IMG/VR virus record: IMGVR_UViG_3300027733_000135
Location: 1 to 33,630 of that record
Source: a virus
DNA: 33,630 bases
Direction: 5' to 3' (one strand)
Both the position numbers and the translations under genes were made by a program. Positions 1 through 33,630 of the stretch are shown one piece after another. The notes below the pieces were generated by a model, which saw only the letters and a program-made list of their open reading frames with translations, did no database searches and was not told the origin of the DNA. Every line of letters starts with the position of its first letter. The stretch's first letter is position 1.

Positions 1-1
1 C

Positions 2-121
2 CTCCTGGTCACCGGATCGATCGACAGCATCTCCGTCGGCACCCACACCCACCCCGTCATCGTCCGCGACGCCGAGGCCGGAGAGATCTGGCTTCGGGCG
101 CGGCTGAGGAGCAAGCCATGA
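2..121 (+). CDS. C-terminal end of an unidentified protein (5' partial)
   Basis: An open frame enters from the left edge and stops with TGA at 119-121. The 39 visible residues contain GTHTHPVIVRDAEAGEIW and a basic tail ending RSKP. The stop overlaps the ATG of the next gene as ATGA, the coupling used throughout this window, which supports it as the real frame. Too little is visible to assign a family. It is presumably the upstream member of the left plus-strand DNA-metabolism operon. Confidence 0.6.
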   Translation, partial: LLVTGSIDSISVGTHTHPVIVRDAEAGEIWLRARLRSKP

Positions 122-1008
122 TCGCAGGCCTCAAAGGCATCGAGCCCATCGGCGCCGCGGTGAAGATCGCGATCAAGGGGCCGCGCGGGTTCCCGGAGCA
201 GCGCGACCGCTTCCACATCCGCGAGACGCACGAGAGCCCCGGCGGGGTCTGCAACGCTCACCCCTCGTTCGGCTTCTGGAACCAACCGCCGGACGACGCG
301 ATCGTCGGCGGCGTGGTCCAGACGAAGAGCGATGCCTACCAGAAGTTCGCCCGCTCCCGCCGGGTCATCCGCGGCGTGCTCATCGGCCCGTGGGGCGACA
401 CCGTCTGGGGCGACCTGCCCCGCAGCGACGGCATGTTCAGCCAGCTCTACCGGGCGCAGGTCCTCCCCGGTCACAAGCCGCCGCCCGGGAAGCGTCCGAC
501 GTGCTCAGGCGACGGCGTCCAGGCCCGCCGGTGGAGTGGCGAGAAGGGGCCGAGCGACTGGCGCACGATCCCCTGCGGCGGCGACGCCTGCCCGTTCCGT
601 CAGCGCCCGCCGGGGGACAAGGAGAAGGCGCCGTGTAGCCCGTCGACGTCGCTCCTCTTCCGCCTCAGCTTCACTCCGGAGGTCATGGAGAGGTATCGCC
701 CGCCCACGCCGGTGGTCCGGTTCTCGACCAACGCATGGGTCAGCGGCCGCGGGATCCTCGGCCTCAAGGAGTCGATGGACCGCGCCGCCAAAGACCTCGG
801 GCTGGAGAGCTACAACCCCACCGGCTTCCGGTTCACGATGACGCTGGTTGAGCGCACCGGCGCCGGCACTCGCTACCCCGCGATCGACGTCTCGCCCGAC
901 GAGTCCGCCCACGACTTCCTCGCGTCGGCCTCGCGCCGGCTTCTGTCGCTCCAGACGCAGGTCCGGGGCATCACCGCAGACGATCACCTGACCATCGAAG
1001 GAGCCTGA
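118..1008 (+). CDS. Recombination-directionality-factor-like phage protein
   Basis: A 296-residue protein starting at the ATG that overlaps the previous stop. The middle carries four spaced cysteines (C129, C153, C158, C173) in the contexts TCSGDG, PCGGDACPF and PCSPSTS. They are followed by a segment (FRLSF, then RYRPPTPVVRFSTNAW) and a region around residues 210-220 with GILGLKE. This order, a Cys cluster ahead of a beta-rich domain, resembles the phage family annotated as recombination directionality factor-like or metal-binding hydrolase-like, usually found beside ssDNA-binding and RecB-like nuclease genes. Here a PD-(D/E)XK nuclease lies 0.9 kb downstream. The Cys pattern and context are seen directly; the family is recognised from memory. 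No integrase is visible, so a true excision role is unproven and a replication or recombination role is equally possible. Confidence 0.6.
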   Translation: MIAGLKGIEPIGAAVKIAIKGPRGFPEQRDRFHIRETHESPGGVCNAHPSFGFWNQPPDDAIVGGVVQTKSDAYQKFARSRRVIRGVLIGPWGDTVWGDLPRSDGMFSQLYRAQVLPGHKPPPGKRPTCSGDGVQARRWSGEKGPSDWRTIPCGGDACPFRQRPPGDKEKAPCSPSTSLLFRLSFTPEVMERYRPPTPVVRFSTNAWVSGRGILGLKESMDRAAKDLGLESYNPTGFRFTMTLVERTGAGTRYPAIDVSPDESAHDFLASASRRLLSLQTQVRGITADDHLTIEGA

Positions 1009-1009
1009 G

Positions 1010-1567
1010 ATGTCCAACCTTCCCCCCGAGCCCGGCGAGTCGCCGTTCGACGACGAGACCGCCCCGCCGCCGACGGTGCTGGCAGTCCACCGCCAGATCC
1101 CCCTCGTCGTCAGCGACAGCGCCGTCGACGTGGACGGCCTCAACGCCACGAGTTGGGCTCAGGACGCGGTCCCCGGCCGGCTCCGGGTCGACGTCAGGGT
1201 GCAGGCCCGCGTGGAGACGCGCGAGCACGCAGAGCGCGTGGAGAGCGTGCTCCCAGGGACCGTGGACTACTACGAGCGGCGGACGGAACGCGGAGGCGGC
1301 CAGACCCAGCGGAAGGAGTGGGCGACTGATCTTGACTGGCGGCTCTGCGAGGTCACCGAGACGGGCGACGTCGGAGAGGCGGTCGTGGGCTGCGCGCCGA
1401 TCCGATCGCTCACGCTGACCGCTGGCGACCCGTGCACGCTGACGATCTCGGCGACGTTCACCGTCCCGCTTTCGCAGATCATCGCGGTCGACGGGCTCCG
1501 CGGGAAGCGTGTTCGGCTGGTTGGGATCGCGCGGCAGCAGACGATGTTGACGGAAGCTAACCGCTAG
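1010..1567 (+). CDS. Hypothetical protein of the recombination operon
   Basis: A 185-residue protein starting 1 bp after the preceding stop, so probably in the same operon. The N-terminus is acidic and proline-rich (residues 1-22), followed by a largely beta-type sequence with alternating hydrophobic residues and a charged middle (ERRTERGGGQTQRKEW). There are no membrane segments or recognisable catalytic motifs. Position next to an RDF-like protein and near a RecB-like nuclease suggests a nucleic-acid-binding or recombination accessory role, but I do not recognise the family. Its last codons contain the left arm of the operator palindrome at 1558-1566. Confidence 0.7.
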   Translation: MSNLPPEPGESPFDDETAPPPTVLAVHRQIPLVVSDSAVDVDGLNATSWAQDAVPGRLRVDVRVQARVETREHAERVESVLPGTVDYYERRTERGGGQTQRKEWATDLDWRLCEVTETGDVGEAVVGCAPIRSLTLTAGDPCTLTISATFTVPLSQIIAVDGLRGKRVRLVGIARQQTMLTEANR

Positions 1568-1598
1568 CGTTGACGGTGCTTCGGGTAGCGGTTATCCT
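1558..1598 (+). promoter_or_regulatory. Sigma70-type promoter inside a 37-bp operator palindrome
   Basis: TTGACG (1570-1575) and TATCCT (1593-1598) are separated by exactly 17 bp. A 9-bp inverted repeat, TAACCGCTA (1558-1566) and TAGCGGTTA (1586-1594), flanks the -35 box and runs into the -10 box, so a bound dimeric regulator would block RNA polymerase. The same geometry recurs at 20388-20428, and single TAGCGGTTA half sites sit at the same position relative to the -10 box at 11455, 14705 and 32062. It reads into the 48-residue gene and the nuclease operon. Confidence 0.8.
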
Positions 1599-1606
1599 TC
1601 GGGCGT

Positions 1607-1624
1607 GGGTGGAACTGACCGCCC
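1607..1624 (+). promoter_or_regulatory. 5'-UTR hairpin upstream of the mini-gene
   Basis: GGGTGG (1607-1612) can pair with CCGCCC (1619-1624) around the loop AACTGA, just upstream of the Shine-Dalgarno sequence AAGGAG (1627-1632). The leader after the 20388 promoter has a similar hairpin at 20437-20454 with CTGA also in its loop. The structure is therefore probably a conserved leader element that affects translation or stability. Confidence 0.45.
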
Positions 1625-1638
1625 CGAAGGAGTCCCCG

Positions 1639-1785
1639 ATGAGCACCAAAACCCGCATCGAGAAGCACGTCGGCGCTATGGTTTCCTTCCGCACCGGCGA
1701 CAGTGGGCGCGGCTGGTACATGTGGACCACCTGCGCGGGCTGGCGCTGGCTCGGCTTCAACGTCGCCGAGGTCCTCGCCGTCTGA
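1639..1785 (+). CDS. Small 48-residue protein, operator-controlled
   Basis: The ATG at 1639 follows a strong AAGGAG Shine-Dalgarno (1627-1632) and lies 41 bp after the -10 box of the 1558-1598 promoter. An upstream in-frame extension would overlap the promoter and is rejected. The product is basic at the N-terminus (MSTKTRIEKH) and aromatic in the middle (GWYMWTTCAGWRW), without a clear membrane span. I do not recognise a family. Its counterpart behind the duplicated promoter (20469-20672) has no similar sequence. Small phage proteins behind an early-type promoter often target host factors, but nothing here proves that. Confidence 0.6.
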   Translation: MSTKTRIEKHVGAMVSFRTGDSGRGWYMWTTCAGWRWLGFNVAEVLAV

Positions 1786-1810
1786 CCCACCTGGCGCCCA
1801 CGCCGCACCG

Positions 1811-1878
1811 CCTCCAACCGCAGCATCCCACGCGGTCTGCTGCAACCCGACAACGCTTCGGGGTGCTGCGGTTGGAGG
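1811..1878 (+). repeat. Long inverted repeat (15-18 bp arms)
   Basis: The left arm at 1811-1829 (CCTCCAACCGCAGCA, then TCCC) is the reverse complement of the right arm at 1861-1878 (GGGTGCTGCGGTTGGAGG) apart from one bulged base. The 31-base loop contains a competing small hairpin, CCCGA (1846-1850) with TCGGG (1858-1862). It lies between the stop of the 48-residue gene and the start of the nuclease gene, so it would form a long RNA stem in the operon transcript. There is no U-run after it. Candidate roles are attenuator, RNA-processing site or DNA-binding site. Confidence 0.7.
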
Positions 1879-1906
1879 TGATGCCCTTGAACCACGGAGA
1901 TCGCAG

Positions 1907-3109
1907 ATGACCCACCGCCCCACCACGCTCCAGCTCTTCCTAAACCACTGCCCCGCCGCCGTCGTCCACTACGAAGCCGGCACCCCCCAGGACCGCCGCA
2001 TCTTCGGCACCGGCACCGTCGCGCACGAGGTGCTCCACGCGCTGGGCGAAGGCCGCAGCGTCAACGAGACGTGCGAGCGGCTCCTGACCATCGGCCGCAC
2101 CGGCATTGACGCGGAAGGGCCGCTCCACCCCGATCAGGTCTTCGCCGGGCGAGACTTGGCGCTCGCGTGGGTCGAGGCGTTCCCGCTCTCCCCGTCGGCC
2201 TTCTACGAGCAGCGGTTCGCGTTCGACTCGGCGTGGCAGCCGACGGACGCCGACCCCTACTTCGCCACCCGGATCGACGTGGTCGACTTCTACGAGGACA
2301 CCGACGAAGACGACTTCGTCCAGAAGACCGCGGTGGTCGAGGACTACAAGAGCAGTTGGCAAGCCACCGACGACGAGCTCGACACGCTCCAGCGCCGCGC
2401 CCAAGCCGTCTGCGCCTGGCTGACCTACCCTGACGCTACGGCGATCCTCTTGCGGGTGTCGTCGCTCCGTCGCCGCCAGCGGTTCGAGCGCCTGATCCAG
2501 CTCGACGAGGACGGCACGGCGCTGCTGACCCAGTGGCGCGATGACCTCTCGATGACGATGCGCGCGCTCGACACCGACCGCACCGCCCGCCCATCCCCAG
2601 CCTGCGGTGGTTGCCCCTACGCGGCCGCCTGTGAGCCCGCCAGAGCGTTCCGGGGCGGTGGGGACGTGCTGGACGTGGTCCGCGATTGGCAAGGCCTCCA
2701 GGCCGCCGCTGACGACCTCGCAGCGACGGTCCGCGAGGCGGCGACCGACGCGCCGATCCTCGTCGACGGCTTCGAGGTCGGGGCGCTCTCGACGGAGAAG
2801 CGGATCGCGGTGGCCGGAGCGGGAGCCGAGGCGCTCGCGGAGTGGCTGCGGCGCGGTGGTGTCGAGGTCGACGAGCACCTCGCCGGGTTGCTGGCGTCCT
2901 GGGAGATGGCGACGGGGGCGCCGGGCGTGCAGCTGCTGGAGAAGATGGGGCGCGCGTTGTGCCCCACGAAGGCAGAGCGGGAGGCGTGGGTCGCGGCGCG
3001 GGTGCGGACGGTGCGTGCGCCTCGGTTTGGGTGCCGGCGGATCGAGGTCGAAGGGGCTCCGAAGCCGGCGCTCGGGGAGAAGCCGGGCCGGGTGGAGGAT
3101 CTGTTTTGA
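1907..3109 (+). CDS. PD-(D/E)XK nuclease, RecB/Cas4-like, with Fe-S-type cysteines
   Basis: A 400-residue protein with its ATG at 1907, preceded by GGAG at 1894-1897. A longer in-frame reading from 1703 crosses the large hairpin and is low-complexity, so it is rejected. Nuclease motifs visible: a conserved His in GTVAHEVLHAL (H40), the acidic residue in TRIDVVDF (D124), and EDYKSS giving D146-x-K148, followed by the RecB-type helix with Q163. One cysteine near the N-terminus (C15, in HCPAAVV) and three later (C233, C236, C242 in ACGGCPYAAAC) match the four-Cys iron-sulfur arrangement of AddB/Cas4-type nucleases. Such phage exonucleases process DNA ends for recombination. The gene follows the operator-controlled promoter and overlaps the downstream winged-helix gene. 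The fold assignment is firm; the Fe-S cluster is inferred. Confidence 0.85.
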   Translation: MTHRPTTLQLFLNHCPAAVVHYEAGTPQDRRIFGTGTVAHEVLHALGEGRSVNETCERLLTIGRTGIDAEGPLHPDQVFAGRDLALAWVEAFPLSPSAFYEQRFAFDSAWQPTDADPYFATRIDVVDFYEDTDEDDFVQKTAVVEDYKSSWQATDDELDTLQRRAQAVCAWLTYPDATAILLRVSSLRRRQRFERLIQLDEDGTALLTQWRDDLSMTMRALDTDRTARPSPACGGCPYAAACEPARAFRGGGDVLDVVRDWQGLQAAADDLAATVREAATDAPILVDGFEVGALSTEKRIAVAGAGAEALAEWLRRGGVEVDEHLAGLLASWEMATGAPGVQLLEKMGRALCPTKAEREAWVAARVRTVRAPRFGCRRIEVEGAPKPALGEKPGRVEDLF

Positions 3110-3423
3110 CCGGCGAACAGGTCCTCGCGTTCGTAGTCGCCAACCCCGGATGCACCAGCGTCGACGTCGGCCGGGCGTTCGGCTCCAACTCCAAAGCGGC
3201 CGGCGCCCACCTCTCGCGGCTGGCGGTGAAGCGGCTGATCGTCCAGCGCGGCCCCATCGGCGCCTACGTCTACGGCCCGCTCGGCTGGCGGCCAGCGGAG
3301 AAGCTGAAGGCGCCGACGCTGGACACGGCCGAGGCGCGGATCGGGGAGATCGACGAGATGATCCGCAACCTCCAGCGCGAGCGGAGAGCACTCCAGGCGT
3401 TCCTCGACGCCCTCCGGGCCTAA
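3106..3423 (+). CDS. Winged-helix-like DNA-binding protein with C-terminal coiled coil
   Basis: The start is a TTG at 3106 overlapping the nuclease stop (TTGA), preceded by GGAGG with 7-base spacing; an upstream frame extension lacks such a site. The 105-residue product begins with a helix-turn-helix-like region (residues 1-50: VLAFVVANPGCTSVDV, then GRAFGSNSKAAGAHLSRLAV). A wing-like turn with a Tyr pair (GPIGAYVYGPLGW) follows, then a charged helical tail (EARIGEIDEMIRNLQRE) suited to a coiled-coil dimer. A dimeric winged-helix protein is an attractive candidate for the regulator of the TAGCGGTTA palindromes, but this is inference. The fold is deduced from pattern only. Confidence 0.65.
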   Translation: MTGEQVLAFVVANPGCTSVDVGRAFGSNSKAAGAHLSRLAVKRLIVQRGPIGAYVYGPLGWRPAEKLKAPTLDTAEARIGEIDEMIRNLQRERRALQAFLDALRA

Positions 3424-3432
3424 ACGGGCGAA

Positions 3433-3456
3433 CCCCCGCCGACGAATCGGCGAGGG
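3433..3456. terminator. Terminator-like hairpin ending the left plus-strand operon
   Basis: CCCCCGCCGA (3433-3442) pairs with TCGGCGAGGG (3447-3456) around a CGAA loop, giving nine pairs and one mismatch. It starts 10 bp after the stop at 3423 and lies between convergent gene blocks, so it can serve both strands. There is no long T-run on either side. Confidence 0.55.
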
Positions 3457-3545
3457 CTCAGAGCGCGAAGGGGGCACCGGTTACCACACTGGAGGCACGA
3501 CGCGCTCGGGGTGATGGTAGCCGGTGGCGGCGCTGGGGGCAACGG

Positions 3546-3854
3546 TCACGCGGTCGCAGGAACCCACGCGTGCCCATCGAAGACGTGGAAGCCGCTGATC
3601 TCGTGGTCGTCCGGCCCCTTGAGCAGGTAGCCGGTGCGCGCGAAGAACTCGGCGTAGGTCTCGCCGGCGATGGCATCGGGCGGGGGAGCGGGCGCGACAG
3701 CCGGGGGCTGCGGTGGCGGAGCGTGCTCGTGGTCCTGGGGGAGCGCGGCGAGGCCAGCGGCGAGGCCAGCGGCGAGGCCGTCGAAGGCAGCGCCGGCGGC
3801 GTGGAGGGCGAGCGCGAGCGCGGACAGGAACGCGATGATCAGGAACACGGGCAA
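3546..3854 (-). CDS. Small membrane protein with Ala/Gly/Leu repeats
   Basis: AGGAGG (3859-3864, read on the minus strand) precedes two possible starts, TTG at 3854 (4-base spacing) and GTG at 3848 (10-base spacing); an upstream GTG at 3908 lacks such a site. The product is about 100 residues. It has an N-terminal hydrophobic span (LPVFLIIAFLSALALALHA), a GLAAGLAAGLAAL repeat, a proline-rich linker and a small C-terminal domain (TYAEFFARTGYLLKGPD, then HVFDGHAWVPA). It is the last gene of the lysis cluster. A holin-like or membrane-anchored role is possible; I do not recognise the family. Confidence 0.6.
   Translation of the reverse strand: MPVFLIIAFLSALALALHAAGAAFDGLAAGLAAGLAALPQDHEHAPPPQPPAVAPAPPPDAIAGETYAEFFARTGYLLKGPDDHEISGFHVFDGHAWVPATA
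3748..3779. repeat. 12-bp tandem repeat inside the small membrane gene
   Basis: The unit GCGAGGCCAGCG is repeated about 2.7 times and encodes the GLAA repeat on the minus strand. It is a likely site of copy-number change by slippage. Confidence 0.7.
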
Positions 3855-3876
3855 GTGGCCTCCTATGGCGTGCCCA

Positions 3877-3887
3877 CCGCGTACCAC
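3877..3887 (-). promoter_or_regulatory. GTGGTACGC box, possible extended -10 element
   Basis: On the minus strand this reads GTGGTACGCGG, a near match to the GTGSTACGCT boxes at 5545, 9687 and 21973. The TGnTA part resembles an extended -10 element. It lies 22 bp upstream of the TTG start at 3854. Confidence 0.3.
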
Positions 3888-3908
3888 GTCACGGGTGCGG
3901 CGGTCCAC

Positions 3909-4292
3909 CTACGAGGAATGACGCACGTCAACGCAGGCGGAACAAAGCTTCAGAAGCTGGTCACCCTTCTGCGCGGTCGTCAGACCGGACCACCACGAAG
4001 CCGCGGTGTTCGTCCACGGACTGCCGCTCGGGGTGGATGTGAGCGCCGCGAAGAGGCTGTCAACGGCGGCCATCGAGCCGGTGCCAGCGAGGTACTTGGC
4101 GCCGGCGCGGCGGATGTCGTCCACCAGATCGAGTGTGGCGTTCGCCGTGGCCCACTTCGCCGAGTCGGTGCCGCAGACCTCGGACGGGTACAGGCGCCCG
4201 AGGCTGCATCCGGTGTGGAAGCCCGGCCCGCTGCGGTGCATCGTGACGTGGCCGTGATGGTTCGACGTGCCTTCGTTGATCGAGCTACCCAT
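3909..4292 (-). CDS. Hypothetical protein of the lysis region
   Basis: A 127-residue protein with an ATG at 4292 that overlaps the end of the preceding gene by 8 bp. The N-terminus is rich in His and Gly (INEGTSNHHGHVTMHRSG). The rest is helical with four cysteines and several tryptophans (WTNTAASWWSGLTTAQ). It has no signal peptide or membrane span. It may be a virion or lysis accessory protein given its position between two membrane proteins downstream of the endolysin. I do not recognise a family. Confidence 0.6.
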   Translation of the reverse strand: MGSSINEGTSNHHGHVTMHRSGPGFHTGCSLGRLYPSEVCGTDSAKWATANATLDLVDDIRRAGAKYLAGTGSMAAVDSLFAALTSTPSGSPWTNTAASWWSGLTTAQKGDQLLKLCSACVDVRHSS

Positions 4293-4620
4293 GATGATCC
4301 CCTAGGAGCGCGTCGATCGCGCATTGTGAGGCGCGCTGAATCACGCGCACCGCTGAGTATCCCTGCTGCGCGGAAGCGAACAACGGATCGAGGTACGGGT
4401 GGGCTGGCAGGTTGGCAACGGCCCGATCAAACTGGTCAGCGACGATCCCGGCCAGCCGCAAAGTCTCGGTGTGGTGCGCGATCATCGCCAGCCGCGCCGC
4501 GTGCGCCCGCTGCTCCGCCGCCGCCCGCCGCTGCTCGGCCACGACCCACAGTACAAGCACAACCGCCAGCGTTGCAGTGGTAAAGCACGCGCCTGCGATG
4601 TGCAGAGCTTCAAGGGTCAT
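4285..4620 (-). CDS. Membrane-anchored coiled-coil protein (possible inner-membrane spanin)
   Basis: A 111-residue protein. An upstream extension in frame is an arginine-rich shadow of the holin-like gene and is rejected. One transmembrane helix lies near residues 8-27 (TTATLAVVLVLWVVA), followed by a charged Ala/Arg/Gln helix (EQRRAAAEQRAHAARL) and further helices to the C-terminus. The order N-terminal anchor then long helix matches the Rz-type i-spanin architecture of Gram-negative phages, and it follows an endolysin and a holin-like gene. No embedded Rz1 lipoprotein frame was found here. A small lipoprotein at 11479-11589 might be the partner. Alternative: a second holin or antiholin. Confidence 0.5.
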   Translation of the reverse strand: MTLEALHIAGACFTTATLAVVLVLWVVAEQRRAAAEQRAHAARLAMIAHHTETLRLAGIVADQFDRAVANLPAHPYLDPLFASAQQGYSAVRVIQRASQCAIDALLGDHHG

Positions 4621-4687
4621 AGTCCGGTGCAGGCTGTTCGCATAGGCGGCCCCCGCGTACCGTGTAGCACGTCCTACGTAGCCGCGT

Positions 4688-5017
4688 CTATCGCCTCGTG
4701 GGCGCTGGCGCTGGCGCCTCGTGCTGCGCCTCGTGCTGTGCCTCGCGCTCGTCACGCTCCCGGATCGCGTCGGCGATGGCGACCCGTTGCTCCAGCGTGG
4801 CGATCCTCGTCGCGAGCCCGCCGATCTCCGTCCGCATTGAGGTGTCAAGCGTCTCGATCCTCGCTTGGATTGAGGTCGTTCCGGTGTAGACCTGCCACGC
4901 CAGCACGATCACAGCGAGGGCACCGGCGCCGCCTTTGGCGACGAGCTCCACCAGCGGACCGAGGGCCGCGAGCGTGTCGACTTTGGGCGATGGTGCGGGC
5001 GTGTCTTCGGGCATCAT
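4688..5017 (-). CDS. Holin-like membrane protein
   Basis: A 109-residue protein whose ATG at 5017 overlaps the endolysin stop (ATGA), so it is translationally coupled to it. After a polar N-terminus there is a hydrophobic span (GGAGALAVIVLAWQVY, residues 29-44). A coiled-coil-like region follows (SIQARIETLDTSMRTEIG, then RIATLEQRVAIAD), and the tail is charged with an EAQHEAQHEAPAPAP repeat. A single span followed by a coiled coil is common in phage holin-type proteins. The assignment rests on topology and on direct linkage to an M15 endolysin, not on sequence homology. Confidence 0.55.
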   Translation of the reverse strand: MMPEDTPAPSPKVDTLAALGPLVELVAKGGAGALAVIVLAWQVYTGTTSIQARIETLDTSMRTEIGGLATRIATLEQRVAIADAIRERDEREAQHEAQHEAPAPAPTRR

Positions 5018-5526
5018 GCGCTCCACGCGGCATACACGCGCCGCCCGCTCACCGGCGCCACCGAGGTCGCCCAGGGCAGCGTCGAAGGCCGGCGCCACTC
5101 CCCGGTGGCGATGGCGACGTGGAGCCAGACGCCGCATTTTGCCGCCATCGGCCTCGCTAGGGTCAGCGCGCCCGTGTGGAGCGACTCGGCGATGACTTGG
5201 CGCAGCGGGTGGGGCGAGCTCGCCCAGCTGGCGTGGACGATCTCCAGCAGATCCAGCGCGCTGATCCCGTCGACCTGAATGTCGAGCGCGTGCCCGGTGT
5301 CGTGCTGGGAGCCGGTTCGCTCGGGGCCGCGGTAGCCGCTGGTGATGCGGACGGGGCGACCAACGAGGCCGCGGATCCACTCGGCGACGGCGCAGGTTTT
5401 CGCCATCGCGGCCTGGGCGTTGGCGTCTGCGGCCAGGCCAGCGCGGCGCACGGTGACGGCCTCGGGGGTGCCGGTAACGACATCGTCCCAGGCGAAGTGC
5501 GGTGCGACGTTCGCGGTCCAGTCCAA
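5014..5526 (-). CDS. Peptidase M15-family endolysin
   Basis: A 170-residue protein starting with TTG at 5526 behind GGAGG (4-base spacing). Zinc-site residues of the M15 (D-Ala-D-Ala carboxypeptidase/L-Ala-D-Glu endopeptidase) family are visible: ITSGYRG (61-67), SQHDTGHALDIQ giving H75 and D82, and WLHVAI giving the third ligand H136. Such enzymes cut peptide cross-links of peptidoglycan and release virions. There is no signal peptide or cell-wall-binding domain, so export should depend on the downstream holin-like protein. The length fits single-domain phage endopeptidases. The family call is strong; exact bond specificity is unknown. Confidence 0.85.
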   Translation of the reverse strand: MDWTANVAPHFAWDDVVTGTPEAVTVRRAGLAADANAQAAMAKTCAVAEWIRGLVGRPVRITSGYRGPERTGSQHDTGHALDIQVDGISALDLLEIVHASWASSPHPLRQVIAESLHTGALTLARPMAAKCGVWLHVAIATGEWRRPSTLPWATSVAPVSGRRVYAAWSA

Positions 5527-5544
5527 GGCGCCTCCAATGGCCGG

Positions 5545-5554
5545 AGCGTACCAC
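5545..5554 (-). promoter_or_regulatory. GTGGTACGCT box, possible promoter of the lysis cassette
   Basis: Read on the minus strand this is GTGGTACGCT, i.e. TG-G-TACGCT, matching the extended -10 pattern TGnTAnnnT. It lies 18 bp upstream of the endolysin start, in the only non-coding gap of this area. Identical or one-base-different boxes occur at 9687-9696 and 21973-21982. No convincing -35 box is seen. Confidence 0.4.
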
Positions 5555-5589
5555 GCTGGCTACCCTGTCGACGACCAAGGAGGTCCACG

Positions 5590-6261
5590 ATGTCCGCCAC
5601 TCTCCTCACCGCCGCCGAGGTCGTCCGGGTGCTCTCCGGCTCGACGCTCGCGATCCAGATGGCGACGCTGTTCCTCAGCGCGCCAACCACGCTCACGATC
5701 TCCGGCGGCGTCGTCACCGCCACCCAGACGCAGCACCTGATCGACACCGAGGGATCGGCCGCCAGCGACGACCTCGACACGGTGACCGGCGGCGCGACGA
5801 TCCCGATCCTGATCCTCCGCCCCGCCAGCGGCGCCAGGACGGTGGTCCTCAAGCACGGCACCGGCAACCTGACGTGCGAGCTCGCCCAGAACGTCAGCCT
5901 CGCCGACGCCACCGACGTGGCCGTCCTCGTCTGGAACGGCACCGGCTACACGGTGTCGAGCTACAGCACGATCGCCCCCACCGGCGGGCTCGGCTACCTC
6001 GGCCAGGGGCTTGCGGAGAAGGTCAGCACGTCGCACGTCCTGACGGGCTCGCTTGCCTTCGCGGCCGGCGACACGAGCAAGACCGCCGCCGTGAGCTCAG
6101 GCTTCAACGGCTGCAAGGTGATCGTCTGCTTCGGCGCTAACCCGCTGCTCAGCGTGGCCGGCGGCGTCTGGGGCGTCGTATCAGGGGCCACGCTCACCGT
6201 GACCCTCGGGATCGCGCCCGGCGGCGCTGGCACGACCGTCAACTACCTGCTGTACTACTGA
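5590..6261 (+). CDS. Probable tail-fibre or appendage protein
   Basis: A 223-residue protein with a near-perfect Shine-Dalgarno AAGGAGGT (5578-5585) before the ATG. After a short helical start the sequence is beta-rich. Its central part (DTVTGG, IPILILRPASGARTVVLKHG, TGNLTCEL, LVWNGTGYTVSSYS) follows a pattern I know from C-terminal parts of phage tail fibres. Residues 140-223 form a glycine-rich beta domain ending NYLLYY. It lies on the plus strand, opposite to all surrounding virion genes, between the lysis cassette and baseplate-distal genes, and overlaps the end of the next minus-strand gene by 7 bp. A receptor-binding or virion-decoration role is likely but not proven. Confidence 0.6.
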   Translation: MSATLLTAAEVVRVLSGSTLAIQMATLFLSAPTTLTISGGVVTATQTQHLIDTEGSAASDDLDTVTGGATIPILILRPASGARTVVLKHGTGNLTCELAQNVSLADATDVAVLVWNGTGYTVSSYSTIAPTGGLGYLGQGLAEKVSTSHVLTGSLAFAAGDTSKTAAVSSGFNGCKVIVCFGANPLLSVAGGVWGVVSGATLTVTLGIAPGGAGTTVNYLLYY

Positions 6262-7019
6262 GTCACGACCGGCGCGACGAGGCCCTTGGGTGTGGCGTAG
6301 GCGATGGTCCCGGTAGCCGTCGCGACGTCGTCGGCGTGGCCGGCGAGGTTGCCGACGAACGGGAACAGCGCCGCCCTCCCAGGGCACGGCACGAGCACGC
6401 GGACGCCCTGGCCGTCGACGAGGGAATAGGTCCCATCGAAGCCGCTGGGGAGGTTCATCACCTGCCAGGTGTCCCAACCGGTCTCGGTCCCGGTGGTGAC
6501 CCGCACATCGGCCCGCTCCAGCAGGAACACCGACGCGCTCGCGTACTCGGTGGTGACGGCGACAACACCGCTCCCGCCGCCGACGCGGCTGGCGCTGATC
6601 CCGGTGGGCTGGAGGATCCAGTCGATGATCATCACCTCGTCGTCATCGGAATCGACGCTGGCGGTGATGATCGTGTTGACCGCAGCGGAGGCGTTCAGAA
6701 GCGGGACCCACTCCGCGATCAGCTCGGCCAGGGTCGCGGCGCTGGCGACGTAGTCGTAGCGCGCGGAGGCGTCGGGGAATTCGAGGCGGTAGGTGTCGTT
6801 GCCGTCGAACGGGTCGAGGGTGACGCGCGCCCGACGCCGCGCCGTGTCCTCCTGCAGCGAGATCTGAACGAGCGCCTGGAGCGCGCCGACGACGCTGTAG
6901 CCGCCGCTTCCCCTCGCCGGGAGAACGGTGGGGTCGATGGTAGCGGCGCTCTGCTCGGGGACGGCGCCGCTCGCGAGGAGGGCGTAGCGGAGGGCGAGGG
7001 TCTGGTCGGAGCTGGACAT
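6255..7019 (-). CDS. Hypothetical virion-associated protein
   Basis: A 254-residue protein with an ATG at 7019, 7 bp after the stop of the upstream gene. Mixed alpha/beta sequence. The N-terminal region has DPTVLPARGSGGYSVVGALQ and a charged segment EDTARRRARVTLDPFDG. The C-terminal half has RADVRVTTGTETGWDTWQVM and a glycine/valine-rich end. There is no signal peptide or membrane span. Its location at the distal end of the baseplate gene cluster suggests a tail-fibre-connector or fibre protein. I do not recognise a family. Confidence 0.65.
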   Translation of the reverse strand: MSSSDQTLALRYALLASGAVPEQSAATIDPTVLPARGSGGYSVVGALQALVQISLQEDTARRRARVTLDPFDGNDTYRLEFPDASARYDYVASAATLAELIAEWVPLLNASAAVNTIITASVDSDDDEVMIIDWILQPTGISASRVGGGSGVVAVTTEYASASVFLLERADVRVTTGTETGWDTWQVMNLPSGFDGTYSLVDGQGVRVLVPCPGRAALFPFVGNLAGHADDVATATGTIAYATPKGLVAPVVTQ

Positions 7020-7026
7020 CGTGGCC

Positions 7027-7995
7027 TCAGATGATCGGGTTCAGGACGCCATGATCGGCCACGACCGTGACGGTTCGGAGCGCATCCGCAGTGGGCAGGC
7101 CAGCTCCAAGCGCAGCCGAGTACAGCTCGACCACGTAGTGCTTCAGCTGCGGATCGGTGATCTCGCCTGACCCGGCAAACGTGAAGGTCGGGGTAGCCGC
7201 GTCGAGCGTGCAGAGGACGGTCTCTGCGCCGGTCGACTTGAGGATCTTGATCACGCGGACCTTGAAGTCGTTTGTGGCGCCGACATAGGTGGCGGTGATG
7301 CTCACCAGCTTGGGAAACAGCGCCGGGCCGGTGCTTGCTGGGTCGTAGGGGATGACCAGCGGTCTGCGGAACGACGCATTCTGAGGCACGGCGTTCGGGT
7401 TGAACAGCAGGTGAGACGTTCCCAGCGCGACCAGCGAGGCCGGCAGACCGGCGCCCACGAACGGGTTGACGACGATCGGCGTGTAGCCACCGCCGCTCGG
7501 AGAGAAGTCGTGGTCAAGCGTGAGCAGGTCTGTGTAGTCGTACTGGAAGCGCGCGCCGTACACCGCGTCGGCGATGGCTTTGGGGCCGACCATGCCGGTG
7601 GGCTGGACCTCCAGCATCACAACCGGCCCGGTGCTCTGGAGGATCTTCACGAAGCCGGTGGTGTTGTCGAAGAAGATCCCGGGAAGCCCGCCAGCGTTGC
7701 CCCCAACGACGAGCCCGGCGTTGCCCCCGATCGTGGTCCAGGTCAACGCGCCGCGCGTGGTAGGCCCGGCGGGGTCGACGACGCGGAAGGTCTCGGCGAC
7801 GACGACGTTCGACGCGGGGACGATGTCCGCAAGGTAGCCGATCCAGTCGAAGGCCTCGCCCCAGAGGTCGTTGCACTGGAGCGGGTCGATGGGCTCGCCG
7901 CTCACCCAGCCCGTGCCCTGGCGGCCGAGCGTGGGGACGGTGCGGGTTCCTCCGTTGGTGGCCCACTCGGGCGGCGCGGCTGGTCTGGTCGGCAT
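7027..7995 (-). CDS. Hypothetical tail/fibre protein
   Basis: A 322-residue protein. The ATG at 7995 follows AGGAG with 7-base spacing; the in-frame extension upstream overlaps the previous gene and is arginine/proline-rich shadow sequence. It contains a tryptophan-rich segment near residues 35-55 (LWGEAFDWIGYL) and then a long beta-type sequence (VVVGPT-like strands, GGNAGLVVGGNAGGLPGIFF, QYDYTDLLTLDHDFSPSGGG). It follows the DUF2612-like gene, the place usually occupied by fibre genes in this type of myovirus. Role in host attachment is inferred from position only. Confidence 0.65.
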   Translation of the reverse strand: MPTRPAAPPEWATNGGTRTVPTLGRQGTGWVSGEPIDPLQCNDLWGEAFDWIGYLADIVPASNVVVAETFRVVDPAGPTTRGALTWTTIGGNAGLVVGGNAGGLPGIFFDNTTGFVKILQSTGPVVMLEVQPTGMVGPKAIADAVYGARFQYDYTDLLTLDHDFSPSGGGYTPIVVNPFVGAGLPASLVALGTSHLLFNPNAVPQNASFRRPLVIPYDPASTGPALFPKLVSITATYVGATNDFKVRVIKILKSTGAETVLCTLDAATPTFTFAGSGEITDPQLKHYVVELYSAALGAGLPTADALRTVTVVADHGVLNPII

Positions 7996-8005
7996 GGTCG
8001 GACTC

Positions 8006-8575
8006 CTACACAGCCAGCGGATAACCCCACGCGCTCGTCGGCGAGAGCACCGCGCCCCAGAGGTAGGTGGCAGCGGTGTAGAGGATCGCTTCGGCCGGCA
8101 TGGACCGATCGATCGCGTCCCGCAGAACGCGCCCGGCGCGCTGGAGGTACGGCTCCGATGGCGTGAACCCGGCGAAGGCGTACATGAACAGGCCGACGTG
8201 GACGCCATCGCTGATCAGCCCGATCCTCCCATCCTCGGCCCCGGCCAACCCGAGGAGCACGGCGTAAACGTCGCCCACCTCCCCCGCCGACCCGATCGAA
8301 AGCCTCCGCCCCGCCACGATCCGCCGGTACTCGGTGGTCCCGAGGCCCGCCGGGGGCTCGTTGACTTGGGCGCCAGCGATCTCCAGCACCCACGCCGGAG
8401 CCTGCTCCAGGTCGACGTATCCGGCGGCGAGCGTGAGCAGCTGCTGATCCAGCACCGACCACGGCAGCGAGAGCCCACGGATCCAGACGCCCGACGCGCC
8501 GATTGCCGAAGGAGCCGGCGTGAGGCCGTTGACGTAGGCGTCCCAGTCTTCGAGCGTGGGGTAGATGGCGGTCAT
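8006..8575 (-). CDS. DUF2612-like baseplate protein
   Basis: A 189-residue protein coupled to the gpJ-like gene by an ATGA overlap at 8572-8575. It shows the layout of the DUF2612 baseplate family. A region placing the chain end (LDQQLLTLAAGYVDLEQAP) is followed by VLEIAGAQVNEPPAGLGTTEYRRIVAGRRL and a segment resembling the usual sequence before a short repeat on RNA/LLG helices (DVYAVLLGLAGAED). In DUF2612 proteins the second part normally reads as IG/GAQVNEPR..L.D.EYRR. The protein should sit near the distal baseplate and connect to fibres. Family call from motif similarity and gene order. Confidence 0.7.
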   Translation of the reverse strand: MTAIYPTLEDWDAYVNGLTPAPSAIGASGVWIRGLSLPWSVLDQQLLTLAAGYVDLEQAPAWVLEIAGAQVNEPPAGLGTTEYRRIVAGRRLSIGSAGEVGDVYAVLLGLAGAEDGRIGLISDGVHVGLFMYAFAGFTPSEPYLQRAGRVLRDAIDRSMPAEAILYTAATYLWGAVLSPTSAWGYPLAV

Positions 8576-9666
8576 GCGACGGTCACCGTGCCCGGCACAA
8601 GCAGCGTGGTCGAGGTCGCCGGAGTCACGTCCGCATTCACGCCGTCAAGCAGCAGCGTCCCGCGGATGACGCCCGACGACGGCCCCGGCAGCGCCTGGAC
8701 GATCGCGAGCTGATAGAGCGTGGAGCCCGTGTTCAACAAGTCGAACTGCGCGAGCGCGGCCTGCTCCACCGCCGCCGACACCGAAGCCAGCGTGACGCCC
8801 GTCGCCAGAACCAGCGTAATCGCAACGGTCACGGTCTGCGTCGTCGCCCCGGTCCAGTAGACGGTGGCGGGGAAGCCATCGACGCCGGTGACGACGGTGG
8901 AGTCGCTGCCGGTCGTGAGCGCGGAGGCCCCGACGCAGGCATAGATCGCCTCTGCCAGCGCGATCTCCTGATCCGCCCCGACCGGCGACGGCGCCACGCG
9001 GATCGCAAGCGTCCCGGGCGCCGTGCGCGTCGCGGAGACCGCCGTGACCCACTCCAGCGCAAGCAGCGTCCGCCGGATCCCCGCGGGCGTCGGGCAGAGC
9101 GGGCGGCCGAGGGAGACGGTCCAGCGCCGCCGGAGCAGCGAGTCGGCTTCAACGTCGCGGCCGATCTGGTAGGCATCGCCTGGCGTGTAGAGCAGCGACG
9201 TCGGCGCGGTCGATGCCGTCACCGGCGACAGCGTGGTCGGCGCGCCCTGGGAGAGCGCCAGCGGCCCAGCCTCTACGGCCTCGACGACGAGCTCGTCCCC
9301 GATCCCGACGATGCCGAAGCCGGTCACCACGCGCCACGATCGGGAGTCGGTGTCGCGGTAGATGGCCTCGGCTGCGACGACGCCCACGGCTACGGCGGTG
9401 ACAGTGTAGCGGCTGGAGACGGCGGCCTTGCGGTAGACGATCGGGGCGACGGCTGCGTCGAGCGCGGAGCCGGTGGCGGTCTGGGGGCTGCGCTCGTCCA
9501 GCGCGATCTGCATTCCCTGATCAGCGTCGAACGCAACGGCGCCGACGGTGGCGGTCCAGTCGCCTTCCAGGGTGCCGTCGTAGTCGACGGAGTAGCCCAG
9601 GGCGGCGTCAATGCCGGTGCGGCTCAGGCCAGCCCAGTAGGCGGCGGTGCGGACGGTCCAGCCCAT
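8572..9666 (-). CDS. Baseplate J/gp47-family protein
   Basis: A 364-residue protein; ATG at 9666 is preceded by GGGAG (6-base spacing), and an in-frame GTG at 9696 lacks a site. The arrangement is that of the Mu gpJ/P2 gpJ/T4 gp6 baseplate wedge family: an N-terminal helical part with AAVAPIVYRKAAVSSRYTVT-like content, a small beta domain (AIYRDTDSRSWRVVTGFGIVG) and a long middle (EADSLLRRRWTVSLGRPLCP). The repeat-rich C-terminal half holds VTVAITLVLATGVTLASVSA. In the virion it forms the wedge ring around the hub. It lies between the gp25-like and DUF2612-like genes, the standard order. Confidence 0.8.
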   Translation of the reverse strand: MGWTVRTAAYWAGLSRTGIDAALGYSVDYDGTLEGDWTATVGAVAFDADQGMQIALDERSPQTATGSALDAAVAPIVYRKAAVSSRYTVTAVAVGVVAAEAIYRDTDSRSWRVVTGFGIVGIGDELVVEAVEAGPLALSQGAPTTLSPVTASTAPTSLLYTPGDAYQIGRDVEADSLLRRRWTVSLGRPLCPTPAGIRRTLLALEWVTAVSATRTAPGTLAIRVAPSPVGADQEIALAEAIYACVGASALTTGSDSTVVTGVDGFPATVYWTGATTQTVTVAITLVLATGVTLASVSAAVEQAALAQFDLLNTGSTLYQLAIVQALPGPSSGVIRGTLLLDGVNADVTPATSTTLLVPGTVTVA

Positions 9667-9686
9667 TGGTCGCTCCCATGCCGGCG

Positions 9687-9696
9687 AGCGTAGCAC
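9687..9696 (-). promoter_or_regulatory. GTGCTACGCT box upstream of the baseplate J gene
   Basis: Minus-strand TG-C-TACGCT, an extended -10-like element, 20 bp upstream of the ATG at 9666. It lies in the divergent gap between the gpJ-like gene and a plus-strand small gene and differs by one base from the boxes at 5545 and 21973. Confidence 0.4.
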
Positions 9697-9727
9697 GGGC
9701 TACGGGAGGCGACACAGGGAGGCCAGC

Positions 9728-9976
9728 ATGAGCCGAATCACCGAGTCCGCCGCCGCCATCGTCCACGAAGCCCGCGCCGCCTACGAGGCCGCCAAGGGCG
9801 GAGACGGCGAAGAGGTCGCCGCTGCTGCGCTTGGGCTGGCGGTGGAGGCGTTCCACCTCGGGCAGCTGCTCAAGCTCAAGGGGCCGCTGGGGAAGGCGGC
9901 GCGGAAGCGAGCCACCGACGCAGCGCCCGCGCCGAGCCCCGCCAAAGCGCGCGCTGCCAAGGGTTCCCCCAGCTGA
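9728..9976 (+). CDS. Small helical plus-strand protein
   Basis: An 82-residue protein with GGGAGG upstream of its ATG. It is Ala/Glu/Lys-rich and predicted helical (SRITESAAAIVHEARAAYEA, then EEVAAAALGLAVEAFHLGQL), with a basic Ala/Pro/Lys tail (KARAAKG). It points away from the gpJ-like gene and is flanked by minus-strand baseplate genes. I see no family signature. The basic tail would allow nucleic-acid binding. Confidence 0.55.
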   Translation: MSRITESAAAIVHEARAAYEAAKGGDGEEVAAAALGLAVEAFHLGQLLKLKGPLGKAARKRATDAAPAPSPAKARAAKGSPS

Positions 9977-10178
9977 CGGCCTCCGCGCACTCCGCCGCGA
10001 TCTTCTCGGCGTCGACGGCGCGGAAGAACTCCAAGTCCCGGCCATCGGGAAGTACGACGGCGTGGAGCGAGCGAAGCGGCGGCGGCGGCGGCGGCCGCGG
10101 GCGTTCATCGCTACGCCAGAGTCTGCCAATAAAGCGGAGGCCCCGACGTCTGGTAGGGGTCCGCGACGGTGACGCCAA
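9876..10178 (-). CDS. Doubtful small gene antisense to the preceding one
   Basis: An open frame with protein-like sequence at 10030-9920 (HAVVLPDGRDLEFFRAVDAE, then KIAAECAEAVSWGNPW) lies in the gap between the gp25-like gene and the plus-strand gene. No good start codon with a Shine-Dalgarno is visible: the only start-type codon is TTG at 10178, inside the gp25-like gene. The beginning runs through a proline run encoded by the GGC repeat, and the end is antisense to the 82-residue gene. It may be a remnant or may start at an unusual codon. Confidence 0.25.
   Translation of the reverse strand: MASPSRTPTRRRGLRFIGRLWRSDERPRPPPPPPLRSLHAVVLPDGRDLEFFRAVDAEKIAAECAEAVSWGNPWQRALWRGSARALRRWLASAPPSPAAP
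10076..10095. repeat. GGC trinucleotide run
   Basis: About six and a half copies of GCG/GGC in tandem in the non-coding or doubtfully coding gap between the gp25-like gene and the small plus-strand gene. It could change length by slippage. Confidence 0.8.
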
Positions 10179-10512
10179 CGCCGAAAGCCCGGCCGCGAAC
10201 CATGAGCCGGCAGAGGACTTCGCAGGTGATCACCCCGTCCACCACAGTCGCAGCCACCCGCTCGATCGCGACGACGCCCGGCACGAGCACGACCTGCGCC
10301 CTCACCGCCCCCTCGATCTCCGCGAGCGGCACGGCCAACCGGGTGAGCCAGTCGCCCCAGGGCAACCCCCGGGCCACGTCCTCCAGCGCGCTCCCCCGGT
10401 GCGTGCGGAGGCGGTGCCAGATCTGGATGGCGATCGCCTCGTAGCCGTGGGCGTAGGCGAAGGGGACGCGGACGGCGCCGGTGGAGGTTCGGGCGAGCGT
10501 GGGAGCGGTCAA
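10111..10512 (-). CDS. Baseplate wedge protein, gp25/W-like
   Basis: A 133-residue protein starting with TTG at 10512 behind GAGGTG (5-base spacing). The pattern matches the T4 gp25 / Mu and P2 gpW-like baseplate family: a helix with QIWHRLRTHRGSALEDVARG, then LPWGDWLTRL, a helix with EIEGAVRAQV and a beta strand (VVDGVITCEVLCRLM). Such proteins anchor the baseplate wedge to the sheath. It lies just upstream of the gpJ-like gene in transcription order, as in other contractile-tail modules, separated from the spike gene by the PAPS-reductase-like insertion. Confidence 0.75.
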   Translation of the reverse strand: MTAPTLARTSTGAVRVPFAYAHGYEAIAIQIWHRLRTHRGSALEDVARGLPWGDWLTRLAVPLAEIEGAVRAQVVLVPGVVAIERVAATVVDGVITCEVLCRLMVRGRAFGVGVTVADPYQTSGPPLYWQTLA

Positions 10513-10516
10513 GGTG

Positions 10517-11428
10517 TCACCTCTCGGTCTCGCACATACCCCACCTCATGCACCCGTCATCGGGATCGTCCACCGGTCCGAAGAGGTTCTCCTGGTCCAG
10601 CGATGCTCGGTTGACGGTGTTCGCCCACCTCACCGCGTCGTCGATACTGACGCCGAGGCGCTGGCCGTCTTCGTTCTTACGCGTTGCCGAAAACAACGAC
10701 GGCAAGTGGTGATGTTCGCCATCATCATGGCCGGCCGCGTGAATCCGCTGCACCACTGCCTCCAGCATCCGGATCGCCTCCATCCGGTTGGCGTCGCGAC
10801 CGACCATCCGCAACTCGGCCTTGCGCGCCATGATGCACGGGAAGCACCCGACCCGGCTGGCGCCCATCAGGTAGAGCGGGTTCGGCTTGATCTGGTGACG
10901 CTGGTGGATGGCGATCACGTCGGCCTCCGTCCACGCGATGATCGGGCGCCAGACCTCGCAGTCGAGCGTGACGGACAGCTCACGCTCGGGCATCTTGGCG
11001 CGTGCGGCGGACTCAGCAGCGCGGATCCCGACGACGTTGACGGGGTAGCGGCCGGCTTCGTGTTCTGCGCGCATGACCTTCTGCGCCTCGAACACCTTGA
11101 GGCTCTGTGTGCAGAAGCGGACCGTGCGGCGCGGCATGATCCGCTTTTTCAGGCAGAGCCGCACGAATGCGCTCGGCGTGATGCCCAGCACGGCCTCGAT
11201 CGCTTCGGCCTCAGCGGTCAACTCCGGCGACAGCGTGACCGGGCAGGCAGAGCGCGCGATCTCCATGCTGAGCGCGTCTTGCAGGTAGTCGAGGTGCTGG
11301 TACGTGAGCGCGTGCTCCCATCCGGTGTCAAAGAAAACGAGGCGCTGCGTGAGTCCGAGTTCTTTGAGGTGTAGGACGGTCGCGGTGCTGTCTTTGCCGC
11401 CGGAAACGCTGGTGATGTAGCTGGTCAA
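10517..11428 (-). CDS. PAPS reductase-family (PP-loop) protein
   Basis: A 303-residue protein with a TTG start at 11428 after GGGGG, 23 bp downstream of an operator-type -10 box. Motifs: PP-loop SGGKDST (9-15), FDTGWEH (33-39), GIRAAES (134-140) and the C-terminal GCFPC (C195, C198). This pattern is that of the phosphoadenosine-phosphosulfate reductase/PP-loop superfamily, which activates substrates with ATP; relatives include DndC and phage PAPS-reductase-like proteins of unknown substrate. A zinc or Fe-S site is suggested by the C-x-x-C and by further cysteines at the C-terminus. It interrupts the baseplate cluster under its own promoter, so it is an accessory gene. The substrate (sulfur chemistry on DNA, RNA or a small molecule) cannot be told from sequence. 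Confidence 0.8.
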   Translation of the reverse strand: MTSYITSVSGGKDSTATVLHLKELGLTQRLVFFDTGWEHALTYQHLDYLQDALSMEIARSACPVTLSPELTAEAEAIEAVLGITPSAFVRLCLKKRIMPRRTVRFCTQSLKVFEAQKVMRAEHEAGRYPVNVVGIRAAESAARAKMPERELSVTLDCEVWRPIIAWTEADVIAIHQRHQIKPNPLYLMGASRVGCFPCIMARKAELRMVGRDANRMEAIRMLEAVVQRIHAAGHDDGEHHHLPSLFSATRKNEDGQRLGVSIDDAVRWANTVNRASLDQENLFGPVDDPDDGCMRWGMCETER

Positions 11429-11450
11429 GGTGCCCCCGTGTGGTCGGCTA

Positions 11451-11479
11451 CCACTAACCGCTAGCGGGGCGCCCGCCAT
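11451..11479 (-). promoter_or_regulatory. Operator-type promoter of the PAPS-reductase-like gene
   Basis: Minus strand: TAGCGGTTA half site (11455-11463) running into -10 TAGTGG (11451-11456), with a 12-bp near-palindrome CCGCTAGCGG at its centre. The hexamer 17 bp upstream (ATGGCG, 11474-11479) is a poor -35 box. Geometry relative to the -10 matches the four other TAGCGGTTA promoters. Confidence 0.55.
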
Positions 11480-11589
11480 CATCGAAGCACCTCGCCCCAC
11501 CGGTAGCTCCCCCAGCACGAGCGGTCATCCCCGCAGGCGGGGATCACGGCCAGCGCGGCGAGCATCATCAGCAGGCCGCGCCGGGTCAC
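11479..11589 (-). CDS. Small lipoprotein (36 residues)
   Basis: A GTG start at 11589 overlaps the stop of the spike gene (GTGA). The product is MTRRGLLMMLAALAVIPACG followed by DDRSCWGSYRWGEVLR. It has a basic n-region, a hydrophobic core and a lipobox VIPA-C with Cys19, i.e. a signal-peptidase-II-type lipoprotein with a mature part of only 18 residues. Size and type resemble Rz1-like outer-membrane spanins, whose partner could be the coiled-coil protein at 4285-4620, but a separation of about 7 kb is unusual. Superinfection exclusion is another possibility. Coupling and the clear lipobox make it likely to be real although very short. Confidence 0.55.
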   Translation of the reverse strand: MTRRGLLMMLAALAVIPACGDDRSCWGSYRWGEVLR

Positions 11590-12179
11590 GAGTCCACCCG
11601 GATCCGGTCGGAGCGGGTGGCGCTCACGGCGTAGGAGTTGGCGACGCCGGCCGCAGCTGCGATCGTGTCCAGCGCGGTCTTGATCGCGTTGAGGTTGGTC
11701 CGCACGAGGTCGTTGCGGGTGAGGTACTCGGCGGCGGCGGCGGTGCCGATGTAGACGGCCTCGGCGGAGGGGAGCCCGATCACCATCTGCCCATCCTCCC
11801 GGTACGGCAGCGTCCCGCGCCCACTGGGAAGGAGGACCTGGTCTGACCAGTCGAACCGCCGCGAGCTCGCCGGGGTCAGCGGCACCTCCGCCCCATCGTC
11901 GATCTCGTCATGCGAGCGGGACCGGACGACCCCGAGGAGCACGTCGCCCGCGTCGAGCCCCCAGGTGATGGAGCGCCCGCCGCCCTCGGGATGCTGGACC
12001 GGCACGCCGTAGACGATCGGCCCAGGTCCATCGCCGATCTGCACGGCGCTGCGGACGTCGGCGGTTCGGGTGGCGGCGTGGTACTCGACGACGACGACGT
12101 AGCCGGCGACCTCGATGCCCTCGCGGGTGGCGGGAGCGTTGGCGAGGAAGAGGTCGGCGAGCGTGGCGCGTTGGTTCAC
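11586..12179 (-). CDS. Baseplate spike protein, Gp138 N-terminal-like
   Basis: A 197-residue protein starting with GTG at 12179, overlapping the hub stop (GTGA). An N-terminal helix (MNQRATLADLFLANAPAT) is followed by an OB-like region with VEYHAATRTADVRSAVQIG, GVPVQHPEGGGRSITWGLDAGDV and RSRSHDEIDDG, then FDWSDQVLLPSG. This is the pattern of the Gp138 N-terminal domain of membrane-piercing spike proteins. The C-terminal helix has LVRTNLNAIKTALDTIAAAAG, as in other short spikes. It follows the hub gene, the expected position. In the virion it should cap the tube and puncture the outer membrane. Confidence 0.75.
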   Translation of the reverse strand: MNQRATLADLFLANAPATREGIEVAGYVVVVEYHAATRTADVRSAVQIGDGPGPIVYGVPVQHPEGGGRSITWGLDAGDVLLGVVRSRSHDEIDDGAEVPLTPASSRRFDWSDQVLLPSGRGTLPYREDGQMVIGLPSAEAVYIGTAAAAEYLTRNDLVRTNLNAIKTALDTIAAAAGVANSYAVSATRSDRIRVDS

Positions 12180-12985
12180 TTAGCAACCCTCCCAGTCACG
12201 TAGGTGTACCACTCCGGCCCCCAAAGGTCCCCGGCGTGCTCGACCTGCTCAGCGACGTAGTCCCCGGCGAGGGTGTCGCCACCGAGGCGGTAGGTATCGC
12301 CGGGGAGGATGCCCGGCTGCATGAGCGTGGTGGAGCGTACCTTCCCCCCGTCGACCTGCTCGGGGTAGCCGACGAGCCCCGAGGCCGGCGCGAAGATGAA
12401 CGCCCGGGTCCTCAGCGCCCCCGACAGCGGCAGCAGCACCAGCCGCCCCGCCTGCACCGACCAGGTACACCCGCAATCGGTGGCGAGCGTGGTGAGCACC
12501 TGGCGCGCCTTCCCGTAGGCCGTGAACCCCCGCGCGTAGACCAGATCCACCGGCAGCGCCTGAGCCGGCAACGAGAGCCCCAGCGCCCCGGCGATGTACG
12601 AGAGCACCTCCGACGCCTTCACCGCCCCCGGCCAGCTCGTGGAGAGCGTCACCGAAGCCAGCGCCGTCGTCGCCTCCTGGACCTGCCACGACGTGACCAC
12701 CTCGCCCTCGGAGACGACGCGGCGCAGCGAGAGGGGGACGACCTGCCCCTGCATCACCTCGCCCGGCCCGTCCGCGTAGCCGGCGACGAGGCGGGTGATC
12801 GTGTCGTCCCGCCCGAGTTGGCCGTAGGAGTCGGTGTTGAGGCCCCACACGTCGATCTGGGCGCCGTCGAAACCCTTGCCGCTGCGGCGGGACCGGAGGC
12901 GCACGCGGAGCCCGTCGATCTCCTGGCCGAGCTGGCCGGGGACCTGGATCTGGAGGCGGGCAACGCGGCCGAAGTAGGTGGTCAT
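12176..12985 (-). CDS. Baseplate hub protein, gp27/gpD-like
   Basis: A 269-residue protein with an ATG at 12985 and a weak GGCGG upstream. The fold pattern of the T4 gp27/P2 gpD hub family is visible: an N-terminal beta segment with RLQIQVPGQLGQEIDGLRV and IDVWGLNTDSY, then LVAGYADGPGEVMQG. The second part has EVLSYIAGALGLSLPAQ, LTTLATDCGCTWSVQ and a beta-rich end (VEHAGDLWGPEWYTYV). Hub proteins join tube and spike. Coupling with the Gp138-like spike by a GTGA overlap fits a functional pair. Confidence 0.75.
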   Translation of the reverse strand: MTTYFGRVARLQIQVPGQLGQEIDGLRVRLRSRRSGKGFDGAQIDVWGLNTDSYGQLGRDDTITRLVAGYADGPGEVMQGQVVPLSLRRVVSEGEVVTSWQVQEATTALASVTLSTSWPGAVKASEVLSYIAGALGLSLPAQALPVDLVYARGFTAYGKARQVLTTLATDCGCTWSVQAGRLVLLPLSGALRTRAFIFAPASGLVGYPEQVDGGKVRSTTLMQPGILPGDTYRLGGDTLAGDYVAEQVEHAGDLWGPEWYTYVTGRVAK

Positions 12986-12994
12986 GCCGCCAGC

Positions 12995-13342
12995 CTACCC
13001 GCAGCGGTCCACCGTCGCCACGCACACCTCCAGCGTGCAGCCGGGCGCCAGCCAGAACGAGGCCTTGCCGCCGGCCTGGCGGGCGCGCGCGACGAGGCGC
13101 TCCTCAACGCCGGGCATCCGGCTTGCGGCGAGCTCGCGCGCGGCCTTGCTCAGCTCGGGGTGCGTCGACGCAGCCCGGAGCGACATGTAGAGGTCGGCGT
13201 CGTCGAACGGGCGGGTGAAGGCGTCCAGCCACACCTGCAGCTCGCGGGCCTCGGGGCGCCAGGCCTCGGGGTAGCGACGCTCGGGGAAGAGGTCGCGCTG
13301 GGGGCGGATGGGCGCCGCGGCCCACCGGCTACGGCTACCCAC
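12995..13342 (-). CDS. Hypothetical protein between DpdA operon and hub
   Basis: A 115-residue protein, likely starting with GTG at 13342, which overlaps the end of the zinc-ribbon gene by 8 bp; no strong Shine-Dalgarno. It is mostly helical with RYPEAWRPEARELQVWLDAF, PFDDADLYMSL and VEERLVARARQAGG, and ends in a cysteine-containing segment (APGCTLEVCVATVDRCG). No family recognised. By overlap it belongs to the DpdA-like operon rather than to the hub gene, which has a 9-bp gap. Confidence 0.55.
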   Translation of the reverse strand: MGSRSRWAAAPIRPQRDLFPERRYPEAWRPEARELQVWLDAFTRPFDDADLYMSLRAASTHPELSKAARELAASRMPGVEERLVARARQAGGKASFWLAPGCTLEVCVATVDRCG

Positions 13343-13562
13343 CGGACACCTCGCAGCGACCGGTGGTGGTCGGGCACACGTCCCGCACCACCACCGGCTT
13401 GGGCTCCAGCGCCGGGTTCGCCCGCCTCGGCCCCGGCGGGTGGCACGCCTCGCACACCCGCAGCCACCCGCCGGTGACTCGGATGCAGAGGAGGGGGTCG
13501 CCGCAGCGGGGGCAGTTGACGAGGCCCTCGCGGGGGTTGCCGACTTCGGTGGGGCTGCTCAT
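13335..13562 (-). CDS. Zinc-ribbon protein downstream of DpdA-like gene
   Basis: A 75-residue protein with GAGGTG before an ATG at 13562 that overlaps the DpdA-like stop (ATGA). It has a zinc-ribbon pattern NCPRCGDPLLCIRVTGG with C-P-R-C and a second pair V-C-E-A-C-H about 20 residues on. The C-terminus has PVVVRDVCPTTTGRC. Probably binds one zinc ion; could contact nucleic acid or another protein of the operon. A function cannot be assigned. Confidence 0.65.
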   Translation of the reverse strand: MSSPTEVGNPREGLVNCPRCGDPLLCIRVTGGWLRVCEACHPPGPRRANPALEPKPVVVRDVCPTTTGRCEVSGG

Positions 13563-14308
13563 GCAGCACCTCGAAAAAAGTCGCCTTGGCGGGCCGATGC
13601 GGCAAGCGGCGCAGCGCGGCACGAGAACCGAGTCGGGCTGGACCCGTCCACGGAGTGCGCGCCGGCGGCTACCGCCAGCGCCATCCGGCGCCCGGTGTTG
13701 ACGCGGCCTACGTGCATCCAGACGGCCATCTCCGCGGCGAGGTCTCCCCACATCCGCATGGTCGACTCCTTCCACTCGGTGCTGCCCCCGACGAAGATCC
13801 CGACCTGGCATGCGGGGTGGTCGAGGTAGCGGCGCACGTCCTGCGGCTCCATGCCGTCCTGGACCGGCAACAGGACGTAGTGCCGCGCCACCTGCAGCAC
13901 CCGGTGCATCCAGTCCAGCGACAGCTCCAGCGACCGGCGGCCCCCGCAGACAATGTCGGGCAGCACGATCATGTCGGCGTCACTGCCTATCAGACGCAAA
14001 GCCTCCCTGAACCGGTCGGGCTGAAACCCGCCCTCCCCAAACGCGCCGTTGTCGAGCATGTAGGGCCACGGAGGCCGAGCATCGGGATAGCGCCCGAGCT
14101 GCTGGGGCGTTGCGAGGAGGCGGATCCCCGCGTTCGCCATCGCCGCGAGGTTGCGCGCGGAGCCGGTCCTTGACGCATACACCACGGGCTTTCCGTGCAG
14201 GCCCTGCTCGGCGCGGCACTTGGCGGTGCAAAACAACCAGTCGTTGCGGAGCCGGGCGCCGCACGAGCACAACCGATGGCACGAGCTGGGCTGCTCGCGC
14301 CAGGTCAC
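13559..14308 (-). CDS. dpdA-like: DpdA-like DNA 7-deazaguanine transglycosylase with N-terminal zinc ribbon
   Basis: A 249-residue protein, GTG start at 14308 coupled (GTGA) to the small membrane gene; a longer in-frame reading is arginine/proline-rich shadow. The C-terminal part has the signature of phage TGT-paralogue/DpdA proteins: YMLDNGAF (83-90), VLPDIV with D118, PVQDG (148-152), FVGGSTEWK (172-180), MHVGRVN (198-204) and SVDG (219-222). These proteins exchange guanine in DNA for a 7-deazaguanine base and can shield phage DNA from host nucleases. Residues 10-31 hold five cysteines (C10, C14, C16, C27, C31), a zinc-ribbon-like domain fused in front that is unusual for short DpdA. No folE/queD/queE/queC genes are in this window, so precursor may come from the host or from genes outside it. 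Confidence 0.8.
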   Translation of the reverse strand: MTWREQPSSCHRLCSCGARLRNDWLFCTAKCRAEQGLHGKPVVYASRTGSARNLAAMANAGIRLLATPQQLGRYPDARPPWPYMLDNGAFGEGGFQPDRFREALRLIGSDADMIVLPDIVCGGRRSLELSLDWMHRVLQVARHYVLLPVQDGMEPQDVRRYLDHPACQVGIFVGGSTEWKESTMRMWGDLAAEMAVWMHVGRVNTGRRMALAVAAGAHSVDGSSPTRFSCRAAPLAASARQGDFFRGAA

Positions 14309-14439
14309 GGCGCCCACCAAAGCACCACCACCGCCAGCACGACGAGGGCGAAGGCGAGGTCCTGGAACACCTCGGGGAGCTGGAGCCAGAGGAAGCCGGC
14401 GGTGAAGAGGGTGCAGGTGAGCCAGAGGGTGGCGATCAT
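14305..14439 (-). CDS. 44-residue membrane peptide of the DpdA-like operon
   Basis: Reads from an ATG at 14439, which overlaps the previous stop (ATGA), to a TGA that overlaps the DpdA-like start (GTGA). The sequence is almost entirely hydrophobic: ATLWLTCTLFTAGFLWLQL, then EVFQDLAFALVVLAVVVLWW, i.e. two transmembrane helices with a short acidic turn. Coupling on both sides argues that it is genuine. It could be a holin-like or inhibitory peptide or a membrane anchor for the operon products. No homologue is recalled. Confidence 0.65.
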   Translation of the reverse strand: MIATLWLTCTLFTAGFLWLQLPEVFQDLAFALVVLAVVVLWWAP

Positions 14440-14675
14440 CGCTCCACCTCTGCCAGCGCGTCGGGTCCGACTCGGGCGAGGAGGGCGGCGCGGTCGCCGG
14501 CGAGGTCGCAGTCCTCGTCTTCGTCCTCAGCGGCGCAGGCCCGGCAGAGCCCCTCGTCATTCAACGCGTGCTCCGGCCCTTCGGTCTCGCACCCCTGGCA
14601 CGGCACATCATCTTGCGGGTCGGTGCTGTAGCGGCGCTTGCGTGGGTAGTCGGGGCCAAACGCTTCGTCGGTCAT
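14436..14675 (-). CDS. Zinc-finger-like acidic protein, first gene of DpdA-like operon
   Basis: A 79-residue protein with AGGAGG before its ATG at 14675, 26 bp after the -10 box of the operator-type promoter at 14701-14729. It contains VPCQGCETEGPEHALNDEG then LCRACAAE, i.e. two CxxC pairs about 18 residues apart, and an acidic run (EDEDEDCD). The C-terminal helix has ALLARVGPDALAEVER. A small zinc-binding regulator or adaptor is likely. It is the promoter-proximal gene and therefore the first made. Confidence 0.65.
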   Translation of the reverse strand: MTDEAFGPDYPRKRRYSTDPQDDVPCQGCETEGPEHALNDEGLCRACAAEDEDEDCDLAGDRAALLARVGPDALAEVER

Positions 14676-14700
14676 GCTCACCTCCTGGTGTGGTGGCAGA

Positions 14701-14729
14701 ACCATAACCGCTACCCTACAGAGCCGCAA
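14701..14729 (-). promoter_or_regulatory. Operator-type promoter of the DpdA-like operon
   Basis: Minus strand: TTGCGG (14724-14729), 17-bp spacer, TATGGT (14701-14706), with the TAGCGGTTA half site at 14705-14713 overlapping the -10 box. It lies inside the 3' end of the baseplate plug gene, so the operon has its own promoter although it is embedded in the tail region. Confidence 0.7.
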
Positions 14730-15033
14730 GCTCCGCGGCCGTGACATACGAGATCCCGACCTGCGCGCCGAGGTCGTCGCGCCCGTAGTCATCCGGTCCA
14801 AGCGCAATAAACCGCCCCGGCGGGAACCCAGCGCCCGCAGTCGGCCACGCCAGCGGAGCCCCCGGAGTTACCCGAGCGGGCGTGGAGATCTCATCCCCCG
14901 CAGCGTCCAACAGCGTCGCGTACCACCCAGCGGCGCGAGGGAGCCACGCGAGGCGGATCCCAACGTCGACGCCGTCGAGGGTCACGGCGATCTGGTAGCG
15001 GTCGGGGCGGTTGGTCAAGGGGATCTTTTTCAT
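14716..15033 (-). CDS. Baseplate plug protein, DUF6983-like
   Basis: A 105-residue protein starting MKKIPLTNRPDRYQIAVTLD, with the ATG at 15033 overlapping the Dit-like stop (ATGA). Features match the small baseplate plug family: a strand with TLDGVDVGIRLAW, GWYATLLDAAGDEI, PPGRFIALG and DDLGAQVGISY. In contractile tails this protein sits between Dit-like and hub/spike genes, as here. Confidence 0.7.
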   Translation of the reverse strand: MKKIPLTNRPDRYQIAVTLDGVDVGIRLAWLPRAAGWYATLLDAAGDEISTPARVTPGAPLAWPTAGAGFPPGRFIALGPDDYGRDDLGAQVGISYVTAAELAAL

Positions 15034-15593
15034 AGGGGAATCAGGCTCCCGAGGAGGTCGGCGCCGGCCGCGAGGAACGACTGCTCTTTGACGGGTTGCT
15101 GTCCCTTGTCGGCGGTCTCGGTGAACCCGGCGGCGACGTCGGGACGGGCGGTCCTCTTGCCCCCGCCGCGCTGGCGTTGCTCCACCTCGAACGTGGTCAC
15201 CGTCGCGAACCGCGCCTCAATCAGCTTGAGGTCGACGGTGATCGCGAAACTGCCGGCCTGCCTCCACGGGTAGCCCTGGAGGAGCAGATCCACGCGCACC
15301 GGTAGCCCCGGCTCGACCAGCGTCAGCAGCACCCCTTCGGCCTGGCTGAGCCAATCCAGGACCTCCGCGATCCGCTGCGGACCGGCGGTGATGCCAGCGA
15401 CCGTGGGGTGCTGGGAGACCACCCAGGTGATCGCCTTGCCGATCGCCTTGGCCTGGACGTGGTCGGTGATGGTGGCGAGGTCCTGCGCCGGGTGCTGCGC
15501 GACCATCAGATCGCGGATCTCCGAGCTGGAGACCACGCCGTCCAGCACGAGCGTTGCGCCGGCCGCATCTTGCCTCTGGAGCGTGGCAGTCAT
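15030..15593 (-). CDS. Dit-like phage tail protein
   Basis: A 187-residue protein coupled to both neighbours by ATGA overlaps (15590-15593 and 15030-15033). It shows the Dit-like N-terminal family pattern: SSSEIRDLMVAQHPAQ, then ITDHVQAKAIGKAITWVVSQ, AEVLDWLSQAEGVLLTLVE and LQGYPWRQAGSFAITVDLKL, then ARFATVTTFEV. Dit-like proteins form the ring that links tube end and baseplate. Position between tape measure and plug is standard. Confidence 0.75.
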   Translation of the reverse strand: MTATLQRQDAAGATLVLDGVVSSSEIRDLMVAQHPAQDLATITDHVQAKAIGKAITWVVSQHPTVAGITAGPQRIAEVLDWLSQAEGVLLTLVEPGLPVRVDLLLQGYPWRQAGSFAITVDLKLIEARFATVTTFEVEQRQRGGGKRTARPDVAAGFTETADKGQQPVKEQSFLAAGADLLGSLIPL

Positions 15594-17269
15594 GGCTGGC
15601 CCCCTACGGCGGCTTGGGCGTCAAGCACCTGCCGCTCGACCTCGCGGCCAGCGATCCGCGCGATCTCCTCGGGGGAGGTCGCGGCGTTGACGGTGACGTT
15701 TGCGGTGACCTCCGGAGCTGGCGAGACGCTCGCGGCGGGCTGACGGTAGCCTGGGTCGCCGGGGTCAGCGATGCGTGCGATTCCCTCGGGGGCGCTGGCC
15801 GCCGGAGAGAATGCGTTCACCAAGTATTCCCCTAGATCCATCGCAAACTGCGGCGTAATGGCCTCTGCGAGACCTTTTTGGACTCCTGCTCCAGCCTCCA
15901 CGTAGTTGCCCTGGGCGAGATCGCTTCGGGCGCCGGTGACCGTCGAGATCCCCGACTGCGCCGCGCCCGCGACGGCGGTGAGGGCGTCGCCGACGCCGAA
16001 GGAGAGGACTTCCTTGATGGCGTCCAGCAAGGGCTTGATCTCCGGCAGCTTCGCCGCGAGCGTGTCGAGGGCGTCGCCGATCCCGACCTCGAAGGCGGTG
16101 GCGAGGTCCCACGCGAGGCCCGCCGTCTCGCTGAGCAGGGTCTTGATGCTCTTGAGGGCGGTCTGCGTCTCGCCCTCCACGCCGATGGTCTTGGCGAGGC
16201 GGAGGATCAACGTGTCGGCGCCCTCGGCGGACTTATTCAGTTCGTCGAGCGTGAGTCCAACGGCGACCACGCCGAGCGCGTAGGGGCTGAGCGCAACGGT
16301 CGCGGCCACGATGTTCTTAGCCTGCGACCCAAGCGCCGCAGCGAGGGGGCTGGCTTCGGCCACGGCCTGCGCCATCGCCTTAGCCGCACCAGCGGCGCCC
16401 CACGCGACCCCGAAGGCCACAACGCCCGTTGTCGCCAATCCCAGCGGGGTCAGCATCGCGTCGAGCGCCGCCGCGATCCCATCGGTCACCCGGTCGAGCT
16501 GCTGATCGATGATGTCGTGGTTCGCGACGTACCAATCGACGGCTCCGGAGGCGGCCTCGTCGAGCGCGGGGACGAGGGCGAGGCCGATCTTGCGCCCGAC
16601 GCCGCTGGCGATCTTGCCGAGGTCGTCGACGCTGTCGAGGAGGTGGCCGCTGAGCTCGGCGTCAGCGTCGCTGATCACGAAGCCGAGAGCCTTCGCGTGG
16701 GCCTCCAGGTCGGCGATTCCCTCGGAGCCCTGGTCGAGGAACTCCTTGAGCCGCGGGCCGCTCTCCCCGAAGAGCAGCATCGCGATCCGAGTGCGCTCGG
16801 CGTCGGACTTGAGCCCCTTGAGCGCGTCGGCCACATCTCCCACGGCCTGCGCGCCGTTCTCGTACTGGGTCGGGTCGAGCTTGAGGGTCGCCCAGGCCCT
16901 CTTGACCTCGGCGCCCTGCGCGGAGAGGTTTCGCGTGAGGGTCGTGTAGCCGATCGCCAGCGTGTCCAGGGACGTGCCGGTGCGGTCAGCGGCATACCCC
17001 ATCGTCTGGACTTCTTCGGCCGTGAGATCCATGCGGATCCCGAGGTCGTGCGCCGCGTCGGCAGCGACGACCGCCTCGGTGGCGAGCGCGGCAAGGCCAG
17101 CGATCCCAGCGGCGATCCCGATCCCGAGGCCAGCCCAGATCGCGGGCGACGAGATGGCAGCGATCTCCTCCTCCACCACGGCGAGGGAGCCGAGAGCCTT
17201 CTTCTCGCTGGCGGTGTCGAGGGCGTAGCGGACGCCGACGACGAGCTCGTCGATCATGTCACCGGCCAT
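15590..17269 (-). CDS. Tail tape measure protein
   Basis: A 559-residue protein; ATG at 17269, chosen because an upstream start would overlap the chaperone end more. It is Ala-rich and helical with hydrophobic spans (IAAGIAGLAALATEAVVAAD, ALSPYALGVVAVGLTLDE). It has the tape-measure type sequence DLTAEEVQTMGYAADRTGT and LDLGYTTLTRNLSAQGAEV-like helices, and follows the chaperone pair and tube gene. Using the usual rule of about 1.5 angstrom per residue, it would set a short tail of roughly 80-90 nm, an estimate only. Confidence 0.85.
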   Translation of the reverse strand: MAGDMIDELVVGVRYALDTASEKKALGSLAVVEEEIAAISSPAIWAGLGIGIAAGIAGLAALATEAVVAADAAHDLGIRMDLTAEEVQTMGYAADRTGTSLDTLAIGYTTLTRNLSAQGAEVKRAWATLKLDPTQYENGAQAVGDVADALKGLKSDAERTRIAMLLFGESGPRLKEFLDQGSEGIADLEAHAKALGFVISDADAELSGHLLDSVDDLGKIASGVGRKIGLALVPALDEAASGAVDWYVANHDIIDQQLDRVTDGIAAALDAMLTPLGLATTGVVAFGVAWGAAGAAKAMAQAVAEASPLAAALGSQAKNIVAATVALSPYALGVVAVGLTLDELNKSAEGADTLILRLAKTIGVEGETQTALKSIKTLLSETAGLAWDLATAFEVGIGDALDTLAAKLPEIKPLLDAIKEVLSFGVGDALTAVAGAAQSGISTVTGARSDLAQGNYVEAGAGVQKGLAEAITPQFAMDLGEYLVNAFSPAASAPEGIARIADPGDPGYRQPAASVSPAPEVTANVTVNAATSPEEIARIAGREVERQVLDAQAAVGGQP

Positions 17270-17426
17270 GCCGCGTCGCCCTCCGGATTGCGTCGTCTGC
17301 AATCCGGTCTAGCTCCGTTTGTTCGTCGTGCCACGCCCACGCGTCCAGCATGGCCTCGCACTGGCGGCGGAGGCTGAACGGGAGGCGCTCGGCGGTGTCG
17401 ATCGTCATGCGCAACCGGGGCTCCAT
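17259..17426 (-). CDS. Second tail assembly chaperone frame (GT-like), likely -1 frameshift product
   Basis: A frame ending at 17259, with a possible own ATG at 17426 behind GGAGG (6-base spacing), giving 55 residues (MEPRLRMTIDTAERLPFSLR, then RQCEAMLDAWAWHD). Upstream of that ATG the same frame reads YLDAIGAAGCDPLSWRIAM, which looks coding, and no start codon gives access to it. It is the -1 frame relative to the 156-residue chaperone gene and overlaps its 3' end, as in the lambda G/GT arrangement. Both independent initiation and frameshifting may occur. Confidence 0.6.
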   Translation of the reverse strand: MEPRLRMTIDTAERLPFSLRRQCEAMLDAWAWHDEQTELDRIADDAIRRATRHGR

Positions 17427-17464
17427 CGCGATCCTCCACGAGAGGGGATCGCAGCCCGCGGCGC

Positions 17465-17935
17465 CTATGGCGTCGAGGTACCGGGCGGGGGTTGCGCGGC
17501 CCTGGACCGAGCAACCGCCTCGGCGTACTGGCCCGGCGTCATGCCGGGCGGCAGCAAAAAACCCTCAGCGCCCCACACCTCGACGGCGGCGGCGGACGGC
17601 TCCCAGCCTCGGCCCTGGTAGACCTTGTCCCACGCCGCGGGGAGCGCGTGGACCTCGGCCCCATCCGGCCCGGTCCAGGTCACGGAGAAGCCGTCGAGCG
17701 TCTCGCGTGCCAGCTCGGCGGCGCCTGGCGCGGTGAGGAGCGCGGACTTCGCGGCGGCCGTCTCGTAGGCGTCGCCCCCGGCCATGATGACCCGGAGGAG
17801 CCCGCTGGACGCCATCAGGGCCTGCACCCGGCGGTACCGCAGATCCGACGCGCCGCCGGTCGCGGCCTTGCCTACGTACTGGCGGCCCTCGATGGTGCCA
17901 CGGATCGTGCCGTCTGGCGAGAGGGTGAAGGCCAT
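17465..17935 (-). CDS. Tail assembly chaperone (G-like)
   Basis: A 156-residue protein starting MAFTLSPDGTIRGTIEGRQY, ATG at 17935 overlapping the tube stop by one base (TGATG). It lies between tube and tape measure, the standard place of the G-type chaperone, which binds the tape measure protein during tail assembly. The C-terminal end is Pro/Thr-rich (RAAQPPPGTSTP). The frame behind it continues in -1 phase (see 17483-17491). Function assigned from position and the two-frame arrangement. Confidence 0.65.
   Translation of the reverse strand: MAFTLSPDGTIRGTIEGRQYVGKAATGGASDLRYRRVQALMASSGLLRVIMAGGDAYETAAAKSALLTAPGAAELARETLDGFSVTWTGPDGAEVHALPAAWDKVYQGRGWEPSAAAVEVWGAEGFLLPPGMTPGQYAEAVARSRAAQPPPGTSTP
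17483..17491 (-). other. Candidate -1 frameshift site in chaperone gene
   Basis: On the minus strand the codons read CAA CCC CCG CCC GG, a C-rich run eight codons before the zero-frame stop. Slipping one base back joins the 156-residue frame to YLDAIGAAGCDPLSW in the second frame. It is not a canonical XXXYYYZ heptamer. The functional site is inferred from coding-like sequence on both sides. Confidence 0.4.
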
Positions 17936-18366
17936 CAGAACACGCGCCGGACGTTCACGAGGTCAAAGACCCAGGTGACCACCGCGCCGTTGCGGCTGGA
18001 GGCGATGTCGCCTTGCTGGAAGATCCGGCAGTCCTGCCAGGTCGCGCCGCGGGCGGTGACTCCGGGGGCCTGCACGAGCGACGCGGAGCCCGGCTTCGGA
18101 GCGCGCGCCGCGGGGGCGTTGTCGTCGACGGCTTGCTGGGCCAGCGCCTGCTCCAGCACGAGCGAGAGCAGGTCGGTCTGGTAGCAAGAGATCGTGAGCG
18201 TGGCGCCAGCTGCGACGTTCTTGCTCTGGATCCGGTCGGTGCTGTTGCTGTCCTGGCCGGTGTAGCTCTCCGGGAAGGAGATCCGGTACCGGTCGGACTC
18301 GCCGGACGGGGGGAAGGTGATCCCGGCGATGGCGAGGCTGTCGCCGATGACGTTGACGGTGGACAT
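17935..18366 (-). CDS. Tail tube protein, DUF3277-like
   Basis: A 143-residue protein with AGGAGG before the ATG at 18366, which overlaps the sheath stop by one base. Beta-rich: VIGDSLAIAGITFPPSGES, YTGQDSNSTDRIQSKN, VAAGATLTISCYQTDLLSLV, and a C-terminal strand with GAVVTWVFDLVNV. This is the usual pattern and length for contractile-phage tube proteins of the DUF3277 type, directly downstream of the sheath. Forms the inner tube of the tail. Confidence 0.75.
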   Translation of the reverse strand: MSTVNVIGDSLAIAGITFPPSGESDRYRISFPESYTGQDSNSTDRIQSKNVAAGATLTISCYQTDLLSLVLEQALAQQAVDDNAPAARAPKPGSASLVQAPGVTARGATWQDCRIFQQGDIASSRNGAVVTWVFDLVNVRRVF

Positions 18367-19439
18367 CAGACCTCCTGACCGGTCACGGGGATCGCGATCT
18401 TCGTGGCTTCGCGGCCGAACCAACACGTCACGGTGACGGTGATGAACACGTCGTCGCCGGAGGTGGTGGCCTCGCTGACGATGGTGTAGCCCTTGGGCGC
18501 CGTGGACTGCGGGACGAAGTAGGCCGCGGGGAGCTGGCCGAGGAAGCCCTCGGCGGCGGCGTCGGTCTTCGCGAAGCCGTCGGCGGTGGCGTAGAGGCCC
18601 TCGCCCGCGATCGCGGCTTGCTGGATGACTCCGGCCATCGCGGCGGCGAGCTGGCGGGCGATGTAGACGAGCCTGACCGACGCCGACCAGTCGTTCCCGT
18701 TGTACGCTTTGGTCCCGAGGGTGATGCGCTGGTCGGCGCTGGAGCCGGCGTCGAAGGGGACGACGACGCTGGCGTCGTTGGCGACGATGGCGGTGGCCTG
18801 CGTCTCCGTCGCGGTCGTCGGCAGCACCCCGAGCGGCCGGTAGCGCGCGGCCGGCGGGGTCTTGAGGAGGTTGCTACCCGCCAACCGGCCAAGGTACGCG
18901 GCGGCGGTGGGCTCGGTGTCGGCGCTGTAGAAGACGCGGCACCCGAGCTGCTCCAGGTCGGAGAGGCTCGCGGGCTTCGTGCCGCCATAGAGGCCGGTGT
19001 CTGCGCTCTGGGAGATCATCATGTACCGGGCCTTGCGCCGGTCGTCGGCGGAGAGCCAGACGCCGAGCAGCTCCAGCGCGGCCTCGGTGGTCGTCTGGAG
19101 CATGAACGGCCCCACGTCCAGGCCCGCAGCGATGGCGAGGTCGAGCGCGTCGGAGGGGACGCCGGCGCCGTAGGTCACGACGTAGATCGTGGGGGTGAGG
19201 CCGTCCTGACCGGTCGCGGCGGTGAGGTTCGCCGCGGTGGTCGCGCTGATCTTCGACGCGGCGAGCGCGGCGGCGATGCCAGTGGCGGTGCTGAACGGGA
19301 GGAAGCTACCGGCCCCGCCACCGTCGAGGGTGTCGCTCGTGAGGATCACGCCGTAGCCGATCGTCACGCTGGCGGCGGTCGACCGGAGCAGCGTGACCGA
19401 CGGGTCAATCAGGAACGTCGAGCCGATCGCTGCGGCCAT
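18366..19439 (-). CDS. Tail sheath protein, DUF3383-like
   Basis: A 357-residue protein. The ATG at 19439 has GAGG with good spacing; a GTG at 19445 overlaps the upstream stop and lacks a Shine-Dalgarno. Features of the DUF3383 sheath family: an N-terminal region with GVILTSDTLDGG and SFLPFSTATGIAAAL, the middle domain with IYVVTYGAGVPSDALDLAIA and RKARYMMISQSADTGLYGG, YSADTEPTAAAYLGRLAG, and a C-terminal end with VFITVTVTCWFGREATKIAI. The protein forms the contractile outer sheath. Short relative to T4 sheath but normal for this type. Confidence 0.85.
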   Translation of the reverse strand: MAAAIGSTFLIDPSVTLLRSTAASVTIGYGVILTSDTLDGGGAGSFLPFSTATGIAAALAASKISATTAANLTAATGQDGLTPTIYVVTYGAGVPSDALDLAIAAGLDVGPFMLQTTTEAALELLGVWLSADDRRKARYMMISQSADTGLYGGTKPASLSDLEQLGCRVFYSADTEPTAAAYLGRLAGSNLLKTPPAARYRPLGVLPTTATETQATAIVANDASVVVPFDAGSSADQRITLGTKAYNGNDWSASVRLVYIARQLAAAMAGVIQQAAIAGEGLYATADGFAKTDAAAEGFLGQLPAAYFVPQSTAPKGYTIVSEATTSGDDVFITVTVTCWFGREATKIAIPVTGQEV

Positions 19440-19441
19440 GT

Positions 19442-19966
19442 TCACACCTCGGGAAGAATGAAGGCAGGGTCGAGCGTCTCGCCCCCGGACTCTGCCACGC
19501 TACCCCGGATCCCGACGGCTGGCGACACGCCCAGAACGGCAGTGGGGCTCGTGACGTACTGGGCGACCACGTCGAGGGCGTAGCTGGGGAGGTTGCCGGT
19601 GCGGTAGGGGGCGGTGGCGTTGCGCGGGCCGACGATGCGGTTCGGGACGACTCCGGCGGCGACGATGCCGACGCGGACGGTGCTGTTCTTCGCCATCAGC
19701 AGCGACGCGAGGTCGGTCAAGACCTGCCACGTCGCCGACCCGAAGCCCTGGACCTGGATCCTCGCCTCCCGCGTCGCCTCCACATCGTAGGTCGAGACGG
19801 TGAGCGTCTCGCGGGGGTAGCCGTAGTCGGTGTCGGAGATGACCTGGACGGTGATGTAGGGGGAGGCGCCCGCGACGGCGTCCTGCTGCCCGATGCGCAC
19901 GGGGAGCCCTTGCGTCGCAACGGCGGCGCGGACGGCTTCGAGCATCTCGGCTTGGGTGATGGCCAT
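19442..19966 (-). CDS. Neck/tail terminator-like protein
   Basis: A 174-residue protein, ATG at 19966. Pattern: an N-terminal helix (AITQAEMLEAVRAAVATQ), then PVRIGQQDAVAGASPYITVQ, DTDYGYPRETLTVST, a strand (EATREARIQVQGFG), SATWQVLTDLASLLM and a beta-rich C-terminus. This matches the neck terminator family placed just before the sheath gene (LIC12616-type in related phages). It would close the top of the tail and bind the connector. Confidence 0.65.
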   Translation of the reverse strand: MAITQAEMLEAVRAAVATQGLPVRIGQQDAVAGASPYITVQVISDTDYGYPRETLTVSTYDVEATREARIQVQGFGSATWQVLTDLASLLMAKNSTVRVGIVAAGVVPNRIVGPRNATAPYRTGNLPSYALDVVAQYVTSPTAVLGVSPAVGIRGSVAESGGETLDPAFILPEV

Positions 19967-19982
19967 GCGCGATGGTACCCCG

Positions 19983-20348
19983 TCAGGGCGTGACCGGCAC
20001 GATCGGCTGGATCAGCCAGACCTCCGCCTCCCAATGCGCCGCGATCGGCCCGAGCCCAAGCCACGGATCGACGCTGAACACGCGCCAGACGCCGCCCGCC
20101 CACTCCACGCTATCGGAGGGCTGCCCGGTCGTCTCGTTGGCCGTCAAGACCTCCGCGAAGACGTAGAACCGGCGGCGCTCCTCGCCCTTGTAGCCGGGGT
20201 CTGTGATCACGACCTGGTCATTCGCAGGCTGCACCGAGCCCGTCGCCGGGATCTCCGTGGGCGTCTGCGTCACGGGGTAGCCCTGGGCGTCGAAGGTCTG
20301 CGGGGCGTAGCGGAGGATCGTGAAGCTGGCGGTCATCTGGGGCCACAT
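19983..20348 (-). CDS. Head-tail connector/completion protein
   Basis: A 121-residue protein starting MWPQMTASFTILRYAPQTFD at an ATG behind GAGAGG. Beta-rich with a central charged strand (KGEERRRFYVFAEVL) and WAGGVWRVFSVDPW in the C-terminal half, typical of short head-closure/joining proteins. It is located between the gp10-like protein and the neck terminator. Its 5' flank is the divergent operator region at 20388-20428. A weak minus-strand promoter TAGATT may read into it. Confidence 0.55.
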   Translation of the reverse strand: MWPQMTASFTILRYAPQTFDAQGYPVTQTPTEIPATGSVQPANDQVVITDPGYKGEERRRFYVFAEVLTANETTGQPSDSVEWAGGVWRVFSVDPWLGLGPIAAHWEAEVWLIQPIVPVTP

Positions 20349-20387
20349 CGGGGACCTCTCGCGGTGGGCTTAGCTCGCGTGGGAATC

Positions 20388-20428
20388 TAACCGCTACCTT
20401 TGACGCTGCGGGTGGTAGCGGTTATCCT
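20388..20428 (+). promoter_or_regulatory. Second copy of the promoter/operator palindrome
   Basis: TAACCGCTA (20388-20396), TTGACG (20400-20405), 17-bp spacer containing TAGCGGTTA (20416-20424), and TATCCT (20423-20428). Length and spacing of the palindrome (37 bp) are identical to the copy at 1558-1594. The leader that follows is also similar. It reads into the 67-residue plus-strand gene and sits between minus-strand neck genes. In the minus direction the left arm overlaps a -10-like TAGATT. Confidence 0.8.
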
Positions 20429-20436
20429 CTGAGCGT

Positions 20437-20454
20437 GGGCGGCCTGAGTCGCCC
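20437..20454 (+). promoter_or_regulatory. 5'-UTR hairpin upstream of the 67-residue gene
   Basis: GGGCG (20437-20441) pairs with CGCCC (20450-20454) around a loop containing CTGA, just ahead of GGGAG. It mirrors the hairpin at 1607-1624 in the other palindrome-controlled leader. Confidence 0.45.
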
Positions 20455-20468
20455 GATGGGAGCCACCG

Positions 20469-20672
20469 ATGTTCATCACCGCCGACCTTTCCGCATCCTC
20501 CGCCGTCGTCCGCAGCGTTCACGCCAGCTGCGCCGCAGCCGAGCGCCGCGCCGCAAAAGACGGATCCTCGTGGGTCAGCGTCGCGGCGGTCCCCGGGCGC
20601 GCTATCCGCCCCGTCGTCGGCGAGACCCTGACCCGCATGGGATCGCGCGAGGTCGTTCCTCGCATCCGCTGA
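20469..20672 (+). CDS. Small 67-residue protein, operator-controlled
   Basis: ATG at 20469 after GGGAG (6-base spacing), 41 bp after the -10 box; same spacing as the 48-residue gene at 1639. The product is Ala/Ser/Arg-rich with two cysteines (MFITADLSASSAVVRSVHAS, then CAAAERRAAKDG) and a basic C-terminus (SREVVPRIR). No membrane span. No similarity to the 48-residue protein. It stands alone on the plus strand between neck genes and looks like an inserted accessory (moron) gene. Confidence 0.6.
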   Translation: MFITADLSASSAVVRSVHASCAAAERRAAKDGSSWVSVAAVPGRAIRPVVGETLTRMGSREVVPRIR

Positions 20673-20706
20673 CACCACCCCGACCTAGCCCACGCCGCGC
20701 GCGGGG

Positions 20707-21195
20707 TCACCCAACCAGGAACTTCGATCCGTCCTTGAGCCGAACCTCCGCCCGCTGGCTCTGCACGAGGCGCCCGGTGTCGACGAGGGGCTGGTCTCCG
20801 CGCTTGCCGTTGACGGTCTTCTTCTGGATGGTCGCCGGGGCGTTCGGGGTCCACGCGCCGTCGAGGAGGCTTTCCTTCGCGTCGCCGACCATGACCACTC
20901 CGAGCAACCGAAGCCCCGCCTCCCCGGTGCCGCCGTCGATGACCTCCTTGACGGCCTTCGACGCGGCCTTGGTCCATCGCTTGCGGTTGACGTCAAGCGC
21001 CGTCCGCAGCCACGGCCGCGCCGGGATCGTCTCGGTCCCGAACTCGTTCCAGGTCGCGATGTCCACCAACGCGACGCCGTCGTCGTCGGTCTTGCTGCCG
21101 TCGCTGGACTGGATGCCCACGGCTACGATGGTGCCGTCGAGGCTGCGGATCCTCGCGAGGGCGGCGGCGAAGTTGGGGGCGAGCGGGGTGCTCAT
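20707..21195 (-). CDS. HK97 gp10-like/phage morphogenesis protein
   Basis: A 162-residue protein coupled by ATGA to the upstream gene (21192-21195). It has the two hallmarks of the phage virion morphogenesis/gp10-like family: WNEFGTETIPARPWLRTALD near the middle and PLVDTGRLVQSQRAEVR near the C-terminus. The N-terminus has TPLAPNFAAALARIRSLDGT. Such proteins complete or adapt the head-tail interface. The longer in-frame reading upstream overlaps the DUF4054-like gene and is rejected. Confidence 0.7.
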   Translation of the reverse strand: MSTPLAPNFAAALARIRSLDGTIVAVGIQSSDGSKTDDDGVALVDIATWNEFGTETIPARPWLRTALDVNRKRWTKAASKAVKEVIDGGTGEAGLRLLGVVMVGDAKESLLDGAWTPNAPATIQKKTVNGKRGDQPLVDTGRLVQSQRAEVRLKDGSKFLVG

Positions 21196-21626
21196 CGACA
21201 CAACGGCATGTTCGGCCGCGCCAGCGTCGACCGGAGCCCTAGCCACGCCTGCCCGTACTGCGTGGTCATCAGCTCCGCGTCACCCGGCGACAACGGCACG
21301 AACCCCGACCCGCCGTAGCCGATGGACATCCCCCCGACGGTCGTCGAGGCCACCCCGCCGACGGTGGCGCCGCTGCCGATGGGCGCCGACGTCGAGCCCT
21401 GGGAGCCCATGAGGTCGCGCGTCAGCCGGTGGGCCAGCACGTACCCGAGGCCCACGAGGCGAAGGTCGGCGGTGATGGTGCCCCAGACGCCGACGATCTG
21501 ACGGACGCCCACGAGGCGCGCAGTGACGGCTACCGGCACGGCGGAGTCAGCGGCGCCGAGGAGCGTGGTGAGCTCCGGCGCTACCGACCTGGCCTGATCT
21601 CGGATCGCAGCGTCGGTGGGGATCAC
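21192..21626 (-). CDS. DUF4054-like head-tail connector protein
   Basis: A 144-residue protein starting with GTG at 21626 (GTGA overlap). The sequence has the DUF4054 character: an N-terminal helix (IPTDAAIRDQARSVAPELTT), then VGVRQIVGVWGTITADLR, LVGLGYVLAHRLTRDLMGSQ, a Ser/Gly-rich middle (SAPIGSGATVGGVASTTVGG) and the C-terminus LMTTQYGQAWLGLRSTLARP, a typical ending. The function is head completion. The frame happens to be the same as that of the capsid gene upstream, so an unbroken open frame runs across both, but the GTG with overlap marks this start. Confidence 0.75.
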   Translation of the reverse strand: MIPTDAAIRDQARSVAPELTTLLGAADSAVPVAVTARLVGVRQIVGVWGTITADLRLVGLGYVLAHRLTRDLMGSQGSTSAPIGSGATVGGVASTTVGGMSIGYGGSGFVPLSPGDAELMTTQYGQAWLGLRSTLARPNMPLCR

Positions 21627-21928
21627 CAGTTCAGGCCCTGCGCGGTCTGCGTCGCCTCGCGGGGAGCCTTGGCCTCCTCGTTCAACGCCGGCCCACCCAT
21701 CGCCTCGATCCACCCGTTGCGCTTGTGGATCTTGAGCGAGCGGAGCCCGTCGGCGCTGAGCGGCTTCGCGTCGGTGGCGGGCGCTCCGTCGAGGCGGACG
21801 GTGTAGCCGTCGCCGTCGCGCGTGAGGAGCAGCGTGGTCCCGGGGGCGACGAAGCGGCCCTCTAGGCGGAGGTTGGCCTTGCTGATGTTCTTCACGATGG
21901 TGGCGGGCTCGGCGATCACGGGTGGCAT
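21623..21928 (-). CDS. Small hypothetical protein between capsid and connector
   Basis: A 101-residue protein with GGAG before its ATG at 21928. Beta-type N-terminal part (IVKNISKANLRLEGRFVAPG, TTLLLTRDGDGYTVRLDG) then ADGLRSLKIHKRNGWIEAMG and a charged tail. Similar small proteins appear after the capsid gene in related phages; a head-decoration or connector accessory role is possible. It is separated from the capsid gene by a terminator-like hairpin. Confidence 0.6.
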   Translation of the reverse strand: MPPVIAEPATIVKNISKANLRLEGRFVAPGTTLLLTRDGDGYTVRLDGAPATDAKPLSADGLRSLKIHKRNGWIEAMGGPALNEEAKAPREATQTAQGLNW

Positions 21929-21946
21929 GCGGACTCCAACGAAGAA

Positions 21947-21970
21947 GGGCGGCCCCGGATGGAGCCGCCC
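21947..21970 (-). terminator. Terminator-like hairpin after the major capsid gene
   Basis: GGGCGGC (21947-21953) pairs with GCCGCCC (21964-21970). On the minus strand the stem is followed by TTCTTCGTT, a T-rich tail. It starts 28 bp after the capsid stop and could reduce transcription into the connector genes after the abundant capsid message. Confidence 0.55.
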
Positions 21971-21972
21971 TC

Positions 21973-21982
21973 AGCGTACCAC
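21973..21982 (-). promoter_or_regulatory. GTGGTACGCT box after the capsid gene
   Basis: Identical to the box upstream of the endolysin gene (5545-5554). On the minus strand it lies between the capsid stop and the hairpin, 44 bp before the ATG at 21928. If it is a promoter, the hairpin would be at the start of its transcript. Confidence 0.3.
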
Positions 21983-21997
21983 GGGATCGCCGGCGGG

Positions 21998-23189
21998 TCA
22001 GGCCGCGGGGGTGATCTCGATGAGGTACTGGTAGGTCGTGGCGCGGTAGGCAGCGTGCAGGCCGCCGTGGATGGCGCCGAAGTAGGGAGACGTCGTCGAG
22101 GCCCTGCTGGACGGTGCGGATGGGCATCGGCGCCATCGCCTCGTACTGGCGGAGGCCGTTGGCGTCGGCGGTGCGGAGCTGCGCGAGGTCGATGTCCGTG
22201 CCGCCGAAGTCCTGGAGGCTGGGGACGATGTTGACCTGGGTGATGCCGTAGACCTGGAGCTGGTTCTGCAAGACCATCGCCGCGTCGATCGGGTAGCCCG
22301 TCGAGGTGGTGATGGGGCGCACCAGGCAGTTGATGATCCGCTGGGTCACGTCGAGGATCGTGGGGCGGAACATGCCCAGCGACAACTCCGGCACGGTCTG
22401 CAGGAACTTGATGAAGTCGACCATGTTGTCCTCAAACGCGCTCGTCCCGTAGACCAGCGCAGACGTCGCGCGCAGGCAGGGGATCGTGCGGAGCGACCAG
22501 AGCGCGGTCCCGGCGGGCGTCGAGACCAGCGCGTTCTCGATCGCGTTGCGGAGGACGAACATCGCCGCGTCGCTCTTGAGGGCCTGCGGGTTCACGGCGT
22601 AGTTCGGCGAGGTCGCCATCTGCGCCTGGCGCCAGTTCATGGTCGTCGAGGTCCAGACGAGCTCGGGCGTCACCGAGAACTCCGACTCGATCGTGTAGTC
22701 CGAGGTCGGCACGCGGGTGTCACCGGCGCGGCCCCATGCCACGGTGCCGGTGATGTTGTAGTAGTCAAAGCGGACGGTGTCGGTCCAGATCGGCAGCGAC
22801 ACCGACGCCAGCGACTCGCGGAGCACGAGCGGGCGAAGGACCGGGGCGATCGGGGCGCCGTTGACGAAGGTGTTCGCGTCGGGGACCGTCGAGGCGGCGT
22901 CGGCCATCGGGGTCCAGATGGCGTCGGCCATCGGGCGCATGTTGAGGCCGTAGCGGAGCTGGTCGCGGACGACCGCAGACGCTTGGGTGCCCTGCTTGAT
23001 GCCAGCGACCTCGATCAGGCCCTGGTGGTAGTCGATGGCCAGCGCGTCAGCCATGGGGATCCGGACATCGCGCGGCATGCCGCGGGCGATCGCCGTCGCT
23101 CGACCACGCTGCTCAGCCTGCGCGATGTGGCGCGCGAGCTGTGCTTGGCTGATCTGCGGAGTCTGCACCGAAGGGGATGGGATGAACAT
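21998..23189 (-). CDS. Major capsid protein with a +1 frameshift near the 3' end
   Basis: Starts with ATG at 23189 behind GGAG. The frame from MFIPSPSVQTPQISQ codes well to QQGLDDVS at about 22090. There the zero frame turns into arginine/proline shadow sequence and does not stop, but the +1 frame continues with YFGAIHGGLHAAYRATTYQY, then LIEITPAA and a stop at 21998-22000. The length is 1192 bp, i.e. 397 codons plus one extra base, at TCCCTA (22083-22088). Corrected product is 396 residues. Other parts: MADAIWTPMADAASTVPDAN, APVLRPLVLRESLASVSL, TDTVRFDYYNITGTVAWGRA and NYAVNPQALKSDAAMFVLRN. The family (DUF2184-like major capsid) is assigned from pattern and position downstream of the cement gene. 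The shift is either a sequencing indel or a programmed +1 event. Confidence 0.75.
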
Positions 23190-23199
23190 TCGGATCTCC

Positions 23200-24393
23200 T
23201 CAGATCGTGACGTAAGCGAGGGTGGTGTCGAGGGTCTCGGCCCACGCGAAGCGGACCGGCTGACCGTTGACGCGGACGGGGGCGGCGGTGGGGCTCGGCG
23301 TGGGCGTGGCCCGGCCGAGGTTGAGGCCAGCCGCCGTCTCGACGTAGACCTGGGCGCCGCTGGTGATGCTGGCGTCGGATGCGATCTCCGCCGCCCAATC
23401 CCCGAGGCCGCCGAGGACGATGGGCACCGGGCGAGGCTTGCCGTCGTTGACCGTGGCGATCGTGTTGGTCGGCTGGCCACGGACGGGGGCCGTGTCCATC
23501 GGGTCGCGCACGAAGTAGTAGGTCGGGATCGCCGAACCCTGGACCGCCGTCGCCGTCATCGCCGGGGAGCCGCCGCCGCCCGTGCCGGTGCTGGTGAGGA
23601 TGGTCACGCCGATCCAGCCGGCGGGGAGCGTGAGCACCACGTTCGGGCTGGTGGTGTCGACCACCGTCGAGCCGGGGATCGCGGTGACCGTCGCGGCGGT
23701 GAGCGCCACGTCGATCGCGGCGAGGGTCGCGGCGAGGTTGGCGCCGGCCGAGGCGGTCCAGGCGATCGGGATCTCGATGCCGTCGGGGTTCTGCGCGGTG
23801 AACGTGCCGGAGTAGGTGGCGCCCGCGCCGTGGGTGACGACGTAGGTGATCGTCGACGGGGTGACCGCGTTGATCTCCTGGACGCCGATGTTCGCCCCGG
23901 TCCGCGTGGCGGCCTCGACGAAGCGGCCGATCAGGTACGTCGGAGCGTCCGCCGCCGCCGTGGTCGCCGTCTGGGTGAGGTCGGTGCTCGGGTTCGCCGT
24001 GAAGCTCACGGTGAAGTCGAACGACGCACCGCCCTGGGTGCCGGTGAGCGTGAAGGCGTTTGAGCCCGCGGCGATCGTGACGATGGCGCCGAGGATGGGG
24101 TTGGCCTGCGCCGCGGCGACGAGGCCGGCGGTCAGCTCGGCCTGGGTCGGGCTGCCGTCGGGCGTGAAGCTGAACGACTCGTCGATCGCGAAGCCCCAGC
24201 CCGCGGTGACGGCGGCCTGGACGCGGACGGTGTGGATGCCGGCGGTGGCGGCGGTCACGTTGACGGTCGTGACCTGAGCCACGGCGATGTCAGCGGAGAG
24301 CGCGCTGGCGGTCTGGAGCGCGAAGCCGTTGCTGACGACGCAGCGGCCGAGGGCAGCGGCGATGACCGCGGCGACGGGGAGGAATGGGTACAT
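23200..24393 (-). CDS. Head cement/decoration-type structural protein
   Basis: A 397-residue protein, ATG at 24393 two bases after the previous stop. Beta-rich, Thr/Ala/Gly-rich with few charged residues, no Cys after the N-terminus, repeats of Ig-like strands (SFSFTPDGSPTQAELTAGL, AAGSNAFTLTGTQGGASFDF, VTHGAGATYSGTFTAQNPDG). The C-terminal part from about residue 310 has YYFVRDPMDTAPVRGQPTNT and TVNDGKPRPVPIVLGG and resembles the Gp24-type structural cement family. It lies between the protease/scaffold and the capsid, as that family does. Confidence 0.65.
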   Translation of the reverse strand: MYPFLPVAAVIAAALGRCVVSNGFALQTASALSADIAVAQVTTVNVTAATAGIHTVRVQAAVTAGWGFAIDESFSFTPDGSPTQAELTAGLVAAAQANPILGAIVTIAAGSNAFTLTGTQGGASFDFTVSFTANPSTDLTQTATTAAADAPTYLIGRFVEAATRTGANIGVQEINAVTPSTITYVVTHGAGATYSGTFTAQNPDGIEIPIAWTASAGANLAATLAAIDVALTAATVTAIPGSTVVDTTSPNVVLTLPAGWIGVTILTSTGTGGGGSPAMTATAVQGSAIPTYYFVRDPMDTAPVRGQPTNTIATVNDGKPRPVPIVLGGLGDWAAEIASDASITSGAQVYVETAAGLNLGRATPTPSPTAAPVRVNGQPVRFAWAETLDTTLAYVTI

Positions 24394-24395
24394 GG

Positions 24396-25409
24396 TCAGC
24401 TCCAACCGGGAGAAGTGGGCTTGGCGACGGTGCGCTTGGAGACGTCGTCCCAAGCATCGGCGGCGCGGGTGACGACCGCCGGGCGGGCCTTGATGACCGC
24501 GAGGGTGGCGGCCAGGCCGGCGGCGTCGAGGGCGTCGGCTTGGGGCTGGGTCACGCCGCTGCGGACGACGATGGCGCGCTGCAGCTCGACGTGGGTGACC
24601 TTGCCGATCTCGATGCCGAGGGCGTCGGCGGCGCGGATGGTGTCGGCGACCTCGTCCATCGTCTCGGAGGGCTCGACCTCGACCTCGACCGAAGCGTCGC
24701 CAGCGGGGTCCATCCCCTCGGGCTCGTACTTCGCGCGGAGGGCGTCAGCGGCGGCCTTGTGCCCGGCGCTTTCCTGGGTCGCGGTGAGGAGCATCTGGAT
24801 CAGCTCCATCAGCGGGACTTCGGCGTCCGCCATCTTCTTCAGGATCTCCGCAGGGATCTCCATGTTCGTCTCCAGTGCATCGGCTTGGAGCCGGGTCACG
24901 GCCTGCCGCGGGTTGAGCGTGATCGCGGTGTTCGACGGGTCGACGCGCCGGATCTGCCGGTAGGTGTACCGCGCGCCGTCGACCTCGCCAACCTCGGGGA
25001 TGTTCTCGCCGTCGTAGGCGGCCGACACTCCGACGACGCCCCGGTCGATGGCGTCGAGGCCGCGCTGGACGTCGATCGCCGCTTCCGCGAGCAGGGCCTG
25101 CTGCTCTTCGTCCCACCACGCCTTGATCATCCGGCCGATCGCAAGCCCTTCGATCGTCTCGGTGGTCGGGCCTTCGAGGTGCGGGCGGCCGTCGTCGTCG
25201 ATGATCGGCGTGCCCACGAGGGCCGCGTGGTACTCGGGGTCCTGGAGCACCTCGGGGGAGGTGTAGACGTCGCCCCAGGAGTACGAGAAGACGCCGGGGA
25301 TCGCGAGGGCGAGCGTGTAGATCTTGCCGCCCGTGCCCGGGATCGGGCGCGGCGGGGGGAGCGTGAATGCTCGGGGATCGACCCGATCGGCGTGGCGGTG
25401 GAGTGGCAT
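24396..25409 (-). CDS. DUF2213-type prohead protease/scaffold protein
   Basis: A 337-residue protein. The start is taken as ATG 25409; an in-frame GTG at 25433 is a possible alternative, and neither has a strong Shine-Dalgarno. The N-terminal half matches DUF2213: GVFSYSWGDVYTSPEVLQDP, VGTPIIDDDGRPHLEGPT, GLAIGRMIKAWWDEEQQALL, RGLDAIDRGVVGVSAAYDGE and RRVDPSNTAITLNPRQAVTR. The C-terminal part (about residues 180-337) is helical and acidic (VEVEVEPSETMDEVADTIRA) and can act as a scaffold. These proteins help assemble and mature the prohead. Confidence 0.75.
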   Translation of the reverse strand: MPLHRHADRVDPRAFTLPPPRPIPGTGGKIYTLALAIPGVFSYSWGDVYTSPEVLQDPEYHAALVGTPIIDDDGRPHLEGPTTETIEGLAIGRMIKAWWDEEQQALLAEAAIDVQRGLDAIDRGVVGVSAAYDGENIPEVGEVDGARYTYRQIRRVDPSNTAITLNPRQAVTRLQADALETNMEIPAEILKKMADAEVPLMELIQMLLTATQESAGHKAAADALRAKYEPEGMDPAGDASVEVEVEPSETMDEVADTIRAADALGIEIGKVTHVELQRAIVVRSGVTQPQADALDAAGLAATLAVIKARPAVVTRAADAWDDVSKRTVAKPTSPGWS

Positions 25410-25446
25410 GGGGACCGCGTACACCACGCGCACCCCAAACGCAAGA

Positions 25447-25477
25447 GCGCCCCGGTCCAGGGGAGGATCCGGGGCGC
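25447..25477 (-). terminator. Terminator-like hairpin upstream of DUF2213 gene
   Basis: GCGCCCCGG (25447-25455) pairs perfectly with CCGGGGCGC (25469-25477), nine base pairs with a 13-base loop that can extend by TCC/GGA. Read on the minus strand it is followed by TCTTGCGTTTGG. It sits in the 92-bp gap between the 54-residue gene and the protease/scaffold gene. Confidence 0.6.
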
Positions 25478-25501
25478 CTGAGCGGGTCTACTGGGTGGGT
25501 C

Positions 25502-25666
25502 TTAGCCCTTCGGGGTCGGCCCATCCATGCCGCCCGTGTCCATCTTCCCCTCGCGCTCCAACCGGGCCAACTCGGCGCGGTCGGCGTCGTTCTCTGGGAT
25601 GAGCCGCGTAACCGTCGTGATCTTCCCGGTCTTGACGTCGTAGGCTTCGACCTCTTCGCGCTTCAT
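25502..25666 (-). CDS. Small hypothetical protein after MuF gene
   Basis: A 54-residue protein starting MKREEVEAYDVKTGKITTVT. Its ATG at 25666 overlaps the stop of the MuF gene (ATGA) and follows GGGAG. A strand-turn-strand followed by a charged helix (ENDADRAELARLEREGKMDT) and a Gly/Pro end. Possibly an immunity or accessory protein for the ADP-ribosyltransferase-like domain encoded upstream, because it is directly coupled to it, but nothing in the sequence proves that. Confidence 0.6.
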   Translation of the reverse strand: MKREEVEAYDVKTGKITTVTRLIPENDADRAELARLEREGKMDTGGMDGPTPKG

Positions 25667-27249
25667 GGCGTCGCTCCCGGTGCCAGAACCATCCACTCGC
25701 TCTGCTCGCCAAACCGACCGTTTTTCCAGCCGGGTCCGCCGCTGTGGGCAAGCACCCGATCGGGGCTAACCAGTTGGGTGAGCACCTTCCCGCGGCGGGT
25801 CGCGAACTTCTTCGCGACCTCTGGGTCGGTGGTCCACGACTCGATCGCGCCCTGCCCAACGTACTCGGTGGTGATGCCCCGGTAGAGCCGGATGGGCGAT
25901 CCGCCACGCGCTCGGAGGGAGGCCTGGGTCATGTCGTACTGAAGCCGGACGGCGTCCTGAGCGGCCGCAACGTCGCCGGGGAGGATGTTGAACTTCCGCG
26001 ACTGGTAGACCTGGCCACCCACGCCGAGTTCGGCCTGCACGGCCTGCTTCATCGCGATGGCGCCCTTCGACTTTGAGCCGTGAACCCAGTCGTCGAGGAA
26101 CGCGGCGCGCTGGCGCTCCGGCGTGGCGAAGCGGGCGGCGTCCAGCGACACTTCCATTCCGGGGGCGAAGCGTCGACCGGCCGGCGGGGGCGTGACCGGA
26201 GCGGTGGGCAGCGTCCGCAGTCCAGGGGCTGGGGTGGCGTTCGGAGCGGTCCATAGGTCGAAGTCCGCCTCGGCCGGGCCCGGCTTTGGCGCGCGGGGCT
26301 TCGGCGCGCGGGCGGCTTTCGGCTCTGGGGCATCTCTGCGCGCTGGAGCTACCGGCCCCTGCCACTCCGCCCGCGCCTCCGGCTTCTCGTCTTCGTCGTC
26401 GCCCAGGTCGACCACGGGGATCGCGACGCAGCGGCAGTTAGGTGACTGGCCGGGGTGCGCGGGCTCGCCGTAGGGGCCGGCGCCCTCGGGAGGGTTCGCC
26501 CAGTCGTGCTCCGTCCCGTCCAGCTCGCGGTGGCGCTCGCGGGTGCGTTGGTCGCGGCTGCTCCGCCACTTGTACCGCGTGATCCCCGCGGCCTTCTGGG
26601 TGGACTCGGTGATCTGGCTGTTGAGGCGGGCGATCTCGGTGCGGGCGATCAGATGCGCGTGCCGCTGCCCCACGCCCAGCCTCTCCGCCACGATCTGCCG
26701 GAGGTCCGCGGTGAGCACGCCCCGGCGCGCGGCGTCGGCGATGTGCTCGTCGAGGCCGGCGACGATCTCCTGGCCCACCGTCGAGATCAGGTCCGTGCCT
26801 TCCTTCGCCCACGCCCTCAAAGCGGCCTGCTCCGCCAGCGTAGGCGCCACGTCGATCCCGACGAGCTCCTCGACGTCGATGCCGAGGCGCTCGGAGAATC
26901 GGGTTTGGCTCACCCCGGCGGAGATGACCTGCTTGCGTGCCGTCCGCATCGACTGCCGCGCCGCGGGCTTGTTCGCCCCCTCGATCTCCGGCGGCGTGAG
27001 CTGCACGAGCTTCAGCGTCGCGAGGTTCCGGCGGATCTGCGCCGCCTCGATCTGCTGGTTCACCGCGTCGGGCTCGGCGTCGGCGGTGGCGGCGCTCCCG
27101 ATGGCGGCGAGGATTTGGCGGGCGATCTTGCGGATCCAGCGGTTCACGAGGTGCAGGTACGCCCGCGGCGACGGCGCGCGGTGCTCGTCGATCTTCCAGG
27201 CCTTCGCGTCGGCCATCCGCCGAGCGCGCTCCATCCGGAGGGCGGTCAC
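25663..27249 (-). CDS. MuF head protein fused to an ADP-ribosyltransferase-like domain
   Basis: A 528-residue protein starting with GTG at 27249, overlapping the portal stop (GTGA). The middle shows the MuF/SPP1 gp7 minor head signature: HAHLIARTEIARLNSQITES, RERHRELDGTEHDW and HPGQSPNCRCVAIPV. A Pro/Ala-rich linker follows. The C-terminal part has an R-S-E ADP-ribosyltransferase pattern: LYRG (R457), ESWTTDPEVAKKFA (S471-x-T473) and EQSEW (Q516-x-E518). The QxE spacing suggests arginine as acceptor. MuF-toxin fusions with such domains are known from prophages, and the domain may be injected with DNA to modify host proteins. Target unknown. MuF certain; enzymatic activity inferred. Confidence 0.8.
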   Translation of the reverse strand: MTALRMERARRMADAKAWKIDEHRAPSPRAYLHLVNRWIRKIARQILAAIGSAATADAEPDAVNQQIEAAQIRRNLATLKLVQLTPPEIEGANKPAARQSMRTARKQVISAGVSQTRFSERLGIDVEELVGIDVAPTLAEQAALRAWAKEGTDLISTVGQEIVAGLDEHIADAARRGVLTADLRQIVAERLGVGQRHAHLIARTEIARLNSQITESTQKAAGITRYKWRSSRDQRTRERHRELDGTEHDWANPPEGAGPYGEPAHPGQSPNCRCVAIPVVDLGDDEDEKPEARAEWQGPVAPARRDAPEPKAARAPKPRAPKPGPAEADFDLWTAPNATPAPGLRTLPTAPVTPPPAGRRFAPGMEVSLDAARFATPERQRAAFLDDWVHGSKSKGAIAMKQAVQAELGVGGQVYQSRKFNILPGDVAAAQDAVRLQYDMTQASLRARGGSPIRLYRGITTEYVGQGAIESWTTDPEVAKKFATRRGKVLTQLVSPDRVLAHSGGPGWKNGRFGEQSEWMVLAPGATP

Positions 27250-28553
27250 CCCTCTTCGTCCTCGTCGACGTCGAGCGCCGCATCCTCGATCACGACCGGC
27301 ATGTCCAACTCCTCGTCGCCAGCGAACCGCGCGCGGCACTCCTCGGGCGTGAGGATCGCCGCGCTGACCAGGGTCGCGTCGCGCTGCGCCAGCGTCAGCG
27401 ACCGCTGCGCCCGCTCTTGTGGCGTCGGGGGCGTCACGCCGGGCCAGTCGAACGCCAGGACGTCGTCGCCGAGGCCCACGCGGTAGAGCTTGCGGAGCCA
27501 GGCCTCCAAGCGGCGACGGCGGTACCGGGAGATAAACGCGTCGTAGGTGCGCTGGCCGGCGGCGTCGTCGGTGGAGAGGCCGCCGGGGGAGACGCCGAGG
27601 AGCTTGGTGAGGGGGATACCCTCGACCGCTGCGAACGCCTCGTACTGGACGCGGACGCCTTCCGCGAGGCCGGTGAGCGGGGCTTCGAGGCGGTAGGCGG
27701 TGTTGTCGCCGGTGAGGAGCGACGTGCCGCGGGTGCTCCGGCTCTCGCCCCAGAGCTGCAGCGCGTCCATCGCTGCCTGCGCCTGGCTGCCGGCCAGGAT
27801 CCCGCCGCCGCCCTTGGCGTTCAGGACGACCATGCTCTGTTCCATCAACGCCAGCGCCGCCGACCGCTTCGCCAGGCCGAGGTCGCGGGCGGGCTCCCAG
27901 TACGCCTGGACCGCGCTGATGTCGTAGCCGAGGAGCAGCGGCATCTGCAGCGTCCGGCTCTTGGGGAGGCCGGGCATGTAGAGGAGGTGCGAGCGGTGGA
28001 CCGGACCCACCACCACGTTCGCGTTCCCCACGCGGATCGCCTGGACCTGGAGCACCTCGGGCAGCGTCCACGCCGCGGTCTTGATGTCCTGGCACCACGT
28101 CAGCGGCGTCGCCTCCAGAGCCATCATCGGGTGGATCTGGAGGATGTTGTGCGGCCCGGGCGGGAGGGGCTGGCTGTAGTCCTTAACCCCCTCAATCACC
28201 ATCATCGAGTAGCAACCGCCGTAAAGCCGGGCGGTGGATCCGACCTCCTCCAGCACCGACTCCAGGTCGAGGTCGTCGTCGATCTGGCGGGTGACGTCGC
28301 GGCGCTTGGCGGTGTCGACGCGCCAGCCTTGGGCGAGGGCGTCTTCGGGGACACCGTAGACCACGCGGCGCAGCATCGCGTCGACGACGCTGGCGGACTC
28401 GGCTTCTTGGGGGCTCAGCCACGCCGGGTTCGCCGGGCGGGCGTCGCGGCTCTTGTCGACGCCCAACACGCCGAGGCCGGTGGCGGCGCTGGCGATGCTG
28501 TCGGCCTGCGCCATCGTTCGGATCCCTGCGCTCATCCAGTCCCAGGCGTCCAC
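27246..28553 (-). CDS. Portal protein, DUF1073-type
   Basis: A 435-residue protein. GTG at 28553 has AGAGG with 5-base spacing; an earlier GTG at 28559 lacks a site. DUF1073 family pattern: ARLYGGCYSMMVIEG, HRSHLLYMPGLPKSR, QAYWEPARDLGLAKRSAALA, EQSMVVLNAKGGGGILAG and a C-terminal portion with VEGIPLTKLLGVSPGGLSTD and TYDAFISRYRRRRLEAWLRK. It forms the dodecameric ring through which DNA enters the head. It is coupled to the MuF gene and lies downstream of the large terminase. Confidence 0.85.
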   Translation of the reverse strand: MDAWDWMSAGIRTMAQADSIASAATGLGVLGVDKSRDARPANPAWLSPQEAESASVVDAMLRRVVYGVPEDALAQGWRVDTAKRRDVTRQIDDDLDLESVLEEVGSTARLYGGCYSMMVIEGVKDYSQPLPPGPHNILQIHPMMALEATPLTWCQDIKTAAWTLPEVLQVQAIRVGNANVVVGPVHRSHLLYMPGLPKSRTLQMPLLLGYDISAVQAYWEPARDLGLAKRSAALALMEQSMVVLNAKGGGGILAGSQAQAAMDALQLWGESRSTRGTSLLTGDNTAYRLEAPLTGLAEGVRVQYEAFAAVEGIPLTKLLGVSPGGLSTDDAAGQRTYDAFISRYRRRRLEAWLRKLYRVGLGDDVLAFDWPGVTPPTPQERAQRSLTLAQRDATLVSAAILTPEECRARFAGDEELDMPVVIEDAALDVDEDEEG

Positions 28554-28583
28554 GGCCACCTCTCTCGGGGAGGCTACCCCGCG

Positions 28584-30113
28584 TCAGCGGCGCGCGCCTC
28601 CACGCAGCAACCGCAGAACCTCCGCAGGGTCCACCTCCGCCGCCCCCTGGCGCTCCTGATCCCAGAGGATCACCATCACGTCGGCATCAGCCTCGTCGTC
28701 GACCTCGCCCTCTTTGAGCCCGGTCACGGCGGTCATGCGCTCGACGTAGCCGTGCTGCCAGGGCTGGGCCTGCTCGGGCATCAGCCACGATCCAGCCTCG
28801 AAGACCGGAGATGCGGCGAGGTAGCAATCCCGCTTGCTCCGCGACTTCTGGACGGGCACGATCCCGGGGATCTCGCGGCTGATGGTCTGGTAAACGGCCT
28901 TGCCGCTGCTCTTGGCCTCGATGAGCGTGGCGTGCGGCTTGACCTGGGCGATCACACCGCGCACGAGCGCGAGCAGCTCGGGGAGCTCGACTTGTTGCCG
29001 CCACTGGCCAAGCTTGAGGTAGGCCCCGGCGCGGCGCCCGACCCAGGTGAGCACCGACCAATCCCCGGCCCCAGCCGTCTCCGCGCCGTCGAGGGCGAGG
29101 ACGTGCCAGTCGCAGATCCGGGCGACGTCGGCGGGGTTGCCGGCGTAGGTCTTTGAGAAGAACGTGGGCTTGAAGGTGGAGCCGGCGTCGTCGATGGGCT
29201 CGCAGTCGAGGACGGCGGCAGCGAGGCGGGCGCCGAGCTCCACGCGGGTGTCGGCCTCGCCCTCGGGGGTGAAGCCGGGGAGAAGGTACTGGCCGGGCGC
29301 GCGGCCCATCCGATCGCCGGGCTTCGCGCGCAGCGGGTAGCTCAGGACCACCGGGGCGCGGCGGGATCCCGCGCTCTCCTTGCGCTGCCGGCCGTGCGGG
29401 TCGTCGGAGCCCCAGCGAGAGCCCACGAGGACGATGGCGCCGCCGCGGGTCTGGACGCGGAGGTAGGCCTGGCTCTGCACGAACGACCACGCCTGATCCC
29501 GCATCGCCTTCGACGCGTACTCGGTCTGGTTCTTGAGCAGGTCGTCTCCGACCACGAGCCAGAAGGCGTGGCCGTTGAGCCCGCCTTCGCGGCCGCGCGC
29601 GGCGAAGCGCACGTTACGGCCCTTGGGGTCGGCGTTCGTGACTGACCAGTCGGCGGAGCTGTCCTTCACGCGCTGGCCGGTGTCGTCGACGTCGTCGGCC
29701 TCGTTCTTCTTGCGGCCGAGGTGCGGCCAGACCCGCAGCGCGAGCCCGCTTCGAAGGGCGGCGCGGACGTCGTCGGAAATCCCTTCGGCGAGGCTCGCGG
29801 CGTAGCTCGCGACGGCGGCGTTCTGGCCCTTGCTGGCGACGTGCCAGGCCATCCACAACGCCACGAGGTGCGTCTTCCCGACCTGCGTCATCACCTCGAC
29901 CTGGAGCCGGATCTGGACGATCGGCTCCTTGGCGAGGAACGCCCGCTCCGCCTCCACGAGCTGCTCCGACACGCTCTGGAGGTACTCGGCGGCGTTCCGC
30001 TGCCAGTCGTAGAGCTCTGGCCCCGCGAGCTCGCACCACGTCACGAGGTCCACGCGCGCCCGGCGGATGCGCTGCTCCAGGCGCAAGGCGGCGAGGGCCT
30101 CGGTGGGGGTCAT
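28584..30113 (-). CDS. terL: Terminase large subunit (TerL)
   Basis: A 509-residue protein coupled to the upstream ATPase by ATGA (30110-30113). ATPase domain: adenine-binding-like segment ELYDWQRNAAEYLQSV, Walker A MTQVGKTHL (residues 75-83), Walker B WLVVGDDLLKN and a coupling-type motif VLVGSRWG. Nuclease domain: LALDGAETAGAGDWSVLTW, TLIEAKSSGKAVYQ and a third acidic cluster (DDEADADVMVILWDQ). It packages DNA into proheads. Length is normal. The gene order TerS-ATPase-TerL is unusual because an SMC-like gene separates the subunits. Confidence 0.9.
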   Translation of the reverse strand: MTPTEALAALRLEQRIRRARVDLVTWCELAGPELYDWQRNAAEYLQSVSEQLVEAERAFLAKEPIVQIRLQVEVMTQVGKTHLVALWMAWHVASKGQNAAVASYAASLAEGISDDVRAALRSGLALRVWPHLGRKKNEADDVDDTGQRVKDSSADWSVTNADPKGRNVRFAARGREGGLNGHAFWLVVGDDLLKNQTEYASKAMRDQAWSFVQSQAYLRVQTRGGAIVLVGSRWGSDDPHGRQRKESAGSRRAPVVLSYPLRAKPGDRMGRAPGQYLLPGFTPEGEADTRVELGARLAAAVLDCEPIDDAGSTFKPTFFSKTYAGNPADVARICDWHVLALDGAETAGAGDWSVLTWVGRRAGAYLKLGQWRQQVELPELLALVRGVIAQVKPHATLIEAKSSGKAVYQTISREIPGIVPVQKSRSKRDCYLAASPVFEAGSWLMPEQAQPWQHGYVERMTAVTGLKEGEVDDEADADVMVILWDQERQGAAEVDPAEVLRLLRGGARR

Positions 30114-32032
30114 GCGCTCGCGACTTCCATGTCACCACCCGCCGTCGTCACCAGCAGCACCACCCCCGGCGCCGTCGGGATCTCCAGCCCCCCGACCGAC
30201 GTCACGTCATCCACGAAGACGAGAAGCGCGTCGAGCCCAGCAGCGGCCCGGAGTCGCAGACGAAAGCCGGCGTCGGCGGCGACGCGCTCCCCGTGGCTGG
30301 CGAGGTACCACGGTCTCCCGTTGATCTCGACCCTCGTTTTGCCTTCGTGGTCGATCACCCGCATCGCGTCCCATCCGAGGCTCGCGAGCTTTGAGCCCAG
30401 CGCGAGCGCCGGGGCGCAGCGCACCGTCACCAGCCAGCCCTCGGCGGTGGCAAGGAGCGCCTCGGCTTGGGTGGCGTCGGCTTCGGCGGCAGTCGCTGCG
30501 GCCTCAGCGCGGGCGACGGCGGCGAGGTGGTCGGCGAGGCGGGTGGCGGCGCGCTCGGCGCTGGCGATCGTCTCGGTGGCTTGGGTGGTGTCGGGGGCCT
30601 CGGGGCGCGGGCGGAGCGGCTCGGGGTCGGTGGGGCGGGCGCCGAGGGCTTCGACGCGGGCGTCGTGGGTGGCCCAAGCGCGGGAGCTGGCGCGGGCGGC
30701 GTCGAGGGCTTCCTGGGCGCCGCTGGCGTAGATGGCGGAGACGGGGGTGGGCTCGGCGTGGACCTCGGGGCGCTTGCCCAGGTCGGTCACGCGGCTGTTG
30801 TAGCGTGCCCAGGCTTGGGCGCGGTCCATCGCGGCGAAGGCGTGGTCGGGGCGCGGGGCCTGCGCGGCGCTCCACGCGTCCCAGGTCGCCCACACGGCGG
30901 CGTGGTCGGCGTTGCGCTTCTCCGCGTCCTCGGCGGAGCGGTTCGCGATCTGGCACGCCTTCGCGCCGGGACACGGCGTGGCGGTGGAGAACGCTACCCA
31001 GTCGCGGGCAAGGATCGGCTGGGTGGGCCGCGGCGCGCGCTCTTGCTCCTCCCACGCGGCGATGGCTTCGCGGGCGGTGTCGACCTCGTCGGCGGTGGGG
31101 CCTGGCTCGGAGGGCTCGACGAGGCCGGCGGCGCGAGCGTCCCACTCGGCGGCGGCGCGGGACGCCAGCGCGTGAGCGTTGCCGGCGGCGCGGGCGGCCT
31201 CGACGGCGCGGGCGGTGGCGTCGTTGGTTGCGCGCTCGGCCCCGGCCGCTTCCTCCAGATCCGCCGTCACCAGCACCCGCTCAAACCCCGGCGCGACGAT
31301 CGCATCGCGACGACGCTGCCAGTCCGCGACGGCAGCCAAGCCGGCGCGGTGCTCGGCGTCCTCAGTGCGCCAGGCGGCGAGGTCTTCGACGGCGGCGGCG
31401 CTGGCGGCGAGGAGCGCGCGGGCTTCGGCGACGGCTTCGTCGATGGGTCCAGCCGGGGGCGGCGTCGTCGGCACGGCGGAGCGGAGGCCGCTGGCGCGAC
31501 CACGGGCGGTGCTGGCGTCGCGGCGAAGGGTGGTGACGAGCGTGGCGGCGGTCTTCTCCTCGCGCGGCGCGGTCTTCGGCAGCTCCGCGAGGAGGTCGGC
31601 GGCGGTGGGGCCGGGGAGCATCCGGTCGAGGGCGGCGCGGAGGGCGAGGCCTCCCTGGGCGCCTTCGAGGAGCGAGATCCAGCGCATCGGGAACATGACC
31701 AGCCCCGCCGCCTCGGGGTCCTGGTAGTGCTTCGGGAGCGCGGCGCGGAACTGCTCCTCCGTGCCGCCGGGGGTGGGCGTGCCGTCGACGACTATGGCTC
31801 TCGAGGTGCCGCGGCGGCCGGCGCCGTCGAAGGATGCGCCGCCGGTGCCGCTGACCATGCCGGCGTCGAACTTGGCGCCGGTCGCGTCCTGGCCCCAGAG
31901 CGCAAAGGCGATGGCGTGGAGGAGCGTGGACTTGCCGCTGGTGCTCGGACCGCTGATGGTCGTCACGGCGGTGGGGTCGAACTCAACGCTGCGGTCGGTG
32001 TGCGGGCCGATGCCCTGGATCCTGAGCTTCAT
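30110..32032 (-). CDS. SMC/SbcC-like ATPase with internal coiled coil
   Basis: A 640-residue protein; ATG at 32032 behind GGAGG. N-terminal Walker A GPSTSGKST (28-36). C-terminal SHGER (579-583), an ABC-type signature followed by GLDALLVFVDDVT (Walker B-like, ending in DD rather than DE). Between them is a long Ala/Glu/Arg-rich coiled coil with a cysteine pair in CPGAKAC, where Rad50/SbcC have a CxxC zinc hook. The size is well below SbcC or Rad50. No nuclease partner (SbcD/Mre11) is seen in this window. It has its own operator-type promoter at 32058-32086 and is coupled to TerL. A role in DNA-end processing, replication or defence is possible; none is shown. Confidence 0.75.
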   Translation of the reverse strand: MKLRIQGIGPHTDRSVEFDPTAVTTISGPSTSGKSTLLHAIAFALWGQDATGAKFDAGMVSGTGGASFDGAGRRGTSRAIVVDGTPTPGGTEEQFRAALPKHYQDPEAAGLVMFPMRWISLLEGAQGGLALRAALDRMLPGPTAADLLAELPKTAPREEKTAATLVTTLRRDASTARGRASGLRSAVPTTPPPAGPIDEAVAEARALLAASAAAVEDLAAWRTEDAEHRAGLAAVADWQRRRDAIVAPGFERVLVTADLEEAAGAERATNDATARAVEAARAAGNAHALASRAAAEWDARAAGLVEPSEPGPTADEVDTAREAIAAWEEQERAPRPTQPILARDWVAFSTATPCPGAKACQIANRSAEDAEKRNADHAAVWATWDAWSAAQAPRPDHAFAAMDRAQAWARYNSRVTDLGKRPEVHAEPTPVSAIYASGAQEALDAARASSRAWATHDARVEALGARPTDPEPLRPRPEAPDTTQATETIASAERAATRLADHLAAVARAEAAATAAEADATQAEALLATAEGWLVTVRCAPALALGSKLASLGWDAMRVIDHEGKTRVEINGRPWYLASHGERVAADAGFRLRLRAAAGLDALLVFVDDVTSVGGLEIPTAPGVVLLVTTAGGDMEVASA

Positions 32033-32057
32033 GGCGCCTCCGTTGTGTGGCACCACT

Positions 32058-32086
32058 CGACTAACCGCTACCCTCCGCAGCGTCAA
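32058..32086 (-). promoter_or_regulatory. Operator-type promoter of the SMC-like ATPase
   Basis: Minus strand: TTGACG (32081-32086), 17-bp spacer, TAGTCG (32058-32063), with TAGCGGTTA (32062-32070) overlapping the -10 box. It lies in the 3' end of the small terminase gene, 25 bp before the ATG at 32032. It would allow the ATPase, and by read-through TerL, to be expressed separately from the small terminase. Confidence 0.7.
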
Positions 32087-32552
32087 CGCCCAACCGTCGA
32101 AGCGCCTCCCGAGCCTCGATCTGCGCCACCGCCGCGGCGAGGGCCTCGTCGCTCATCCCGGCGACGACGTGGCTGGCGTGGACGTGCTCGATCGGGGCTT
32201 CGGGGTTGCCGCTGTGGCGGACCTCGACGGGTTCGCGGGGAAGGCCGACTTCGAGCAGCGTTCGCGCCGCCGTCACCCGCGCCGCCGACGGGTTCTTCTT
32301 GTCGCGGTGGACGTCGATCAGCGTCCCCACCGCGCCGGGCATCGCGCGGACCACGGCCTTGCGAACGGCGTCCTGCGCGTCCTGCTGCACGCTGTCCATG
32401 TACGCTTTGACGTGCGAGCGGGCGAGGATCTTCCAGACCGTCGACTTCGCCCGCGGCGGGTCCATCGCCTTCCCGATCGCTTCGAGCTGCGTGCCCAGGA
32501 GGCGGGCCTCGGCGCAGGCTAGCTCCTCGGCGTCTAGGGTGGTCTCATCCAT
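32061..32552 (-). CDS. Terminase small subunit-like protein
   Basis: A 163-residue protein, ATG at 32552, overlapping the methyltransferase end by 8 bp. The N-terminal part has an HTH-like region (EAIGKAMDPPRAKSTVWKIL, ARSHVKAYMDSV), then QDAQDAVRKAVVRAMPGAVG and SAARVTAARTLLEVGLPRE, the pattern of small terminase subunits that bind the packaging site. The C-terminal helix has DEALAAAVAQIEAREALRRL. Position directly upstream of the ATPase-TerL block supports the role. Confidence 0.75.
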   Translation of the reverse strand: MDETTLDAEELACAEARLLGTQLEAIGKAMDPPRAKSTVWKILARSHVKAYMDSVQQDAQDAVRKAVVRAMPGAVGTLIDVHRDKKNPSAARVTAARTLLEVGLPREPVEVRHSGNPEAPIEHVHASHVVAGMSDEALAAAVAQIEAREALRRLGVDAAEGSG

Positions 32553-33630
32553 CGAGCGCCCCCGATCCGGCGTCGATGCCGGCCTCTTTGGCGTAGCGGG
32601 TCCAGCGGCGGCGGATGACGTCGCAATACCTCGGATCCAGCTCGATCACCCGGGCTACGCGGTCGGTCTGGGCGCAGGCGAGGAGGGTGGTTCCGCTGCC
32701 GCCGAATGGGTCGAGGACGGTCACGCCTTCGGGGACGAAGCCGACCGACCAAACCATCACCTTGAGCGGCTTCTGGGTGATGTGCTCCTTTGCCTCCCCG
32801 CTCCAATGGTGCTGCAGGACGCGCACGAGCGGGCTGCAGTTCGTCCATGCCAGCTCGGCCTCGGCGAATGAAAGCCCGTCGTTCTTCTTGTGCCAGACCA
32901 GCCACTTGGCGGACGGTGGCAGGTCGCCGAAGTAGTTCCCGCCCCACACCACGACGGCGGGCGCCACCTCGAGCAGCCATGCGACGGGCGGGGCGGTGGT
33001 GTCCCACTCGGTTGTGCCGCGCTGGGCGTCCACACGGCTGCGCCACGCCTTATCCTTCGCGCCCATGCCAAACTTCGACGCGTCGATCCCATACGGCGGA
33101 TCCGTCACCACCGCCCCGACGCCAGCGCACGCCGCAGCCCGGATCGCCGGGTCGGTGTTGTCGCCGCACCAGATCCGATGCACCCCCAACTCGTACACCT
33201 CCCCCGGCTTGCTGTGGACCTCCACCTGCACATCGGGGACGTCGTCGGTGGCCTCGGGCGCCTCCTTCGGCTCCGCGAGCATCGCCGCCAACTCCTCATC
33301 ACCGAAGCCCAGCCCGCTCGGGTCTTCGATCTCCCGGAGCATCGCAACCAGCTCGGCGTCGTCCCACTGGCTCTGCTTGGTCATCGCGTTGTCCGCGATG
33401 GTCAGCCGCGCCGCCGTCTCATCATCCACCTCGACGAAGCGGACGGGAACGAAGCCCACGCCGGGCGCGTCGGGCAGCGTCCACGCCGAGTCCATCGCGA
33501 GCGCCGCCAACGCCGCGAGGCGCCGCCGGTGCCCGGCGAGGATGCGGAGGTCAGACCGTCGCGCGACCAGCGGATCCGTCCAAACCGACGACGCGACCAG
33601 AGCCCGAAGCTCCTCGATCTCGGCGTCGGT
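32545..33630 (-). CDS. ParB-like nuclease domain fused to DNA methyltransferase (5' partial)
   Basis: An open frame of 362 codons that runs off the right edge. The N-terminal part has the ParB/sulfiredoxin fold pattern EIEELRALVASSVWTDPLVA, then ARRSDLRILAGHRRRLAALA and VPVRFVEVDDETAARLTIAD. The C-terminal part is an amino-methyltransferase (N4/N6) with TDPPYGID (motif IV) preceding LDPFGGSGTTLLA (SAM-binding motif I), i.e. the beta-class order, and KWLVWHKKNDG between. ParB-MTase fusions are common next to phage terminase genes and may mark the packaging site or protect DNA. The start is not in the window; a TTG at 33510 is internal and not the real start. Confidence 0.85.
   Translation of the reverse strand, partial: TDAEIEELRALVASSVWTDPLVARRSDLRILAGHRRRLAALAALAMDSAWTLPDAPGVGFVPVRFVEVDDETAARLTIADNAMTKQSQWDDAELVAMLREIEDPSGLGFGDEELAAMLAEPKEAPEATDDVPDVQVEVHSKPGEVYELGVHRIWCGDNTDPAIRAAACAGVGAVVTDPPYGIDASKFGMGAKDKAWRSRVDAQRGTTEWDTTAPPVAWLLEVAPAVVVWGGNYFGDLPPSAKWLVWHKKNDGLSFAEAELAWTNCSPLVRVLQHHWSGEAKEHITQKPLKVMVWSVGFVPEGVTVLDPFGGSGTTLLACAQTDRVARVIELDPRYCDVIRRRWTRYAKEAGIDAGSGALDG

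Follow-up and report, generated by a model that had tools for sequence, protein, structure and literature searches.

The phosphorothioation systems known so far need the partner proteins SspB, SspC, DndD, and DndE. In a published analysis, DndC has three cluster cysteines and, apart from these, a cysteine dyad proposed to hand sulfur to DNA (PMC10853773). BrxP of type 4 BREX is commonly fused to DUF4007 (PMC12839542). In Sinorhizobium prophages, PADLOC calls SspD together with MTase_II (PMC12429752), and the authors of a Thermus phage study noted a link to defence systems and considered that such proteins deserve study (PMC11437467). Viral genes of the same superfamily are commonly reported under the name cysH, given as a core auxiliary metabolic gene in virome papers (PMC9301287) and listed elsewhere as not validated (PMC12713726); "cysH" is counted among the globally conserved viral auxiliary metabolic genes and read as viral sulfur cycling. 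Here we describe a gene of this superfamily (the PAPS gene) in a linear virus record of 33,630 bases with a GC content of 70.7% (the window; Table 1). We put at roughly one in two the probability that its product is a stand-alone SspD/DndC-like PP-loop sulfurtransferase that modifies DNA.

Table 1. Features of the window discussed in the text.
Feature	Coordinates	Strand	Evidence
gp25-like baseplate wedge, downstream border of insertion	10111..10512	-	phrog_120 3.4e-5; L196 homologue 47%
PAPS gene, SspD-like PP-loop ATPase of PAPS-reductase superfamily	10517..11431	-	PF01507, PHROG 424, PADLOC SspD
Promoter/operator half-site GCTAGCGGTTA, upstream of PAPS gene	11455..11465	-	1 of 7 window sites; leader comparison
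Central spike (PF18352), upstream border of insertion	11586..12179	-	profile match; homologue in L196
Baseplate hub	12176..12985	-	phrog_196 5e-44; L196 61%
DpdA-like (TGT-fold) gene, exact start uncertain	13559..14308	-	phrog_15826 9e-33; relatives annotated DpdA-like; predicted fold
Small protein, first gene of DpdA operon	14436..14675	-	ATG behind half-site 14705-14715; L196 homologue
Promoter half-site GGTAGCGGTTA of DpdA operon	14705..14715	-	1 of 7 window sites
ParB-N6/N4 DNA methyltransferase fusion, cut by window end	32545..33630	-	phrog_498 2.3e-58

Reading frame, promoter, and insertion into the tail operon

The PAPS gene is a genuine open reading frame, confirmed by profile searches in which its product matched PF01507 (E = 5.5e-20) and PHROG 424 (E = 2.4e-47), the latter over residues 34–266, which covers the catalytic domain. 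The frame is open on the minus strand from GTG 11518 down to 10517. An earlier note had placed the start at 11479, which is probably too early; a start at that ATG or at GTG 11518 would put the promoter half-site inside the gene, and the start at 11479 was rejected. The start is best read as TTG 11431, giving a product of 304 aa; this codon is preceded by a ribosome-binding site (GGGGG) and a leader containing CCACAC, in an order (CCACAC, ribosome-binding site, start) that resembles the leaders of two other genes with this promoter type, and it also agrees with the N-termini of relatives. Cysteine numbers given below count from GTG 11518; 29 is to be subtracted for the 304-aa protein.

The same note had proposed that the gene is an insertion between the spike and gp25 genes, a proposal borne out by L196, the one close relative found through a search with the hub (a spike-based search found no relatives). 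L196 and the window share the gene order hub, spike, gp25, J (61%, 37%, 47%, and 62% identity, respectively), and in L196 the spike (6926–7630) and gp25 (7673–8083) genes are separated by 42 bp, with no PAPS relative and no DpdA relative anywhere in its 41.4-kb record. The PAPS gene has a GC content of 64.7%, as compared to 71.6–71.9% for hub, spike, gp25, and J. Synteny, in a comparison with one relative, and composition both support insertion, and we regard it as near certain that the tail operon has received the PAPS gene as an accessory gene. Just upstream of its hub, L196 carries a gene (5076–5984) that appears by its motifs (DLFAGAGG...) to encode a C5 cytosine methyltransferase; in the window, this place is empty, and the DpdA and PAPS genes lie in two other places. 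A small zinc-ribbon-like protein (13335–13562) is conserved unusually strongly between the window and L196 (84% identity), most other genes being 35–70% identical.

The PAPS gene has, as previously noted, an operator-type promoter in common with the DpdA-like operon (Table 1). The underlying half-site, GSTAGCGGTTA, is present in seven copies in the window as compared to none expected (0/100 shuffles), and also precedes an exonuclease gene, a divergent pair at 20388–20424, and an ATPase gene (at 32062). Copies at 1584, 20414, and 32072 have a TTGAC −35 box, while the PAPS copy has no clear one and the DpdA copy has TTGCGG. At 1558–1594 and 20388–20424, the half-sites form inverted pairs (TAACCGCTA...TAGCGGTTA) around the TTGAC box, which looks as for a repressor-controlled divergent promoter. 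The half-site is thus a phage-wide signal that marks six transcription starts rather than one pathway, so that its sharing by the PAPS and DpdA genes says little, and the argument from a common operator to a common pathway was dropped. The ATPase gene (30110–32086) has the same promoter type and encodes an AAA_23 (SbcC/Rad50-like) protein; since its match to DndD is confined to the P-loop (E = 0.0018), a Dnd system in the window was rejected as well.

Conserved cysteines and predicted fold

Relatives of the PAPS protein at 35–59% identity were found on 31 viral contigs (one a fragment match), and a profile search adds many more; a pattern-based scan of 84,980 cellular genomes found only eight relatives that were at least 39% identical. 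The motifs SGGKDS (the PP-loop), GIRAAES, CFPC, and RFCTQSLK are intact in the PAPS protein, in agreement with an earlier reading of its PP-loop, GIRxxES, and CxxC motifs, and all are conserved in relatives. Among 56 diverse aligned sequences, the invariant elements include SGGKDS, C136, K141, GxRxxES..R, RVGCxPC, and the C323/C329 pair, and five cysteines (C136, C225, C228, C323, and C329) are invariant. Counted as motifs, SGGKDS and C.PC are present in 56/56 sequences and the RxC[TS]..[LV]K-type motif in 55/56; the C-terminal cysteine pair is recovered by regular expression in 55/56, the 56th having a C-x4-C pair. A distant member of the family is found on many conjugative plasmids, IncC included (1,515 plasmid records match; an example is L241, NZ_CP132611.1 2590–3705).

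The AlphaFold model of the PAPS protein (pLDDT 91.5) predicts an APS/PAPS-reductase core fold: residues 1–208 best match APS/PAPS reductases, with Z = 16.9 for Mycobacterium tuberculosis APS reductase (against 7lhs, Z = 16.9 over 174 residues, rmsd 2.4), followed by FAD synthase, CysD, GMP synthetase, and the thiolases TtuA and NcsA; "PptA" was a weak match among solved structures. An HMM alignment with the M. tuberculosis enzyme pairs GCxPC with GCAPC and LKV with RKV; this pairing places C136 on the first cysteine of the CC pair of that enzyme. By alignment, C136, C225, and C228 match three of the four APS-reductase cluster cysteines.

This fold and the database names invite the view, held in databases and virome papers, that the PAPS gene is a CysH-type auxiliary metabolic gene for sulfate assimilation: PF01507 and PHROG 424 both bear that name, and the core fold is the same. 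However, the catalytic cysteine motif of CysH, ECG[LI]H, is found in 0/56 relatives, and the ATP PP-loop of the PAPS protein is intact, whereas E. coli CysH has no SGGKDS and a single cysteine, within ECGLH. In addition, APS kinase exceeded the cut-off in 0/50 PAPS records, many of which are fragments, and no sulfur genes were found among the commonest immediate neighbours of the PAPS gene. A role in sulfate metabolism, one of the options raised in the earlier note, is thus unlikely; the best reading is that the protein is not CysH, and that the gene serves sulfate assimilation in the virome sense we consider highly improbable.

The two thiolases among the structural neighbours, both with [4Fe-4S] clusters, would fit a protein that modifies host or phage RNA, for example by thiolating tRNA so as to counter anticodon nucleases or to tune translation. 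Their scores (Z about 11.5–11.9), however, compare with 16.9 for APS/PAPS reductase and correspond to a common PP-loop fold, and the neighbours of the PAPS gene are DNA methyltransferases; an RNA substrate is therefore unlikely, and most likely the nucleic acid acted on by the PAPS protein would be phage DNA.

Association with DpdA–QueC and with methyltransferases

The predicted fold of the DpdA-like protein in the window best matches TGT (Z = 15.0); since the scores of other TIM barrels come close to this value (Z = 14.7), its identification also rests on annotated relatives. A single-sequence search with this protein found one relative, and no QueC was found in the window. Using local profiles, we identified DpdA in 6/31 close and 2/77 farther PAPS loci, with QueC in all eight and directly adjoining DpdA in all six close relatives' records; the total of 8/108 loci becomes 9/109 when the window is counted, and about 92% of the PAPS relatives have no DpdA within the DNA examined. 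In the opposite direction, 4/78 DpdA loci contain a PAPS gene (three of the contigs concerned belong to the PAPS set as well), 74/78 are without one, and 21/78 contain QueC. DpdA relatives are otherwise rare (at least 303 in 2.9 million viral contigs). The search for co-occurrence of the two genes, as had been suggested, thus gave a frequency above expectation (9/109 loci), which, given the rarity of both genes, represents enrichment in about five lineages.

This enrichment raises the possibility that the PAPS protein belongs to a 7-deazaguanine pathway, in which it would tailor the base that DpdA inserts, for instance through conversion of the preQ0 nitrile to a sulfur- or nitrogen-containing group. 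Co-occurrence exceeds the prediction from the rarity of either gene; gene runs of DpdA, QueC, a methyltransferase or SSB, and PAPS are found in L012–L014, L017, and L019, the DpdA and PAPS genes are adjacent in L045, and they share a contig in L003, L058, and the window. However, DpdA–QueC behaves as a cassette of its own, twice present or absent within one phage lineage while the PAPS gene stays. L005, L006, and L008 share with L012 and L014 the order helicase, X, methyltransferase, PAPS, primase and differ from them by the DpdA–QueC cassette, and L021–L023 likewise differ from L019 by this cassette in the order helicase, (DpdA–QueC), SSB, PAPS. As orders with and without the cassette exist in one lineage, PAPS is kept without DpdA. 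In L014 (7873–8516), the DpdA-like frame is split into two overlapping open reading frames, through either decay or a sequencing error, while the QueC, methyltransferase, and PAPS genes beside it are all intact. Together with the 92% of relatives that are without DpdA, these observations argue against the earlier suggestion that PAPS and DpdA act in the same base-modification pathway; we judge a place in 7-deazaguanine synthesis quite improbable, and the best reading is that the PAPS protein is not a dedicated DpdA partner. In those parts of the literature that were available to us, no paper linking this family to DpdA or 7-deazaguanine was found.

PAPS genes are also found beside DNA methyltransferases. 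An N6/N4 methyltransferase is present in 20/50 PAPS records (40%), and in 14 of these 20 the two genes are no more than 2 kb apart, as compared to 2.8 expected under uniform placement; none of 200,000 simulations reached this value, and pruning of obvious relatives left 11/17 as compared to 2.3 expected. Methyltransferases are also the commonest class among 121 open reading frames immediately neighbouring PAPS genes; in Agrobacterium phage Rivra, the PAPS gene lies between two methyltransferase genes, all in overlapping frames. PHROG 498, the family of the ParB-methyltransferase fusion in the window, is the commonest neighbour family of PAPS genes in other phages. Because prevalence is alike in PAPS records (40%) and DpdA records (46%; 23/50), it was dropped as evidence, and only the close linkage counts; this linkage may itself reflect shared accessory regions. 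The parsimonious account is that the PAPS gene encodes a PP-loop sulfurtransferase linked to DNA modification, with motifs close to those of SspD, and is an accessory gene that is sometimes stacked with other modification genes.

Proposed function and comparison with known systems

If the PAPS protein is a DNA-modifying sulfurtransferase, its SGGKDS loop would split ATP and adenylate the nucleic-acid substrate, while C136, C225, and C228, which match APS-reductase cluster positions, would hold an iron-sulfur cluster. The C-terminal C323/C329 pair may accept sulfur from a cysteine desulfurase of the host, for example IscS, and transfer it to the activated substrate. Phage DNA modified in this way, on the backbone or on a base, would be protected from host restriction, and the enzyme would act alongside the other DNA-modifying genes of the phage (the DpdA-like and ParB-methyltransferase genes). 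A bolder version, which we regard as rather unlikely, is that this lone phage protein needs none of the Ssp or Dnd partners and, drawing on a cysteine desulfurase of the host, sulfurates phage DNA. The product would be either a new thio-base or a phosphorothioate made free of partners, and much of the virome "cysH" would be the same enzyme. If the PAPS branch does consist of DNA- or RNA-modifying sulfurtransferases, the ecological conclusions drawn on viral sulfur cycling would have to be revised, and phages would have a further modification route, tied to methyltransferases and in some cases to DpdA. Orf84 of phage 186, a relative of the PAPS protein, is non-essential in this laboratory coliphage, which makes the question of function directly testable.

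PADLOC models ranked SspD first for the PAPS protein (6.5e-17), followed by BrxP (7.6e-11) and DndC (1.5e-7). With SspD and BrxP as the best defence-model matches, and with a promoter of its own that fits a moron, the PAPS gene could be a defence gene that a prophage carries against competing phages, its product working with partners supplied by the host or the phage in the manner of Dnd, Ssp, or type 4 BREX. However, no restriction or effector partner was found among the window proteins scanned, and many PAPS relatives lie in phage replication regions rather than defence islands, which makes a defence role very improbable.

SspD resembles the PAPS protein in its SGGKDS loop, R-x-C-T-x-x-L-K motif, CxxC, C-terminal cysteine pair, and length of about 300 aa, and the cysteines of the one SspD recovered intact (C136, C224xxC227, and C290xxC293) have the same 3+2 layout. 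This comparison and the tree include that one SspD sequence, which stands on a long branch at an open fork; at two further loci, L217 and L218, no frame with SGGKDS could be used. The proteins differ in their C-terminal pair, which is CxxC in SspD but C-x5-C within GCMRWGMCE in the PAPS protein; in addition, PADLOC identified no SspA, SspB, or SspC beside the PAPS gene, and no SspB, SspC, DndD, or DndE was found among the proteins scanned from the window, which may be incomplete. BrxP, matched at the profile level, differs in that the PAPS protein has no DUF4007 domain.

The earlier note had offered a DndC-like role as an alternative, and this has support: the PP-loop, RWCT..K, and CxxC motifs are common to both proteins, and the cysteine layout of the PAPS protein resembles that given for DndC (PMC10853773). 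However, the DndC open frames among the sequences compared are 410–520 aa long, no DndD or DndE was found beside the PAPS gene, and DndC forms a separate clade in the tree (support 99/93), because of which the PAPS protein was not filed under DndC.

CysH and APS reductases share the core fold with the PAPS protein, and by alignment three of the four cluster cysteines of APS reductase are shared as well, but the PAPS protein has an intact ATP PP-loop, is without ECG[LI]H, and extends at its C-terminus into an additional region that holds a cysteine pair. As two defining features of CysH are thus absent, the protein was filed under PHROG 424, the family that includes Escherichia phage 186 orf84 and Stenotrophomonas phage S1 gp30; it has the WSxTxRGGxQ region and the C-terminal cysteine motif in common with these members, while itself falling into a W-containing GCxxWGxC subfamily.
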